From positions 1 to 64,000 of the forward strand of contig JAJDVI010000050.1 in the NCBI GenBank assembly GCA_022826195.1: a stretch of DNA of 64,000 nt, given 5' to 3'. Both the position numbers and the translations under genes were made by a program. This DNA is from Acidobacteriota bacterium. Its GTDB lineage: Bacteria; Acidobacteriota; Vicinamibacteria; Marinacidobacterales; Marinacidobacteraceae. A model generated the notes under the pieces. The model was given only the letters and a program-made list of their open reading frames with translations, searched no databases and was not told where the DNA came from. Positions 1 to 64,000 of the stretch are shown piece after piece; position 1 is the first letter of the stretch; each line of letters starts with the position of its first letter.

Positions 1-34
1 CCGCAGGGGCGGGCCCCGGGTCCGGCGGCGGGTC

Positions 35-77
35 GGCGGGGTTGCGGCCGGCGGGGTTGCGGCCGGCGGGCTTGCCG
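35..77. repeat. 15-bp GC-rich tandem repeat, 2.8 copies
   Basis: Two exact copies of a 15-bp unit (GGCGGGGTTGCGGCC) at 35-49 and 50-64 are followed by a partial third copy with one mismatch to about 77. It lies in the leader region before tRNA-Val. The rest of 1-265 shows no supportable gene; a 60-codon open frame at 86-268 has no recognisable protein features. Confidence 0.6.
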
Positions 78-265
78 GTGGGACGGTGGTGCGGGGGCTG
101 CGCCGCTGCCGGCCTCGCGGCCGGGCGCTCTTCGTGATGCATCATGGGAACCTCTCCAGATCCCTAGACGCAGATCGGCCCGGAATCTTCCCGCTCCGGA
201 GCGCGATGTGGAAAAGTCGAAGCGAAGCGGCATTCGGCGGCCTCCGGAGAGGCTGGGCGCCGGTG

Positions 266-271
266 TAGAAT
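266..271 (+). promoter_or_regulatory. -10 element of tRNA-Val
   Basis: TAGAAT lies 16 nt before the tRNA 5' end, in the context GTAGAATCG. The same GTAGAAT string precedes tRNA-Gly (22257-22262, minus) and the DUF3500 gene (32698-32703). No clear -35 box is visible. Confidence 0.5.
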
Positions 272-287
272 CGCGCCCCTCTCGGAC

Positions 288-362
288 AGGCGCGTAGCTC
301 AGGGGGAGAGCGCTACCTTGACGCGGTAGAAGTCGGCGGTTCAAATCCGCCCGCGCCTACCA
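288..362 (+). tRNA. tRNA-Val (anticodon GAC)
   Basis: The cloverleaf folds completely. The acceptor stem AGGCGCG (288-294) pairs with CGCGCCT (352-358). The D stem GCTC (297-300) pairs with GAGC (308-311). The anticodon stem CTACC/GGTAG encloses the loop TTGACGC, with anticodon GAC at 320-322. The T stem GGCGG/CCGCC encloses TTCAAAT. The discriminator is A359 and CCA is encoded at 360-362. It reads GUC valine codons. Confidence 0.97.
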
Positions 363-508
363 TTCCTCCGTTCCCGGGACACCGCGGCCTCACGGGGCCC
401 CTTCCTGGGCCTTCCCGCGGCAGGAGGGTGCCCTCGCTGGCGCGCAGCATCGACGGGTGGCGCCCGCCGGGCCTTGTGCGGCGTCTCCGGCCGGGATAAA
501 AAGACAGC

Positions 509-2410
509 GTGCCTTCTTCGATCCGACTCCGCCTCCCCGACGGGGAGGAGGTGCAGCTTCCGGCGGGAGCGCCGCTTTCGGGGGTGGCCCCGGCCGCGGC
601 GGTCGCCGCCACCGTGGACGGCCGGGAAGTGGACCTCTCCCACTGTCCCGGTGCGGATGCGGAGGTGCGGTTCCTGACCCCGAAGGACTCCGACGGGCTT
701 CACGTGTTCCGCCACAGTTCGGCGCACCTGCTCGCCGCCGCCGTCAAGGATTTGTTCCCCGATGCCCGTTACGGGATCGGCCCCCCCATCGAGGACGGGT
801 TCTTCTACGACTTTCAGGTCGAGGAGCCGTTCTCTCCCGAGGATCTCGGCCGCATCGAGGCGCGGATGCGCGAACTCGTGAAGCAGCGGGTGCCCTTCGA
901 ACGCGAGATCCTCGACAAGGACGATGCCCTGCGGATCTTCGAGGAACAGGGTGAGCTGCTGAAGGTGGAGCTGGTCCGCGAGAAGGGGGGAGAGCGGGTC
1001 TCCTGTTACCGGGTAGGGAACTTCTTCGATTTCTGCGAGGGCCCTCACGTGCCGCACACGGGGGTGATCCGGGCGCTCAAGGTGCTTTCGAGCTCCAATG
1101 CCTACTGGAAGGGGGACGCGCGCGGCGCCCCCATGCAGCGGATCTACGCGACGAGCTTCACCGACCGGAAGGAGATGGCGGCCCACCTGTCCCGTCTCGA
1201 GGAGGCGAAGCGGCGCGATCACCGGCGGATCGGCCGCGACCAGCGGCTCTTCCTGATTCTCCCGGAGGCCCCGGGGCAGGTGTTCTGGCTGCCTGCCGGG
1301 ATGGGCGTGGTGAACCGGCTGCTCGATTCCATGCGGGAGAAGCTGGACCGCCGGTTCTACCAGGAGATCCGGACGCCGCTGATCCTGAACGAGTCCGTCT
1401 GGGCCCGGAGCGGCCATCTCGACCACTACCGGGACAACATGTTCTTCATCGAGTCCGACGAGAACCGTTTCGGCGTCAAGCCCATGAACTGCCCGGGGGC
1501 GGCGCTGGTCTACCGTTCGGACATCCGTTCGTACCGGGATCTGCCCCTCCGGCTCTCGGAGTTCGGCCATTGCCACCGGTTCGAGCCGTCGGGGGTTCTC
1601 TCGGGCCTGACCCGGGTACGGGCCTTCACCCAGGACGACGCGCACGTCTACTGCCGGCTCGATCAGGTCAAGGCCGAGGTCCGCGATCTCGTGGACCTGG
1701 TGAAGGAGGTCTACGGCGAGTTCGGCTTCGAGGACATCCAGATCGAGCTCTCGACCCGTCCCGAGAAGTCGGTGGGGAGCCCCGAGACCTGGGAACGGGC
1801 GGAAGCGGCGCTCGCGGAAGCCCTCGCCGAATCCGGAGACGACTGGGTGGTGAACCCGGGAGACGGCGCGTTCTACGGGCCCAAGATCGACTTCCACGTC
1901 CGTGACGCGCTCCGCCGCAGCCATCAGTGCGCGACCATCCAGCTCGACTTTTCCCAGGCGCCCGCATTCGATCTCCACTACGCGACGGAAGACGGTGGGC
2001 GGGAACGCCCGGTGGTGATTCACCGGGCGATCCTCGGTTCCGTGGAGCGCTTTTTCGCGCTGCTGCTCGAGCACACCGGTGGGGCCCTTCCGGTCTGGAT
2101 CGCCCCGGTCCAGGCGGTGCTGATCCCCATCGCCGACCGGCATCAGGCGCAGGCGGCGGAGGTGGCCGCGGCCCTCCGGGAGCGGGGCTTCCGGATCGCG
2201 GTCGACGACCGCCGCGAGAAGATGGGCTACAAGATTCGCGAGGCGGAGGTGGGGCGGGTTCCCTTCATGGTGGTGCTCGGGGACCGGGAGGTGGAAGAAG
2301 GCACCCTCGCCGTGCGGACCCGGGGCCGCCGGGGACAGGAAACCCTGACGGCCGCCGCGCTCGGCGAACGTCTCGACGAGCTCACCCGGAACCGGTCCCT
2401 CACCCCGTGA
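509..2410 (+). CDS. thrS: Threonine--tRNA ligase
   Basis: Class II synthetase that charges tRNA-Thr in the cytoplasm; 633 aa, close to the family length. It has an N-terminal TGS domain (about residues 1-62) and an editing/SAD domain with the HSSAH signature at 69-73. In the catalytic core the zinc ligands Cys328 (MNCPG), His379 (DDAH) and His505 (HRAILG) line up with those known in the family. Motif 2 (RFEPSGVLSGLTRVR) is present and an anticodon-binding domain follows. The start is GTG with no Shine-Dalgarno. An A-rich tract (GGGATAAAAAGACAGC) abuts the start and could act as a promoter for a nearly leaderless mRNA. It heads the thrS-infC-rpmI-rplT cluster. The 146 bp between tRNA-Val and this start hold GC-rich sequence without a leader structure I could support. 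Confidence 0.96.
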   Translation: MPSSIRLRLPDGEEVQLPAGAPLSGVAPAAAVAATVDGREVDLSHCPGADAEVRFLTPKDSDGLHVFRHSSAHLLAAAVKDLFPDARYGIGPPIEDGFFYDFQVEEPFSPEDLGRIEARMRELVKQRVPFEREILDKDDALRIFEEQGELLKVELVREKGGERVSCYRVGNFFDFCEGPHVPHTGVIRALKVLSSSNAYWKGDARGAPMQRIYATSFTDRKEMAAHLSRLEEAKRRDHRRIGRDQRLFLILPEAPGQVFWLPAGMGVVNRLLDSMREKLDRRFYQEIRTPLILNESVWARSGHLDHYRDNMFFIESDENRFGVKPMNCPGAALVYRSDIRSYRDLPLRLSEFGHCHRFEPSGVLSGLTRVRAFTQDDAHVYCRLDQVKAEVRDLVDLVKEVYGEFGFEDIQIELSTRPEKSVGSPETWERAEAALAEALAESGDDWVVNPGDGAFYGPKIDFHVRDALRRSHQCATIQLDFSQAPAFDLHYATEDGGRERPVVIHRAILGSVERFFALLLEHTGGALPVWIAPVQAVLIPIADRHQAQAAEVAAALRERGFRIAVDDRREKMGYKIREAEVGRVPFMVVLGDREVEEGTLAVRTRGRRGQETLTAAALGERLDELTRNRSLTP

Positions 2411-2507
2411 AGGGACCGGCAGCCTGCGTCGGAAACCCGTTGCGCGCGGGCGGTCGCTGGCGAACCGGGCCCGAAGTGGCGATAATCCGCCGACCCGCCC
2501 GCGGTGC

Positions 2508-2517
2508 GGAGGTGATC
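2508..2517 (+). promoter_or_regulatory. Perfect 10-nt Shine-Dalgarno of infC
   Basis: GGAGGTGATC is fully complementary to the usual bacterial 16S 3' end (GATCACCTCC). The GGAGG core ends 6 nt before an in-frame ATC at 2519. This spacing decides the unusual infC start. A GATAAT hexamer at 2481-2486 could be a promoter for an infC-led transcript. Confidence 0.75.
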
Positions 2518-2518
2518 C

Positions 2519-3133
2519 ATCGATAGTTCTCTCAGGGTAAACGACAGAATCCGAGCTCCCATCGTCCTGGTGATCGGCGAGGACGGCGAGAAACTTGGAG
2601 ATTTCGCCTTGATGGACGCCCGGCGGCTGGCCGCCGACCGGGGGCTCGATCTCGTCGAGATCGTGCCGAACCGGATGCCTCCGGTCTGCAAGATCATGAA
2701 CTACGGCCGGTTCGTGTACCAGCAGAGCAAGAAATCCCAGGATTCCAAGCGACACCAGAAACAGAACCAGGTCAAGGAGGTCAAGTTCCGCATCATCATC
2801 GGAGAGCACGACCGCGCCACGAAGATGAAGCAGATTGAGCGTTTCCTCCATGAAGGTCACAAGGTCAAGGCCACGATCTGGTTCAAGCGGGCGCGCGAGC
2901 GCAGTCGCCGGGAACTCGGGGACCGCATTCTCGACGAGGTCACCGCGCAACTCGCCGAGATCGCGACCGTCGAATCCCGGTCGAGCGTGGTCGGCAACCA
3001 GATGAGCATGATCCTCGCCCCCACCCGCCGCCTGCTCGAAGCGCTCCGGGTCGAACGCGCCGGAAAAGCGGGGTCGGAGGACGACGCTCACGCGCCCCGC
3101 GTCCGCCGGGCCCAGCGCAACGAAACCAGTTGA
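2519..3133 (+). CDS. infC: Translation initiation factor IF-3 (non-canonical ATC start)
   Basis: IF-3 binds the 30S subunit and checks initiator tRNA and start-codon pairing. The typical IF-3 N-terminus RVNDRIRAPIV begins at codon 6 from the ATC at 2519. The first conventional start, GTG 2570, would cut off about 17 residues of the conserved N-domain. Between the upstream in-frame TGA and RVNDRIR there is no ATG/GTG/TTG, and the ATC sits 6 nt from a perfect Shine-Dalgarno. From ATC the product is 204 aa, with a basic linker (KKSQDSKRHQKQ) and a C-terminal domain plus a short tail beyond the usual 180 aa. Use of AUU by E. coli infC for self-repression is established; AUC use here is inferred from the sequence. 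Confidence 0.9.
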   Translation: MDSSLRVNDRIRAPIVLVIGEDGEKLGDFALMDARRLAADRGLDLVEIVPNRMPPVCKIMNYGRFVYQQSKKSQDSKRHQKQNQVKEVKFRIIIGEHDRATKMKQIERFLHEGHKVKATIWFKRARERSRRELGDRILDEVTAQLAEIATVESRSSVVGNQMSMILAPTRRLLEALRVERAGKAGSEDDAHAPRVRRAQRNETS

Positions 3134-3148
3134 CCCACAGGAACCATC

Positions 3149-3343
3149 ATGAAACTGAAGATGAAGACCCACCGCGGAGCCGCGAAGCGGTTCCGCAAGA
3201 CCGCCAGCGGCCGCGTCCGCCGCCGCTGCGCCTACCACAGCCACATTCTCACCAAGAAGTCCGCGAAGCGCCGCCGCCGCCTGCGCAGCGGGGCCTGGGT
3301 GTTCGAGGGCGAAGCCAAGATGATCGCCCGGATCATCGGTTGA
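3149..3343 (+). CDS. rpmI: 50S ribosomal protein L35
   Basis: Small basic protein of 64 aa, the normal size, with the family start [15 protein letters not shown] and a central [17 protein letters not shown] stretch. It binds 23S rRNA in the large subunit. It lies 15 bp after infC and 49 bp before rplT, the common infC-rpmI-rplT order. AGGAAC provides a modest ribosome-binding site. Confidence 0.97.
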
Positions 3344-3392
3344 CGGCGGGGGCTCGTTCCGCCACCGCAACCAGACAGTTGGAGAAGACACG

Positions 3393-3767
3393 ATGTCCCG
3401 AGTGAAACGCGGGACCCACCGGCGGGACCGGCGCCGGCGGGTTCTCAAACAGACCCGAGGCTACCGCGGGATGCGCGGCAAGCTCTACCGGCACGCGATG
3501 CAGGCGCTCGACCGCGCCCTTTCCTACGCCTACCGCGACCGCCGCACCCGGAAGCGTGATTTCCGCCGCCTCTGGGTCACCCGGATCAGCGCGGCGTCCC
3601 GGGAGCGGGGGCTCCCGTACGCACAGTTCGCGCATGGCCTGTCGCTGGCGGGCGTCGGGGTGAACCGGAAACAACTGGCGGAGCTGGCGGTGCACGATCC
3701 GGGAGCGTTCGACTCGCTGGTGGACCGGGCGCGGGAGGCGCTCTCGGCCGCGTCCGCTCCCGAATAG
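3393..3767 (+). CDS. rplT: 50S ribosomal protein L20
   Basis: L20 is an early 50S assembly protein. The product is 124 aa with the conserved N-terminus (M)SRVKRGTHRRDRRRRVLKQ, the RGMRGKLYRHAMQALDRAL helix, and a C-terminal domain with RLWVTRISAASRERG and GVNRKQLAELA. GGAG lies 8-11 nt before the ATG. In many bacteria L20 represses its own operon by binding the leader; no such structure was checked here. The usual pheST pair does not follow. Confidence 0.97.
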   Translation: MSRVKRGTHRRDRRRRVLKQTRGYRGMRGKLYRHAMQALDRALSYAYRDRRTRKRDFRRLWVTRISAASRERGLPYAQFAHGLSLAGVGVNRKQLAELAVHDPGAFDSLVDRAREALSAASAPE

Positions 3768-3775
3768 GGACGTTC

Positions 3776-4060
3776 ATGTCCGATCCGGCCGCCGCCGTCA
3801 GGGACCTGCTCGGGGACATCGAGCGGGCGGAGTCCGCATTCGAGAGGGTCAGCGGTCGAATCGCCGAGGCGACGGACGCCAGCGTTCGGGAGGCTCGGCG
3901 GGAGCGGGACGCGCTGCGGGATGCGGAGCAGGAGGCCAGGGCGCGCGCGGAGCGGGCCGAGCGGGCGGCAGGCATGCTCCGTGACGAACGCGAGGTGATC
4001 CGGAAGGCGCTCCGCGCCGTCACCGGGGAAGACGCCCCGGGCGCACCCGGGCGGCAATGA
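3776..4060 (+). CDS. Small coiled-coil protein upstream of zapA
   Basis: 94-aa acidic/basic protein that is almost all heptad-like helix, rich in Ala, Arg and Glu from about residue 20 to 80 and with no membrane segment. It overlaps zapA by 4 nt (ATGA), so the two are probably translationally coupled. That coupling and the coiled-coil character suggest a ZapB-like divisome partner, but no family-specific signature is visible. Treat the function as unknown. Confidence 0.75.
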   Translation: MSDPAAAVRDLLGDIERAESAFERVSGRIAEATDASVREARRERDALRDAEQEARARAERAERAAGMLRDEREVIRKALRAVTGEDAPGAPGRQ

Positions 4061-4368
4061 GCGAAACCGTCGAAGTCGAAGTTGCCGGACGCTCGTACCG
4101 GCTGCGTTCCGACAAGGGGGGAGCCGACCTCGCGGCGGTCGCCCGGCTCGTGAACGAACGGATCGGAGAGATCCTCCAGGCGGCGCCGCACCTCGAAAAG
4201 GAAGAGGTCGCGATCCTTGCGGCGCTCAACATGGGCGATGAGCTGCTTCGGCAGCGAGCCGCCAGCGAGGCCGGCCCGGCGGAAATCGAGGAAGCGGTGG
4301 CTGCCGTGCGGGGCCGGCTTTCCGAGCTGGTCCGGCGCATGGAACAAACGACCTCTTCGCCGGACTGA
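4057..4368 (+). CDS. zapA: Cell division protein ZapA
   Basis: 103 aa, normal size. The N-terminal strand-rich part (VEVEVAGRSYRLRSDKGGADLAAVARLVNERI) is the ZapA globular domain. A long helix follows (residues about 45-95, with ALNMGDELLRQR). ZapA binds and bundles FtsZ filaments at midcell. The start overlaps the stop of the preceding coiled-coil gene. Confidence 0.85.
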   Translation: MSETVEVEVAGRSYRLRSDKGGADLAAVARLVNERIGEILQAAPHLEKEEVAILAALNMGDELLRQRAASEAGPAEIEEAVAAVRGRLSELVRRMEQTTSSPD

Positions 4369-4377
4369 CGCCGTTTC

Positions 4378-5490
4378 GTGGCGGCTGCCGGCTCGCGCCC
4401 CGCCGGTGACGCACGAGGCGCCGCCGTGACCGGGGAGGCGGGAGGTCCCCGGCGCCGGCCGGCGGGCGCCGTTTCCCTTCCGGAGCCGTCCACCGGAGAG
4501 GACCGGTTGCTCCGGCGCATCCTGGACGTCCTCCCGGCATTCCCGGGAGCGGGAGCCCGGGAGCCGGGCCTGATCCTGGGACCGGGAGACGACGCGGCGG
4601 CGTTCGCCTGGCCCGGTGGCGGCGTCCTCCTGCTGACGACGGATGCGGCCGAGGAAGGCGTTCACTTCGACCGCCGCCTGCATGCGCCGCGCGCGATCGG
4701 GCGCCGGGCAGTCGCCGCCGCGGCGAGCGACATCGCGGCGATGGGCGGCCGTCCCGTCGGCACGCTCATCTCTCTCGTAACCCCGCCAGCCGACGAGGGG
4801 ATCGCGGCCGGGATCTCCGAGGCCGCGGCCGAGCGGGCCGCGGAACTCGGAGCGCCGCTGGTGGGAGGCAACATCGCCGCCGGCGAACGGATCGGGCTCC
4901 ACGTCACGGTCGCCGGCGCCGGGACTCCCGGCGCCCCGCTGCTCCGGCGCTCGGGAGCGAAACCGGGGGACGGGCTCTTCGTCACCGGAAGCCTGGGCGG
5001 GGCGGCGCTCGGCCTGTCCCTGTTGCGGCGGCGGCAGGAAGGAGGAACAACCTCCTTCGATCCGGAAGAGGAGGCGCTGGTGGCCCGGCAACTGGACCCG
5101 GCGCCCCGCCTCGAGGCGGGCGCGGCCCTCGCGGGCGTGGCGCACGCCGGGATGGACATCTCGGACGGGCTGGCCCTCGACCTCCACCGCCTGGCCGCCG
5201 CCAGCGGGGTCGGGGCGTTGCTCGAGGAGACCCGGGTGCCGCTCGCCGGCAAGGGCGCCGGGGCCCTCGAGGCGGCGCTCTTCGGAGGCGAGGACTACGA
5301 ACTGCTGATCGCGGGGCCGCCGCAGCAGGTGAGCGCCGCGGCGGGAAGGCCGGGCATTCCGCTGACCCGGGTGGGACGCGTCACCGGCGCGGCCGAGGGC
5401 ATCCGGATCGAGCGAGCGGACGGGGCGGCCGAGCCGCTGCCGCGCCGCGGTTGGGACTCGTGGACCGCCGGCCGGCGGAATCCGGAATAG
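4378..5490 (+). CDS. thiL: Thiamine-monophosphate kinase
   Basis: ThiL phosphorylates thiamine monophosphate to thiamine diphosphate. The AIR-synthase-like fold is clear: GPGDDAAAF (ATP/Mg site), TTDAAEEGVHFDRR, AASDIAAMGGRPVG, the glycine-rich GLFVTGSLGGAALGL, MDISDGLALDL, and FGGEDYELL near the C-terminus. At 370 aa it is longer than usual because of about 35 low-complexity N-terminal residues. The start is uncertain: GTG 4378, or GTG 4426 (MTGEAGG), which would remove 16 residues. Its stop directly abuts the stop of convergent gatA with no gap. Confidence 0.92.
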   Translation: MAAAGSRPAGDARGAAVTGEAGGPRRRPAGAVSLPEPSTGEDRLLRRILDVLPAFPGAGAREPGLILGPGDDAAAFAWPGGGVLLLTTDAAEEGVHFDRRLHAPRAIGRRAVAAAASDIAAMGGRPVGTLISLVTPPADEGIAAGISEAAAERAAELGAPLVGGNIAAGERIGLHVTVAGAGTPGAPLLRRSGAKPGDGLFVTGSLGGAALGLSLLRRRQEGGTTSFDPEEEALVARQLDPAPRLEAGAALAGVAHAGMDISDGLALDLHRLAAASGVGALLEETRVPLAGKGAGALEAALFGGEDYELLIAGPPQQVSAAAGRPGIPLTRVGRVTGAAEGIRIERADGAAEPLPRRGWDSWTAGRRNPE

Positions 5491-6900
5491 TTACGCGGCC
5501 ACGGCAGCGCCCGCCGAGAGCAGCGCGGCCTCCTGCCAGGGAGGCGCCATCAGCTCGACGCCGAACGGCAGGCCGTCCCGGGTTCCGGCGGGGACCGCGA
5601 GGGCGGGAAGCCCGGCGAGGGAAGCCAGGATGGTGAACCGGTCCCCGTCGTAGTCTTCGCCCGCTTCGACCGGATCGGACAGCCTCCGGGGCGCCGTCCT
5701 GGCAACGGGGATGAGCAGGAACTCGCCGCGCTCGAAGTGGCCGAGCAGCCGCTTCCGGATCGCTTTCCGCGCCGCGGTGGCGGCCGCATAGATGGCGTCC
5801 CGGTAGCCCTGCGAGAGAACCGTCGTGCCCAGCAGGATCCGCAGGCGCACCTCGTCGCCGAATCCGCCCGTCCGGCTGGCGCGTATCGCCGCGGCGAGGG
5901 TTCCGTCACCCTCCAGACGGCTGCCGTAGCGCATGCCGTCGAAGCGGGCCAGGTTCGAGCTGGCTTCCGCGCAGGCCAGGACGTAGTAGGCCGAGATCGT
6001 GGTGACCGCTTCCGGCAGTTGGAAGCGGTGGATCGTCGATCCCCCCGCTTCGAACCGGCGGAGCACCCGGTGGAACGCCTCTCGCGACGGGGAGTCCAGG
6101 ATGGCGAGGTCCTCGTCGCTGCACGCCACGACGGTGCGGGGAAAGGCGGGACGGGCGGCGGCCGCCGCGAAATCCGGCACCTCCCGATCGACGCTCGTCG
6201 CATCGCGGGGGTCGGCCCCGGCGATGACCGAAAGGACCCGCCCGAGACCCTCGGGATGCGCCGCGAGGCAGCCGACCTGATCGAAGGAGGATGCGTAGGC
6301 GGTGATCCCGAAACGGGAGACGCGCCCGTAAGTGGGACGGATTCCGAAGATGCCGGTGTGCGCCGCCGGGAGGCGGACCGAGCCGCCGGTATCGGTTCCG
6401 AGAGCTGCCGGAACCGCGCCGGAGGCGACGGCCGCCGCCGGACCTCCGGACGATCCGCCGACGATGCGCTCGGGGTCCGCCGGGTTCCGGGTCGGGCCCC
6501 GGAACCCGCTCGTGGTGGCGGAACCCATGCCGAATTCGTCGAGGTTCGTGGTGCCGAGAATGACGGCGCCGGCGCCCCGGAGGCGTTCCACCACGGTGGC
6601 GTCGTAGGGCGCCCGATAGGCGCCGAGGACGGCGGATCCGGACGTGGACGGCAACCCGCGGACCGCGATGTTGTCCTTCACCGCGACCGGGAGTCCGAAG
6701 AGGGGTCCCCGGGCGGCCGGTGGCTGCCGCTCGAGCCTCCGGGCGGCCGCGGTGGCGCCGTCCCGGTCGAGATGCAGGAACGCGTGGATCCCCTGGTCGA
6801 CGTCCGCGGCGTGGTCGAGCGCGGTCGCGGTCGCCCCCGGCAGGTCGAGGCCGCGGGGTGGAAGCGGGATGCCGGACGGGTCTGCCCCGGCGGGCGTCAC
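5491..6900 (-). CDS. gatA: Aspartyl/glutamyl-tRNA(Asn/Gln) amidotransferase subunit A
   Basis: Glutaminase subunit of GatCAB, which amidates mischarged Glu-tRNA(Gln) and Asp-tRNA(Asn). It is an amidase-signature protein of 469 aa. The catalytic triad is readable: Lys in LPVAVKDNI, the cis-Ser in GGSSGGPAAAVASG, and the nucleophile Ser in GTDTGGSVRLPAA. The start is GTG and overlaps the gatC stop by 4 nt (GTGA). gatB is not in the window. Confidence 0.95.
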   Translation of the reverse strand: MTPAGADPSGIPLPPRGLDLPGATATALDHAADVDQGIHAFLHLDRDGATAAARRLERQPPAARGPLFGLPVAVKDNIAVRGLPSTSGSAVLGAYRAPYDATVVERLRGAGAVILGTTNLDEFGMGSATTSGFRGPTRNPADPERIVGGSSGGPAAAVASGAVPAALGTDTGGSVRLPAAHTGIFGIRPTYGRVSRFGITAYASSFDQVGCLAAHPEGLGRVLSVIAGADPRDATSVDREVPDFAAAAARPAFPRTVVACSDEDLAILDSPSREAFHRVLRRFEAGGSTIHRFQLPEAVTTISAYYVLACAEASSNLARFDGMRYGSRLEGDGTLAAAIRASRTGGFGDEVRLRILLGTTVLSQGYRDAIYAAATAARKAIRKRLLGHFERGEFLLIPVARTAPRRLSDPVEAGEDYDGDRFTILASLAGLPALAVPAGTRDGLPFGVELMAPPWQEAALLSAGAAVAA

Positions 6901-7214
6901 GACCCCCCTCCGAGTACCCGCGGAACCTGGACGAAACGCTCGCCGCGCTCGGGAGCGAGTTCGAAGGCCGCGCCGTCCGGAAGACCCTCCCGCGGTTCGT
7001 CGGGGCGCAGGGGACAGGCGGCTTCCCTGGCGGAAGAATCTCCGGATTGCGGGTTGCCCTCACTTCTGGCGGTCTCCACGACCTGCAGCGTGTAGGTCCC
7101 GAGCACCTTGCGCGCGGCCTGAAAGTTCCGGGTTCGGATCTCCCCTTCGGGCGGCGCGACCGACGCCAGCGCAGCTACCCGGAAGAACTCGTCGCTGTTG
7201 ATTCCGTCTGCCAC
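6897..7214 (-). CDS. gatC: Aspartyl/glutamyl-tRNA amidotransferase subunit C
   Basis: GatC wraps GatA and stabilises the amidotransferase. The 105-aa reading uses GTG 7214 (MADGINSDEFFRVAALA), which matches the family N-terminus; upstream codons in frame look non-native. The C-terminal belt LRPDEPREGL and ERFVQVPRVLG matches GatC. The first gene of gatC-gatA, it runs divergently from the agmatine deiminase gene. Its likely -10 (TATACT, 7251-7246) overlaps the -10 of the divergent gene. Confidence 0.88.
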   Translation of the reverse strand: MADGINSDEFFRVAALASVAPPEGEIRTRNFQAARKVLGTYTLQVVETARSEGNPQSGDSSAREAACPLRPDEPREGLPDGAAFELAPERGERFVQVPRVLGGGS

Positions 7215-7245
7215 CCGCCGCCTCTCACCAGCTCGGGAAGCGGCG

Positions 7246-7253
7246 AGTATAGT
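7246..7253. promoter_or_regulatory. Overlapping divergent -10 elements (gatC / agmatine deiminase)
   Basis: The 8-bp string AGTATAGT reads TATAGT on plus (7248-7253) and TATACT on minus (7251-7246). The plus element ends 7 nt before GTG 7261. The minus element lies 31 nt before the gatC start. This is a symmetric -10 that could fire in both directions. Confidence 0.55.
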
Positions 7254-7260
7254 CGCGGCC

Positions 7261-8574
7261 GTGCGGGGTCCCGGCGGCATCAGCAGCACTCTGAATGCCG
7301 TTGCCGTTGTGTCCCTGACGGGGCTTCTCGCCTGTACCGCGGACCCGGCGCCGGCGACGGGAGAGGACTCTCCGGCCGAGTCCTTCGTCTTTCCCGCCGA
7401 GTTCGAACCGCATCGCGCCCTCTGGATGGCGTGGCCGACCTACGAGAACAAGCGGGGACTCCCGACGGAGCCGCTCCTCATCGAGATCATTCGCGCCACC
7501 GAGGGCAGGGTGGCCATCGACCTCCTGGCCCAGGACGACGACGAAGCGGCAGCCATCCGCGAGCGCTTTCGCCGCGAGGGGGTGCCGGACGGCCACGTGA
7601 CCATCCACGCCGTGCCGCACGGCGATGTCTGGATGCGGGACATGGGACCGATCTTCCTGCGGGGTGATCGGGGCGGTCTCCGGGTGGTCGATTTCGGATT
7701 CAACATGTGGGGTTACGAGTCTCCGGACAGTCCGAACTCCCGGCTTGAAGAAGCGGTGGACCGCCACGTCGCGGAGCTGCTCGGTCTGGAGGTGGAAAAG
7801 TCGACGCTGATCAGCGAGGGCGGCTCCCGCGAGTTCAACGGCAGGGGCGTGATGCTCGCGGTGGAGGCGGTGGAGTTGCAGCGCAACCCCGGATGGACGC
7901 TCGAAGCCATGGATGAGGAGTTCCGGCGCACCCTGGGAGTTTCCAAGGTCATCTGGCTCGCCGAAGGCATGGCGGAGGATGAACTCACGTTCCGGGGACG
8001 GCTCCCCGGCGGTGTCTACACCGTCATCACCACGGGCGGGCACGTGGATGAGTTCGCCCGCTTCGCGGACCCGGAAACCATCCTGCTCGCGGAAATCACC
8101 GAAGAGGAGCGCCGCACGGACCCGATCGCGGCGATCAGCCATGAACGGCTGGAGGAGAGTTTCCGGAGGCTCAGCGCCGCGACGGATCAGGACGGGAACC
8201 CCTTCCGCATCGTGCGCGTACCCGCGCCGGACTCGCTCTTCGACACGATGCGGGCCGGGGACGGGGTGTTCGACTACATCCAGCCCCTCGAATACGAGGA
8301 CGGATCCTCCATCGCGCCGGACGACGAGATCAGGGTCGTCGCCGCGGCGAGCTACCTGAACTTCCAGGTGACGAACGGCCTCGTGCTGGCCCAGAAGTAC
8401 TGGAAGCCCGGCATGCCGGAAAGCCTGCGGGAAAAGGACGAACGGGCGGTCGCCATCCTTCGCGAGGTCTTTCCCGGCCGCGAAGTGGTGCCTCTCGACG
8501 CCATGGCCGTCAACCTCGGCGGCGGCGGAATCCACTGCATCCTCCAGCAGGAGCCCCGTCGAGCGGTCCGGTAG
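7261..8574 (+). CDS. Agmatine deiminase family protein with lipoprotein signal peptide
   Basis: Hydrolyses agmatine to N-carbamoylputrescine and ammonia (agmatine deiminase / peptidyl-arginine deiminase fold). Family marks are FEPHRALWMAWPT, the Asp of WMRDMGP, the His of GGHVDEFARF and the catalytic Cys426 in GGGGIHCILQ. From GTG 7261 the product is 437 aa and opens with a hydrophobic segment ending in GLLAC (Cys25), a plausible lipobox, so the enzyme may be an exported, membrane-anchored lipoprotein. Typical agmatine deiminases are cytosolic. TATAGT ends 7 nt before the GTG, which suggests a leaderless transcript. A carrier and an N-carbamoylputrescine amidase follow, completing a putrescine route. 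Confidence 0.88.
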   Translation: MRGPGGISSTLNAVAVVSLTGLLACTADPAPATGEDSPAESFVFPAEFEPHRALWMAWPTYENKRGLPTEPLLIEIIRATEGRVAIDLLAQDDDEAAAIRERFRREGVPDGHVTIHAVPHGDVWMRDMGPIFLRGDRGGLRVVDFGFNMWGYESPDSPNSRLEEAVDRHVAELLGLEVEKSTLISEGGSREFNGRGVMLAVEAVELQRNPGWTLEAMDEEFRRTLGVSKVIWLAEGMAEDELTFRGRLPGGVYTVITTGGHVDEFARFADPETILLAEITEEERRTDPIAAISHERLEESFRRLSAATDQDGNPFRIVRVPAPDSLFDTMRAGDGVFDYIQPLEYEDGSSIAPDDEIRVVAAASYLNFQVTNGLVLAQKYWKPGMPESLREKDERAVAILREVFPGREVVPLDAMAVNLGGGGIHCILQQEPRRAVR

Positions 8575-8684
8575 CGGGGGTGCGACGGGACCTGCGGTGA
8601 GTACTCCAGCGCCATCTGCGCGGACTGGGTCGCACGCCCGCCACCCTCCGATGTCCACTCTGAACGGCCGGTGACTTCACTCTC

Positions 8685-10064
8685 GTGAGCGGCGCGGAGG
8701 GTTGGGGCGCCCTCAGCCTCGTTCCCAGCTTCGCGGTCCTGGGGCTGGCGGTATGGACTCGCCGGCCGCTGGAAGCCCTGATCTTCGGGTCGCTGCTCGG
8801 CCACCTCATGCTTTCGCGGGGAGGCTTCCTCGGCGCCTTTCTGGAGAACGCCCAGTCGGTGATGGCGGAGCCGGCGAGCGTCTGGGTCGTCCTGGTGGTG
8901 ATGCTCTTCGGGGCCCTCATCGGCATCCTGGCCCGCGCCGGAGGATCGAAGGCGTTCGGGGAGGCGCTCTCCCGGCGGCTCCGCACCCGCCGCGGGGTCC
9001 TGCTGGGCGCCTTCGGCCTCGGCGTCGTGACCTTCGTCGACGACTATCTGAACGCGTTGGCGGTGGGGGCCGCGTTTCGGGGAGCGGCGGACCGGATGGG
9101 CATCTCGCGGGCCCGGCTCGCCTACGTGGTGGACAGCACGGCCGCGCCCATCTGCGTGCTGATTCCCGCTTCGACGTGGACGGTCTTCATCGCCGGGCTC
9201 TTCGAGGCGAACGGACTCGCCGAGGCGGGTGGCGGCATCGGTCTCTACGTCTCCCTGATCCCGTATCTCCTCTATCCCTGGTTCGCGATCCTGCTGGTGT
9301 TCGCGGTGATCCTGGGGGCGGTCCGCGATCTGGGGCCGATGGCGGACGCCGAGCGCGAACTCCGTTCGGGAGCGGCTCCGGCGACCGCGGCCCTCGACGA
9401 GAGCCTCGAACCGGCCACGACCGGGGCCCCGGCGCGTCCCGGCCTGCGGGCCCCGGCCTTCCTGGTCCCGATCCTGGTCCTGCCGGCCGCCACGGTGGCG
9501 CTCGGCGGGGACGCGCTCTTCGGCGTGGTGGCGGCACTGGCCGTCGCCCTGGCGCTGACGGCGTTCGTGCGGCCGGCCGGTGGCCTGGGGCCCGTCGCCG
9601 ACGGAGCGTTCCTGGGGATGGAGAAGATGGTCTATCCCCTGGGGATCGTGCTGGTCTCCTTCATCCTGCGGGACGTGAACGCCGCGCTGGGGCTGACCGA
9701 ATTCGTGATCGGCAGCGTGCAGCCGATCGCGAGCGCCTGGATGCTGCCGGCGCTCGTGTTCGTCACCCTCTCCGGAGTGGCGTTCGCCACCGGTTCGTTC
9801 TGGGGGGCCTACACGGTCAGCTTGCCGGTGGTGGTCGGCCTGGCGACCGAATTGGGCGCTCCGCTGCCGCTGACGCTCGGCGCGCTGGTTTCGGCGGGGG
9901 CCTTCGGCTCCCACGCCTGCTTCTACGGTGACGCCACGGTGCTCGCCGCGCGGAGCGCGGGGTGTTCCATCATGGAGCACGTCAGGACGCAGTTCCCCTA
10001 CGCCCTCATCGGCGCGGGGGCCGCACTCGCCGGATTCACGCTGCTCGGCCTGGTGGCCGGTTAG
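8685..10064 (+). CDS. NhaC-family antiporter/permease in the agmatine module
   Basis: 459-aa integral membrane protein with about eleven hydrophobic segments. The paired internal repeats are typical of the NhaC family, including VVTFVDDYLNALAVG with charged residues in a membrane segment and GVAFATGSFWGAYTVSLP in the second half. The family contains Na+/H+ antiporters and exchangers of organic substrates. It sits between the exported agmatine deiminase and the cytosolic-looking amidase. An inferred role is uptake of N-carbamoylputrescine or exchange of an amine; substrate specificity cannot be read from the sequence. GTG start; 110 bp separate it from the deiminase. Confidence 0.8.
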   Translation: MSGAEGWGALSLVPSFAVLGLAVWTRRPLEALIFGSLLGHLMLSRGGFLGAFLENAQSVMAEPASVWVVLVVMLFGALIGILARAGGSKAFGEALSRRLRTRRGVLLGAFGLGVVTFVDDYLNALAVGAAFRGAADRMGISRARLAYVVDSTAAPICVLIPASTWTVFIAGLFEANGLAEAGGGIGLYVSLIPYLLYPWFAILLVFAVILGAVRDLGPMADAERELRSGAAPATAALDESLEPATTGAPARPGLRAPAFLVPILVLPAATVALGGDALFGVVAALAVALALTAFVRPAGGLGPVADGAFLGMEKMVYPLGIVLVSFILRDVNAALGLTEFVIGSVQPIASAWMLPALVFVTLSGVAFATGSFWGAYTVSLPVVVGLATELGAPLPLTLGALVSAGAFGSHACFYGDATVLAARSAGCSIMEHVRTQFPYALIGAGAALAGFTLLGLVAG

Positions 10065-10130
10065 CCCACCGTTTTCCGGCTCTGCGGCGTCAAGTCCGGC
10101 CCGCCGCCTTGCCGGAGGGCCCGCGCACGG

Positions 10131-10136
10131 CAGAAT
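10131..10136 (+). promoter_or_regulatory. -10-like element of the amidase gene
   Basis: CAGAAT ends 6 nt before the ATG at 10143, inside one of the few A/T-richer patches here (CAGAATTAACCC). Initiation would start the mRNA at the ATG. No -35 is recognisable. Confidence 0.4.
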
Positions 10137-10142
10137 TAACCC

Positions 10143-11030
10143 ATGCCCGCTGACCCGCAGCCAACCGGCCGCCCCCGGCTCGCCCTGATCCAGCGGGCGA
10201 TCGAGCCCGATCGGGACGCCGCCCACCGGGGCGCGGTCGAGGCCGTTCGCGCCGCGGCGGCGGGCGGCGCGCAGATCGTCGCGCTGCCCGAGCTGTACGA
10301 CCTCCCGTACTTTCCCCGGCAGGTCGCGGTGGAGGGCTGGCGGCTGGCGGAGCGGCAGCCCTCGGACCGGGTCCGGGAGCTCGGCCGGCTCGCCGCCGAA
10401 CTCGGCATCGTGCTCGTCGTGCCGGTCTTCGAGGAAGCGGCCCCGGGAGTGCTCTTCAACGCCGCGGTGCTCTACGACGCGGACGGCAGCCAACTGGGCT
10501 TGTACCGCAAGAATCACATTCCGGACGGGCCCGGCTACCACGAGAAGTACTACTTCACGCCCGGCGATACCGGTTATCCCGTCTGGGAGACGGCCTACGG
10601 ACGCATCGGGGTCGGTGTCTGCTGGGACTCATGGTTCCCCGAGACGGCGCGCCTCCTCGCGCTCGGCGGCGCCGACCTGCTGCTCTTCCCCACCGCGATC
10701 GGCAGCGAACCGGATCGCCCGGAGTACTCGTCGGAAGATGCCTGGCGGACGGTCATGCGCGGCCACGCGATCGCGAACGGTGTCTTCGTCGGGGCCCCGA
10801 ACCGGGTGGGCGTCGAGGGTCCCATGACCTACTACGGCGGAAGTTTCGTGTGCGATCCCTTCGGCGAAGTGGTCGCCCGCGCCGGAGCGGGCCCCGACAT
10901 CGTGTTCGCCGATCTCGATTTCGGCAGGAACCGGGAACTGCGGGAACTGCTCCAGTTCTTCCGGGACCGGCGGACCGACACCTACGGCGGCCTGTTGCGG
11001 GTCGCGCCGGACTCCGGGAAAGCGCGTTAG
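10143..11030 (+). CDS. aguB: N-carbamoylputrescine amidase (carbon-nitrogen hydrolase)
   Basis: Nitrilase-superfamily enzyme that converts N-carbamoylputrescine to putrescine, CO2 and ammonia. It has 295 aa, the usual size. The Glu-Lys-Cys triad is visible: Glu50 in ALPELYD, Lys123 in YRKNHIPDGPGY and Cys160 in GVGVCWDSWFPE. The strings KNHIPDGPGYHEKYYFTPGD and CWDSWFPE are characteristic of the AguB/plant amidase subgroup. No signal peptide is seen, so it acts in the cytoplasm. It is preceded by the agmatine deiminase and the carrier, which supports the specific assignment. Confidence 0.92.
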   Translation: MPADPQPTGRPRLALIQRAIEPDRDAAHRGAVEAVRAAAAGGAQIVALPELYDLPYFPRQVAVEGWRLAERQPSDRVRELGRLAAELGIVLVVPVFEEAAPGVLFNAAVLYDADGSQLGLYRKNHIPDGPGYHEKYYFTPGDTGYPVWETAYGRIGVGVCWDSWFPETARLLALGGADLLLFPTAIGSEPDRPEYSSEDAWRTVMRGHAIANGVFVGAPNRVGVEGPMTYYGGSFVCDPFGEVVARAGAGPDIVFADLDFGRNRELRELLQFFRDRRTDTYGGLLRVAPDSGKAR

Positions 11031-11032
11031 AC

Positions 11033-11758
11033 GTGGAAAACCCTCGCGTCCGCGAGCAGGTGTTCCTGACCCTCGCCGCGGTCTTCATCGCGGCGCTCAT
11101 CGCCTGCAACCTGATCTTCCGGAAGTTCTTCGTCTGGGAGATCCCCGCGCTCGGCCTGATCGGCCTGGAGCCGCGGATGGAACTCTCGGTGGGGATCCTG
11201 GCGTATCCGGTCACCTTCATCTGTACGGACGTGCTGTCGGAGTTCTATGGCCGCCGGCGGGTGAGCCAACTGGTCACGGCCGGGTTCTTTGCGAGCGTCT
11301 TCGTGGTGGGGCTGGTGATGCTCTCCAACTGGGTGCCGGCGGCGGGCTGGAGCGCCGTGGACGACGCCACGTTCGACCTGGTCTTCGGGATTCAGGGGGT
11401 TGCGGTCGCGGCTTCCATGTGCGCCTACCTGGGGGCCCAGTACCTCGACATCCGGCTGTTTCACTACTGGAAACGCCGGACCCACGGACGCCATCTGTGG
11501 CTTCGGAACAACGCCTCCACGTTCACCTCGCAACTCGTGGACACGATCCTCGTGACCACCATCCTCTCCTTGCTCGGGGCAAGCGAGATCACCCCGGAGC
11601 GGCTGCCGATCCTGATCGCCAATGGCGTGGTGTTCAAGTGGTTCGTCGCCGTCGTGGACACCCCGCTCGTCTACGGGGCGGTGTGGTTCATGCGAAACCG
11701 GCTCGGGATCGAGGAGGCTCCGGCGGACGACCGGCCGGCGCGAACGCGGATCCTCTGA
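11033..11758 (+). CDS. Queuosine-precursor transporter, YhhQ/VUT family
   Basis: 241-aa membrane protein from GTG 11033, two bases after the amidase stop. About six hydrophobic segments are visible. Family features include the N-terminal ACNLIFRKFF, ILAYPVTFICTDVLSEFYGRRRV, the FDLVFG-type loop and the C-terminal LIANGVVFKWFVAVVDTPLVY. YhhQ proteins import queuosine precursors (preQ0/preQ1). No other queuosine genes are nearby, so the substrate follows from the family, not the context. Confidence 0.88.
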   Translation: MENPRVREQVFLTLAAVFIAALIACNLIFRKFFVWEIPALGLIGLEPRMELSVGILAYPVTFICTDVLSEFYGRRRVSQLVTAGFFASVFVVGLVMLSNWVPAAGWSAVDDATFDLVFGIQGVAVAASMCAYLGAQYLDIRLFHYWKRRTHGRHLWLRNNASTFTSQLVDTILVTTILSLLGASEITPERLPILIANGVVFKWFVAVVDTPLVYGAVWFMRNRLGIEEAPADDRPARTRIL

Positions 11759-11774
11759 CGGCCGGCGCCGGCCG
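11759..11774. terminator. 16-bp perfect palindrome between convergent genes
   Basis: CGGCCGGCGCCGGCCG is self-complementary. It begins directly after the yhhQ stop and lies within the 34 bp separating it from the convergent alaS stop. It could form a hairpin on either transcript, but no U-tract follows on either strand. Confidence 0.35.
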
Positions 11775-11792
11775 CGCCCCCGCGCCCGGCGG

Positions 11793-14464
<2,672 letters not shown>

Positions 14465-14468
<4 letters not shown>

Positions 14469-15019
14469 GTCTCGAGTTCCGGGCCGCGCTCCTGCCCGAG
14501 CGGCCGTTCGTCCGAGAGCACCGCGTGGCGGGCGGCTTCCCCGGAGTAGCCCCGCGCGACCAGGCGCCGGAACAGGCGGCCGGCCTCCTTCCGCCGCTCC
14601 GCGGCCGATGCCGCGCCGTCCCTCCCGCCAGCGCGGGAGGCGGCCGGCGACGGCTGCAGCCGCCGGAGCGCGATCACCGCGCGCTCATCCTCCGCGCCGT
14701 CGGGAAACTCCGCCCTCACGGCCTCGAGCGCCAGCGTTTCGGGGATCCGGCGCCGCCGCAGGTGCGCCCGGACCTTGAGCGGGCCCTGGTGCCTGCTCCG
14801 CGCCTGGGTCCGGGCGACCGCCTCCGCCAGCGAGCGGTCATCGAGGTAGCGGCGTTCGCGCAGCCGGGAGATGGTCTCCTCGACCTCGGGTTCGCCGAAC
14901 TCGCGCGCCAGGAGCTTCATCCGGACCTCTCCCTCGCTGAGATCCCGCCGCGCCAGCAGGCCGATGGCGGCGCCCCACGCCGTGGTTCGGCGCGGAGAAG
15001 AGTTCGCGGTCCGGGACAT
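14465..15019 (-). CDS. recX: Regulatory protein RecX
   Basis: 184 aa. RecX modulates RecA filaments. Three-helix repeats are visible: a first repeat (AIGLLARRDLSEGEVRMKLLAREF), a second (RRYLDDRSLAEAVARTQARSRHQGPLKVRAHLRRRRI) and a degenerate third containing a Ser/Ala/Gly-rich insert (about 125-150). RecX commonly lies between recA and alaS; here recA is absent and a kinase gene lies upstream. TACTCT (15032-15027) ends 7 nt before the ATG. Confidence 0.85.
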
Positions 15020-15026
15020 GGGCGGG

Positions 15027-15032
15027 AGAGTA
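15027..15032 (-). promoter_or_regulatory. -10-like element of recX-alaS
   Basis: TACTCT on the minus strand is followed by 7 nt and the recX ATG (15019). Geometry matches the leaderless pattern seen elsewhere in the window. Confidence 0.4.
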
Positions 15033-15109
15033 ACGCGGGTTTTTCACTACCGGGGTGTGGACCGGGGGGAGTGGTCGCGAGACGACGCCAGGCTGCCGCT
15101 CCGTCTACG

Positions 15110-16039
15110 TCAGGCGCCGCAGTGCGCGCAGTGCGTCGCGTCCGGATGACGGCGGCGGCCGCAGTTCCAGCAGTTGCGCGGGGGTCGCGCCGCGTCCTGG
15201 ATGCGGTCGATGACCGCCTGCCGCTCCTCGGGCGGCGGGCCGAACGAAACCAGCTCGCGCAGGTCACTGAGCATGTTCTCGGCGGTGGGGTAGCGGTTCG
15301 AGACCCGCGGGGCGAGCGCCTTCGCCACCACCGCGTCGAGGTCCGCGGAGATCGAGGAGTTGTGCCGCCCGGGATGCTCGTTGCCCCCCGCCTCGACGAG
15401 GGTCCGCTGGCGCTCCGGGTCGGGGTCCTGGTAGGGCAGGCTGCCGGTGAGCATCTGGTAGAGCACCACTCCGGCCGCATACACGTCGGAGGCGAAGACC
15501 GCCTCGGCGTGGAACTGTTCGGGCGCCAGGTAGTACGGATTGCCGATCCGCCGGGCGCCGTGTTCGGCGACGTTCACGGTCCGGGCCATCCCGAAGTCCG
15601 TGATCTTGGCGACCTCGCCGGAAAGCAGGATGTTGTCCGCGCTGATGTCGCCGTGGAGCAGTTTGCGGTCGTGGGCGTGGGCCAGTCCGGAGAGCACCTG
15701 GCGGATGATTCGCATGGAGACGGCCGCCGGGAGGGGGGCCTCGTCGTCCAGGCGGCGGGCGAGGGACTGCCCCTCCACCCATTCCATGACGACGAACAGG
15801 GTGTCCTCGTCCTCGTTGCAGGCGAGCAGGCGCACGATGTTCGGATGTTCGAGCGCGGCCAGCAGGCGTGACTCGCGCAGGATCGCTTCCCGTCCGGCCG
15901 GGGATTGGTCGTGGGGCACCTTGATGGCCCGGAGTTGCTCCAGGAATACGTCCCGGACGAGATAGACCGCCCCGAACGTCCCGCGGCCGATGCTTTTCTG
16001 GATCTCGTAGTTTCCGATCCGCTGTCCGAGCAGAAACAT
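15110..16039 (-). CDS. Soluble Ser/Thr protein kinase with C-terminal zinc ribbon, HGD catalytic loop
   Basis: 309 aa with no membrane segment. The Hanks-type kinase domain spans about 10-275: glycine loop GRGTFGAV (18-25), Lys40, Glu56, catalytic loop HGDISADN (129-136), DFG 148-150, LAPEQ 171-175. The catalytic Asp131 and Asn136 are present. The usual Arg of HRD is Gly and the usual Lys of DxKxxN is Ser, so the active-site chemistry or regulation may differ from classical PknB-like kinases. The C-terminus carries two CxxC knuckles (Cys290/293, 304/307), a zinc-ribbon tail. PASTA or TPR sensor domains are absent. It starts 12 nt after rsmE, with TAGCAT 8 nt before the ATG overlapping the rsmE stop. 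The substrate is unknown. Confidence 0.88.
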   Translation of the reverse strand: MFLLGQRIGNYEIQKSIGRGTFGAVYLVRDVFLEQLRAIKVPHDQSPAGREAILRESRLLAALEHPNIVRLLACNEDEDTLFVVMEWVEGQSLARRLDDEAPLPAAVSMRIIRQVLSGLAHAHDRKLLHGDISADNILLSGEVAKITDFGMARTVNVAEHGARRIGNPYYLAPEQFHAEAVFASDVYAAGVVLYQMLTGSLPYQDPDPERQRTLVEAGGNEHPGRHNSSISADLDAVVAKALAPRVSNRYPTAENMLSDLRELVSFGPPPEERQAVIDRIQDAARPPRNCWNCGRRRHPDATHCAHCGA

Positions 16040-16047
16040 CGGATTCG

Positions 16048-16053
16048 ATGCTA
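16048..16053 (-). promoter_or_regulatory. -10-like element of the kinase gene
   Basis: TAGCAT on minus ends 8 nt before the kinase ATG (16039). Its TAG is also the rsmE stop codon, so the kinase may have its own leaderless promoter at the end of the heat-shock operon. Confidence 0.4.
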
Positions 16054-16770
16054 CTCCTCCTGCCGGAGCAGGAGGGCGGCCGCCAGCACCGCGGCGGTTC
16101 CGGTCCGCAGAATCCGCTCCCCGAGGTCGAGGCGCCGGAATCCGCGGCGATGGGCGTCCTCGAGCTCCCGGGCCGAGAAACCGCCTTCGGGTCCGATGGC
16201 GAGGAGGCGATCACCGGCCACCCGGGCACCGGGTGCTGCCGGCGGGATCGCCCGCGCGGTGGGAGGCGAGGCGATCCAGCGATCGGGCGCCAGGTTCCCC
16301 CGAAGCCAGTCGTCGAACGCGGCCGGCGCGGCCACCGCGGGTACCGTGGCGCGCCCCGACTGACGCGTTCCGGACAGGGCGGCGGCGCGCCAGCGGGCGA
16401 GCCGGCCGGCGGCGGCGCGTCCCTCCGAGTACTCGGTGGTCAGGGGGACAATCGCGCCGGCGCCGATTTCGGCGAGTTGGCGGATGACGGCGGTCAGGCC
16501 GTCTCCCTTGGGGACCGCCACGCCGACCGCGAGGCGAATCGCCGGTTCCCGCGCCGGGAGCGCCGCGCCGCGTTCCACGAGGCAGCGCGCCTCCGCGTCC
16601 ACTTTCAGGAAGCGGGCCGCATACGCGTTGCCCTTGCCATTGAAGACCTCGATGTCCGCGCCCGGGCGAAGACGCAGCACCCGGAGCAGGTGGTGTGTTT
16701 CCGCCGCGTCAAGCCGCAGATCGCGGCAACGCGCGGCGTGCGGGGCCAGGAAACGGCGAGCGGCGCCCAT
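16051..16770 (-). CDS. rsmE: 16S rRNA (uracil1498-N3)-methyltransferase
   Basis: SPOUT methyltransferase that modifies U1498 of 16S rRNA. It has 239 aa with an N-terminal PUA-like part (DAAETHHLLRVLRLRPGADIEVFNGKG). The knotted SAM site is read from LLAIGPEGGFSARELEDA and LDLGERILRTGTAAVLAAAL. The conserved EQxGR-type segment reads TRQSGR. ATG start just after prmA; grpE-dnaJ-prmA-rsmE is a common bacterial order. Confidence 0.95.
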   Translation of the reverse strand: MGAARRFLAPHAARCRDLRLDAAETHHLLRVLRLRPGADIEVFNGKGNAYAARFLKVDAEARCLVERGAALPAREPAIRLAVGVAVPKGDGLTAVIRQLAEIGAGAIVPLTTEYSEGRAAAGRLARWRAAALSGTRQSGRATVPAVAAPAAFDDWLRGNLAPDRWIASPPTARAIPPAAPGARVAGDRLLAIGPEGGFSARELEDAHRRGFRRLDLGERILRTGTAAVLAAALLLRQEE

Positions 16771-16772
16771 GG

Positions 16773-17822
16773 TCAGGCCGCGGCGCCTGCCGCCCGGTTC
16801 CGGTCCCCGGGCGGCACCCGGCGCTCCAGGGCGGCCGCTACCCAGGTGTCGCCCGCGGGCGACTCGGGAAGCTCCAGCCGGATCTCCGCGATCCGGAGTT
16901 CCTCGCGGGGGAGTCCGCCAAGGACGCGGGACGCCTCCCCGTGGAGAAAGCCCGAGACCAGGGCCCGTCCCCCCGGCCGCAGCCAGTGTCCGGCGAAGCT
17001 CCAGAAGTCCCCGAGGGCGTCCGCGGACAGGTTGGCCAGGATCACGTGGAAACCCGCCGGGACGAGCGCGCGCAGTTCCGCCGCCAGCGCCGGATCGCGA
17101 TAGTCGCCCTCACGAAAGCGGATTGTGCCGGCTACCCGGTTCGCGGCGGCGGTCTCCCCGGCGCACCGGACCGCCACGGGGTCGAGGTCCACCGCCACCA
17201 CGGGCCGGGCGCCGAGCAGCGCCGCCGCGACCGCCAGGATCCCCGAGCCGGTCCCGATGTCGAGAACCCGCATCCGGGAACGGCGGGACCGGAGATGCGC
17301 CTCCAGGCACTCCAGGACCATCCGCGTCGTGGGGTGCACGCCGGTGCCGAAGGCGGGCCCGGGAGTGAGCAACAGGGATCGGAACTCCGGTGCCGGCAGA
17401 ACGTGCGGCGGGTGGATGAAGAACCCTCCGGCCCGGACTCCGCGGAAGAACCCCCGGTAGGGAGCGGTCCAGTCGCGCGGAGGTTCCGGGGGTGGGAGGC
17501 GGAAGGTGTCGCCCGGGGGCGCCGGATCTTCGGTCGCGGCCCCTCCCGTCCGGGCACGGACGAGTTCCCGCAACGTCGCGGCGACCCGGGTGCGGGCGTC
17601 CTCCGAGCCGAACCAGAGACGGATCCGCTCTCCGGGCGGAGGCAGGTCGAAGGCGCCGAGGAAGGCGTCCTCGCTCGCAACGACGCCCTCCCAGCCGACC
17701 CGGCACAGGGCGCCGTGCAGGTCGAGCGGATAGGTGGTTCTTCCCGGGTGACCGCCTTTCGCGGGAGCCGGGGAACCGGCCGCGCTGGGCTCCCGGGCGT
17801 TCGTCGCTGGAGACCCGGTCAG
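16773..17822 (-). CDS. prmA: Ribosomal protein L11 methyltransferase, apparent CTG start
   Basis: PrmA trimethylates ribosomal protein L11. The C-terminal methyltransferase domain is clear: GPAFGTGVHPTTRMVLE, VLDIGTGSGILAVAAALLGA, AVDLDPVAV, ILANLSADAL. Family-like N-terminal sequence (TTYPLDLHGALCRVGWEG onward) lies upstream of the first conventional start, TTG 17573. No ATG/GTG/TTG occurs in frame back to the dnaJ stop. The only neat candidate is CTG 17822, which overlaps the dnaJ TGA as CTGA and gives 349 aa, with about 30 extra residues before the N-domain. No Shine-Dalgarno precedes it. The enzyme is certain; the start is inferred, and another rare codon or a sequence error remains possible. 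Confidence 0.85.
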   Translation of the reverse strand: MTGSPATNAREPSAAGSPAPAKGGHPGRTTYPLDLHGALCRVGWEGVVASEDAFLGAFDLPPPGERIRLWFGSEDARTRVAATLRELVRARTGGAATEDPAPPGDTFRLPPPEPPRDWTAPYRGFFRGVRAGGFFIHPPHVLPAPEFRSLLLTPGPAFGTGVHPTTRMVLECLEAHLRSRRSRMRVLDIGTGSGILAVAAALLGARPVVAVDLDPVAVRCAGETAAANRVAGTIRFREGDYRDPALAAELRALVPAGFHVILANLSADALGDFWSFAGHWLRPGGRALVSGFLHGEASRVLGGLPREELRIAEIRLELPESPAGDTWVAAALERRVPPGDRNRAAGAAA

Positions 17823-19018
17823 GAAAAGATGCGGTCGAAGAACGACGACCGTGACTTGCCCGCGCCGTCGCCGTTCGCTTCGGCGTCGCCCCGGACACCC
17901 GGCGGGCCGGCGTCGGGAACCCGGCCGGACGGACCCTGGGAGGCCTCGGGTGGCGGGTCGATCTCTGCGGCGAGGGCCTCGACCGCGGCCCGCGACCGTT
18001 CGCTCAGTTTTCGCGGCACCTCGACCAGGATCCGCACCAGGTGGCTGCCGCGGCCCCGGCTCCGGAGGGCAGGGAACCCCTTGTTCCGCAGGCGGAGGAT
18101 CGTGTGCGGCTGGGTGCCCGTGGGAATGCGCAGCGTTTCCTCTCCCCAGATGGTGGCCACCGGAATCTCGGTGCCCAGCACTGCCTGGGGAAAGCTGATG
18201 GTGGCTTCACCGAGCACGTCGCTGTCTTCGCGGCGCAGCCCCCGGCGGGGCCGGACGTGGACCCGCACGTAGAGATCGCCGGGGGGGCCGCCCCGGGCGC
18301 CGGGTTCCCCCTCGCCGGGGACGCGCAGCTGGTTCCCATCGGCGATCCCGGCGGGGAGCCGAACGGTGATCTCCCGTTCGCGCGGCGTCCTCCCGTTGCC
18401 GGCGCACTCCCGGCACGGGTCGCGCACGATCTTTCCGGCTCCGCCACAGCCGGAACACGTGCGGCTCATGACCATGAAACCGCGGGAGAAAGTCTCCTGG
18501 CCGCGCCCGCCGCACCGGCCGCAGAGGATCGGCTGCTTGCCGGCCTCGACGCCGCTTCCCCGGCAGGAATCGCAGGGTTCCGCGCGTGAGACGAGGACCC
18601 GCTTGCGGCCCTCTTCCTTCGGCTCGTCGAAATCGATGCTCAGCTCGTACTGGATGTCGCGTCCGCGCGCGGGCCCGTGCCGGTCTCCACCCCCGAACAT
18701 GTCCCCGAACACGTCGAAGACGCTGCCGCGGAACAGGTCCTGGAAGTCCGCGAAGATCTCGCTGTTCACCGGCTGCCCGGCGCCGCCGACTCCGGCGTGG
18801 CCGAAACGGTCGTAGCGGGACCGCTTCTCGGCATCGCCGAGGACGCCATAAGCCTCGGAGGCCTCCTTGAACTGGTCCTCCGCGGACTTGTCGCCGGGGT
18901 TGCGATCGGGGTGGTAGCGGACCGCGAGCTTGCGATAGGCCTTCTTGATTTCGTCCGAACTCGCGTCCCGGCCGACGCCGAGGACGTCGTAGTAGTCGCG
19001 CTGGGCGGTGCCGGGCAT
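17819..19018 (-). CDS. dnaJ: Chaperone protein DnaJ
   Basis: Hsp40 co-chaperone for DnaK; 399 aa. The J-domain has RYHPDRNPGD (HPD motif, about 37-39). A short G/F-rich linker (FGDMFGGGDRHG) follows. The four zinc-binding repeats are complete (CDSCRGSG, CGRCGGRG, CSGCGGAG, CRECAGNG). The C-terminal substrate domain ends in a Pro/Gly-rich extension and the terminal SFFDRIF motif. It lies 7 bp after grpE. Confidence 0.97.
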   Translation of the reverse strand: MPGTAQRDYYDVLGVGRDASSDEIKKAYRKLAVRYHPDRNPGDKSAEDQFKEASEAYGVLGDAEKRSRYDRFGHAGVGGAGQPVNSEIFADFQDLFRGSVFDVFGDMFGGGDRHGPARGRDIQYELSIDFDEPKEEGRKRVLVSRAEPCDSCRGSGVEAGKQPILCGRCGGRGQETFSRGFMVMSRTCSGCGGAGKIVRDPCRECAGNGRTPREREITVRLPAGIADGNQLRVPGEGEPGARGGPPGDLYVRVHVRPRRGLRREDSDVLGEATISFPQAVLGTEIPVATIWGEETLRIPTGTQPHTILRLRNKGFPALRSRGRGSHLVRILVEVPRKLSERSRAAVEALAAEIDPPPEASQGPSGRVPDAGPPGVRGDAEANGDGAGKSRSSFFDRIFS

Positions 19019-19025
19019 GGATGGG

Positions 19026-19775
19026 TCAGGCGGGCAGCGGCTCGGCGGCGGATCCCGGCGCCGCGGGATCCCGGGCCGATTCGTCGTCCCCCCCGCCGTT
19101 CGCGTCCTTTCCGTCCTCTTCGCTGTCCTCGGGAACTTCCGCCGGCTCCGGAGGAGCGCCCGCCACGATCACGGTGGCCGGGCGGATCACGCGGCCGTCG
19201 AGGAGGTATCCCCGGCGCAGCACTTCGGCTACCTCGCCCTCGCGCTGCCCCGGCCCGGCCGGAATCTCCTGCACCGCCTCGTGGACGCGGGGATCGAAGG
19301 CCGCGCCGTCCGCTTCGATCTCGAGCAGTCCCTGACGCTTCAGCGTGTCCTGGAACCGGCGCAGCACCAGGTGGATCCCTTCGGAAAGCCCCCGCACCAC
19401 GTTCCCGGCCGCCTCGTGCCCGCCGTCGCCGTCCCAGCGCTCGGTGGTCCTGTCCACCTCGAGGGCGGCGCGGTGGAGGTCGTCCAGCACGGGCAGCAGA
19501 GCGGAGCAGACCTCTTCGGTGGCGCGGGACCGGAACTCGGCCCGTTCGTTCCTGGCTCTCCGGCGCACGTTCGCGAGATCCGCCTGCGCCCGTCGCGCCA
19601 GGTCCTTCGCGTCGGTGAGTTCGTGGCTGAGGACGGCGATCCGGTCCTGCAGCTCCTCGACTCCGGAGGGCTCCTCCGTCTCCGGCAAACCCGCGGAATC
19701 CCCGTCTGCGGCGCCATTCGCCCCGGGGTCCTCCACAAGTGGCTCGGTCGGTTCTCCCTGTGGGGAATCGTTCAT
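19026..19775 (-). CDS. grpE: Nucleotide exchange factor GrpE
   Basis: Releases ADP from DnaK. The start is ATG 19775, chosen because AGGAG lies 7 nt upstream; the frame is open further back but without conserved sequence. The 249-aa protein has an acidic N-tail, a long coiled coil (VEELQDRIAVLSHELTDAKDLARR) and the GrpE core (LLPVLDDLHRAAL, GIHLVLRRFQDTLKRQGL, FDPRVHEAVQ, EVLRRGYLLDGRVIRPATVIV). An acidic C-terminal extension follows. TAGGGT (19818-19813) may be its -10. No CIRCE repeat is seen. Confidence 0.95.
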   Translation of the reverse strand: MNDSPQGEPTEPLVEDPGANGAADGDSAGLPETEEPSGVEELQDRIAVLSHELTDAKDLARRAQADLANVRRRARNERAEFRSRATEEVCSALLPVLDDLHRAALEVDRTTERWDGDGGHEAAGNVVRGLSEGIHLVLRRFQDTLKRQGLLEIEADGAAFDPRVHEAVQEIPAGPGQREGEVAEVLRRGYLLDGRVIRPATVIVAGAPPEPAEVPEDSEEDGKDANGGGDDESARDPAAPGSAAEPLPA

Positions 19776-19810
19776 CAATCGCTCCTGGAGATCGGTTGGA
19801 AACGTGAACA

Positions 19811-20593
19811 TCACCCTAGCACGGGACGAATCCAGTCCCGGCGGAACGAGGCGTCGAGGGCGATGGCCACTGCTTCCACGGAGGGCGGCGCGTCCCGCGG
19901 TTCCACGGCCGGGAGTTCGGTGAGGCCGACCGCGTCGACGGGAGAGTCGGCCGGAAGCCCGGCCAGCGCATTCGTGAGGGCGCGGTCCACCGTCCAGGGG
20001 ATCGAGCCGTGCTGGAGAAAAGCACCCCGCCGCCACCGCTGTGCGCCGGCCACGAGCTTGCGGCCCCGCACGGTGATCTCATGGCCGGTAGCGACGGCAT
20101 GACAGGGGAGCCGGGGGGACGCGGTGTCCCGGGGCAGGGCGCCGGCCGGCGGGGGATCGAGGTGCACGAAGCGGGAAAGGGCGCTCCAGATGGAGCCCAT
20201 GACCCGGAAGTACGCGGTCCGGACTCCGGTAGCCCGGCCGCGGGGCGCCGCGAAGGCATAGGTGAGTTCGTCCGGCAGGTGGAGAAGCGCCCGGCCTCCG
20301 GTGGGACGGCGCACCCACGGGATTCCGAAGGTCGCGAGCGCCTCCGGGTCGGTGGCGGCGCCGGCGGTCTGTCCGTGTCCGAGGGTGAGCGTCGGACGGG
20401 ACCAGCGGTAGAGGCGCAGTGCCGGAGGCGCTCCCGCCGCGGCTTCCTCGAGGAGCGTCTGGTCCCGCCGCATGTTCGCCCGCCCGTCGCCGGGGGTTGC
20501 CCAGTCCGCGAACAGGCGCAGCTCTCCGCCCCACGCGGAAGCGCCGGCGCTCACCCTTTCCGCCTGCCGCCCGGTCCCCTGCCGGCGGGTCAC
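19811..20593 (-). CDS. Lipoate--protein ligase / octanoyltransferase family protein
   Basis: BPL/LplA/LipB-fold enzyme that attaches lipoate or octanoate to a target lysine. The start is GTG 20593, which overlaps the ald stop by 4 nt (GTGA) and gives 260 aa; ATG in [10 protein letters not shown] is an alternative. The signature [11 protein letters not shown] is intact and the catalytic-type lysine lies in [24 protein letters not shown]. LplA, LipM and LipL cannot be told apart without a search; the size and the GSI motif fit a LipM-like octanoyltransferase. Confidence 0.85.
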
Positions 20594-21705
20594 GCAACCA
20601 GTTCTTCGAGTGGCTGGTATCTCCGACCCTGCGATTCGGCGACCGGCCCGCAGGTGAGGCGGCCCGCATGGGTGTTCACGCCGGGCCGCAGGCAGCGGTC
20701 CCGCCGCACCGCCTCCTCGAAGCCGTAGTTGGCGATCGTGAGCGCATACTCCAGCGTCACGTTGGTGAGAGCGTAGGTGGACGTTCGCGGCATGGCGCCC
20801 GGCATGTTCGCGACGCAGTAGTGGACCACCCCGTCCACCACGAAGGTGGGCTTCGAGTGGGTCGTGGGCCGCGTGGTCTCGCAGCACCCGCCCTGATCCA
20901 CCGCTACGTCCACGATGACCGCGCCCTCGCGCATCGCGGCAACCATCGCCCGGGTGATGATGCGCGGCGCCGCGGCGCCGGGGACGAGGACCGCCCCGAC
21001 GACCAGGTCCGCCTCGGCGAGCGAGGACGCCAGGGTGACCGCGCTCGATTTCAGCGTCGTGACCCGGCTGCCGAAGATGTCGTCCAGGTAGCGCATGCGC
21101 GCCGCGCTCTTTTCCAGGATGGTGACCTCGGCCCCGATCCCCACCGCGAGTTTGGCGGCGTTGAGCCCCACGACACCCCCGCCGACGATGACCGCGCGCC
21201 CCCGCGGCACCCCGGGGACCCCGCCGAGCAGGATTCCCGACCCGCCGCAGGAACGGTGCAGGTGGTGCGCGCCTTCCTGAATCGCCATGCGGCCCGCTAC
21301 TTCGCTCATCGGGGTGAGGAGCGGCAGGCTGCCGTCGGGCGCGGTGATGGTTTCGTAGGCGATGGCGGTGACTCCCCGGGACAGCAGCCCCTCGGTCAGG
21401 TCGGGGAGCGGCGCCAGGTGGAGATAGGTGTAGAGAATCTGCCCTTCGCGAAGCAGTTCCACTTCCTCGGGCTGCACCTCCTTCACCTTGATCAGGAGAT
21501 CGCAGGTTGCGAAGACCTCGTCGCGGGTATCCACGATCCGCGCTCCCGCCGCGGCGAACTCGTCATCGGAGATCAGACTGCCGTTCCCGGCTCCCGACTC
21601 GACGAGGACCTCGTGCCCGGCGGCGACCAGGGTGTCGACGCCCCCCGGGACCAGTCCGACCCGGTTCTCGCTGTCCTTGATCTCCCGAACCGTCCCGATC
21701 CTCAT
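20590..21705 (-). CDS. ald: Alanine dehydrogenase
   Basis: NAD-dependent interconversion of L-alanine and pyruvate plus ammonia; 371 aa, the family length. N-terminal [20 protein letters not shown] and the substrate-binding [10 protein letters not shown]-like segment are present. The Rossmann motif [40 protein letters not shown] and [18 protein letters not shown] are all typical. It follows bactofilin directly, stop against start. Confidence 0.96.
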
Positions 21706-22140
21706 TCAGCCGTCTCGCCCTTCGGGGCTGTCTTCCGCGGCGCCGGTTCCAGGTTTGCTGCGGGTCCGCACCGTCCCCTCGAAGGTGGCGCCCGCGTGGA
21801 CGACCACCGTGCCGGCCAGGATTCCTCCGGTAAGCACGCCCGATGCCCCGATTTCCGCCTTCTCCACCGCCTCCACGTCGCCGGTCACCAGGCCATGAAT
21901 GGTGACGTTCCGGGCCAGGATGTCGGCCTCGACCTGGCCGCCCTCCGGAATCACGACCGCGGCGGTGCTTTCCACGGAGCCCTTCAGACGACCCTGGATG
22001 CAGATGTCCTCCCGGGTCGTGATCTTTCCCTCGACGAGGGTGTCCTGCCCGATCCAGGTCGAGCGGGCGCCCCGTTCGGGGGCGGGAGGCGTTTCGGTCA
22101 TGAATGCCTCGTCTTCATGGGTGCGACGGAATAGGGCCAT
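21706..22140 (-). CDS. Bactofilin family cytoskeletal protein
   Basis: 144 aa. The central beta-helical bactofilin domain spans about 30-125, with short repeats such as IGQDTLVEGKITTREDICIQG, GSVESTAAVVIPEGGQVEADI, ARNVTIHGLVTGDVEA and IGASGVLTGGILAGTVVVHAGA. Flanks are unstructured. Bactofilins polymerise without nucleotide and scaffold envelope or cell-shape proteins. ATG 22140 begins 28 nt after tRNA-Gly, so both may share the tRNA promoter. Confidence 0.9.
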   Translation of the reverse strand: MALFRRTHEDEAFMTETPPAPERGARSTWIGQDTLVEGKITTREDICIQGRLKGSVESTAAVVIPEGGQVEADILARNVTIHGLVTGDVEAVEKAEIGASGVLTGGILAGTVVVHAGATFEGTVRTRSKPGTGAAEDSPEGRDG

Positions 22141-22167
22141 GGGGCGGAGCGGATGGAGGAAACAGGA

Positions 22168-22243
22168 TGGAGCGGGCGACGGGGCTCGAACCCGCGACAC
22201 CGAGCTTGGGAAGCTCGTACTCTGCCAACTGAGATACGCCCGC
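22168..22243 (-). tRNA. tRNA-Gly (anticodon CCC)
   Basis: The minus strand folds as a full cloverleaf: acceptor GCGGGCG/CGCCCGC, D arm TCTC/GAGT (one G-T pair), anticodon stem CGAGC/GCTCG with loop TTCCCAA (anticodon CCC) and T arm GCGGG/CCCGT with TTCGAGC. The discriminator is U, as usual for bacterial glycine tRNAs, and CCA is encoded. Confidence 0.97.
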
Positions 22244-22256
22244 CCGGGGGCCGCAG

Positions 22257-22262
22257 ATTCTA
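22257..22262 (-). promoter_or_regulatory. -10 element of tRNA-Gly
   Basis: TAGAAT on minus, 13 nt before the tRNA 5' end, in GTAGAATC as for tRNA-Val. Sequence 22263-22389 up to the phosphomannomutase stop shows nothing else I can support. Confidence 0.5.
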
Positions 22263-22389
22263 CTCGGCGCGGACGGCCGGTGGCGGAGCTTCCCGCTCCG
22301 TGGTGCGGGCGCGTGGGGTTGCGCCCGGCGCGACGCGGAGCGCCGCTCGCGCCGGTCCGGCGACCGGGGCCCCGGACGCCGCGGCAGTC

Positions 22390-23763
22390 TCAACGAAGGC
22401 GCTCCAGCAGCGCCAGGAGTTCGTCGCGGCGGGTCTCGGCCAGTCCCTCACGGTACGCCTCCAGGGTCAGCCGCATCACGGGTTCGGTGTTCGACGGCCG
22501 GAGCGTGAAACGCCAGTCCGGAAAATCGATCGCGAGCCCGTCCAGCGTGCTCACCTTGCCGCCCGGGAAGCTCTCGCGCACCATGCGGAAGGCGGCGGCC
22601 GGATCGGAAACCGCCCGGCTCTCCTCGTCCACCGTGAAGTAGCGGCGGCGCAGGTTCCCCGCCAGTTCGGAGAGCGGCCTTCCCGAGTCCCGGATCCTCT
22701 CGATCATCAGCAGGATGGGCAGCAGGGCGTTGTCCGCGTAGCCGGCGGCCCGAAAGAAGAAGTGACCGCTGAGCTCGCCGCCGAATCGCGCGTCCTCCTG
22801 CCGCATCCGCCGCTTCAGATAGGCGTGTCCCACCCGGCCGGCGCGCGGCAGCCCCCCCGCCCGCGTCACTTCGTCCGGCACCGCCCGTGACGAGCGCAGG
22901 TCGAAGACGATCGGCGTACCCGGTTCCTTGGCGATCTCGGCCGGAGCCAGCAGGGCCGTCGCGAAGTCCCCCGGGATGTGCAGTCCCTGGTCGTCCACGA
23001 AGACGCAGCGGTCCGCGTCCCCGTCCCAGAGGACACCGAAGTCGGCTCCCTCGTCGAGGACCCGGCGCGCGAGAGGCTCCCGGTTTCGCGGAACGAGCGG
23101 GTTGGCGCCGCGGTTCGGGAAGGCGCCGTCCGGCCGGAACTGCACCGCGACGAACTCGCCGGGGACCGCGGAGAAGACCTCGCCCGCCATGAGTCCCCCC
23201 ATGCCGTTCCCGGCGTCGAGGACCACGCGCAGCGCCGGGAGGGAGCGGAAATCCACGACGCTCGCCAGAAACGCCCGGTAGTCGGCGGCGATTTCGCGCG
23301 GCGCTCCGGTTTCCGGGGCGGGCGGCGGGTCCTCCGGCGGATCGGAAGCCTCTTCCACCAGCCGGCGCACCTCCGGCAGCCCGTTCTCCTGGAACACGGG
23401 CGCCGCATCGCGCTCGACGAGCTTGATGCCGTTGTCTCCCGGAGGGTTGTGCGAAGCCGTGATCACCGCTCCCCCGTCCAGCCGGTCATGGCGGACGGCG
23501 AACCACATCGCGTCGGTCGGCAACATCCCGTAGTCGAGGACTTCGACGTTCGGCCCGGCGAGACCGGCGGCGAAGGCCCCGGCGAGGGCCGGGCTGGTAA
23601 GCCGGGCGTCGCGGGCGATGCCGATGCGCCCGCCCCCGAGCCAGGTGGCGAAGGCGCGGCCGACCCGCCAGGCCAGGGCGGGAGACAGCGGCGCCGGCGC
23701 CGCTCCGCGGACGTCGTAGGCCTTGAAGAGCCCGGCTTCGCCGACGCTCAGTCGTCGGGCCAT
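22390..23763 (-). CDS. Phosphomannomutase/phosphoglucomutase
   Basis: Alpha-D-phosphohexomutase of 457 aa. Landmarks in order are FKAYDVRG, the phosphoserine loop VITASHNPPGDNGIK, the metal loop WDGDADRCVFVD, the sugar-specificity loop GGELSGHFFF and the phosphate-binding RPSNTEPVMRL near the C-terminus. It converts hexose 6-phosphate to 1-phosphate for nucleotide-sugar synthesis. It overlaps the preceding nucleotidyltransferase by 16 nt, so the two probably act in sequence (Man-1-P or Glc-1-P, then NDP-sugar). Confidence 0.93.
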   Translation of the reverse strand: MARRLSVGEAGLFKAYDVRGAAPAPLSPALAWRVGRAFATWLGGGRIGIARDARLTSPALAGAFAAGLAGPNVEVLDYGMLPTDAMWFAVRHDRLDGGAVITASHNPPGDNGIKLVERDAAPVFQENGLPEVRRLVEEASDPPEDPPPAPETGAPREIAADYRAFLASVVDFRSLPALRVVLDAGNGMGGLMAGEVFSAVPGEFVAVQFRPDGAFPNRGANPLVPRNREPLARRVLDEGADFGVLWDGDADRCVFVDDQGLHIPGDFATALLAPAEIAKEPGTPIVFDLRSSRAVPDEVTRAGGLPRAGRVGHAYLKRRMRQEDARFGGELSGHFFFRAAGYADNALLPILLMIERIRDSGRPLSELAGNLRRRYFTVDEESRAVSDPAAAFRMVRESFPGGKVSTLDGLAIDFPDWRFTLRPSNTEPVMRLTLEAYREGLAETRRDELLALLERLR

Positions 23764-24824
23764 GGAACGGTGCTGTGAGCGGCGACGGTGCTCTTGTCAC
23801 CGAGGACCGCCCCCGAGAGCCGCGCTCCCGGGCCGACGAAACTGCTGACGCCCAGAATCGCTCCCGACACCGCGGCCTCCTCGCTGATGCGGGTGTGGGC
23901 CCACAGGATCGAGTCCTCCACGCGGGCGCCGCGCTCGACCCGCACGTGTCGCCCAAGCACCGCGTAGGGACCGATCTCGGCGTCTTCGCGCACCTGTGCT
24001 TCGGGTCCCACCAGGGAGGGCCCCAGGAGGCGGGCGCGCGGGTGGACGGAAGCGGTTTCGTCCACGATGACTCCCCCGGGGTTGGGCCGCCCGACTCCCG
24101 GAATCCGGATCTTGCCGTCGAGGGCGTCCCGGTGGGCCAGCCGGTAGCGCGAGGGCACGCCGATGTCCGCGAAGTAGCCCTCGTGCCGGTGCGCCGAGAC
24201 CGGACGGCCGGCCGCCACCACCGCCGGAAAGACCTCGTGTTCCAGCGAGGACGCTCCCCGGTCGGGGATGAACTCGAAGATGGCCGGATCCATGACGTAG
24301 GCGCCGATGCTGATCTCGCCCGGCTCCGGCGACTCCGGCTTCTCACGGAAGCTGACGACGCGGCGCGGCCCGCCGGCCCGCGACCCCCGGGTCCCGACCA
24401 GCCCGTAGGGAGACGCGTCGTCCACCCGGGTCAACGCGAGCGTGAGCGCGGCGCCGGCGGACTCGTGGGTCCCGACGAGCGCCCGAATGTCGAGGTCGGT
24501 CAGCGCGTCGCCGTTCAGGCACACGAAGGGTTCGGAGAGCAGGGACCTCGCGTGTCCGACGGCGCCCCCGGTGCCGAGCGGCTTCGGTTCCACCGAGTAC
24601 CGGAGCGACACGCCGAACGCGCTCCCGTCACCGAAGGTGGCCTCGACCTGCCGGGGGAGCGAGGCCAGGCAGAGAATGACGTCGGTGATTCCGGCCCGGC
24701 GGAGCAGCTCGAACTGGGTGGTGAGGAAGGGGCGGGCAAGGAGCGGGACGACCGCCTTGGGACGGCGGAACGTGAGAGGACGCAGCCGTAGCGCCTTTCC
24801 CCCGATGAGAATGACCGCCTTCAT
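23748..24824 (-). CDS. NDP-sugar pyrophosphorylase with left-handed beta-helix
   Basis: 358 aa. An N-terminal nucleotidyltransferase domain (1-230) is followed by a hexapeptide-repeat helix (240-350, e.g. VIVDETASVHPRARLLGPS). The usual signature GxGxRLRPLT is altered to GGKALRLRPLT, although the following PKAVVPLLARPFL and the nucleotide-site CLNGDALTD are normal, so activity is likely. The next gene is a phosphohexomutase, pointing to mannose-1-phosphate guanylyltransferase or a glucose-1-phosphate enzyme. ATG 24824; TATCCT at 24843-24838 is the likely -10. Confidence 0.88.
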   Translation of the reverse strand: MKAVILIGGKALRLRPLTFRRPKAVVPLLARPFLTTQFELLRRAGITDVILCLASLPRQVEATFGDGSAFGVSLRYSVEPKPLGTGGAVGHARSLLSEPFVCLNGDALTDLDIRALVGTHESAGAALTLALTRVDDASPYGLVGTRGSRAGGPRRVVSFREKPESPEPGEISIGAYVMDPAIFEFIPDRGASSLEHEVFPAVVAAGRPVSAHRHEGYFADIGVPSRYRLAHRDALDGKIRIPGVGRPNPGGVIVDETASVHPRARLLGPSLVGPEAQVREDAEIGPYAVLGRHVRVERGARVEDSILWAHTRISEEAAVSGAILGVSSFVGPGARLSGAVLGDKSTVAAHSTVPWPDD

Positions 24825-24837
24825 CGAACAGCCCGAC

Positions 24838-24843
24838 AGGATA
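24838..24843 (-). promoter_or_regulatory. -10-like element of the sugar-nucleotide operon
   Basis: TATCCT on minus, 13 nt before ATG 24824. A short leader of about 6 nt without Shine-Dalgarno would result. Confidence 0.35.
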
Positions 24844-24932
24844 CTCCCCCCGGCGGGGGAACAACCCGCTGCTGATAGCATCTCCGGTCCGCGCCGGGGG
24901 GCGCAGGGAACTCCTTCGAACGTGTGCCGGAG

Positions 24933-25466
24933 ATGAGCGTGGCGAACCGCCTTACGCTACTGCGGATTCTGCTCACGCCACTGGTGGCGGTGGCCCTGCT
25001 GGCCTCGTTTCCCGGCTGGCCGCTGGTGAGCGCCGGTCTGGTGGCCGGCGGCGCGCTGACCGATCTGCTCGACGGACACATTGCCCGCCGCCGCAACCAG
25101 ATCACCGCGCTGGGGACGCTGCTGGATCCGATCGCGGACAAGTTCTTCATTTCCACGATCTTCATCTGCCTGGTGGCTCGGGGGCTCTGTCCCGCCTGGG
25201 TCGCGATCGTGATCGTCGGGCGGGAGTTCGCGGTGACGGCGCTTCGGATGGTCGCGCTCCAGCGGGGGAGCAGCGTGCCGGTCAGTCTGCTGGGGAAGAT
25301 CAAGATGCACGCGCAGGTGTACGCCGCCCTCCTGGTTCTAGGCGGGGCCTTCTACGAGGCCCTGGCGCCCTTCGGCGTGTTGGGCCTCTGGGTCGCCGCC
25401 TTCCTCACCGCGTGGTCCGGCTTCTCCTACTTCGCCGGAGCGCGGAGCGTCGCGCTCTCCGGCTGA
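24933..25466 (+). CDS. pgsA: CDP-diacylglycerol--glycerol-3-phosphate 3-phosphatidyltransferase
   Basis: Makes phosphatidylglycerol phosphate in the inner membrane. The 177-aa protein starts at ATG 24933 (MSVANRLTLLRI); GTG 24924 is an alternative. It has the CDP-alcohol phosphotransferase motif DLLDGHIARRRNQITALG followed by LLDPIAD, and four to six membrane helices. TAGCAT at 24876-24881 could drive it with a 45-nt leader carrying GGAG. Confidence 0.9.
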   Translation: MSVANRLTLLRILLTPLVAVALLASFPGWPLVSAGLVAGGALTDLLDGHIARRRNQITALGTLLDPIADKFFISTIFICLVARGLCPAWVAIVIVGREFAVTALRMVALQRGSSVPVSLLGKIKMHAQVYAALLVLGGAFYEALAPFGVLGLWVAAFLTAWSGFSYFAGARSVALSG

Positions 25467-25482
25467 GCGGCCCGCCGGCGCG

Positions 25483-25902
25483 GTGCGTCCGCTTCCGCGC
25501 CGCCTGGTGCACGCCCTGCCCGAAGTGTTCCTGGGCGCGGACGCCTTGGCCCGCCTGGACGGATCCCGCGGTCTCCTCTACGGGGAGAAGCGCCACCGGC
25601 AGGTGGATGTCCTGGGCTTCGAGCCCGCAACGGAGGCGGGGCGCGGGCCGGCCGCGCTCGAGGCCGTGGTGGGGTGCCGGCTCGACCGGTCCGGGATTCA
25701 GGGATGGCGCGTCGTCGGGGTGGCGGTGCAACCGGCCGACCTCGAAGGTGGCGGGAAGGCGCTGCTGGCAGGCCTCGTGGCGGGTGACGTGGTGATCGCC
25801 GCCGGCGTCCCCGCCGCCGCTCCCGGGGGGCGGCCGGCGCTCAGGATCCTGGTCCATCGGGGAGACTGCCTGGCGGAGGTACGGAGTCCATCCGGATCCT
25901 GA
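25483..25902 (+). CDS. Hypothetical protein, possibly inactive JAB/MPN-like fold
   Basis: 139 aa from GTG 25483, 16 bp after pgsA, cytosolic in appearance. The layout GLLYGEKRHRQVDVLGFEP, then GWRVVGVAVQP, then GDVVIAAG and LRILVHRGDCLAEV is loosely like the strand order of JAB/MPN proteins. The ExnHxH-D metal motif is absent, so a peptidase role is not supported. This likeness is tentative and the function is unknown. Confidence 0.6.
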   Translation: MRPLPRRLVHALPEVFLGADALARLDGSRGLLYGEKRHRQVDVLGFEPATEAGRGPAALEAVVGCRLDRSGIQGWRVVGVAVQPADLEGGGKALLAGLVAGDVVIAAGVPAAAPGGRPALRILVHRGDCLAEVRSPSGS

Positions 25903-25945
25903 GACGCCGCCGGTGGGGGTCCGCTGGAAGGCGAACCGCCGGTTG

Positions 25946-26752
25946 TCAGGTGCGCGCGAGGATCTCGCGGATCCGCTGGCGCGCCGCTTCCGTGTAGGGG
26001 CTCTCCGCGTGTTCTTCGACGATTTTCTGGTAGTGGACCAGCGCCTCCTGTTCCCGTCCACACTCGGTGAGCGCGCGGCCCAGCCGGTCACGGACCTCGG
26101 CGAGACGGTCGAAGTCGGGGTAGTTCGCCAGGATCTCCTCGAGCCGGGGAATGGCGCCCCGGCACCAGTTCCGGTGGTCCTGGTAGAACTCGGCCTTCAG
26201 CAGTACGGAGGTGGCGAGGTCGTTCCTGCACTCCACGAGATGGCCCCGCGCCTCCTCGGCATACCGGGAGTTGGGGTACAGCTCGAGCAGCTTCTCGAAC
26301 TCGGTCGCCGCCAGCTCGGTGTCTTCCTGATCCCGGTCCGCGCTGCGGCGCCGCTTGAAATGTCCGAACGCGATCTGGAACTGCGCGTAGTCCGCCCGCG
26401 GGTGATTCGGGAAGAACGTCAGGTAGTCCCGGTACTCGGTGGCCGCGAGCAGCGCGTTCTGGGCGCCGCGCTGGTTGTTGTAGGTGTCTGCGATCCCCAG
26501 GCGCGCGTCACCGGCGAACTGGCTGCGCGGGTAGCTGTCGAGCAACTGGCGAAACCAGGTGCGCGCCGTTTCCCAGTCACGGTCCTCCAGGCTCTGCTGT
26601 CCGAGCGCCAGCATCCGCCGGTCGGCCTGCGCTCCGGTCGGGACCTCCGCCAGCGGTCCGGAACTGCACGCCAGACCCGCCAGGACGACGGCTCCCGCCA
26701 GGGCGGCGGACAGGAAGGTCCGGCGGTTGAAACCGGCGGGGTCAGGAACCAT
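25946..26752 (-). CDS. bamD: Outer membrane assembly lipoprotein BamD-like
   Basis: 268 aa with TPR-like helical hairpins throughout (QSLEDRDWETARTWFRQLLDSYPRSQFAGDARLGIADTY is split over two repeats). That architecture matches BamD, which works with BamA to insert outer-membrane proteins. ATG 26752 gives a signal peptide with a twin-arginine-like NRRTFLSAALAG followed by lipobox LAGLAC (Cys29). Export by Tat is possible but unproven. Its presence implies an outer membrane. TAGCAT at 26783-26778 could be the -10. Confidence 0.88.
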   Translation of the reverse strand: MVPDPAGFNRRTFLSAALAGAVVLAGLACSSGPLAEVPTGAQADRRMLALGQQSLEDRDWETARTWFRQLLDSYPRSQFAGDARLGIADTYNNQRGAQNALLAATEYRDYLTFFPNHPRADYAQFQIAFGHFKRRRSADRDQEDTELAATEFEKLLELYPNSRYAEEARGHLVECRNDLATSVLLKAEFYQDHRNWCRGAIPRLEEILANYPDFDRLAEVRDRLGRALTECGREQEALVHYQKIVEEHAESPYTEAARQRIREILART

Positions 26753-26786
26753 GCACGAGAGCGGAAAGGCCGCAGCCGACGAAATG

Positions 26787-27266
26787 CTAGCGCCTGACCG
26801 GAACGTCGTCAGGGATGCTCCGTTCCAAGGCATCCCGAACCGCTCCGGGGAGTCGGCGGGGGCGGCCGTCGGGCCCTACCGCCGCATGCCGGGTCTCGGC
26901 GGTCGCCACCAGTTTGCCGTCCGCCGGACGCACCACGCGGTACTCGAACCCGATCCCGGCACGCCGGTACCGGTAGGCAGCGGCCTCGACCATCAGCTCG
27001 TCGTCGTAGTGCGTGGCGTGCAGGTAGCGACAACGCACCTCGATGACCGGCAGGTGGACGCCGCCCGCCTCCAGTTCCCGGTACGACACGGCGTGTTCCC
27101 TGAGCCAACGGGTCCGCGCCACCTCGAGCCAGGGAAGGTAGGCGCCGTGATACCCGACGCCCATCTGGTCGGTCTCGGCGTAGCGGACGCGGATCGAGAC
27201 GCAGGTGGGGGAGGCAGCCGGAGGGGACGAACTCCCGGCGGCCGGCGGGGAGTCCGAATCGGTCAA
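26787..27266 (-). CDS. Acyl-CoA thioesterase, YbgC/FadM (4HBT) family
   Basis: 159 aa from TTG 27266; the N-terminal 25 residues are Ser/Pro/Ala-rich and the domain starts at SIRVRYAETDQMGVGYHGAYLPW. The catalytic Asp (AETDQMG) and the GYHGAYLPWLEVARTRWLRE helix are typical of hotdog-fold thioesterases that hydrolyse acyl-CoA. The last gene of the def-fmt-...-rpe operon, it starts 43 nt after rpe. The start is uncertain, since the open frame continues upstream without conserved sequence. Confidence 0.85.
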   Translation of the reverse strand: MTDSDSPPAAGSSSPPAASPTCVSIRVRYAETDQMGVGYHGAYLPWLEVARTRWLREHAVSYRELEAGGVHLPVIEVRCRYLHATHYDDELMVEAAAYRYRRAGIGFEYRVVRPADGKLVATAETRHAAVGPDGRPRRLPGAVRDALERSIPDDVPVRR

Positions 27267-27309
27267 GGGCGCCGGCCGGGCCGCACGCCGGTTCTCGCCG
27301 CGCGACGGG

Positions 27310-27954
27310 TCACGCCGCGAGCATCTCCCGAACCGCCGCCGCGGGATCGGCGGCGCCGAAGACCGCCGATCCCGCCACCAGCACGTCCGCACCCGCGTCG
27401 CGGGCCGCCGCGACCCGGGAGGCGTTGATCCCGCCGTCCACCACGATCTGGAGGGACGGGTTGCATCGCTCCGCAAGCCTCCGGACCTGGCGGACGCGGT
27501 CCATGCTGCCCTCGATGAAGCGCTGCCCGCCCCAGCCGGGGTTGACCGACATGACGATCGCATAGTCCACGGCCGCGAGCGCCTCGTCGAGCGATGACAG
27601 CGGCGAGAGCGGGTTGATGGCCAGTCCGGGCCGGACGTCGAGGGAACGGAGGTCGGAGATCGTCTTGTGGAGATGGGGCACGGCTTCGGGATGCACCGCG
27701 ATCGCGTCCGCCCCCGCTTCCGCGTAGGCCCCGATGTGTTCGGGGGCGTTGTCGATCATCAGGTGGGCGTCGAGCGGCAGGTCCGTGCAGCGCCGCACCG
27801 CGGCCACCAGCATCGGCCCGAAGGTCAGGTTGGGGACGTAGTGCCCATCCATGACGTCGAGGTGCAGCCCGTGCGCTCCGGCCTCCTCCACCGTCCGGAT
27901 CTCCTCCGCCAGACGCGTGAAGTCGGCGGAGAGAAGCGAAGGAGTCAGCCGCAT
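27310..27954 (-). CDS. rpe: Ribulose-phosphate 3-epimerase
   Basis: TIM-barrel enzyme of the pentose phosphate and Calvin pathways; 214 aa, normal length. Signatures are TPSLLSADFTRL, HLDVMDGHYVPNLTFGP, DAHLMIDNAPEHI, MSVNPGWGGQRFI and VDGGINASRVAAARDAGADVLVAGSAVF. Catalytic Asp and metal-binding His residues are in place. It sits 14 nt after the PASTA gene. Confidence 0.97.
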   Translation of the reverse strand: MRLTPSLLSADFTRLAEEIRTVEEAGAHGLHLDVMDGHYVPNLTFGPMLVAAVRRCTDLPLDAHLMIDNAPEHIGAYAEAGADAIAVHPEAVPHLHKTISDLRSLDVRPGLAINPLSPLSSLDEALAAVDYAIVMSVNPGWGGQRFIEGSMDRVRQVRRLAERCNPSLQIVVDGGINASRVAAARDAGADVLVAGSAVFGAADPAAAVREMLAA

Positions 27955-27968
27955 CCGAATCCGCGACT

Positions 27969-28733
27969 CTACCGGCTCAGGGTCAGCACGATCCGGTCCG
28001 CGCGGCTTACCTTGGCGCCGGCGGCGGGCACCTGGTCCACCACGATCCCCGCCGGAACCCCCCGGTAGGGGACGCTCCGGACATCGCGCACCCGGACGGC
28101 GCTCCGGCTCAGGTCGTCGGCGATCTCCCCGTAGCGGCGGCCGATGAAATCCGGCATGACGAAGGACTCGGGTTCCGATCCGGCGGAGAGGAGCACCGAA
28201 ACCGAGGTGTCGGGAACCGTCTCGCTGTAGGCCACGGGGGACTGGGCGATCACCCGGCCGGCGAGGTAGGTGTCGCTCTCCACCTCGGCCACCCGGCCCA
28301 CGGTCAGCTCGGCGGCTTCGAGCTGCCGGCGGGCCTCGGTGAGCGTGCTGCCCTCGAGCCGCGGGACGACCCGGCGGGTGGGCCCGAGGCTGCGGAACAC
28401 TTGAACGGAACGCCCGCGCTTGAAGAACGCTCCCGGCGACGGCTCCTGGAACACGATGCGTCCCTCCGGAACGTGGTCGTCGAAGCGGGCCTGGCCCTCC
28501 GCGAGCCGCAGCCCCACGCTGCCGAGCACCGCTTCGGCGGCCGCCACTTCGAGGCCGGTGAGATCCGGAACGGTGGGGTCCGCGGCAGAGGACGCCACCA
28601 GGAAGGTCGCCGCGGCCGCGAAGGCGAAGGTGGCGCCGAGCAGCAACCCGGTCACGAGGTAGTAGAGGCCCCGCGACAGCCGCGACGGGGAGGGATTCCC
28701 GCCGCGCGCCCAGCGGATCCGGAGATTGCCCAA
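27969..28733 (-). CDS. Membrane-anchored PASTA-domain protein without kinase
   Basis: 254 aa from TTG 28733. One N-terminal membrane helix (LYYLVTGLLLGATFAFAAAATFLV) is followed by three PASTA domains, starting near TVPDLTGLEVAAAEAVL, RRVVPRLEGSTLTEARRQL and SFVMPDFIGRRYGEIADDL. PASTA domains bind muropeptides or beta-lactams in PknB kinases and penicillin-binding proteins; neither catalytic part is present here. The rsmB-PASTA-rpe neighbourhood recurs in some phyla, and the function is unknown. TACACT at 28756-28751 is a possible -10, 17 nt before the TTG. Confidence 0.85.
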   Translation of the reverse strand: MGNLRIRWARGGNPSPSRLSRGLYYLVTGLLLGATFAFAAAATFLVASSAADPTVPDLTGLEVAAAEAVLGSVGLRLAEGQARFDDHVPEGRIVFQEPSPGAFFKRGRSVQVFRSLGPTRRVVPRLEGSTLTEARRQLEAAELTVGRVAEVESDTYLAGRVIAQSPVAYSETVPDTSVSVLLSAGSEPESFVMPDFIGRRYGEIADDLSRSAVRVRDVRSVPYRGVPAGIVVDQVPAAGAKVSRADRIVLTLSR

Positions 28734-28800
28734 GGTGGTGCCCCGGCGGAAGTGTAGTGTCGTCCGGGGTCGGCTGGCCGGCCCGGGCGCCGGCCTTCCC

Positions 28801-30222
28801 TCAGCCGTGGGTGCGCTGCAGGAGCGCCGCGAAGTAGCCGTCGGTTCCGTGGTCTTCGGGGGCGACGCGGAGTGCGCCCCGCTCGTCGACGAGCGGGGCG
28901 AGCGCTTCGGGCAGGCGGTCCGCGAGGGAAAGCTGCCGGAGGCCGGGCCTCGCCGCGAGCAGGCCGCGCACCGCCTCGGCCGTTTCCTCCGGCTCGAGCG
29001 AACAGGCCGAGTAGAGCAGCATGCCGCCGGAACCGAGAAGGTCCGCCGCGGCCCGGGCGATGCGGCCCGCGGCCTCCGCGAGTTCACGGATTCGCGCCGG
29101 AGAGGCGGTCCACTTGATGTCGGGATTCCGCGCCAGGGTCCCGAGGCCGCTGCAGGGAACGTCCAGGAGGATCCGGTCGAACGTCGCCGCCGCGAAGGGG
29201 GGGCGGGCCGCGTCGGCGGCCAGCCGCAGCACGTTGCCGGGTGCGAGGCGCCGGAGGGTGGAGTCCAGGAGATCCACCCGCGCCGGCCGGAGGTCGCCGG
29301 CGATGAGCGGCCGCGGTTCGATCCGGTCGGCGAGGATGGCGGCTTTTCCTCCGGGGGCGGCGCAGGCATCGAGGCACCGGCGGGCCCCGGCCACGGGCAG
29401 CAGCCAGGCCACGAGCTGCGACCCCGCATCCTGAAGGTGGATCGCGCCCTCCCGGTGCAGCGGCGACTCCAGGGGGTTTCCCCGGGTCACCCGGAGGCAG
29501 CGGGGGGCGATCGGAAAACGCTCGGTCTCCACGCCGTCCTGCGCGAGCCGCTCCCGGACCTCCTCGAGCCCCAGCCGCCGGCTGACGCGCAGAAAGACCG
29601 CCGGGAGGCGGTTGCCGGCTTCCAGCCTCCGCCGGGCGCCCTCGGTTCCGAGCTGCCGGAGACAGCGGTCCACCATCCAGTCCGGATACGACAGGCCGGC
29701 GCGCAGGTAGAGGTCCCGGTCCCCGCCCGGGCGGGGCCACGGGTGGTCGGCCCTGAGATAGGCGCGGAGGACGGCGTTGACGAGACCGGCCGCCCCGGGC
29801 CGGGCGGACGCGGCGGCGAGGGACACGGACTCGTGGACCGCGGCGCTGGCCGGCACCCGGTCCAGGTAGCGAAGCTGGTAGAGGCCGAGGCGGAGCGCGG
29901 TGCGCACCGGGAGATCGAGTCTGCCGACCGGCCGGCGCGAGTAGGCGTCGAGGGCGTAGTCGAGGGCCCGCCGCCGGCGCAGGACGCCGAAGACGAGTTC
30001 TCGCGCGAGCGCCCGGTCGCGGTCGTTCGGGGGCTGCCCCTCGGCGTCCTCGAGGCGGGCGATCAGGGCATCGGGGCGGGGGGGACGGGGCCGCTCCCGG
30101 GTGGGCTCCAGCCGCAGGAGAACCGCGAACGCGGCTCGCCGGGCAGGGGATGCCGGGCGCGAGGGCGGGGCGGGGCGCTTTCCGGCGCGCCGGCCCGCTT
30201 TTCCGCGGGGCGCTCCGGGCAT
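28801..30222 (-). CDS. rsmB: 16S rRNA (cytosine967-C5)-methyltransferase
   Basis: 473 aa. A basic Pro/Ala/Arg N-tail is followed by a NusB-like RNA-binding domain (RDRALARELVFGVLRRRRALDYAL, AGLVNAVLRAYL) and the SAM-dependent domain. The latter shows CLDACAAPGGKAAILAD, DVPCSGLGTLARNPDIKW (first catalytic Cys) and YSACSLEPEETAEAV (second Cys). It follows the GDPD gene with no spacing, in the def operon. Confidence 0.95.
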   Translation of the reverse strand: MPGAPRGKAGRRAGKRPAPPSRPASPARRAAFAVLLRLEPTRERPRPPRPDALIARLEDAEGQPPNDRDRALARELVFGVLRRRRALDYALDAYSRRPVGRLDLPVRTALRLGLYQLRYLDRVPASAAVHESVSLAAASARPGAAGLVNAVLRAYLRADHPWPRPGGDRDLYLRAGLSYPDWMVDRCLRQLGTEGARRRLEAGNRLPAVFLRVSRRLGLEEVRERLAQDGVETERFPIAPRCLRVTRGNPLESPLHREGAIHLQDAGSQLVAWLLPVAGARRCLDACAAPGGKAAILADRIEPRPLIAGDLRPARVDLLDSTLRRLAPGNVLRLAADAARPPFAAATFDRILLDVPCSGLGTLARNPDIKWTASPARIRELAEAAGRIARAAADLLGSGGMLLYSACSLEPEETAEAVRGLLAARPGLRQLSLADRLPEALAPLVDERGALRVAPEDHGTDGYFAALLQRTHG

Positions 30223-30223
30223 C

Positions 30224-31123
30224 TCAGGGGGAGGCCGCGACGGCCGCCGCGAGCGCCAGCGGATCGTCGGTGAGGATGCCGTCCACGCCCAGCGCCAGCA
30301 GGCGCCGCATGTCGTCGGCCCGGTTCACCGTCCAGACGAACACCGGAAGGCCGGCCTGACGCGCCGAGCGCAGGAGCTGCGGCGTCACCACCCGGACGGG
30401 ACCGCTGGTTTCGCTGACGAGCAGCGCGTCGAACGGAGGGTCGTAGAGGCCGGCGAGGCGCCCCAGGGACAGGACCAGGAAGACCACCACCTCCCCGAAG
30501 GAGCCTCCGGTGGCGACGGAGGGGCAGGCGCTGCGGAACCGCTCGAGGGATTCGCCGCCGAAAGCCGCCACCAGGGTCCGGTGTTCGCGCCCCGCTTCCC
30601 GGATCGCCCGGCACAGCGGCTCGGCCGTGTCGAGCGTCTTCATCTCCACGACGAAGGGAAGATCCGGGTGGGCGGCCTGCACCTCGTCGAAGGTCGGTAT
30701 CGCGAGGCGCTCGCCGCGATGGGGAAAGTCCCCGTCCGTCGTCCGGAAGCGGTAGCCGGCGTTCAGGGAGCGCAGTTCCTCGAAACGCAGTTCCCCGACC
30801 GCGCCGCTCCCGTCGGTGGTGCGGTCCACCGTGCGATCGTGGATCACCACGAGCGCGCCGTCGGCGCTCAGCCGGACGTCCATTTCGAGAACGTCTGCGC
30901 CCGCCCGGGCCGCCGCCCCGAACGCCGCCAGGGTGGCCTCGGGAGCCAGCATCCCGCCGCCCCGATGCGCGACGTTCCGGACCGGGGCCGTGAAGAAATC
31001 ATGCGTCGGCCGGGGAGGGCGCGTGCTCGCCACCAGCACCAGCACGCCGTAGGTGGCGGCCACGACCCCCAGGGTGGCGGCCAGGAAGAACGCGGCGCGT
31101 CGGAGCCGGGTGCGCATCGTCAT
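30224..31123 (-). CDS. Glycerophosphodiester phosphodiesterase family protein
   Basis: 299 aa with one N-terminal membrane anchor (AAFFLAATLGVVAATYGVLVLVA), so the domain probably faces the periplasm. The GDPD barrel shows AHRGGGMLAPEATLAAF, EMDVRLSADGALVVIHDRTVDRTTDG and PFVVEMKT. The usual RGxxxxxPENT reads RGGGMLAPEAT; the catalytic His residues remain. It would hydrolyse glycerophosphodiesters to glycerol-3-phosphate and an alcohol. Its ATG overlaps the fmt stop. Confidence 0.9.
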   Translation of the reverse strand: MTMRTRLRRAAFFLAATLGVVAATYGVLVLVASTRPPRPTHDFFTAPVRNVAHRGGGMLAPEATLAAFGAAARAGADVLEMDVRLSADGALVVIHDRTVDRTTDGSGAVGELRFEELRSLNAGYRFRTTDGDFPHRGERLAIPTFDEVQAAHPDLPFVVEMKTLDTAEPLCRAIREAGREHRTLVAAFGGESLERFRSACPSVATGGSFGEVVVFLVLSLGRLAGLYDPPFDALLVSETSGPVRVVTPQLLRSARQAGLPVFVWTVNRADDMRRLLALGVDGILTDDPLALAAAVAASP

Positions 31124-32127
31124 CCGTTCTCCGTCAGCCCGGCCGCTTCGGCGGCGGTGACGAAACGTCCGGCGGGCGGGACGGCGTTCCCCTGCAGGAA
31201 CGGCGCGATGGGGAGCCGGCGGCGTCCCGCGGCCTGGACCTCGAGCGGGAGCAGCGCGGTGCCGCCGCCGCAGGCCACGACGAGGCGGGGCGCGCGCCGG
31301 CTCCCCGCGATCCGGAAGGATCCCGGGGGTTGACCCTGCTCCGCTGAACCGTCGGCCGCTGCGGCGCGGTGGATCCGGAGCGGGGTGCCCGCCCCGGCGC
31401 TTCCGCCCCGGACGGCCGTGAAGGCCACCGGCGCGGGGGAGAAGGCGCGCACCCGGTTCGCCAGCGCGGGGGCTTCCAGCTCCCAGTCCAGCGCCGCATG
31501 CAACTTCCGGACCCGGGGCGCGAGCGTGGCCGCGTCGTCGTCCTGGCGGCGCGGCGCGATCCGTCCGGCGGCGAGTCCGGAGAGGGTCTCGATCAGGAGG
31601 TCGGCGCCCAGGGGAGCGAGCCGGGCCAGGAGTTCGCCCGCGGTCTCGTCATCGCCGATGTCCGTTTCCCGCTGGAGCAGGATCGGCCCGGTGTCGAGTC
31701 CGGCGTCCATGAGCATCGTCGTGACGCCGGTTTGCCGGTAGCCGCGGGCCACCGCCCAGATTGCCGGGGCGGCGCCGCGGAGTTCGGGAAGCAGGGAGGC
31801 GTGGACGTTGACGGCCCCGAGCCGCGGCGCGGCGAGCAGGCGGGCGGGAAGGATCTGGCCGTAGTCGGCGACGGCGAGGACATCGGGCGCGAGATCCGCG
31901 ATCGCCTCCCAGGCGCTGCGGCGGCGGATCCGTTCCGGTTGCCGGACCGGGATTCCGAGTTCCAGCGCCAGGTGGTGGATCCGGCTGCGGCGCGGGCGGT
32001 GGCTCCGGCCCGCCGGCCGGTCGGGCTGGGTGACCGCCGCGAGTACCTCGTGCCGGGCGTGCAGCGCGGAGAGCACCGGCACGGCAAAGCCGGAGGTCCC
32101 CAGGAAGACCACGCGGAGGCCTTCCAC
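31120..32127 (-). CDS. fmt: Methionyl-tRNA formyltransferase
   Basis: Formylates initiator Met-tRNA. The GTG 32127 reading gives 335 aa starting MEGLRVVFLGTSGFAVPVL, the family N-terminus. The active-site segment reads NVHASLLPELRGAAPAIW, with DTGPILLQRETDI downstream and a C-terminal OB-like domain. The open frame continues upstream through def but without conserved sequence. It is the second gene of def-fmt-GDPD-rsmB. Confidence 0.94.
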   Translation of the reverse strand: MEGLRVVFLGTSGFAVPVLSALHARHEVLAAVTQPDRPAGRSHRPRRSRIHHLALELGIPVRQPERIRRRSAWEAIADLAPDVLAVADYGQILPARLLAAPRLGAVNVHASLLPELRGAAPAIWAVARGYRQTGVTTMLMDAGLDTGPILLQRETDIGDDETAGELLARLAPLGADLLIETLSGLAAGRIAPRRQDDDAATLAPRVRKLHAALDWELEAPALANRVRAFSPAPVAFTAVRGGSAGAGTPLRIHRAAAADGSAEQGQPPGSFRIAGSRRAPRLVVACGGGTALLPLEVQAAGRRRLPIAPFLQGNAVPPAGRFVTAAEAAGLTENG

Positions 32128-32141
32128 CGGGTCGCCGGGCG

Positions 32142-32654
32142 CTACCAGTCGCCGCGACGCATGCGGCGGCGCAGTTTGCGAACGATGAGATCCCGCTTGA
32201 GGACTCCGAGCCGGTCCAGGAAGAGGCGGCCGTTGAGGTGATCCACCTCGTGGGCGAACGCTCGCGCCAGCAGTCCTTCCCCCTCCATCTCGTAGTGCGA
32301 ACCGTCGAGCCGCTGGCCGCGGACGCGGACCCACTGGGCCCGGCGGGTCACCCCCGAGTACCCCGGCACCGAGAGGCATCCTTCCTCTTCGGACTGGCTC
32401 CCCCTGGACTCGAGGATCTCCGGGTTGGCCATCACGATCAGCTCGCCGTCCTTTTCGCCGACCGTGATGTCGATGACCATCAGTCGGACTCCGACTCCGA
32501 TCTGGGGTGCGGCAAGACCGACACCGGGAGCCGCGTACATCGTCGCCACCATGTCGTCCACCAGTTCCTGCCAGTTCCGGCTGAAGTCCTCGATGGGTTC
32601 GGACGGACTCATGAGGGTGGAAGCGCCGTAGCGCAGGATCGGACGGACAGGCAA
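32142..32654 (-). CDS. def: Peptide deformylase
   Basis: Removes the N-formyl group from nascent proteins. TTG 32654 gives 170 aa beginning MPVRPILRYGASTL, matching the family start. The three motifs GVGLAAPQIG, EEGCLSVPG (Cys metal ligand) and HEVDHLNG (two His ligands and catalytic Glu) are complete. TACAAT (32671-32666) lies 11 nt before the TTG. It heads the operon reading down to the thioesterase. Confidence 0.95.
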   Translation of the reverse strand: MPVRPILRYGASTLMSPSEPIEDFSRNWQELVDDMVATMYAAPGVGLAAPQIGVGVRLMVIDITVGEKDGELIVMANPEILESRGSQSEEEGCLSVPGYSGVTRRAQWVRVRGQRLDGSHYEMEGEGLLARAFAHEVDHLNGRLFLDRLGVLKRDLIVRKLRRRMRRGDW

Positions 32655-32665
32655 AACGGCTCGCG

Positions 32666-32671
32666 ATTGTA
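32666..32671 (-). promoter_or_regulatory. -10-like element of the def operon
   Basis: TACAAT on minus ends 11 nt before the def TTG (32654). Divergent from the DUF3500 promoter 27 bp away. Confidence 0.45.
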
Positions 32672-32697
32672 GCCGTGGAGCGCGGCCGGTCCCGAAG

Positions 32698-32703
32698 TAG
32701 AAT
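32698..32703 (+). promoter_or_regulatory. -10-like element of the DUF3500 gene
   Basis: TAGAAT in GTAGAATCG, the same context as upstream of tRNA-Val. The transcript would have a leader of about 14 nt containing the GGAGGGG ribosome-binding site at 32711-32717. Confidence 0.45.
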
Positions 32704-32724
32704 CGGGCCCGGAGGGGATCGAGA

Positions 32725-33753
32725 ATGAGGAAAAGGATCAAGGCCGGGGCCCTGCTGCTCGCAGGAGTTGCGCTCGCCGCATCGGTCGGTTGGACCGCTG
32801 CCGCGCCCGACGTCGCCGAGGAGATGATCGATCGGGCGCGGCACTTCCTGATGTCGCTCGACGAAGGTCAGCGAGCCCGGGCGAAGTTCGCGTTCGATGA
32901 CGAGGAGCGGCTCAACTGGCACTTCATTCCGCGGGACCGGGAGGGCGTGCCGTACGGGGACTTCACCCCTCCCCAGCGCCGGCTCGCCGACCGCCTGCTC
33001 GGCACCGTGCTGAGCCACGACGGGATCAGCAAGGCGCTCGGCATCATGTACCTCGAGCAGATCCTCTACGAGCGCGAAGGCCGGGACATTCGCGATTCCG
33101 ACCGCTACCACTTCACCGTCTTCGACGAGCCGTCGGACTCGGCTCCCTGGGGTTGGCGCGTCGAGGGGCACCACCTGTCGCTGAACGTCACGCTCAGGGG
33201 CGATGAGGTGGTCGCGGCGCCGGCGTTCATGGGCAGCAATCCGGCGATCGTCGACGAAGGCCGGCACACGGGGCTCGAGGTGCTCGCGGCGGAACAGACG
33301 GTTGCGAGGGAGCTGCTCGCGCTCTTCGCCGGCGAGGCGCGCGGGCAGGTCATCTTCGACGCCGAGGCGCCGCCCGACATCCTGACCGGCACGGACCGGG
33401 TCGCCGATCCGGGAGAGCCGCTCGGGCTCGCGATCGGAAACATGACGGGCGGGCAGCGCGACAAGGTCGTCGAGCTGATCCAGGTCTACCTGGACCGGAT
33501 GCGGCTCGATCTCGCGAAGGCGGAGTTCGACCGGATCACGGCGGCCGGCCTCGGCGACATCCACTTCGCCTGGGCCGGGAGCGCCGCGCCCGGCGAGCCG
33601 CACTACTACCGCATCCACGGCCCCACCTTCCTCATCGAGTACGACAACACCCAGAACGGCGCGAACCACATCCACTCGGTCTGGCGCGACCTCACCGGAG
33701 ACTTCGGCAGGGACCTCCTCGCCGAGCACTACGAGGACGCGCACCCCCACTAG
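32725..33753 (+). CDS. Secreted DUF3500 family protein
   Basis: 342 aa with a standard signal peptide (MRKRIKAGALLLAGVALAAS, cleavage near TAAA). The mature domain carries the DUF3500 traits RHFLMSLDEGQRARAKFAFDDEERLNWHFIPR (in part), GWRVEGHHLSLNVTL and a His-rich C-terminus (EYDNTQNGANHIHSVWRD). The protein is exported, and the family function is not established. A strong GGAGGGG lies 8 nt before the ATG. Confidence 0.9.
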   Translation: MRKRIKAGALLLAGVALAASVGWTAAAPDVAEEMIDRARHFLMSLDEGQRARAKFAFDDEERLNWHFIPRDREGVPYGDFTPPQRRLADRLLGTVLSHDGISKALGIMYLEQILYEREGRDIRDSDRYHFTVFDEPSDSAPWGWRVEGHHLSLNVTLRGDEVVAAPAFMGSNPAIVDEGRHTGLEVLAAEQTVARELLALFAGEARGQVIFDAEAPPDILTGTDRVADPGEPLGLAIGNMTGGQRDKVVELIQVYLDRMRLDLAKAEFDRITAAGLGDIHFAWAGSAAPGEPHYYRIHGPTFLIEYDNTQNGANHIHSVWRDLTGDFGRDLLAEHYEDAHPH

Positions 33754-33795
33754 ACACGGCTCGGGGCGCTCTCCCGCGCGATGGCGCCCACGGCC

Positions 33796-33879
33796 TGGAA
33801 CGGCGGCCTCCAGACCGCCCTGGTGGCGCGCCCCGCTGGGAGCGCCGGTCTTCAGACCGGCACGCGCGGCGCTCCGCGC
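33796..33879. repeat. Pair of short palindromic elements with CTCCAG/CTTCAG core
   Basis: Two hairpin-forming units lie in the 223-bp gap before the P-type ATPase. One centres on GGCGGCCTCCAGACCGCC near 33803-33820. The other is GCCGGTCTTCAGACCGGC near 33846-33863. A related GCCGGCTTCAGCCGGC is at 43635-43650. The form suggests a small dispersed intergenic element. Confidence 0.5.
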
Positions 33880-33958
33880 CGCGCACGGCGTGACCCCCAT
33901 GCAGCCCCACGGTGCGGACGACTCTCAGTTATCGACCGGAGCTTCCGTCGCCCCTTCC

Positions 33959-33964
33959 TATACT
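33959..33964 (+). promoter_or_regulatory. -10-like element of the Cu+ ATPase gene
   Basis: TATACT ends 12 nt before ATG 33977, giving a leader of about 5-6 nt without Shine-Dalgarno. Confidence 0.4.
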
Positions 33965-33976
33965 CCGGGCAACGTC

Positions 33977-36220
33977 ATGGACCCCGCTTCAGAGCCACGC
34001 ACTCCGGCACGGGAGACCGCCGGAGACCGCCGGTTCGAGGGCCGGGTGGTCGGGATGCACTGCGCCGGTTGCGTCGCGAGCATCGAGAAGGCGGTCGGGG
34101 ACCTTCCGGGGGTCGAGCGGGCGGAGGTGAGCCTGCTCACCGGCGATCTTTCGGTGAGCCTCACGGACGCGCGGCCCGTGGACTCCGGCCTCGCGGCGGA
34201 TGTTGCGGGAGCGGTGGAGTCCGCCGGTCCCTATCGGGTCGAGACGGCCTCGCCGGCCGCCGCCGCGCCGCCCGAGGAGTCTGCCGCCGGCTCCCGTTGG
34301 CGCGACGGATTCCTTCCGGTTGCCGGGGCCCTCGCGCTCGCCGGCGCGGCGATGGGGGTCGCGATGAGCGGCTTCGGGGCCTCCACCGCGGGGCGCTTCG
34401 CCCAGTGCGCGCTGGCGACTCCCGTTTGCCTGTTCTTCGGCTGGCCTTTTGTCAAGGCGCTCGGGACCTCGCTCCGTCACTGGACGTTCGGCATGGACAG
34501 CCTGATCGGGCTCGGCGCCGGGGCCGCGTACGCCTCCTCCGTGGTGGCGCTCGCGGCGGGCGGTGCGGGGATGCTGTTCTTCGATACCGCCGCGCTCATC
34601 GTCGCGATCGTCCGCCTCGGCCGCTGGCTCGAGGACCGTGCCCGGGGACGCGCCACCGATGCCCTGACCGAGCTGCTGGCCTTTGCTCCCGACCGGGCGC
34701 GCGTGGTGCGGGACGGCGTTGAGCGCCTCGTGCCGGTGGCCGAAGTGCGCCGGGGCGAGCACGTTCGCGTGCGCCCCGGCGAGCGCGTGCCGCTCGACGG
34801 GAGGATCGTGCGGGGCGGCGCGGCGATGGATGAGTCGCTCCTGACCGGGGAGAGCGTGCCGGTCGAACGGACGGTCTCCGACGGGGTCGTGGCAGGGGCG
34901 ATGAACCTCACCGGAGCCGCGGAGATCGAGGTGACCCGTCCCGCCGCCGACAGCACGGTGTCCCGGATCGCCGCGGCGGTCCGGAAGGCGCAGACGGAGA
35001 AGATCCCCATCCAGCGGACCGCGGACCGGGTGGCGGGGGTCTTCGTCCCCGCCGTCATGGCGGCGGCCGTCCTGACCATCGCCGCCTGGCTGCTGGGGGA
35101 CGGCGCGCTCGACTTTGCGCTGGCGCGCGGGGTGGCGGTGCTGGTGGTGGCCTGTCCCTGCGCCATCGGACTGGCGGCGCCGATCGCGGTCCTGGTGGCC
35201 ACCGGGCGGAGCGCCCGACAAGGGATCCTGTTCCGCTCCGGCGGGGCGCTGGAGGCCTTGGCGGGGGTGCGCGCGGTAGCGCTCGACAAGACCGGAACCG
35301 TGACGACCGGTACCCCGGTGGTCGTGGCGGCGGAACCCGCGCCGGGCTGGAGCCGGGAGGAACTGCTCCGGCTGGCGGCCTCGGCGGAACAGGGATCCGA
35401 ACATCCGCTCGGCGTCGCGCTCGTCGCCTACGCCCGCGGGACCGCGATGGACCTCCGGACGCCGGAGCGCTTCGAGGCGCTCCCGGGACGCGGCGTCACG
35501 GCCACGTTCGGCGGAGGGAACCGCGCGTGGGTGGGCAGCGAGCGGCTGCTCCGGGAACGGGGCCTGACGGTCCCCGAGGATCCCGGCGGGAGCGGCGCCT
35601 CCGGCTGGTTGCGGGTGGTCTCGAAATCGGACGGCGGGACCGAGTTCGCCGGGAGCATCGGGTTCCGGGACCGGCCGCGCCCGGAGGCGGCGGACCTCGT
35701 CCGGAGTCTCGACGACGACGGGCTGGCGGTGTCCCTGGTCTCGGGCGACGAAGCTGGGGCGGTCGCGGCCACCGCTTCGGAGATCGGCGTCCGCCACGTC
35801 GAGGGAGGACTCCTTCCGGACCAGAAGCTCTCCGCCGTGGACCGCCTGCGGGAACGCTACGGCCGGGTGGCGATGGTCGGCGACGGGATCAACGACGCCC
35901 CGGCGCTCGCCCGCGCCGACGTGGGAATCGCGCTCGCCCAGGGTACCGAGATCGCGCGGGAGGCCGCCGAAGTGACCCTGATGCGCCCGGATCTGCGCCT
36001 GGTGAGCGTCGCGGTGCGCCTCGCGCGCCGTTCACTCCGGATCATCCGCCAGAACCTCTTCTGGGCCTTCATCTACAACGTGGCGGCCCTGCCGCTCGCC
36101 GCGGGAGTTCTCTATCCGGCGACCGGCCTGCTGTTACCGCCGGAAGCGGCCGCCGCGGCCATGGCGCTCTCCTCGCTCACGGTGGTCGGGAACGCGCTTC
36201 GCCTGAAGTTCGACGCCTGA
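33977..36220 (+). CDS. copA: Copper-translocating P1B-type ATPase
   Basis: 747 aa from ATG 33977. It has one N-terminal heavy-metal domain with GMHCAGC (26-32) and eight membrane helices. The transport motif ACPCAIGL has Cys393/395. The phosphorylation site is DKTGT (Asp437). SEHPLG and GDGINDAPALARADVG follow, and the last helices carry YN (FIYNVAALP) and MALSS, which typify Cu+ rather than Zn2+ pumps. It exports copper from the cytoplasm. No copper regulator or chaperone is adjacent. An in-frame start 87 nt upstream exists but adds no conserved sequence. Confidence 0.94.
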   Translation: MDPASEPRTPARETAGDRRFEGRVVGMHCAGCVASIEKAVGDLPGVERAEVSLLTGDLSVSLTDARPVDSGLAADVAGAVESAGPYRVETASPAAAAPPEESAAGSRWRDGFLPVAGALALAGAAMGVAMSGFGASTAGRFAQCALATPVCLFFGWPFVKALGTSLRHWTFGMDSLIGLGAGAAYASSVVALAAGGAGMLFFDTAALIVAIVRLGRWLEDRARGRATDALTELLAFAPDRARVVRDGVERLVPVAEVRRGEHVRVRPGERVPLDGRIVRGGAAMDESLLTGESVPVERTVSDGVVAGAMNLTGAAEIEVTRPAADSTVSRIAAAVRKAQTEKIPIQRTADRVAGVFVPAVMAAAVLTIAAWLLGDGALDFALARGVAVLVVACPCAIGLAAPIAVLVATGRSARQGILFRSGGALEALAGVRAVALDKTGTVTTGTPVVVAAEPAPGWSREELLRLAASAEQGSEHPLGVALVAYARGTAMDLRTPERFEALPGRGVTATFGGGNRAWVGSERLLRERGLTVPEDPGGSGASGWLRVVSKSDGGTEFAGSIGFRDRPRPEAADLVRSLDDDGLAVSLVSGDEAGAVAATASEIGVRHVEGGLLPDQKLSAVDRLRERYGRVAMVGDGINDAPALARADVGIALAQGTEIAREAAEVTLMRPDLRLVSVAVRLARRSLRIIRQNLFWAFIYNVAALPLAAGVLYPATGLLLPPEAAAAAMALSSLTVVGNALRLKFDA

Positions 36221-36351
36221 GTCCTGCCTACTGCGGCAGGTTCGTAGTCCGGATTCCGCCGGAAACCCACCGCGATCTCGTGATCAGGGCCGCTGAAGAA
36301 GGGGTGAGCCTCAACCGGCTGGTGAGTCTCCGGCTGGCGAAACCGCGCTAG
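36217..36351 (+). CDS. 44-residue HicB/Arc-like ribbon-helix-helix protein, apparent CTG start
   Basis: The frame encodes FVVRIPPETHRDLVIRAAEE followed by GVSLNRLVSLRLA, closely like the C-terminal DNA-binding part of HicB-family antitoxins. There is no ATG/GTG/TTG in frame. CTG 36217 overlaps the copA TGA (CTGA) and would give 44 aa, enough for one ribbon-helix-helix unit. Its stop overlaps the convergent DUF349 stop in the palindrome CTAG. No HicA toxin is nearby. Either this is a real small regulator coupled to copA, or the tail of a decayed hicB. Confidence 0.45.
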   Translation: MSPAYCGRFVVRIPPETHRDLVIRAAEEGVSLNRLVSLRLAKPR

Positions 36352-39281
36352 CGCCGAGGCGGGCGCCGTTCGCGGGACCGGGACCGGGACCGGGGGCGAT
36401 CCCGTCCCTCCTCGAGGGACGGCGCCCGTGCGATGACCTTCCGGGCGAGCCCGTCGATTCGCTTCAGCGTCTCCACCGCCGGCGCGGCGAGCGCCGGCCC
36501 GGCGGCCCGGGCGCGCTCCAGGATCCGGGTAGCCGCCTGCGCGTCTTCCCGGAGGACGGCGCCTCGGTCGGCGGCCCTACCGGCCTGCAGTGTGCGCTTC
36601 AGGTGCTCCGCGAAGTCGATCACACCGCCCTCCGACGACACGGGGGCGCGGGGCCGGGCGAGTGCCTCCATCTCGGCGAGGAGTTCCGCGAGCCGCGAAC
36701 CGAGCTGTTCCTGGTCGAGGCGCGTCCCCGCGAAGGAGTCGGGATCCTTCTCGAACGCCTCCCGGAGGCAACCGAAGACGGCGCCTTCGGTTTCGCGGCC
36801 GAGGCGGTCGGCCGACCGGCGAATGCGGCGGTACTCGTCCCACAGCGCGAGGGCGGCGTCGCGCCGTTCCTCGGCCGGCTGGGCCGCGAGTTCGGTGATG
36901 CGGGCGCGGAGGCCGGCCTCGGCTTCGCTCGGCGGGTGGTCTTCCGGACCGCCGCGGGCCGGCCTGTCGTCTCCCGCCGCTTCCCGCAGGCGGTCCCGCG
37001 CCCCGTCGCAGGCGCCCCGGAACTCTTCCCAGAGGCGGTCGCCCTCCTTGCGGGGGACGGGAGGCGACTCCTTCCACTCCCGCATCAGGTCGCGGACCGC
37101 GTTCCGGACCGCCTCGGCATCGGTCTGGTCGAACAGCGCCTTCGCCCGGGCGATCAGTTCCTCCCGGATCGGAATGTTGGGAGCGAGCTCTTCGTAACGC
37201 TTCTTCCTGACCGCCTTCAGTTCGGCGAAATAGCGGTCGTTCGCGGCGCGGAACCGCTTCCACAGCCGCTCCGAGCGCTTGCCGAGACCCCGGGCGCGCT
37301 GGCGCCATTCGGGCATCAGCGCGCGGATCTCGGCGGCCCGCCGGCCGTCGGCGCTCTCCGCGATCTCCTCCGCCTTTTCGACGAGTGCGCGAAGCCCGTC
37401 CAACTTCTCGCCGAGTTCGCGCTCGGCGGCCTCCCGGAGCGGGCCGATCCGTTCGAGAACGGCCTCCCGGACCTTGCCCCATTCTTCCCAGAGTTCCTGG
37501 CCCCGATCGCGTCCGGTGTGGCGAGCCTTGTGCCAGGCGCGTTCGAGCGCGGCGAGTTCGCGGTCCACCCGCTGGAGGTCCTCGACCTCGGCGAGGGCCC
37601 GGGCCCGGCGAATGAGCTCCGCCTGTTCTTCCAGATTGGACCAGTGACGCCACTCGCGAACTTCCCGGGCCTCCCGCAGCCGCGGCATCAGCGCGGCCTG
37701 GAGCCGCTGGAACCGGGTCTGCCGCTCCGCTCCCACCCGGCGCCAGAGCGAGGCGTCGTTCCGGAGCGTCCCGAGCTCGCGAAGGGCGGCCTCTCCCGCT
37801 TCGAGGGGGAACGGGTCGGACGATTCGAGCGCGGCGAGGCGTTCCTCCAGTCCGGTGATCCGGTCCTCGGCCTTCCGGGCCTGGTTCTCGCGCGCCGATT
37901 CGGCGGCGTCGAGTGCGGTCCCCGCGTCCCGGACCGCGGTCCGGAACCGCGCGGCGTCGGGGGTCTCGGATGGCTCGAGGCGATCGAAGCGGCGTCCGAG
38001 GCGGGTCAGCTCCCGGCGGGCCTGGGCGATCTCGGGGCCGGAGGGATGCTGGCCGAGGGACTTGGCCAGGGCAACGGCGTGATCCGCCAGCTCGGCGACC
38101 TGGAACTCCCGGATGCGAGCCTTCTTCCGCTCGAGCGCCCGTCCCCTCGCGCCTTCCGCCGCGGCGCGCAGCCGGGCGTGCATCTCGTGAGTGGCCGGCA
38201 ACTCCTCCAGGAGCTTCCGGCACTCGCGTTCGGCGGTCTCCACCTCGGGCAGGCCGAGGGCGGTTTCCGCGTCTTCCAACCGGCTGAGAATCTCCCGGGC
38301 TTCCGGCGGCGGATCCGGCGGGGGCGCGGCCGGCTCGGTGGGCGGGCGTCCCCCGGCGTCGGGGGGCGGGGCCGCTTCCTCGGGATAGGCAAGGCGAAGC
38401 CGGCGTTCGTCACGCGATCCGCCGCCGTCGAGGCTGGCGCGCAACGTATCGAGCCGCGCGCCAAGTTCGTCGGCGACCGGCCCGGAGGCGATCACGGCGT
38501 CGGCCTCCGCCAGCAGGCTCGCCCGGTGCGCCGGACTGGCCGGGTCGGCCTCGGCGAGGCGCTCGAGGAGGCCGGCGAGCGTCCGCTCCCGCAACTGCAC
38601 CCGTTCCGGATGATCGGCGGGCAGCCGTTCCTCGGCCCGGCGCCGGGCCAGCCGGCGCACGCTCTTCGAGTTGCTGCCGGTCGCCGCGGTGAGCAACAGC
38701 TCCGGATCCTCGAGACGGCGGACCGCAGCCTGGGCGCTTTCACGGTCGTCCGCCGCCACTGCTACCTGCAGGAGGCCGGACGGGCTGGAGATGGCCTCGA
38801 GGGCGTGGCTTCGGAGAGCGGGTTCCGTGGCTCGCCCGGCGACCGTCGCGAGGGCCGCATCCCGGTCGGCGGCTTCGGTGGGAACGGCGGTCAGGCGCGC
38901 GAGCGCCTCCGCGCGGATCGCTTCGAAGTGCGCCCGGCAGGCGACCTCGGCGACGGCGCGCAGCGGGGTCAGCAGCCCGAGCGCCCGCCGTGACTCCTGC
39001 TCGTCCCGGTCGTCGGCGGCGATCTTGACGAGGAGCGCCTCGCTCCGGGACCGGGCCAGCTTGCGGGCGGCTTCATCGCCGGCGTCGCCGGTCAGTTCCA
39101 GTAGCACCCGGGGCGCCTCGAGGCGGCGCACCGCCTCCTTGCGCACGCGGGCGTCCGGATCGGAGCGCGCGAGGTCCGCGAGGGTGCCGGTGTCCTCGGG
39201 AGGGTGTTTCTGGACCGCCTTGAGGCGTACGGCGGCGTCGCGGCTCCTGATCGGCGAGGCGAATCGTTCCAGAACGGACAT
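36348..39281 (-). CDS. Giant DUF349-repeat coiled-coil protein with Arg/Ser tail
   Basis: 977 aa from ATG 39281, cytosolic. The N-terminal third has HEAT-like repeats (RSRDAAVRLKAVQKHPPED, DARVRKEAVRRLEAP, LRSHALEAISS). A Pro-rich linker near 320-350 is followed by helical DUF349 repeats (about 440-900), each with a W/L-rich core such as LMPEWRQRARGLGKRSERLW and LMREWKESPPVPRKEGDRLW. The last 20 residues are nearly all Arg, Ser and Pro, suggesting nucleic-acid or ribosome contact. DUF349 proteins are poorly characterised. TATATT (39304-39299) lies 17 nt before the ATG. Confidence 0.88.
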   Translation of the reverse strand: MSVLERFASPIRSRDAAVRLKAVQKHPPEDTGTLADLARSDPDARVRKEAVRRLEAPRVLLELTGDAGDEAARKLARSRSEALLVKIAADDRDEQESRRALGLLTPLRAVAEVACRAHFEAIRAEALARLTAVPTEAADRDAALATVAGRATEPALRSHALEAISSPSGLLQVAVAADDRESAQAAVRRLEDPELLLTAATGSNSKSVRRLARRRAEERLPADHPERVQLRERTLAGLLERLAEADPASPAHRASLLAEADAVIASGPVADELGARLDTLRASLDGGGSRDERRLRLAYPEEAAPPPDAGGRPPTEPAAPPPDPPPEAREILSRLEDAETALGLPEVETAERECRKLLEELPATHEMHARLRAAAEGARGRALERKKARIREFQVAELADHAVALAKSLGQHPSGPEIAQARRELTRLGRRFDRLEPSETPDAARFRTAVRDAGTALDAAESARENQARKAEDRITGLEERLAALESSDPFPLEAGEAALRELGTLRNDASLWRRVGAERQTRFQRLQAALMPRLREAREVREWRHWSNLEEQAELIRRARALAEVEDLQRVDRELAALERAWHKARHTGRDRGQELWEEWGKVREAVLERIGPLREAAERELGEKLDGLRALVEKAEEIAESADGRRAAEIRALMPEWRQRARGLGKRSERLWKRFRAANDRYFAELKAVRKKRYEELAPNIPIREELIARAKALFDQTDAEAVRNAVRDLMREWKESPPVPRKEGDRLWEEFRGACDGARDRLREAAGDDRPARGGPEDHPPSEAEAGLRARITELAAQPAEERRDAALALWDEYRRIRRSADRLGRETEGAVFGCLREAFEKDPDSFAGTRLDQEQLGSRLAELLAEMEALARPRAPVSSEGGVIDFAEHLKRTLQAGRAADRGAVLREDAQAATRILERARAAGPALAAPAVETLKRIDGLARKVIARAPSLEEGRDRPRSRSRSRERRPPRR

Positions 39282-39427
39282 GGTCGGGGAGGCGCGAGAA
39301 TATAGAGGCTTGGAACGGAAAACGTCAGGAGGGAGTTTCGCCGCACCCGGAGGTTCGAGCCCGGACCGGGGGACGCGGGCGCGAGGAGCGCCCGGGAGTC
39401 CCGGCGTGCCGCGGGCGTGTGGAAAAG

Positions 39428-39433
39428 TAGGCT
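39428..39433 (+). promoter_or_regulatory. -10-like element of the MFS operon
   Basis: TAGGCT ends 7 nt before TTG 39441, in the AT-richer GGAAAAGTAGGCT. It supports TTG 39441 over GTG 39417 as start and suggests a leaderless mRNA. Confidence 0.45.
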
Positions 39434-39440
39434 TCGCTCC

Positions 39441-40643
39441 TTGAAGACCCGCCCGGAGACGTCGTCGCTCATCTGGCCGGGCACGGTGCTGGGCACGCTG
39501 ATCGGGCTCGGGTTGCTCGACCAGCAGGTGATCAACCCGCTGATCGCGGCCCTCGCGGGAGGCCTCGGGGTCGGGGTCGCGGACGTCGGCCTCGCCATCT
39601 CGGCGTACTCCTTCGCGGCCGCCCTCGCGGCGCTGGTCATGGGGCCGCTCGCGGACGCGCGCGGACGCCGCCCCTTCCTGCTCCTCGGGGCCACCCTGAT
39701 GCTGGCGTCCGCCGGGGTGATCTCGCTGCTGCCCCACTACGCCGCCTTCGTGCTGGCGCGGATCGCCGCCGGGTTCGCCGGCGGCACCATCGCGGCGCTG
39801 GCCGTGGCCTGGGTCGCCGACCTGGCGCCGTACCGGCGCCGCGGCAAGGTGATGGCCTTCCTCATGGGGGGAGCGATGGGGGCGGCCATCCTGGGACAGG
39901 TCGGGGCGGCCTTCGCCGCCGGCCGTTTCGGACACCAGGCCGTCTACGGGGCGCTCGCGTTCCTTGCCGCCCTGACGCTGGCGCTGCTCTTCGCACTCCC
40001 CGAAGCGCGGCCGCGGGAGACGGTTCCCGGGCCGCTCGGGCGCAAGCTGGCCGGCCACCTGGAGTTCCTGGGGAGTCCGGTGCACCGGACGGCGGCGTTC
40101 GCCGCGTTCTGCATGTCCGGAAGCCTGGTCGGCATCTCCGCCTATGCCTCGGGATGGCTGCAGGAGGTGCGGGGGTTTTCGCTGGAAGCGGTCGGGGTTC
40201 TCTACGGAGGACTCGGCGCCGCGATCATGGCCGCGCAACTCATCGCCGGGCCGCTCGCCGACCGCCTGGGCAAGCGCCGCTTCATCGTGCTGGTTTCCGG
40301 CGTCACCGCGGCCCTGACCCCGGTCCTGCCGTGGCTCGCGGGCGCCCCGCTGGTCGTGGCCCTGCTGGTGTTCGGGTGTCTCGCGGTGGCCCGGATCGCG
40401 GCGTTCACCGCTCTTCGCAGCGAGCTGGTGCCGAAGAACCGCCGCGCTAGCTTCCTGGGGTTCTCGAACGTGTTCTCGCAACTCGGTATCGCGGGGGCGG
40501 TCGCGGCCGGAGGGCTGCTGTATCCGTACGGGTTCGAAGCGGTCTGCTGGCTGATGGCCGGTCTCGGCGTCCTGGCGCTGGTGCTGATCATCCGGGTCCC
40601 CGAGCCCGGGTCCACCGCGGGGGCGGCGTCCGGGAACGGATGA
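39441..40643 (+). CDS. MFS transporter
   Basis: 400 aa with twelve predicted helices. The loop 2-3 motif GPLADARGRRPF and its repeat GPLADRLGKRRF in the second half mark the major facilitator superfamily. Substrate cannot be told; sugar or drug efflux types are equally possible. TTG 39441 is preferred to GTG 39417 because a -10-like TAGGCT lies 7 nt upstream of it. Its stop overlaps the next ATG (ATGA). First of MFS-hydrolase-GDH-CDP-alcohol transferase. Confidence 0.88.
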   Translation: MKTRPETSSLIWPGTVLGTLIGLGLLDQQVINPLIAALAGGLGVGVADVGLAISAYSFAAALAALVMGPLADARGRRPFLLLGATLMLASAGVISLLPHYAAFVLARIAAGFAGGTIAALAVAWVADLAPYRRRGKVMAFLMGGAMGAAILGQVGAAFAAGRFGHQAVYGALAFLAALTLALLFALPEARPRETVPGPLGRKLAGHLEFLGSPVHRTAAFAAFCMSGSLVGISAYASGWLQEVRGFSLEAVGVLYGGLGAAIMAAQLIAGPLADRLGKRRFIVLVSGVTAALTPVLPWLAGAPLVVALLVFGCLAVARIAAFTALRSELVPKNRRASFLGFSNVFSQLGIAGAVAAGGLLYPYGFEAVCWLMAGLGVLALVLIIRVPEPGSTAGAASGNG

Positions 40644-41607
40644 CCCCCGCCGGGAACCGCCGCCGGAGGGCGCGGCGCATCCTGTACGGGGTGGGGGCCG
40701 CGGTCCTGCTGGCCGCCCTGTCCCTCCCCACCGCGGTGGGGGTGCTCCTCGCCAGTTTCTCGGGGACGCGTCCCCAGGACCTCGAGGATCGGGCGGCGCC
40801 CGGGGACTACGGACTCTCCTACCGGACCGTCCTGCTCCGGAGCGAGGACGGAGTGCGGCTTGGATCCTGGCTCCTGAAGGCCCCGGACCCCGCCGGGTGT
40901 TCCGTGGTGCTCGCCCACGGACTCTTCCGGTCGCGCCGCGAGGTGCTGGGCCGCGCGGCGTACCTCGCGGCCCACGGCTGCCATGCCCTGACGCTGGACC
41001 TCAGGCGCCACGGTGACAGCGGTGGAAGCCGCACTAGCCTCGGTTATCTGGAGGGGCTCGACGTGTTGGCGGGGGCCCGTTTCCTCCGGCGGGAGTTCCC
41101 GGAGAACCGCCTCTATCTTCTCGGGGTCTCGATGGGCGGGGCGGCGGCGGCCCGCGCGGGCGCCGCGCTGGCGGCTGACGTCGCCGGGGTCGTGCTCGAC
41201 AGTACCTTCAGGAACGTCCCCGAGGTGGTCGACCGCTACGCGGCCCTCCTGGTGGGCCTGCCCCCTTTCCCGGCCGGCGACCTCACCCTGCTGGGGCTCG
41301 AACTCACCGCCGGTTTCGATCCGCGGGAGATGGACGTGGAGCGGTTCTCCGCGCGTCTCGGGGAGGCGGGGGTCCCGGTCCTGGTGATTGCCGGCGATGC
41401 GGACCGGCGAGCGCCGCTCGCGGCGCAGACCGCCGTCTTCCGGGCGAACGGTCACCCGGAGAGCCGGATGGTTGTCGTCGAGGGCGCGACCCACGGGCGG
41501 CCGTGCCTCCGGGAGCCGCGTACGTGCGAGGCGGCGCTGGCGGAATTCCTGGCTCTTCCCCCGGAGGACGCCGGCAGGCCGGCGAAACTGCTCTACGATC
41601 CCGGGCC

Positions 41608-41611
<4 letters not shown>
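40640..41611 (+). CDS. Membrane-anchored alpha/beta hydrolase
   Basis: 323 aa with an N-terminal membrane helix (GVGAAVLLAALSLPTAVGVLL). The hydrolase fold is complete: oxyanion HGLF region (VVLAHGLFRSRREV), nucleophile elbow GVSMGG, acid Asp in IAGDADRR and His in GATHGRPC. It resembles serine-aminopeptidase-type hydrolases of the YqkD/FrsA class. Substrate unknown. It overlaps both neighbours by 4 nt, so it is translated as part of the operon. Confidence 0.88.
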
Positions 41612-43038
<1,427 letters not shown>

Positions 43039-43069
43039 CTCGGCCGCGCCCCGAGCGTTTCCTCCTCCG

Positions 43070-43603
43070 ATGACGATCGCCAATCAGCTCACCGTTCTCC
43101 GGCTGTTGCTGGCCCCGGTGGTGGTCATCTGCATCCTCTACGGGCGCTTCGGGCTCGCGCTCGGAGCGCTCGTGCTGGCCGGCCTGACGGACATGATGGA
43201 CGGGCCGCTCGCCCGCCGCCGCGGCGAGCACAGCGACCTCGGGGCGCTCCTCGACCCGCTCGCCGACAAGGTGCTGATCGTGTCGGCGGTGGTGACCCTC
43301 GCCGCACCCATCGAGGCCGTCTCGGTGCGCATTCCGGCCTGGGTCGCGATCCTGGTGCTGTCCCGCGACGCCACGATCCTGTTCGTGGCCGGCGCCTACA
43401 ACCTGGCGGTCAAGCGGCGCAACTTCACCCCCAGCCGGCTCGGGAAGGCCGCGACCGTGATCAACGTGGTGGGAATCCTCTGGTTCCTGGTCGCCAACCT
43501 GCTGGAACTGGACAGCCTCGTCACCCCGCTGCTGCTGGCGGCGATGGTGACCCTCACGGTGATCACCTCGCTCCAGTATCTCTGGCGGGTGCGCCTGCTC
43601 TAG
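43070..43603 (+). CDS. CDP-alcohol phosphatidyltransferase family protein
   Basis: 177 aa and strongly hydrophobic, with the family motif in DMMDGPLARRRGEHSDLGAL followed by LDPLADK. It is a paralogue of pgsA (24933) but diverged. It may make a phospholipid headgroup other than phosphatidylglycerol, such as cardiolipin or phosphatidylinositol phosphate. It lies 31 nt after glutamate dehydrogenase. Confidence 0.85.
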   Translation: MTIANQLTVLRLLLAPVVVICILYGRFGLALGALVLAGLTDMMDGPLARRRGEHSDLGALLDPLADKVLIVSAVVTLAAPIEAVSVRIPAWVAILVLSRDATILFVAGAYNLAVKRRNFTPSRLGKAATVINVVGILWFLVANLLELDSLVTPLLLAAMVTLTVITSLQYLWRVRLL

Positions 43604-43634
43604 CGACCGCCTGGACCCCCACCAGGAGAACTGG

Positions 43635-43650
43635 GCCGGCTTCAGCCGGC
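43635..43650. terminator. GCCGGC-TTCA-GCCGGC hairpin between convergent genes
   Basis: A 6-bp stem with a TTCA loop lies between the CDP-alcohol transferase stop and the convergent permease stop, covering the latter. No U-tract. It resembles the CTTCAG-core palindromes at 33.8 kb. Confidence 0.4.
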
Positions 43651-45525
43651 ACGGCGGCCGCGGAATTGCGGGAGGAAACCGAGGGCGGCCAGCCCGGCGC
43701 CGGCCAGGCGGAGCACGGGGTCCGGGAGGAGCAGGAGGAGCGCTGCCGCGGCCAGCAGCAGCCGGATGGGCCAGGAGACCGCGCGAACGCCGTGTCCGTA
43801 GAGTGCGAGCGCGAGCGCGGCCATCGCGACGAGGCCGCCTGCGAACGCGATCCCCTGTGCCGGGCCCAGGGGCTCCCCCGCGCCGGGAAGCAGCGGGGTG
43901 TAGGCCATGAGCAGCGGAACCATGAAGAGCCCGGCGGCCAGCCGCACCGCCTGGAAGGCGGTCGGCATGGGCCGGCCGCCCGCCACGCCCGCTCCGGCGA
44001 AGGCCGCGAGCGCGATGGGAGGGGTCACGTTGGACGTTTGCGAAAGCCAGAAGAGGATGAGGTGGGCGGTCAGCAACGGCACTCCGAGCCCGGTGAGGGC
44101 GGGGGCGGCGACCACGGCAACGACGATGTAGGCGGCGGTTACCGGCAGGCCCATCCCGAGCACCAGCGCGACCAGCGCGGACAGCCCCAGGGCAGGGAGG
44201 AGGGCTCCCTGGGAGGCGCTGAGCAGGAGTTCGGCGAACTGCAGCCCCACGCCGGTCTGTCCGATGACTCCGACGACGATCCCCGCCGCCGCGCAGGCGA
44301 GGGACACCGGGACCGCGGTCACGGCGCCCTGCGCCAGCCCCTCGAGGAGCTGCCTGGGCCCCACCCGGGTGCGGCGCCGGAGCGCGCCGGCCACCACCAC
44401 CGCGAGGCACCCCGCGGCCCCCACCAGCGGCGGCGAGTAGTTCATGAGGAGCAGCGCCACGACGACGGCGACGGCGGCGAGGAAGTGGGCCCCCTCGGCG
44501 AGCGTGGCGAGGATTCGGGGCCGCGAGGGCATGGCCTCGATCCCGCGCCGGACCGCGAGTCCGTGGACGAAGAAAAGGGTTCCGGCAAAGAACAGCACCG
44601 CCGGGAGGAGCGACACGAGGACGATCCGGGGATAGGGAGTGTTCGTGAGCTCCGCCATCAGGAACGCGCCCGCCCCCATGATCGGCGGCATCAGTTGGCC
44701 CCCCGTGGAGGCGGCGGCTTCGATGCCCCCGGCCTCCTCGCGCGAGAAGCCGAGGCGCTTCATCATCGGGATGGTGAGAGCGCCGGTGGTCACGGTGTTG
44801 GCGATGGCGGAGCCGGAGACCGAGCCGAGCGCCGCCGAGGCCACCACCGCCGCCTTCGCCGGCCCGCCCCGCGCCCGGCCGGCGGCGGCGAAGGCGAGGT
44901 TGATGAAGAACCGGCCCCCGCCGGTGCATTCGAGCAGGGCGCCGAAGAGGACGAAGACGAACACCGTGCTGCTCGCCACCCCGATCGGCAGGCCGAAGAG
45001 CCCCGCGCCGGTGAATACCTCGAAACGGACGATCCGCTCGAGTTCGAAGCCGCGGTGCGCCAGGATGCCGGGGAGCGAGGCCCCGAACGCGTTGTAGGCG
45101 AGGAAGACGACGACCACCGAGGTCATCACCGCGCCCACCCGGCGGCGGGTGGCCTCCAGCAGCAGCGCGATCAGGGCGACCCCGGCGGCCAGGTCGGCCG
45201 CGTTCAGCCCGTAGAGGATGTGGTCGATCCCCTGCCGGTCGAAACGGATGACCATGACCCCGGCGGCCACGGAAAGCGCGGCCAGCAGGAGATCGGCGGC
45301 GCGCGCCCGCCGGGGACCACCGGCGGCGCTGGCCAGAAAACCGAGCGCGAGAATCCAGGTCAGATGGATGGGCCGCATCCAGGTGGCCCCGAGGGCGCCG
45401 AAGACGGCCTGCCAGAGTTGAAACAGGGAGAGGGCGGCTCCGGTCAGCAGGACCGGGAGCGAGAGGGCGGGCCGCGGCTCTTCCGGAAGCGCGACGGTCC
45501 CGGCCGGACCGGGCGGGCTCTTCAG
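43642..45525 (-). CDS. TRAP transporter fused permease (TAXI type), apparent CTG start
   Basis: Fused DctQ-DctM permease that pairs with the TAXI binding protein encoded just upstream. The DctM half shows GALLECTGGGRFFINLAFAA, SVSGSAIANTVTTGALTIPMMKR, EAAASTGGQLMPPIMGAGAF and LGMGLPVTAAYIV. The first membrane helix (VLLTGAALSLFQLWQAVFGAL) precedes the first in-frame ATG, and no ATG/GTG/TTG lies between it and the upstream gene. CTG 45525 overlaps the TAXI stop (CTGA) and has GGGGAG 6 nt upstream, giving 627 aa. The function is secure; the CTG start is inferred. Confidence 0.88.
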   Translation of the reverse strand: MKSPPGPAGTVALPEEPRPALSLPVLLTGAALSLFQLWQAVFGALGATWMRPIHLTWILALGFLASAAGGPRRARAADLLLAALSVAAGVMVIRFDRQGIDHILYGLNAADLAAGVALIALLLEATRRRVGAVMTSVVVVFLAYNAFGASLPGILAHRGFELERIVRFEVFTGAGLFGLPIGVASSTVFVFVLFGALLECTGGGRFFINLAFAAAGRARGGPAKAAVVASAALGSVSGSAIANTVTTGALTIPMMKRLGFSREEAGGIEAAASTGGQLMPPIMGAGAFLMAELTNTPYPRIVLVSLLPAVLFFAGTLFFVHGLAVRRGIEAMPSRPRILATLAEGAHFLAAVAVVVALLLMNYSPPLVGAAGCLAVVVAGALRRRTRVGPRQLLEGLAQGAVTAVPVSLACAAAGIVVGVIGQTGVGLQFAELLLSASQGALLPALGLSALVALVLGMGLPVTAAYIVVAVVAAPALTGLGVPLLTAHLILFWLSQTSNVTPPIALAAFAGAGVAGGRPMPTAFQAVRLAAGLFMVPLLMAYTPLLPGAGEPLGPAQGIAFAGGLVAMAALALALYGHGVRAVSWPIRLLLAAAALLLLLPDPVLRLAGAGLAALGFLPQFRGRRAG

Positions 45526-46505
45526 GGCAGGCTCCCCGGCGCTCCGCCGCCGCGCGCCCGCGCTTCCTCGTAGAAGGCTCTCGCTCCCGGATGGAGCGGG
45601 AGACTCCCGACGTCCCCGAGACTGTCGACCTGGATGAAGTCCGCGTTCCGGGTGACCGAGCGGAACTCGTCGCGGCCCGCCAGGACCGATGCGGTCAGCC
45701 GTTTCGCGAGATCCGCCGGCAGGTCGCGGTGCACGAAGAGGATGTTCCAGAGCGAGGGAGCCAGCGTCGGCGCGTCCACCCCGCGGTAGACCCCGGGCGG
45801 GACCTCGATTCCCTGGTACGCGCTGTTGGCCGTCTCGACCGCGGCGATCTCCTGCGGGGTGAACGGCACCAGCACCAGCTCGCGAGTGAGTCCCAGTTCC
45901 ACCACCGACGACACTCCCAGGCCCGCGGCCAGGAACACCGCGTCCACGGTTCCGTCCTTGAGGCCGTTGATGCTCTGGCTGTAGTTCATCTGGCGCACCC
46001 GGAACTCGTCTTCGGCGATGCCCACCGCGCGCAGCACGTTGCGGGCGGTCACCTCGTTCCCGGACCCCGGGGGCCCGAGCGATACCCGTTTCCCGCGCAG
46101 GTCGGCCACCGAGTGCACGTCCCGGCCGGCGACGCTCAGCAGGTGGACGATGTTCGGATAGACGCGGCCGAGAACCGCGAGCGGGAGCGGCTCCGGGAAG
46201 CGCCCGGTTCCCCGGAACGCGTCGGCGACCGCGTCCGCCTGGCCGAAGCCGATGTCGCTCTCGCCCTTGGCGACCTGTATCAGGTTCGTCACCGAACCGG
46301 CGCTGACCTCCGCCTTGACGACAAGACCGGGAAGGTCGCGCGTCCAACGGCTCGCCAGCGCGCCGCCGAGCGGGTAGTAGACGCCCGCCGTGGTCCCGGT
46401 GGCGAGCGCCAGGGGCCGCGGCCGCTCCTCGCCGCACCCGCAGAGGAGGGCCATTCCCGCCGCGCTGGCGGCGAGGCGCAGCGAACGGCGCCGGCTGGGA
46501 ACCAC
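45522..46505 (-). CDS. TAXI family TRAP solute-binding lipoprotein
   Basis: 327 aa from GTG 46505 with lipobox LCGC (Cys24). The family opening ATGTTAGVYYPLGGALA is followed by VKAEVSAGSVTNLIQVAKGESDIGFGQADAVADA and GKRVSLGPPGSGNEVTARNVL. TAXI proteins bind small carboxylates such as glutamate or 2-oxoglutarate in the periplasm and deliver them to the fused permease. TAGACT ends 9 nt before the GTG. A glutamate dehydrogenase lies nearby, but on the opposite strand. Confidence 0.93.
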   Translation of the reverse strand: MVPSRRRSLRLAASAAGMALLCGCGEERPRPLALATGTTAGVYYPLGGALASRWTRDLPGLVVKAEVSAGSVTNLIQVAKGESDIGFGQADAVADAFRGTGRFPEPLPLAVLGRVYPNIVHLLSVAGRDVHSVADLRGKRVSLGPPGSGNEVTARNVLRAVGIAEDEFRVRQMNYSQSINGLKDGTVDAVFLAAGLGVSSVVELGLTRELVLVPFTPQEIAAVETANSAYQGIEVPPGVYRGVDAPTLAPSLWNILFVHRDLPADLAKRLTASVLAGRDEFRSVTRNADFIQVDSLGDVGSLPLHPGARAFYEEARARGGGAPGSLP

Positions 46506-46514
46506 GGTGAACGA

Positions 46515-46520
46515 AGTCTA
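46515..46520 (-). promoter_or_regulatory. -10-like element of the TAXI-TRAP operon
   Basis: TAGACT on minus ends 9 nt before GTG 46505. Confidence 0.4.
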
Positions 46521-46555
46521 TGGTCGGGGCGCGGAGCCCGGGGCGCGGCCTGCGC

Positions 46556-49300
46556 TCAGGACTCCCCGGAGGACTCGCCCGGCTCGTCCTCGCGGGCGCT
46601 CGCCGCGGGATCCAGCCGGCGCCGGAGGCGGTACACGAGGTCGAGCGCCTCCCGGGGGCTGAGCTGGTCCGGATCGCAGGACCGCACGGCGTCGGCCACC
46701 TGGCTCTCGGCCGGTTCGAGCAGGGAGTAAGGCCCGCCGGGTTCGGGCGCGGGCAGCCGGGCTCCCCGTCCGTCGAGGCCCCCGGTGAGGCCCTCCAGGA
46801 CCTCGTGCGCCCGCTGCACCACCGGGCGCGGGACCCCGGCGAGGCGGGCCACCTCGATGCCGTAGCTGCGGTTCGTTCCCCCGGGCGCCACCCGGTGCAG
46901 GAAAACGATCTCGTTCCGATGTTCCCGCGCCTCGACGTGGAAGTTGACGACCCCGTCCTCGGCGCTCGCCAGCGCGGTCAACTCGTGGTAATGCGTTGCG
47001 AAGAGCGTCTTCATCCGCAGGCCGGCGTTCCTGGCGATGTGCTCGACGATGGCCCAGGCCAGCGAGAGCCCGTCGTAGGTCGCGGTGCCGCGGCCCACTT
47101 CGTCGAGCAGCACGAGGCTGCGGCTGGTGGCGTGGTTGAGGATATAGGCCGTTTCCTCCATCTCGGTGAGGAACGTGGACCGGCCGCGCGAGAGGTCGTC
47201 GGAGGCCCCGACGCGCGCAAACACCCGGTCCACCACGGGGAGGCGGGCGGATTCCGCGGGGACGAAGGAGCCCATCTGCGCCATCACCGCGTGGAGCGCC
47301 GTCTGACGCAGGAAGGTGGACTTCCCTCCCATGTTGGGTCCGGTCAGGATCATCAGGAACCGGTCCTCCCCGAGGCCGAGGTCGTTGGGGACGAACTCTT
47401 CGGCGGACAGGGCTTCGACCACCGGGTGTCTCCCGGCGCGCACCTCGATCTCGAACCCCTCGTGCACCTCGGGCTTCACGTACCGATGGGTGACGGCGGT
47501 CTGCGCGAGGCCCGTGGCGACGTCCGCTTCCGCGAGGGCGCCCGCCATTTCGAGGATTTCACGGGCGGCCTCCCCGACCTCGTCCTCGAGGACCCGGAAG
47601 AGCGAGGCCTCGAGTTCGGCGATCTTCTCGTCCGCCTGCGCCACCCGCGCCTCGAACTCCTTCAACTCCTCCGTGACGTAGCGTTCCGCATTCACCAGCG
47701 TCTGCCGGCGCACGTAGTCCGGCGGAACCCGGCCGGCCTGCGCCTTGGGGACTTCGATCGTGTAGCCGAACACCTGGTTGTGCCGGATCCTGAGGGCGGA
47801 GATCCCGGTGCGCTGCTTTTCGCTGGTCTCCATGTTGCGGATGCACTCGCGGCCGCGGAAGCGGAGCCGCCGCAGTTCGTCGAGTTCCGGCGAGAACCCC
47901 TCCCGGATCACGCCGCCGTCGCGCGCCAGCACCGGGGCCTCCGGCGATACCGTCGCCTGAATCCGTTCGAGCAGTTGGGGAAGTTCCCGGATCCGGCTCC
48001 GGATCTTCCGGACGCTGGGCGCCTCGACGGGTTCGAGGGCGGTCCGCACCGCGGCAGCGGCCCGGAGCCCGTCGGCGACCCGGAGGTACTCGCGGGGGCC
48101 GGCGATCCGGAGCGCCGCGCGGGAGGCGAGCCGCTCGAGGTCGGGAGCGCCGGCCAGCGCTCCGGCGACTTCGTGCCGCAGCTTCCGGTCACGCGCGAAC
48201 GCGTCCACCGCGAGGTGACGTTCGCGGATCCGCTCCGGATCGAGCAGCGGGTGGGCGAGGCGCCGGCGCAGCAGGCGGGCCCCCATCGCGGTGGCCGTCC
48301 GGTCGAGGGTGTCGACGAGGGTGGCGCCGGGAGGAGCTCCCGAATCGGCCGACAGCGACCGGAAGAGTTCCAGGTTCCGCTGGGTCAGGTGGTCGATCTG
48401 CATGCGCCCCGACGTGTCGAGACGCTTGAGACTGCCGAGGTGGTGAAGCTGACCGCGCTGGGTCTCCGCCAGGTAGCTGAGGGCGGCGCCCGCCGCAGCG
48501 GCGGCGGCCGGGGTTTCCTCGATGCCGAACGATGCGAGCGAGAGCGTCCCGAAGTGGCGGCGCAGGGTGTCGCGGGCATGTTCGAACTCGAACCACAGGT
48601 CGGGGCGCACCGTGAGCAGCGGCAGATCTCCGAGCGCCGGCAGGAGGTCCCGGGGCGGGGCGCTCTCCGCCATCAGCAGTTCGCGGGGGCGGAAGCCGGC
48701 CATCGCTTCGGCGCACTCGCGCTGGCGGCTGTCTCCGGAGAACTCGGCGGCGGTGAACTCCCCGGTGGAGAGGTCGACCCACGCGGCGCCGAGGCGAGGA
48801 CGGCTCCGGGTTCCGGACTCGGCCACCACCATCAGGTACGCGGCCTCCGACCCCGCCAGATAGGCCGGTTCGAGATACGTCGAAGGGGTGGCGACCCGCA
48901 CGATCTCCCGCCGCACGGGTCCCTTGGAGAGGCCGGGCGGCTCCACCTGCTCGCAGACCGCGACCCGGAAACCGGCGCGGACGAGTCGGGTGATGTACCC
49001 CTCGGCGGCGTGGTACGGAACCCCCGCCATGGGGATGGCTTTGCCTTCGGCATCGTTCTGCCGGGACGTGACGGCAATCTCCAGGACTTCGCCGGCCGTC
49101 CTGGCGTCCTCGAAGAACACCTCGTAGAAGTCACCCATGCGAAAGAACAGCATGGCGTCGCCGGCCTCCCGCTTGAGGTCGAGGTACTGCTGCATCGCGG
49201 GTGAGACGCCGCGTCCTCTCGGCTTCGGGCGCCCCGGGCGGGCAGCGGTCCCGGCTGGCGGCGGCTGAACTTCGGGGAAGAGCCGCGGGGCCGTGGTCAC
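46556..49300 (-). CDS. mutS: DNA mismatch repair protein MutS
   Basis: 914 aa from GTG 49300. The mismatch-recognition domain has MGDFYEVFFEDA with the Phe-x-Glu motif. The ATPase domain has Walker A GPNMGGKST near 653, and SRGRSTFLTEMEETAYILNHAT and Walker B LVLLDEVGRGTATYDG. A C-terminal helical tail ends in a Glu/Ser-rich stretch. CACAAT ends 6 nt before the GTG. MutL is not in the window. Confidence 0.96.
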   Translation of the reverse strand: MTTAPRLFPEVQPPPAGTAARPGRPKPRGRGVSPAMQQYLDLKREAGDAMLFFRMGDFYEVFFEDARTAGEVLEIAVTSRQNDAEGKAIPMAGVPYHAAEGYITRLVRAGFRVAVCEQVEPPGLSKGPVRREIVRVATPSTYLEPAYLAGSEAAYLMVVAESGTRSRPRLGAAWVDLSTGEFTAAEFSGDSRQRECAEAMAGFRPRELLMAESAPPRDLLPALGDLPLLTVRPDLWFEFEHARDTLRRHFGTLSLASFGIEETPAAAAAAGAALSYLAETQRGQLHHLGSLKRLDTSGRMQIDHLTQRNLELFRSLSADSGAPPGATLVDTLDRTATAMGARLLRRRLAHPLLDPERIRERHLAVDAFARDRKLRHEVAGALAGAPDLERLASRAALRIAGPREYLRVADGLRAAAAVRTALEPVEAPSVRKIRSRIRELPQLLERIQATVSPEAPVLARDGGVIREGFSPELDELRRLRFRGRECIRNMETSEKQRTGISALRIRHNQVFGYTIEVPKAQAGRVPPDYVRRQTLVNAERYVTEELKEFEARVAQADEKIAELEASLFRVLEDEVGEAAREILEMAGALAEADVATGLAQTAVTHRYVKPEVHEGFEIEVRAGRHPVVEALSAEEFVPNDLGLGEDRFLMILTGPNMGGKSTFLRQTALHAVMAQMGSFVPAESARLPVVDRVFARVGASDDLSRGRSTFLTEMEETAYILNHATSRSLVLLDEVGRGTATYDGLSLAWAIVEHIARNAGLRMKTLFATHYHELTALASAEDGVVNFHVEAREHRNEIVFLHRVAPGGTNRSYGIEVARLAGVPRPVVQRAHEVLEGLTGGLDGRGARLPAPEPGGPYSLLEPAESQVADAVRSCDPDQLSPREALDLVYRLRRRLDPAASAREDEPGESSGES

Positions 49301-49306
49301 GCGGCG

Positions 49307-49312
49307 ATTGTG
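49307..49312 (-). promoter_or_regulatory. -10-like element of mutS
   Basis: CACAAT on minus ends 6 nt before GTG 49300. Same spacing as CAGAAT before the amidase gene. Confidence 0.35.
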
Positions 49313-49394
49313 TCTCGGAGCCGGCCCTCCCGGGAAGGGGCAAGAAGAGGGGAGTCGCTTTCGCGCGATGGCGGCCGGAGCCCCCCGCTCCGCA

Positions 49395-49400
49395 TAGGAT
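49395..49400 (+). promoter_or_regulatory. -10-like element of tsaB
   Basis: TAGGAT in CATAGGATTCC ends 10 nt before TTG 49411 and 34 nt before GTG 49435. Confidence 0.35.
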
Positions 49401-49410
49401 TCCGGTCGCC

Positions 49411-50148
49411 TTGCGAGAGTGGGATCCCGAGTCCGTGGCGGCCGCACCGATCACGGGGCCGGTGCTGGCGCTGGATACGACCGGCACGCTGGGCAGCGTC
49501 GCGCTGGGGCTGGCCGGCCTGGGCGGCGCCGTGACCGCGGAGTCCGTCGAGACGTTCGAACCCTCGAACCGCCATTCGCGGAGCCTCCTGCCGGCGATCC
49601 ACCGCGTCCTGGCGCAGGCGGGGTTCGAGGCCTCGGACCTCTCCCTGCTGGTGGCGACCCGGGGGCCCGGTTCGTTCACCGGTCTCCGGATCGGGCTCGC
49701 CACCGCGCAGGGGTTCGCGCTGGCTGCCGGAATCCCGGCCGCCGGGGTCTCGAGCCTCGATGCGGCCGCCCTGGCGGACGCGGCCGCGGGCGATTCTCCG
49801 GTCCGCCGGCTGGTCGTGGTGGACGCGCTACGGGGTGAACTCTTCGCCGCCCTCTACGACGGGGCCGGTCCCGATGCCCTCGTCCGGGGGCCGTGCCGGC
49901 TGCCGCCGGAGAACGCCGCGGCCCGGGCCGGAGAGCACGGCGCCGCGCGGATCTGCGGACCGGCGGTGCTGCGCTATCGCGACGCCATCGGCCGGGGGAG
50001 CCCGGACCTCGAGGTCGTGGAAGCCCGGCGGGCGCTCGCGCCGGCCGCGCTCCGTCTCGGGCTTGAGGCGGCGCGCCGCGGGGAAACCACGCTGGAGCCG
50101 CTCTATCTCCGGGAACCGGATATCCACGGCCGTTCCGTTACGCTATAG
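49411..50148 (+). CDS. tsaB: tRNA threonylcarbamoyladenosine biosynthesis protein TsaB
   Basis: TsaB supports TsaD in t6A modification of tRNAs that read ANN codons. The ASKHA fold opens with PVLALDTTGTLGSVALG, and VATRGPGSFTGLRIGLATAQGFALA is the family signature. 245 aa from TTG 49411, or 237 aa from GTG 49435; the TTG is favoured by the -10-like hexamer 10 nt upstream. It is divergent from mutS. Confidence 0.9.
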   Translation: MREWDPESVAAAPITGPVLALDTTGTLGSVALGLAGLGGAVTAESVETFEPSNRHSRSLLPAIHRVLAQAGFEASDLSLLVATRGPGSFTGLRIGLATAQGFALAAGIPAAGVSSLDAAALADAAAGDSPVRRLVVVDALRGELFAALYDGAGPDALVRGPCRLPPENAAARAGEHGAARICGPAVLRYRDAIGRGSPDLEVVEARRALAPAALRLGLEAARRGETTLEPLYLREPDIHGRSVTL

Positions 50149-50370
50149 ATACAAACAACCTGTGGACAGAGTCACGCGGCCCTCATCGTTGCGTTTCGGT
50201 GGGAGCGCACTCCGGCCGGATTGGCCAACCGGGGCTCCTCCCGCGAGCCCCACCCGCGCCGGGGCGACCGGCGCTTTCGGGGCTGGTGTCGCTTTCTCCA
50301 CGGGCGACGCAGCGACGTTTGTCCGAAGCGGTTCCGGACCGACGGTCCGGAGGGCTTTCTGGAGGCCTTC
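50149..50370. other. 222-bp intergenic region before DUF465
   Basis: It begins with an unusually AT-rich patch for this window (TATAGATACAAACAA, from 50143), which overlaps the tsaB stop and could hold a promoter for the DUF465-psd-pssA genes. The remainder is GC-rich with no coding or structural feature I can support. Confidence 0.4.
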
Positions 50371-50616
50371 ATGAAACACGAAGATCAGATCGAGACCGAT
50401 ACCCGCGCGCCCGCCGCCCCGCAACCGGCGGCCTCACCCGCGGCGGCGCCCGATCTCGAGGAATTGGTCCGGCGACACCGCGAGCTCGACGAAAAGCTCG
50501 AGGAACTCACCAAGTACGGCCACCTCTCACCTCTCCAGCAGCACGAAGCCGCGGTGATGAAGAAGCGCAAACTGGCCCTGAAGGACCGGATCGCGGCGCT
50601 CGCCGCCTCGTCGTGA
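50371..50616 (+). CDS. DUF465/YdcH family small protein
   Basis: 81 aa from ATG 50371 with GGAGG 5 nt upstream. A Pro/Ala-rich N-tail precedes the DUF465 helical hairpin: LVRRHRELDEKLEELTKYGH, LSPLQQHEAAVMKKRKLALK, DRI. YdcH-like proteins are common in diderms; their function is not known. Confidence 0.85.
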   Translation: MKHEDQIETDTRAPAAPQPAASPAAAPDLEELVRRHRELDEKLEELTKYGHLSPLQQHEAAVMKKRKLALKDRIAALAASS

Positions 50617-50678
50617 CGGCCCGGAACGACCGGCTCGCCTGAGCTGACGCACGACGCGGCTCTCCGCCGCGGAGCCGA

Positions 50679-51320
50679 ATGAGACTGCCGATCGCCCCGG
50701 AGGGCAGGGTGTTCGTGGCGGTTCCGCTCGTCCTGGCGGTCCTCGCGCTGGCCATCGCCGGCGACGGCGGCGGGGTCTTCGGCTGGCTGGGCTGGACGCT
50801 GCTCGCCGGAGCCGCTTTCGCCGCGTTCTTCTTCCGGGACCCGGAGCGCCGCGCGGCGGGCGAGGCGGCGGCGATCCTGGCTCCGGCCGACGGCCGGGTC
50901 ACCGAAGCCGGACCCGCGGCTGAAGGCGAGCCGGGAACGCAGCGGGTGAGCATTTTCCTGTCGATCTTCGACGTCCACATCAACCGGGCGCCGGCGGCGG
51001 GGGAAGTGCGGGCCGTGCGCTATCGTCAGGGCGCGTTCCGGGCGGCCTTCCGGAAAGACGCCGCCGAGCGGAACGAGCGGAACGAGTTGGAGATGACGAC
51101 CGAACGGGGCACGATCCGGATCCGTCAGATCGCCGGAGTCGTCGCCCGGCGCATCGTCTGCCGGGTCGGAGCCGGCGACCGCCTCGCCCGGGGTGAGCGG
51201 TTCGGACTCATCCGTTTCGGATCGAGGACCGACCTGCTCCTGCCGGCGGGCGTCACCCTCGCCGTCCGACCCGGCGATCGGGTGCGCGGCGGGCTGACCG
51301 TCATCGGGACGTGGGAATGA
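50679..51320 (+). CDS. psd: Phosphatidylserine decarboxylase proenzyme (short type)
   Basis: Converts phosphatidylserine to phosphatidylethanolamine. 213 aa, the short form. Two N-terminal membrane segments precede FFFRDPERRAA and ILAPADGRVTEAG. VSIFLSIFDVHINRAPAAGEV and the autoprocessing Gly-Ser in LIRFGSRTDLLLP, where the pyruvoyl group forms, follow. It overlaps pssA, so serine addition and decarboxylation are coupled genetically. Confidence 0.95.
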   Translation: MRLPIAPEGRVFVAVPLVLAVLALAIAGDGGGVFGWLGWTLLAGAAFAAFFFRDPERRAAGEAAAILAPADGRVTEAGPAAEGEPGTQRVSIFLSIFDVHINRAPAAGEVRAVRYRQGAFRAAFRKDAAERNERNELEMTTERGTIRIRQIAGVVARRIVCRVGAGDRLARGERFGLIRFGSRTDLLLPAGVTLAVRPGDRVRGGLTVIGTWE

Positions 51321-52132
51321 AGCGCCAGCAACTCCGGACCCGCCGGGGAGTGTTCCTGCTTCCGGCGGTCTTCACCGTCGGCAACATCTTCCTGGGGTTC
51401 TTCTCCATCGTGCAGAGCTTCCGGGGAGAGTTCGCGAGCGCCGGACTCATCATCGGCTTTGCGATCCTGGCGGACGTGGTGGACGGCCGGGTGGCGCGGT
51501 TCGCGGGCGCCACCAGCGAGTTCGGCCGTGAACTGGACTCCCTGGCGGACGTGGTCTCCTTCGGGGTGGCGCCGGCGGTCCTCGCGTACGCGTGGGTGCT
51601 GCATCGCTGGCCCCAGACCGGATGGCTGGTGGCCGCGCTGTTCACGATCTGCGCCGCCGTCCGTCTCGCCCGGTTCAACGTGGGGCGGCTGAGTACCGAT
51701 CCCCGCTACTACACGGGGATGTCCTCGCCGGCCGCGGCCGCGGTGGTCGGGGCCGTGGCCTACTGGCATCCGGCGCCGCCCGGGAGCCCGCTGGCGGCGG
51801 CGGCCTGCCTCTTCGGAACGCTCGGGCTCGCCCTGCTGATGAACAGTCCGGTGCGCTATCCGAGCTTCAAGAACCAGACGGGACGAAAACCCCAGTCCCA
51901 CCGGATGCTGGTCGTGCTGGCGGTCTTCATCGTGGCCACCATCGCGGAACCGGTAGCGATGTTCCTGGTTCTCGCCTTCGGATACGCGGCCTCGCCGTTG
52001 ATCCGCGGGATTCGCGGGCTGGGAGGGCGGTTCGTCCGTTCCTCCGCGCGCGGCGCACGGAAGCCGGACCCGGTGGCGCTGGGGCGCGCCGGCTCCCGGG
52101 GGAGCGGGGACCGGCCGCCGAACGCTCCGTAG
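51317..52132 (+). CDS. pssA: CDP-diacylglycerol--serine O-phosphatidyltransferase
   Basis: 271 aa from ATG 51317, overlapping the psd stop (ATGA). The CDP-alcohol motif reads DVVDGRVARFAGATSEFG followed by LDSLADVVSFGVAPA, which is specific for the serine enzyme. Multiple membrane helices are present, and a Pro/Arg-rich cytosolic tail is not conserved. With psd it makes phosphatidylethanolamine. Confidence 0.94.
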   Translation: MKRQQLRTRRGVFLLPAVFTVGNIFLGFFSIVQSFRGEFASAGLIIGFAILADVVDGRVARFAGATSEFGRELDSLADVVSFGVAPAVLAYAWVLHRWPQTGWLVAALFTICAAVRLARFNVGRLSTDPRYYTGMSSPAAAAVVGAVAYWHPAPPGSPLAAAACLFGTLGLALLMNSPVRYPSFKNQTGRKPQSHRMLVVLAVFIVATIAEPVAMFLVLAFGYAASPLIRGIRGLGGRFVRSSARGARKPDPVALGRAGSRGSGDRPPNAP

Positions 52133-52175
52133 CCGGGCGCGAGGACTGCGGAGCCCCGGGGCGCGGGCGCGGCGC

Positions 52176-52670
52176 TCACCGGGTCCAGGCGGTGAACTCG
52201 CGAATCTGCCAGCGGGGGGGTGAATCGGTCGCCGGTCCGGACGTGACCCGTTCCAGACCGATGCGAAAGGCCTCCACCACGTAGCGGTCGGTGCCGGTGG
52301 CCATGCTGGTCCACTCCGGAACGAAGAGAACGTAGCCGCCGTCCGCGGAGCGGCGAATGGAAGGTGGCCGCTCCTGATAGCCGATCGGCGTGCGGTTCCG
52401 GAAGAACCGCTCCAGCCCGCGCCGCAGCTCATCCCCGGAAGCGCTGCGGCGGGTTTCCCCGCTGAGCGCCACGAGCGCCCAACCCGACGGATAGAGCCCC
52501 TCCAGGTGGCGGGCGTCGGCTTCTTCGAACGCGCGCCGGAACCGCCCGAGAATCGCCTCGAGATCGTTCGGGGGCGGCGGAGAGGGAGCGCACATGGCCA
52601 ACGCCAGGATCGCCCCGGAGAGCCGCCGGAGGATCCGGAGCGCGTTCCGTGGTCCGGCGTCCGAACTCAT
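52176..52670 (-). CDS. Exported SnoaL-like/DUF4440-like protein
   Basis: 164 aa. The N-terminal hydrophobic segment LSGAILALAMCAPS could be a lipoprotein signal, although Met before Cys is unusual. The rest resembles an NTF2-like cone: LEAILGRFRRAFEEADARHLEGLYPSG, then a strand-rich half with YVLFVPEWTS. Function unknown. Its ATG overlaps the stop of the sensor kinase upstream, so it may be an accessory part of that system. Confidence 0.7.
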   Translation of the reverse strand: MSSDAGPRNALRILRRLSGAILALAMCAPSPPPPNDLEAILGRFRRAFEEADARHLEGLYPSGWALVALSGETRRSASGDELRRGLERFFRNRTPIGYQERPPSIRRSADGGYVLFVPEWTSMATGTDRYVVEAFRIGLERVTSGPATDSPPRWQIREFTAWTR

Positions 52671-55600
52671 GGCGTTTCCGTCTCGCGCGGGCCGTCCACC
52701 GGAAGCTCCACGACCAGGAGGAGTCCGTGCCGGCCGTCACCGCGCGGGCCGGCACTGACTCTTCCCCCGTGCGCCTCGGTGAAGCGGCGGGCGTTCGCGA
52801 GCCCGAGCCCCGATCCGCGGGTCCGGGTGGAGAAGGCGGCGTCGAAGATCCGGTCGCGGAGCGCTTTCGGGACCCCGGGGCCGTTGTCCTCGACTTCGAT
52901 GCGGATCCACCGGTCACGGCGGACCGGGAGCACCCGCACCGAAACCTCCGCCTCCTCCGGCGGGATCTCCGGAAAGTCGAGGGTCGCCTCGACCGCGTTC
53001 TGCAGGAGGTTCTCGACGGTCCGCGCCACGATCTCGGGATCCACCCGCGCCGCCGGGGTCGGCGATCCCTCGAAAACGACCCGCGGCCGCGCGTGGGGCC
53101 GGCGATACGGGCCGACGGTATCCTCGACCAACCTCGTCACGTCCGTTTCGGTGAGCCGAAGGGGGGCTCCGAGGGCGGAGAACTCCGAAGAAATGCGCCG
53201 GAGGCGCTCCACCTGGCTGAGGATCTCGGAGACGCCTTCGTCCACCGCCGCTTTCGGGTCCCGGCCACGCGGCTCGCTCAGCACGCGGCGGATGTAGTCC
53301 GCCGCCAGTCCGATCGGGGCGAGGGCGTTCTTGATGTCGTGGGCGACGCGCCGGGCGAGGTCCGCCGCCGCCTCCTCGCGCATCTGCCGGCGGACGTCGG
53401 GAATCCGCCGCACCAGCCGTTCGACGCTGGCCGCGAGCAGGCGCAGCTCGGTCAGCGTGCCGTGCACCGGAACCCGGGCCTGAAGATCGCCATCGGCAAT
53501 CCGGCCGGTGGCCCGCGCCAGGCCCCGGACCGGGGCGGCCAGGCGCCGCGCGACCAGCGCGGGCAGCACGATGGCGAAGATCAGCGCCAGCGATCCGCTC
53601 CCGAGAATGAGCGTCCGCTGGATGGCCCGGACGCTCTCGAGACGGGCGGCCTCGTCCGCGGGCAGCGGGACGGCGAGAAGCAGGGGACCGTGCAGGCGGG
53701 CCGGAGTGTCCAGACGGATCCAGACGATCCGGTAGCGGAGCGAGCCGGCCTCCTGGATGCTCAGGAAAGGGCCCGGAGACGCGGAGGGGAGGATCGCCGC
53801 GGGTGGCGGACGGGGCGGCAGGAGGCCCGTCTGCGCCAGTTCGGGACGGCTGACCGCGACCAGCTCTCCGCCGTTGTAGAGCGCCGCGTCCGTATCGAGC
53901 TGGTCCGCTGCCTGGGCGAGGCGCAGCGCGAGTTCCGCCCGCGGAATCAGCGGGTCGAGGGCGGCGAGTTCCTGCGCCACCCGCTGTACCGAGAACGACC
54001 GCGCGACGGCTTCCCGGTCGCTGGCGGATTCGAGCAGCACTCCGAGGCGTTGCTGCGCGAAGACCGCGACGCCCAGGATCGCGATGAGGACCGCGGCGGC
54101 CAGCGCTTCGGTCAACTGCATCTGGAAACTCCGCCGCCGGAGGCGCCCCTCCCGATGGGGGAAGAGGAGGCGGGCGCGCGCGGCGACCGCCACCAGGAGG
54201 GCGATCAGGGCCGCCAGAAAGCCCCAGCCGAGAAGGGCGCCGGCGTGGTCGGCGAGGCCGGTCCGCCGCCAGGAGATCACGAACGCCTCGCCGTCCACGA
54301 GCACCCCCAGTTCGACGCGCCGCTCGTTCTGTTCCACGGGGAGGGTGGAGGGGCGATGGAGCCGGAGGTCCCGTCCGCGAAACACGGCCGGGGCCGCGTC
54401 GCCGCGGAGCAGGAAGTGATCGGCGATCCCCGCGGCGCGGGGCAGGAAGGGAATCTCGGACGTGCGGTCCGCAACCCGGAGCGTCACGCTCGCTCCCGAA
54501 GGGAACCGGCGTTCGGTCTCGAGAACCCCCTCGATGCCGGAGGCCGTTTCGCATTCGGGGATGGGACTCCAGCGGGGGGGAGAGGGAGCGGAGGACGGAG
54601 GGTCGGGCCGGCGGGGCAGGCCCACCCCGAAGCGGGAGCGCTCCCCGGCCGCTCCCCGGACTTCCAGCGCGCTCGCGACCGTCAGGCGGGGGAGCCCGGT
54701 GGTCAGCCACAGCCGGTAAGCGCTGTCCGGACGGAGCCGAACCAGGGAAGCGGCTTCGCCGTCGAGCGTCCGCGTCGCCTCCTCGAGTGCGTGGCAAACG
54801 GCGAAGCGGTGCCTCAGGGTCTGGACCGGCGCCGCGTCCAGCGCGTAACGCTCGCGGACGTTGTCCTCGTGCCACGCCATCGCCGGATAGAGGAGGACCC
54901 CCGGAAGCCCGAAGAGCAGGAACGCCACGAGGAAGGAGAAACCGGGTTCATGCGCGAGCAGCGGCTGCCGGAGATGCCGCAGGGAAAGCCGCCCCCGGCG
55001 CCAGAAGGCCACTACGGAGCCGGCCAGCAGGGGAAGCCCGGCAAAGAGCAGGGAACCGCCCGGCAGAAAGGCGACCGAGACGGCAACGACGGCGGCGGCG
55101 GCCACCAGTACCGGTATTTCCGGCCGGAGGAGGCTCTGGAGGAGCAGCAGAAGTCCCGCGAGTGCGAGCAGCAGGGCGACCCAGCCGAGGACCTCCGGCC
55201 AGCGGGTGTGAAGAGTCCAGGTCGGGGTCAGCAGCGCACCGCCCGAGAATCCGGCGCTGCGAACGAGCGCGGCGGCCATCACCGCGGCGCCGCCGGCGCC
55301 CAGGCCGCGCAGCAGGGAATGGATCCCGCCCGGCGTCCGGCTGCCCGAGCCGGGGCGGAGCCGGAAGGCGACGATCCGCGCCGAAAGGAGCACCGCTGCC
55401 GCGGTCACGGCCGCCATGAGCGGCGAGTCGCCCAGCACCGGCAGGAGGGGCGGATCCGAGAGGAAGGCCGGCAGCGCGGCGCCGGGGCCCGACGGGAGGG
55501 TCCCGAGCAGCGCCGACAGGCCGAATCGCAGCGTCCAGATCGCCGCCAGCGTCCCGAGGTCTCCGGAGCGCCGGAGATAGGGAAGCGCGGCCAGGGTCCC

Positions 55601-56611
55601 GAGCAGGAGCGCCAGGGTCGCGTAGAGCGCGGCCTCCGCCTCCCGTTCCGCGCGGCGCGCCGCCGCCGGGGCCACGGCGGTGCTGGCGGCCCCGAGCAAC
55701 TGGCCGTCGTAGGCGCGGAGGGCGAAGTAGTAGCGCTGCGCATCCCCGGAGCCGTCCACGAAACGGTCACCGCGGCGCTCGAAGAGCTGGGCCAGCGCCT
55801 CGAGGTCCGCGGCGTCGTCGAGAAACCGGGTATCGAGCCCCCTCCCGGCGGCGAACTCCAGCGCCGAGAGCGGTGCGGCGCCCGAGGAGGGCGGGGACGC
55901 CTCCCGGACGGGCACTTCCACGGTGACGACCCCGAGCAGGTTCCGGGTGCACTCGGCGGCCGCGAGGTAGCCGCGCCGGCCCCCCTCGCTGTACGCGAAG
56001 AGCGGAAACGCCGGGTCGGGACAGCGTTCCTCCCGGACGCCGTCGGGAAAGACCGCGGCGAGGGCCTCTTCGAAGTCCGGGTTGCCTCCCGACCACGCCA
56101 CCGGACGCAACTGCCGGTCGTAGAGGGTCGCGCCACCGTCGCCGATGGCGGTTCCGGGAAGCGGCCACTCGGAAAGCGCGCGGAAGGCGCGGGATTCGGT
56201 GCCGCCCGCATCCGAGCCCTCCAGCGCGGCGGCGACCGGCGCCGTCCGCGCCACCAGATAGGCGGCATCCCCCACCTCCCGGGTGAGGTCGGCAAGAAAG
56301 GCGTCCACCCGATCCGCTGCCCGGGAGGCGGACTCCGGCCCCGCGCTGATGGTCCGGTGGAGCGGGATACGGCAGGAAAGCGCCACCAGGGCGGCGGCGG
56401 TCAGGATGAGGGCGATGCGCCGGCTGGCGGGAGGCAGCAGTTCACGCCGGACCAGGGCAACGAGGAGCAGCAGCGCGGTGGCCGCCGTCAACGCGGTGTG
56501 GACGGGGTCCGGCAGGGCGGCGAACCGGTAGGCGGCGTCGGCCAGTGCTGCCGCGAAGGTCGCGAAGGCGCCCCCGACCATCAGGAGCCGGGGCAGACGA
56601 TCGCTCTTCAT
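52667..56611 (-). CDS. Giant multi-spanning sensor histidine kinase (NtrY-like core)
   Basis: 1314 aa from ATG 56611 with about fourteen hydrophobic segments. There are three helices, an extracytoplasmic domain (about 90-310), a block of eight helices (about 325-610), a second extracytoplasmic domain (about 625-800), two more helices, a third domain and a final helix. HAMP (about 1010-1060) and the kinase follow: HDIKNALAP (His near 1090), ENLLQNAVEA, DNGPGVP, IFDAAFSTR and GSGLGLANA. The DIKN H-box is typical of NtrY-type kinases. No response regulator is adjacent. The signal is unknown. Partner gene candidates are the overlapping SnoaL-like gene and the divergent beta-propeller gene. Confidence 0.88.
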   Translation of the reverse strand: MKSDRLPRLLMVGGAFATFAAALADAAYRFAALPDPVHTALTAATALLLLVALVRRELLPPASRRIALILTAAALVALSCRIPLHRTISAGPESASRAADRVDAFLADLTREVGDAAYLVARTAPVAAALEGSDAGGTESRAFRALSEWPLPGTAIGDGGATLYDRQLRPVAWSGGNPDFEEALAAVFPDGVREERCPDPAFPLFAYSEGGRRGYLAAAECTRNLLGVVTVEVPVREASPPSSGAAPLSALEFAAGRGLDTRFLDDAADLEALAQLFERRGDRFVDGSGDAQRYYFALRAYDGQLLGAASTAVAPAAARRAEREAEAALYATLALLLGTLAALPYLRRSGDLGTLAAIWTLRFGLSALLGTLPSGPGAALPAFLSDPPLLPVLGDSPLMAAVTAAAVLLSARIVAFRLRPGSGSRTPGGIHSLLRGLGAGGAAVMAAALVRSAGFSGGALLTPTWTLHTRWPEVLGWVALLLALAGLLLLLQSLLRPEIPVLVAAAAVVAVSVAFLPGGSLLFAGLPLLAGSVVAFWRRGRLSLRHLRQPLLAHEPGFSFLVAFLLFGLPGVLLYPAMAWHEDNVRERYALDAAPVQTLRHRFAVCHALEEATRTLDGEAASLVRLRPDSAYRLWLTTGLPRLTVASALEVRGAAGERSRFGVGLPRRPDPPSSAPSPPRWSPIPECETASGIEGVLETERRFPSGASVTLRVADRTSEIPFLPRAAGIADHFLLRGDAAPAVFRGRDLRLHRPSTLPVEQNERRVELGVLVDGEAFVISWRRTGLADHAGALLGWGFLAALIALLVAVAARARLLFPHREGRLRRRSFQMQLTEALAAAVLIAILGVAVFAQQRLGVLLESASDREAVARSFSVQRVAQELAALDPLIPRAELALRLAQAADQLDTDAALYNGGELVAVSRPELAQTGLLPPRPPPAAILPSASPGPFLSIQEAGSLRYRIVWIRLDTPARLHGPLLLAVPLPADEAARLESVRAIQRTLILGSGSLALIFAIVLPALVARRLAAPVRGLARATGRIADGDLQARVPVHGTLTELRLLAASVERLVRRIPDVRRQMREEAAADLARRVAHDIKNALAPIGLAADYIRRVLSEPRGRDPKAAVDEGVSEILSQVERLRRISSEFSALGAPLRLTETDVTRLVEDTVGPYRRPHARPRVVFEGSPTPAARVDPEIVARTVENLLQNAVEATLDFPEIPPEEAEVSVRVLPVRRDRWIRIEVEDNGPGVPKALRDRIFDAAFSTRTRGSGLGLANARRFTEAHGGRVSAGPRGDGRHGLLLVVELPVDGPRETETP

Positions 56612-56773
56612 GCCTCGCCAGGCGGGCTGCCCCGAGGGTGCGCGGCGCGGTTCGCGCCGGTCGCGGGGCGTGGACCCCGTGCCGGCCCCCGAGCGCAAGG
56701 GACCGGGGATGCGTTCACCCGGCCGCTGTCCCGCTTGGCTCGGGGATGCCGCGGTGCTTTTGCCACGGGCTGT

Positions 56774-56780
56774 TAGGGTA
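56774..56780. promoter_or_regulatory. Overlapping divergent -10-like elements (sensor kinase / beta-propeller)
   Basis: TTAGGGTA gives TAGGGT on plus (56774-56779), ending 8 nt before GTG 56788, and TACCCT on minus (56780-56775), 163 nt before the kinase ATG. A second symmetric arrangement like that at 7246-7253. Confidence 0.4.
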
Positions 56781-56787
56781 AAGCTTC

Positions 56788-58320
56788 GTGCGGCCCCGTC
56801 CGGCTCCGCAGGCTGTCAAGGTGCGAGTGAGTCCCCGTCGCAAGTCCGCCGGTCGCCGCCTCCCGCGCGCCGCAGCGTGTCTCGTGGCCATCCTGGGGCT
56901 CCTGAACGCGGGCGTGGCGCCGTCCCGGGAAATCCCCCCCGGGGGACGTTCGGCTGCCGCCCCATTCCGGCAGCCTCCCGAGCAGCCGCCGGAACGGCCC
57001 CCGGAGGAGCCGCCCGGCGAAGTGGAGGAGCCGCGGGCGCCGGTCGAGGAGGTGCCTCCGCCCGGGGAGGCGTCCGCGGAGGAGACCCCCGCCGGGGACG
57101 CCGCGGATGCGGCGGGGGAAGGTGAACCCGGCGAGGCGGAACCCGGCGAGGCGGAAGGCGGGGAGCCGGAGGACGAAGAAGGGGAGCCCGCGCGCCGGGC
57201 GCCGGAGGTCGTTGCGGCGCCGGTGGGAATCCTTCCCGGCCGGCTGGTGGCGGCCCCCGCTCCCGTTCCCGGAGGGTCGATCGCCGGGATGGTCCTGGGC
57301 GCCGACGGATTCCTCCTCCACACGGCCGGTGGGGACGTGGTCGCCTACGAACCGGACGGGGAACGGACCCGCTGGGGCGTGCCGGGGGCCGGGGCGGCTT
57401 TCGTGGCGGAGGAGTCGGGTACCGTGATCCTGCTCGGCGAGAGCGGCGACGTCGTCCTGCGGCAACTCGCCGGCGGGGCCCGGACCGGAGGGTTCTCCAC
57501 CGGCTTCGCGCCCGACCGGGGGCTCGCCGGACCGGTGGCCGGCCCGGCGCCCGCCGCGCTGGCGGCCGGCGTTCTCTACTGGGTCTCGTCCGGAACGCTC
57601 CGGGGGTACCGGATTCCGGAAGGGACCCTCCTCCTGGAGACGACGCTTCCGGAGGGAGAGACGGCGAGCCTCGTGGCGGCGCCCCCTCCGGCGGATGCCG
57701 CCGGAGGGGGCCCGCCGCTCCTCCTGGTCTCGCTCGGCAGCGGCGGGGTGGCGGCGGTGGCCGCGTCTCCCGGAACGACTTCCGGCACCGTCCGCTGGCA
57801 GGCGGCGGGCGCCGGTCCGGTGACCGGCCCCGTCCTCCCGTTTCCGGCGGAACGGCTGGCGTTTTTCGGAGACGAGGGCGGCGACCTCACGGCGGTCGAT
57901 CTGGAAACCGGCCGGGAGCGGTGGCGTTGGGAGCTCGCGGAGGGGTTCCACCATCCGCCGCTCCTCAGCCGGGGACGGCTCTATGCGGCCACCAAGGCGA
58001 ACAGCCTCTACTGCTTTGACGCGAAACGGGGGGGGCAGCGCTGGCGCGCCGCGCTTCCCGGCCGGCCGGCGGCGGCCCCGTTGCGGATCGCCGGCGCCAT
58101 CCTGGTCGTCACCCGGGACGGACTGCTCGTGGAGGTGAACGCGGAGACCGGCGCCCGGATCGGCCGGGCCCGCGACCTCGATGCGGAGGTGCTGGGCGCG
58201 GTGCGCCGGTCGGGCGACGGCGCCCGGGAGGATGGATGGCGCGACCGGCGTCTCTTCCTGGGCCTGCGCGACGGACGCCTGGCTGTCCTCGGACCGCGGA
58301 TCGGGGGCGAAACGCCCTGA
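56788..58320 (+). CDS. Exported PQQ-repeat beta-propeller protein (BamB-like)
   Basis: 510 aa from GTG 56788. A basic N-terminus and hydrophobic segment (AAACLVAILGLLNAGVAPS) form a signal peptide. A 90-residue Pro/Glu/Gly linker with GEAEPGEAEGGEPEDEEGEP follows, then a propeller with repeats such as LTAVDLETGRERWRWELAEG and LYCFDAKRGGQRWRAALPG. These PQQ-like blades suggest a BamB-type scaffold. No cofactor ligands are recognisable. It is not next to bamD. Confidence 0.82.
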   Translation: MRPRPAPQAVKVRVSPRRKSAGRRLPRAAACLVAILGLLNAGVAPSREIPPGGRSAAAPFRQPPEQPPERPPEEPPGEVEEPRAPVEEVPPPGEASAEETPAGDAADAAGEGEPGEAEPGEAEGGEPEDEEGEPARRAPEVVAAPVGILPGRLVAAPAPVPGGSIAGMVLGADGFLLHTAGGDVVAYEPDGERTRWGVPGAGAAFVAEESGTVILLGESGDVVLRQLAGGARTGGFSTGFAPDRGLAGPVAGPAPAALAAGVLYWVSSGTLRGYRIPEGTLLLETTLPEGETASLVAAPPPADAAGGGPPLLLVSLGSGGVAAVAASPGTTSGTVRWQAAGAGPVTGPVLPFPAERLAFFGDEGGDLTAVDLETGRERWRWELAEGFHHPPLLSRGRLYAATKANSLYCFDAKRGGQRWRAALPGRPAAAPLRIAGAILVVTRDGLLVEVNAETGARIGRARDLDAEVLGAVRRSGDGAREDGWRDRRLFLGLRDGRLAVLGPRIGGETP

Positions 58321-58450
58321 CGGTTGCCGGGGAGCCCGGGAAGGAGCGTCTCCCCAGGACGGGAAAGAGGTGACCGGGGGTAGCGGGCGGGCGGCGGCCG
58401 ACCGTCCGTTTTCGTGCCGGAAACCCTCTCGCGGAGCAGGCTCGCGGGCT

Positions 58451-58456
58451 TACAAT
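58451..58456 (+). promoter_or_regulatory. -10-like element of guaA and its upstream ORF
   Basis: TACAAT ends 8 nt before the ATG of a 23-codon upstream ORF at 58465, the same geometry as the other leaderless candidates. No convincing -35. Confidence 0.45.
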
Positions 58457-58464
58457 TCCGGCGG

Positions 58465-58536
58465 ATGGCGAGCCCCGTTCCGCGACCCGGCGAATGGGCA
58501 AGAACCCCGCGCCCGGATGGCGCCGGCCGTCCCTGA
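58465..58536 (+). CDS. 23-codon upstream ORF overlapping the guaA start
   Basis: ATG 58465 opens 23 codons (MASPVPRPGEWARTPRPDGA, then GRP) and closes with TGA 58534-58536, whose A is the first base of the guaA ATG (TGATG). It would be translated from the 5' end of the mRNA if the TACAAT promoter is real, passing ribosomes to guaA by reinitiation. There are no runs of one amino acid to suggest classical attenuation. Confidence 0.45.
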   Translation: MASPVPRPGEWARTPRPDGAGRP

Positions 58537-60077
58537 TGGGTTCCGCGGAGTCGCTCCTCGTCCTTGATTTCGGCTCGCAGTACACGCAGCTGATCGCCCG
58601 GCGGCTCCGGGAACTCGGGGTGTACTGCGAGATCCTGCCGTGCACGACGCCGGACGGTGAGATCTGGGGGCGCGATCCCATCGGCGTGGTGCTCTCCGGG
58701 GGGCCCGAGAGCGTCTATGGGGACGGCGCCCCGGCGGCTCCGGACGGCGTTCTCGCGCCGCCGGTTCCGGTGCTCGGCGTCTGCTACGGGATGCAGCTCC
58801 TGGCGCGCGAGAGCGGTGGCGACGTGCGTCCGGCGCCGCGCCGCTCGTATGGTCCGGCGGAACTCGAACACGACGGGAACGGACGGCTCTTTGCCGGGGT
58901 GCCGGAGCGGTTCCGGGCCTGGGCGAGCCACGGAGATCTCGTCCACGCCCTGCCCGAGGGATTCCGCCGCACCGCGGGGACCGGGCAGGCGCGGATCGCC
59001 GCCTTCGAGAACCCCGGCCGCCGGCTCTACGGGGTGCAGTTCCATCCGGAGGTCGTACATACCGAGCACGGCGCCGACATCCTGAGGAACTTCGCCTTCG
59101 AGGTGTGCGGAGCCCGGGGCGGCTGGACGCCCCGCTCGCACGCGGAACGGACGATCGCCGCCATCCGCGCTCAGGTGGGCGATGGGCAGGTGGTCTGCGG
59201 AGCCTCGGGCGGGGTGGACTCGACGGTCACCGCCATGCTGGTCCACCGGGCGATCGGAGACCGGCTTCACTGCATCTTCGTGGACAACGGCGTGCTTCGG
59301 AAGGACGAGGCGGACCGGGTCCGGTCCTCGTTCGAGGAGGGTCTGGGGATCCCGCTCCAGGTCGTGGACGCCGCGGAGCGCTTCCTGGGCCGGCTGAAAG
59401 GCGTGCGCAGCCCCGAGCGGAAGCGGAAGATCATCGGGCGCGAGTTCATCCGGGTCTTCGAGGAGGCCTCCCGCGACATCCCGGACGTGCGTTTCCTGGC
59501 GCAGGGGACGCTTTATCCCGATGTCATCGAGAGCGTCTCGGTGAAGGGACCCTCGGCCGTGATCAAGAGCCATCACAACGTGGGCGGCCTGCCCAAGCGC
59601 ATGCGGCTGAAGCTCATCGAACCGCTGCGCGAACTCTTCAAGGACGAGGTCCGGGTGTTGGGACGGCAACTGGGGGCGCCGGCGGGACTCGTGGACCGCC
59701 ATCCCTTCCCAGGTCCCGGGCTGGCGGTCCGGATGCTCGGCGCCGTCGAGGAGTCCGGCCTCGACGTCCTGCGCGAGGCGGACGCGATCCTCGAGGAGGA
59801 AATCCGGTCTGCCGGCTGCTACGACAGCATCTGGCAGGCGTTCGTGGTCCTGTTGCCGCTTCGCACCGTGGGCGTCATGGGAGACGCCCGGACCTATGAG
59901 CGGGTCGCGGTCATCCGCGCGGTGGAGAGCCGCGACGGGATGACCGCGGACTGGGCCGCCTTGCCCCACGAACTCCTGGTCCGGGTCTCGAACCGCATCA
60001 CCGGGGAAGTGCGGGGGGTGAACCGGGTGGTTCTGGACATCACCTCCAAGCCTCCCGGCACCATCGAGTGGGAGTGA
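58536..60077 (+). CDS. guaA: GMP synthase (glutamine-hydrolysing)
   Basis: Converts XMP to GMP. 513 aa from ATG 58536; a longer in-frame start at 58494 adds 14 non-conserved residues. Glutaminase domain: LVLDFGSQYTQLIARRLRE, VLGVCYGMQLLA (Cys nucleophile), GVQFHPEVVHTEHG. The ATP pyrophosphatase has GASGGVDSTVTAML. The dimerisation domain ends with the conserved DITSKPPGTIEWE. No Shine-Dalgarno is seen; translation may be coupled to the upstream ORF. dnaE follows after 7 bp. Confidence 0.96.
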   Translation: MGSAESLLVLDFGSQYTQLIARRLRELGVYCEILPCTTPDGEIWGRDPIGVVLSGGPESVYGDGAPAAPDGVLAPPVPVLGVCYGMQLLARESGGDVRPAPRRSYGPAELEHDGNGRLFAGVPERFRAWASHGDLVHALPEGFRRTAGTGQARIAAFENPGRRLYGVQFHPEVVHTEHGADILRNFAFEVCGARGGWTPRSHAERTIAAIRAQVGDGQVVCGASGGVDSTVTAMLVHRAIGDRLHCIFVDNGVLRKDEADRVRSSFEEGLGIPLQVVDAAERFLGRLKGVRSPERKRKIIGREFIRVFEEASRDIPDVRFLAQGTLYPDVIESVSVKGPSAVIKSHHNVGGLPKRMRLKLIEPLRELFKDEVRVLGRQLGAPAGLVDRHPFPGPGLAVRMLGAVEESGLDVLREADAILEEEIRSAGCYDSIWQAFVVLLPLRTVGVMGDARTYERVAVIRAVESRDGMTADWAALPHELLVRVSNRITGEVRGVNRVVLDITSKPPGTIEWE

Positions 60078-60084
60078 GGCTCCC

Positions 60085-63000
60085 GTGAGCGGCGCCGGCT
60101 CGGGGGCGGTGGAGAACCGTCCCTTCGTCCACCTCCACACCCACACCGAGTACTCGCTGCTCGACGGCATGAGCCGGCTCTCCGACATCGTCGGGCGGGC
60201 CGCGCGCGAGGGGATGCCGGCGGTGGCGATCACGGACCACGGAAACCTGATCGGCGCCCTCAAGTTCCACGGGGCTGCCCGCGAGGTGGGCGTGAAGCCC
60301 ATCCTGGGCTGCGAGGCCTATGTCGCGCCCGGGAGCCGGCGGGAGCAGAACCCCGATTCGGAGAACCAGCACCTGGTCCTGCTGGCGAAGAACCGCACGG
60401 GTTTCCGCAACCTGATGCGGCTCAGCTCGATCGCCTATACCGAGGGGTTCTACTTCAAGCCCCGGATGGACTTCGAGCTGCTGGCGGAGCATCACGAAGG
60501 ACTCATCGCCCTTTCGGCATGTCCCAAGGGGATCGTGCCCCGCGAAGTGACGACCGACGGCGACCCCGTCGAGTGGGCGGGCCGTTACCAGGAGGTCTTC
60601 GGCAAGGACAACTACTACCTCGAGATCATGGATCACACCCCGCCGGGCGGGGCCACTCCCGAAGGGGCCCGGCTTTCCGACCTCGAGCAGCGGATTCGCA
60701 CCGGAGTGGTCGAGGTCGCCCGGAAGACCGGGATCCCCCTGGTGGGCACGAACGATTCGCACTATGCCTCGGCCGAGGACGCGGATGCGCACGATCTGCG
60801 TCTTTGCATCAGCACGAACCGGCCGGTGCGGGATCCCCGGCGGCTGAAGTTCCATTCGGACCAGTTCTTCTTCAAGTCGTCGGAGGCGATGCGGGCCGTC
60901 TTCGACGACTGCCCCGACGCCTACCGGAACACGCTCGAGATCGCGGAGCAGGTCGAGGATTTCGAGCTGGTCGAGAAACGCAACCTGCTTCCGGATTTCG
61001 AGGTGCCCGCGGAGACGACGCTGGACGCGCACTTCGAGGAGAGCGCCCGGAGCGGTCTGGCCCGGCGCCTGGAATCACCCGAGGTGCACGGCGACCGGCC
61101 CCCGCGTTCCGACTACGAAGACCGCCTCGCCATGGAGCTGGACGTGATCCGGCGAACGGGCTACTCCGCCTACTTCCTCATCGTGCAGGACTTCGTGCGT
61201 TTCGCCCAGGACTGCCACATTCCGGTGGGCCCGGGACGCGGTTCGGCAGCCGGCAGCCTCGTCGCCTACGCCCTCGGAATCACCGACATCGACCCGCTCG
61301 CCCACGGTCTGCTGTTCGAGCGGTTCCTCAATTCGGAACGGATCAGCCCGCCGGACATCGACGTGGACTTCTGCGAGGTCCGGCGGGAGGAAGTGCTCGA
61401 CTACGTGACGGAGACCTACGGCAACGACCGGGTGGCCCAGATCATGACGCTCGGGACCATGCAGGCCAAGCTGGTGCTCCGCGACGTGGGCCGGATGCTG
61501 GAACTGCCGCCGCCGCAGGTGGATCGCCTCGCGAAGCTGATCCCCGACGGCATGAGCCTGCCGCAGGCGCTGGAGAGCGTCACGGAGCTCCGGGAAGCGC
61601 GCCGGAACCCGGAGTTCGCCCGCCTCTTCGAACTCGCCGCGAGGCTCGAGGGATTGCCGCGCAGCATCGGGACCCACGCCGCCGGGGTGGTCATCGCCCC
61701 GGGGCCGCTCGAGGAAATCCTGCCGCTCTACCGCGACGTGGAGACCAGGCGGCCGGGTTCCGGCAGAGCCCCGAAGGGGTCCGGTCAGGCGGTGACGGTC
61801 CGGCGCCGCACCCAGTGGGACATGAACGACTGCGAGGCCGCCGGGCTCTTCAAGATGGATTTCCTCGGCCTCCGGAACCTCACGCAGATCGAGGACTGCG
61901 CCCGCCGGGTGCAGGAAGACCCGAACACGTCCTGCACCGCCGGGGAGGTGGAGGCGCTCGCCCTCATCCGCGCCGGACACTTCGAAAAGGTGCCGCCGGA
62001 TCCCGAGACCTTCCGGCTGTTCGCGCGGGCGGACACCGACGGGATCTTCCAGTTCGAGAGTCCCGGAATGCGCGATCTGCTGTCCCGGTACGAACCCGAG
62101 AACCTGGACGACCTGGCGGCGATGAACGCGCTCTACCGGCCCGGCCCGCTTGAGAGCGGGATGGCGGACGACTTCGTGGCGGCGAAGAAGAAGGGCCGGC
62201 TCTCCGACAAGCTGGATCCGCGGGTGCGTGAGCTCGTCCAGGAGACGCGGGGCCTGATCGTCTATCAGGAGCAGGTCATGCTCGTGGCGCAACAGCTGGC
62301 CGGTTTCTCGTTGAACCGGGCGGACGGACTGCGGAAGGCCATGGGGAAGAAGGACCCCGAGCGGATGGCCAGGGAGGAGGGGGGCTTTGTCGAGGGGGCG
62401 GTGGCGGGAGGCCTCTCCCGCCAGGTGGCGCAGGAGACGTTCCAGCAGATCGCGAAGTTCGCGGGGTACGGGTTCAACCGCTCCCACGCCGTCGGCTACG
62501 CGCTCGTCGCCTACGTCGCCGGTTGGCTCAAGACCCACTTCCCGCTGCACTTCCTCGCGTCGCTGCTGACCGCACAACACCGCGCCGGTGACAAGGACGA
62601 GCGGATCGCGCGGATTCGGCATGGCGCCGAGGCCGCCGGGATCCCGGTGCTGCCCCCGGACGTCCAGCGCAGCGGGGCGGAGGCCGTGGTGGAGGGGAGG
62701 GGCGTCCGCTACGGTCTCGAGGCGGTCAAGCAGGTCGGCAGCCGGGCGGCGCGGGAGATCGAACGGGCGCGGCGCGAGCACGGCCGGTTCGAGTCGCTTG
62801 GCCATTTCCTCGAGTCGGTCGAGCCGAAGACGCTCAACCGCGGCGTCGTCGAGGCGCTCTGCTGCGGCGGAGCCCTGGATTTTCTCGACGTGCCCCGCTC
62901 GCGGATCCTCCCGGCGATCCCGGGGGCCCTCGAAGCCGCGCACCGGGTCCGCGGCCGGAAGGAGGCCGGAGTCCAGTCCCTCTTCGGGGGCGGGTCCGAA

Positions 63001-63711
63001 CCGACTCCGGACGCTTTTCCGGAGGCCCCCTCGTGGAGCGATGCGGAGCGGCTGCGGCGCGAACGCGAGGCGCTCGGCTTCTACTGGGAAGGACATCCCG
63101 CAACGGAGTACCGGGAGGCGCTGAAGGCGACCGTCACGGGCCCGGTGAAGGCGGCGCTCCATGCGAAGCCGAAGGCGGCGGCGACCGTCGTCGGCCTCGC
63201 GCGCGAACTGCGGAAGCGGACGACAAGGGCGGGGCGGCCGATGGGCCAGTTCACCCTCGAAGACGAAACCGGAGTGATCGGGGTGGTGGTCTTCCCCGAC
63301 CTGTGGGAGGCGTGCCCTCCACTCGACGGCGAGCCCGTGGTGGTGGTCGAGGGGAGCCTCCGGGGAGACGCCGCGGGGAGCCCGGGCGGCGGCGGCCGCC
63401 GCGGCCAGCGGGGCGAACTGGCCGCTTCCCAGATCCGTCTCGCCGACGAGGCGCCGTACCAGCTCGCCCGGCGTGTCGAGCTGCTGGTGACCGAACCGGA
63501 GCGGCTGGGAGACCGGTTGCAGGAACTGTTCGTCCGGCATCCCGGGACGCGCCCGTTGCTGCTTCGGGTGCGGAATCGCGGCATCGAGGTCCTGCTCGAG
63601 ACCGCCACGGAGGTCCATCCAAGCCGCGCTTTCGCCCGGGCCGCCTGGGAACTCCTGGGGCCGGACACCGTGCGCCTCGACGGCAGGCTGCCGCCTTCCT
63701 TCGCGCACTGA
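60085..63711 (+). CDS. dnaE: DNA polymerase III subunit alpha (DnaE1 type)
   Basis: Replicative polymerase, 1208 aa. An N-terminal PHP domain (HLHTHTEYSLLDG, AITDHGNLIG) is followed by the palm with catalytic Asp residues in PDIDVDF (Asp424 and Asp426) and in FKMDFLGLRNL (Asp592). The tau-binding/OB part near 1035-1110 includes GQFTLEDETGVIGVVVFPD. The Gly/Arg linker GSPGGGGRRGQRG near 1100 is unusual. Next to it accA begins, the dnaE-accA order seen in many bacteria. Confidence 0.96.
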   Translation: MSGAGSGAVENRPFVHLHTHTEYSLLDGMSRLSDIVGRAAREGMPAVAITDHGNLIGALKFHGAAREVGVKPILGCEAYVAPGSRREQNPDSENQHLVLLAKNRTGFRNLMRLSSIAYTEGFYFKPRMDFELLAEHHEGLIALSACPKGIVPREVTTDGDPVEWAGRYQEVFGKDNYYLEIMDHTPPGGATPEGARLSDLEQRIRTGVVEVARKTGIPLVGTNDSHYASAEDADAHDLRLCISTNRPVRDPRRLKFHSDQFFFKSSEAMRAVFDDCPDAYRNTLEIAEQVEDFELVEKRNLLPDFEVPAETTLDAHFEESARSGLARRLESPEVHGDRPPRSDYEDRLAMELDVIRRTGYSAYFLIVQDFVRFAQDCHIPVGPGRGSAAGSLVAYALGITDIDPLAHGLLFERFLNSERISPPDIDVDFCEVRREEVLDYVTETYGNDRVAQIMTLGTMQAKLVLRDVGRMLELPPPQVDRLAKLIPDGMSLPQALESVTELREARRNPEFARLFELAARLEGLPRSIGTHAAGVVIAPGPLEEILPLYRDVETRRPGSGRAPKGSGQAVTVRRRTQWDMNDCEAAGLFKMDFLGLRNLTQIEDCARRVQEDPNTSCTAGEVEALALIRAGHFEKVPPDPETFRLFARADTDGIFQFESPGMRDLLSRYEPENLDDLAAMNALYRPGPLESGMADDFVAAKKKGRLSDKLDPRVRELVQETRGLIVYQEQVMLVAQQLAGFSLNRADGLRKAMGKKDPERMAREEGGFVEGAVAGGLSRQVAQETFQQIAKFAGYGFNRSHAVGYALVAYVAGWLKTHFPLHFLASLLTAQHRAGDKDERIARIRHGAEAAGIPVLPPDVQRSGAEAVVEGRGVRYGLEAVKQVGSRAAREIERARREHGRFESLGHFLESVEPKTLNRGVVEALCCGGALDFLDVPRSRILPAIPGALEAAHRVRGRKEAGVQSLFGGGSEPTPDAFPEAPSWSDAERLRREREALGFYWEGHPATEYREALKATVTGPVKAALHAKPKAAATVVGLARELRKRTTRAGRPMGQFTLEDETGVIGVVVFPDLWEACPPLDGEPVVVVEGSLRGDAAGSPGGGGRRGQRGELAASQIRLADEAPYQLARRVELLVTEPERLGDRLQELFVRHPGTRPLLLRVRNRGIEVLLETATEVHPSRAFARAAWELLGPDTVRLDGRLPPSFAH

Positions 63712-63731
63712 TCGACCGAACTCGGGTTCCG

Positions 63732-63756
63732 AATCCCGGTTCCGTGGTACGGGATT
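63732..63756. terminator. AATCCCG-CGGGATT hairpin between dnaE and accA
   Basis: Seven-base perfect inverted repeat (63732-63738 and 63750-63756) with an 11-nt loop, 21 nt after the dnaE stop. A U-tract is missing, so it may be an attenuator-like or processing hairpin, or a protein site upstream of the accA promoter. Confidence 0.35.
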
Positions 63757-63774
63757 TGCCTGACGGCGCCTCGC

Positions 63775-63780
63775 TACACT
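63775..63780 (+). promoter_or_regulatory. -10-like element of accA
   Basis: TACACT ends 7 nt before GTG 63788, another leaderless geometry. TTGCCT at 63756-63761 is too close (13 nt) to be a standard -35. Confidence 0.4.
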
Positions 63781-63787
63781 TCACATC

Positions 63788-64000
63788 GTGCAGCGCGAGT
63801 TCCTCGACTTCGAGGCTGACATCCAGGCGATTGTCCAGCGGATCGAAGCACTTACCGGATATCCCGACAGCCACCGGGCGGAGATCGCCGGGCTGGAACG
63901 GGAACTCCTGCGCCGCCGCCAGCGAGTCTATGCCGGCCTGACACCCTGGCAGCGGGTGCGGGTGGCGCGCCATCCCGAACGTCCCTACTCGCTCGACTAT
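63788..64000 (+). CDS. accA: Acetyl-CoA carboxylase carboxyltransferase subunit alpha (5' part)
   Basis: The first 71 codons are inside the window and the gene runs off the end. (M)QREFLDFEADIQAIVQRIEA opens the typical AccA N-terminus, with ELERELLRRRQRVYAGLTPWQRV and VARHPERPYSLDY following. With AccD it transfers carboxyl from biotin to acetyl-CoA in fatty acid synthesis. GTG is the only start that fits; no Shine-Dalgarno. Confidence 0.93.
   Translation, partial: MQREFLDFEADIQAIVQRIEALTGYPDSHRAEIAGLERELLRRRQRVYAGLTPWQRVRVARHPERPYSLDY

Follow-up and report, generated by a model that had tools for sequence, protein, structure and literature searches.

We analysed a stretch of 64,000 nucleotides from an Acidobacteriota bacterium (contig JAJDVI010000050.1, hereafter the window) in which an aguA-like deiminase gene, an NhaC-family carrier gene and an aguB-like amidase gene follow one another on the forward strand. 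An earlier reading, made from the sequence alone, had placed this cluster at 7261-11030 with the carrier between the two enzymes, and open frames and profile matches give exactly this span and order. The features are the following.

7248..7253, + strand: TATAGT box 7 nt ahead of the GTG; putative -10 element, the transcript being leaderless or nearly so
7261..8574, + strand: aguA-like PF04371 deiminase, exported long form (PF04371, 2.2e-74; GTG start, open frame)
7261..7335, + strand: lipoprotein-type signal peptide, residues 1-25, lipobox LLA-Cys25 (PS51257, conservation, coding constraint; pLDDT <50)
7336..7380, + strand: variable linker to the folded domain, residues ~26-40, fast-changing and rich in Gly, Ala, Pro and Glu (13% synonymous changes)
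8685..10064, + strand: NhaC-family carrier of a polyamine-associated clade (PF03553, 4e-25; tree; neighbours of relatives)
10143..11030, + strand: aguB-like N-carbamoylputrescine amidase without signal peptide (PF00795, 4.9e-57; TIGR03381 best model)
11033..11758, + strand: YhhQ/Vut_1-type transporter gene, 3' of aguB (PF02592, 1.6e-46)

The aguA-nhaC-aguB order is intact in the genomes of the genus (g1) that carry aguA, the aguB of G006 being cut by the contig end. In G008, from the next genus, aguA and nhaC are still paired and aguB-yhhQ is found on another contig. The yhhQ gene lies 3' of aguB also in G008 and G009; we regard the transporter as a conserved neighbour rather than a member of the pathway.

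Export signal of the deiminase

The window deiminase starts with MRGPGGISSTLNAVAVVSLTGLLAC and satisfies, with Cys25, the PROSITE lipobox rule PS51257, which is passed by 0.6% of 20,000 composition-matched shuffles, by 7 of 126 called genes and by none of 15 canonical AguAs. The hydrophobic stretch and the cysteine are kept in 7/7 g1 genomes and in G008. The strict rule failed for one g1 genome (L032), which presents a Trp at position -2, and, under the numbering used, for G008, where no Arg comes before residue 8; a start at the TTG that lies in frame three codons further upstream would give LGRVDPHPEHRRAALALALMAGVGC. The synonymous share of the codon differences is 36% in the signal, compared to 12% in a non-coding upstream control; the linker stands at 13% and the mature part at 68%. 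Judged on the sequences, coding constraint acts on the signal region.

The GCGAGTATAGTCG box is identical in 7/7 g1 genomes and stands directly before the GTG, while in G009 a TATATT box precedes the deiminase ATG. A generic sigma-70 scan called no promoter at the TATAGT box, so that its promoter function is presumed. The first start codon past Cys25 in the window gene is the ATG of codon 56, which falls within strand 51-57 of the model, and therefore no fold-competent cytosolic start is left. A start downstream of Cys25, which the sequence-only reading had named as evidence against its proposal, is likewise absent from the genus. Together with the lipobox, its conservation and the coding constraint, this upholds the signal, and the predicted export of the deiminase is well supported.

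The NhaC carrier and its linkage to the signal

The carrier reaches the family level of PF03553, whereas the NhaC equivalog cut-off of TIGR00931 is missed (30 vs 370 bits) and the NCBIfam ArcD-type model gives a weak match (38 vs 650 bits). In the tree it groups with polyamine-adjacent NhaCs, with a 100/100 split from the genome's own NhaC paralogues; the inner placement of the Halomonas fragment is weak (82/87) and the outgroup branches are long. In Thioclava, Vibrio, Shewanella, Halomonas and two genomes of the order to which the window genome belongs, members of this clade adjoin polyamine genes; two members from Pseudoalteromonas lack such a neighbour. The Thioclava and Vibrio carriers sit in puu-type gene sets. 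In Halomonas PA16-9, an NhaC 48-51% identical to that of the window adjoins an aguA without signal; this pair was reached via a plasmid search for long-form deiminases, which gave distant matches only, with at most about 30% identity among the matches listed. In G010 and G013, of a sister family in the same order, the clade NhaC adjoins a spermidine dehydrogenase gene (E 7e-162 for the dehydrogenase of G010), the product of which bears a Tat-like signal in G010. An amine is, from these sequence contexts, the probable cargo of the window carrier; that this amine is N-carbamoylputrescine we only infer.

Gene order and signal were surveyed together across relatives, with a divided outcome. Both occur jointly in g1, and the aguA-nhaC pair is kept even in G008, so the unlinking of carrier and deiminase that would have told against the sequence-only reading is absent from the genus. 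G009 lacks both: its deiminase begins directly with the domain and bears no signal, the close NhaC is missing, and an AguB-like amidase adjoins the unexported deiminase. As G009 lies inside an otherwise exported clade of the deiminase tree, signal loss is the simplest reading, and the joint absence is what an exported deiminase feeding an NhaC importer predicts; the two losses coincide once only, in a MAG of 92% completeness. On the other side, neither such a carrier nor such an amidase adjoins the exported long-form deiminases of G068, G430 and a Chitinophagales MAG.

These contexts also suit a different role for the carrier. It could be a putrescine or agmatine/putrescine carrier that exports or exchanges the putrescine made by AguB behind an exported deiminase, N-carbamoylputrescine entering by another route or as a minor cargo of this carrier. 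The clade neighbours are putrescine and spermidine catabolic genes, and the puu-type sets of Thioclava and Vibrio together with the signal-less aguA of Halomonas suggest that agmatine or putrescine may be the natural and usual cargo there. Moreover, agmatine/putrescine exchange is known for the agmatine deiminase system (AguD, PMC10135574). Nevertheless, a deiminase outside and an amidase inside would still need some carrier for N-carbamoylputrescine, and NhaC is the only one kept with the deiminase and is missing where the deiminase is unexported. We consider this role unlikely, albeit a serious contender.

Substrate pocket and amidase

The deiminase matches PF04371 with 251 bits, against a gathering score of 25. 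The AguA equivalog TIGR03380 is its best model, yet the score is far under the cut-off (173.1 vs 381.8 bits), so that even agmatine is only a putative substrate. The nearest solved structures, by sequence and by fold, are mostly agmatine deiminases. With the residue equivalences of the E. faecalis AgDI (PMC4487231), the conserved residues are Trp124 (Trp93 in AgDI), Asp127 (Asp96), His261 (His218), Asp263 (Asp220), Asn367 (Asn306) and Cys426 (Cys357), in addition to Glu186.

For the amidase, the AguB equivalog TIGR03381 is the best curated model (4e-91, 305.2 bits), under its cut-off of 410.25, and the best PDB match is the N-carbamoylputrescine amidohydrolase 5h8i (1.4e-66). The alignment shows the nitrilase triad Glu50-Lys123-Cys160. 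By inspection there is no hydrophobic N-terminus, in agreement with the signal-less amidase described earlier. A divergent amidase at 5491-6900 was considered as AguY, an alternative N-carbamoylputrescine amidase; its best solved relatives are GatA (1.4e-103) and it was taken as such.

The AguA and AguB scores under cut-off, and the long form of the deiminase with its extra loops, leave room for an exported enzyme acting on another guanidino substrate (free arginine, a C-terminal peptidyl-arginine as for PPAD, or a guanidino natural product). NhaC would then import the product or a derived amine, and AguB would serve a separate or broader carbamoyl-amine reaction. PPAD is indeed an AgDI-like enzyme exported with a changed substrate (PMC4487231), and the Trp93 equivalent is lost in other exported relatives. 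In the window deiminase itself, however, every comparable AgDI pocket residue is kept, and the neighbouring amidase is of AguB type in g1 and G009, which makes another substrate improbable. A PPAD-like peptidyl substrate was rejected on account of the missing Arg152/Arg154 site: the YNRPR motif of PPAD, read from primers in PMC4487231, is replaced by FNMWG, as in AgDI. AgDIs also rank above PPAD in the fold search.

A proposed route divided by the inner membrane, and known systems

None of the four known arginine decarboxylase types was found in the bacterial family of the window genome, and the agmatine is therefore probably external. Together with the position of the carrier clade beside polyamine genes, this fits a carrier that takes up an amine derived from agmatine. 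SpeD is likewise missing, as is a convincing SpeE, which leaves putrescine formation uncertain as the aim and makes catabolism likelier.

The best reading, which we favour by a little over its negation, is a compartment-split catabolic route for agmatine or a close guanidino-amine. The deiminase would be made from a leaderless-type mRNA, exported by Sec and lipidated at Cys25, as sequence and comparison indicate. Working in the periplasm or bound to the envelope, it would convert external agmatine to N-carbamoylputrescine and NH3. The NhaC-family carrier may then move N-carbamoylputrescine, a monovalent amine, across the inner membrane, with coupling either to Na+/H+ or to putrescine efflux, and cytosolic AguB would, by its family, yield putrescine, NH3 and CO2. 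The sequence-only proposal of hydrolysis outside and import of N-carbamoylputrescine for putrescine formation is thus borne out for export and is consistent with the polyamine-associated carrier and the arginine decarboxylases not found, its cargo and purpose being less firm.

The exported deiminase could instead be a scavenging or detoxification enzyme giving periplasmic ammonia, the rest of the cluster being loosely connected, as the orphan exported deiminases without AguB or NhaC would suggest; the aguA-nhaC-aguB order conserved in g1 and the pair in G008 make this very improbable. Still less credible is an ordinary cytosolic pathway, with the start misread or the hydrophobic N-terminal stretch without function: in canonical AguAs of the class, and in G009, the protein does begin at the domain and has no signal, but a misread start was rejected for the window gene on the invariant box and GTG, the coding constraint and the lack of a downstream start, and the lipobox-like Cys recurs in the second genus.

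Tentatively, and as a possibility rather than an expectation, the polyamine-associated NhaC clade may consist of importers of partly processed polyamines, paired with exported trimming enzymes. These enzymes would be the deiminase here and the spermidine dehydrogenase in the sister family (G010, G013).

Agmatine and polyamines serve as sources of nitrogen both in marine microbiomes and in those associated with hosts. A literature search of partial coverage found no paper on a periplasmic or secreted agmatine deiminase or an N-carbamoylputrescine transporter, and trimming outside followed by import is not described as a general polyamine strategy in the literature searched. If the compartment-split route is true, it offers a specific pair of genes with which agmatine deimination outside the cytoplasm can be tested, and a carrier clade of several phyla, annotated only as "Na+/H+ antiporter", could be named as amine transporters. 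A deiminase and an amidase in a genome need then not imply cytosolic putrescine synthesis, and a little-known Acidobacteriota lineage would divide a common nutrient pathway across the membrane.

The AguA-AguB pathway of Pseudomonas, plants and Bacteroides has the same two steps by family and the same catalytic residues. It is cytosolic in the literature examined, of partial coverage, as had been stated; here, in contrast, the deiminase is a long form with a lipoprotein-type export signal, an NhaC-clade carrier lies between the genes and no arginine decarboxylase was found in the genome. The agmatine deiminase system of Enterococcus likewise couples a carrier gene (the AguD antiporter) to the deiminase for catabolism of external agmatine, but has no exported deiminase and uses putrescine transcarbamylase in the second step. 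AguD is also a carrier of another kind and is not known to be an NhaC. The aguA-PotD-aguB clusters of Shewanella, read as external agmatine catabolism, also hold a transport gene between deiminase and amidase (PMC12283126); there, an ABC substrate-binding protein takes the place of NhaC, and no exported deiminase is described in that paper. PPAD of Porphyromonas is exported, shares the fold of the window deiminase and is thought to derive from AgDI, but its carboxylate-binding Arg152/Arg154 and extra C-terminal domains are absent here. SpdH of P. aeruginosa is a Tat-exported spermidine dehydrogenase (PMC11107197), and thus also an exported polyamine-trimming enzyme, whose counterpart in G010 and G013 adjoins the same NhaC clade; it differs by oxidative spermidine cleavage, by Tat export and by being unrelated to the deiminase. 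Finally, an NhaC-family carrier of Halobacterium, encoded beside a deiminase pathway, exchanges arginine and ornithine (PMC5300872); it moves cationic amino acids, and the window NhaC gives only a weak match to the ArcD-type model.

The deiminase, carrier and amidase genes

The three genes are found where the sequence-only reading had placed them, on a contig of a 3.85 Mb metagenome-assembled genome (MAG), which we compared with MAGs of related Acidobacteriota.

5491-6900, minus strand: GatA-like amidase, divergent from the deiminase
7261-8574, plus strand: deiminase, aguA-like (PF04371)
8685-10064, plus strand: NhaC-family carrier (PF03553)
10143-11030, plus strand: amidase, aguB-like (PF00795)
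11033-11758, plus strand: YhhQ/Vut_1 transporter of the queuosine-precursor type

The nearest curated models of the two enzymes are AguA for the deiminase and AguB for the amidase, both matched under the equivalog cut-off (173 of 382 bits and 305 of 410 bits, respectively). The yhhQ gene follows aguB across the family, wherever the contig lets the position be seen, and stays with it even where aguB is separated from aguA. The divergent amidase, which has the same location in the examined relatives, was considered as AguY, an alternative N-carbamoylputrescine amidase, and rejected, as it resembles GatA instead.

Using the residue equivalences to the E. faecalis agmatine deiminase (AgDI; PMC4487231), Trp93, Asp96, His218, Asp220, Asn306 and Cys357 of AgDI correspond to Trp124, Asp127, His261, Asp263, Asn367 and Cys426, and Glu186 of the EGG motif is invariant too. 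The YNR(152)PR(154) motif of the Porphyromonas peptidylarginine deiminase (PPAD) is replaced by FNMWG, the same as in AgDIs. In Foldseek, agmatine deiminases (E about 1e-25 to 1e-33) rank over PPAD (about 1e-21 to 1e-22), with a Chlorobium relative of predicted function at 5e-35. The retained AgDI residues, the absence of the PPAD motif and this ranking therefore point to agmatine as the likeliest substrate.

Export signal and start of the deiminase

The deiminase N-terminus, MRGPGGISSTLNAVAVVSLTGLLAC, satisfies the PROSITE lipoprotein rule at Cys25, a rule passed by 0.6% of shuffles and by none of 15 canonical AguAs. A hydrophobic stretch ending in Cys occupies the same location in six other genomes of the genus, and the signal region in the sister genus (G008) is ALALALMAGVGC. 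Two independent signs fix the start. The box GCGAGTATAGTCG is invariant and ends a few bases 5' of the GTG, a spacing that would resemble the arrangement of leaderless transcripts, and synonymous codon differences reach 36% in the signal, with 12% for the 60 bases upstream and 13% for the linker. Residues 1-26 are disordered in the AlphaFold model, and the next start codon after Cys25 in the window gene, codon 56, lies within a core strand, so that a cytosolic form would be truncated. Judged by its sequence, the deiminase is exported, as had been proposed.

Conservation of the cluster and supply of agmatine

The order aguA-nhaC-aguB is constant in seven genomes of the genus (aguB being cut by a contig end in one, G006); close orthologues of the three genes were not found in the 66% complete G001. 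In G008, aguA and nhaC are adjacent and aguB-yhhQ is on a separate contig. In the family relative G009, aguA, aguB and yhhQ are adjacent, the deiminase has no signal (N-terminus MAPRTPVATASRVGSDGGSGPETFVFPGEF) and a close NhaC was not found in the genome (best match about 35%). All exported long forms group together in the deiminase tree, where the sole unexported one among them is that of G009 (two label changes); joint loss of export and carrier is therefore the simplest account, a single event that carries no statistical weight. The examined canonical short AguAs of the class adjoin aguB and lack a signal. Other exported long forms that share this fold lie at L039:572-1852, L102:1453-2700 and L052:9944-11176, with neither AguB nor NhaC alongside and the equivalent of AgDI Trp93 absent.

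Arginine decarboxylase of the four searched types was not found in the ten genomes of the family. PF02784 proteins number at most one per genome (zero in incomplete G001), that of the window's genome being LysA and that of G009 looking alike; neither PF01276 nor a pyruvoyl arginine decarboxylase was found, nor a SpeD-family protein or a convincing SpeE. A class relative (G032) has SpeA and a SpeD-family protein. Arginase is present in the window's genome. With MAG completeness of 66-93%, a miss is possible in a single genome and not easily in all ten, and an external supply of agmatine is therefore likely.

The carrier clade and the proposed route

Within its own genome the window NhaC has paralogues of 32-34% identity, compared with 41-51% for NhaCs elsewhere. 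The window NhaC and those listed below form one clade (100/100) separate from the paralogues, with long outgroup branches. Throughout the clade position 276 is an invariant Asp, and all three outgroup sequences have Ser there, a weak hint of a possible cation site.

Several neighbours of these carriers are suggestive of amines. A glutamine-synthetase-family gene accompanies the Thioclava NhaC (with an FAD oxidoreductase and a glutamine amidotransferase), the Vibrio NhaC (39.5% identity; with a gamma-Glu-GABA-hydrolase-like gene) and the Shewanella NhaC; matches of the glutamine-synthetase-family proteins to the gamma-glutamylputrescine synthetase model stay under its cut-off, so the label 'puu-type' is taken from the gene set. 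The Photobacterium neighbour is a histone-deacetylase-family hydrolase, possibly an acetylpolyamine amidohydrolase. A polyamine neighbour is absent beside two Pseudoalteromonas copies. Three further loci have the following arrangements.

L116:1155-5107, Halomonas sp. PA16-9 plasmid: class III aminotransferase, NhaC (reading frame broken by two frameshifts in the record), signal-less aguA
L088:6794-10186, G010: spermidine dehydrogenase (SpdH; E 7e-162) directly followed by NhaC
L089:17-2597, G013: SpdH, cut by the contig end and identified by likeness to that of G010, directly followed by NhaC

The best-supported reading is that the exported deiminase would act in the periplasm, NhaC would import N-carbamoylputrescine, or another amine, and hydrolysis to putrescine would take place in the cytosol. 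An amine is the probable cargo; given a deiminase that uses agmatine outside and an AguB that uses its product inside, the topology would call for N-carbamoylputrescine itself. This reading draws on sequences from gapped MAGs, a single correlated loss and a carrier family with several cargoes, and the Halomonas case is a warning, since there a carrier of this type accompanies a deiminase that has no signal.

A close NhaC is present in 10 of the 14 genomes of the order, each time beside a signal-bearing deiminase or a spermidine dehydrogenase. The latter are the genomes G010 and G013 of a sister family in the same order, with NhaCs 41-42% identical to that of the window. The G010 SpdH carries a Tat-like signal, RRDFLNGVSIAVTSSLFSC, and P. 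aeruginosa SpdH itself is read as Tat-exported (PMC11107197); SpdH and NhaC may thus form a second pair of an enzyme outside and a carrier.
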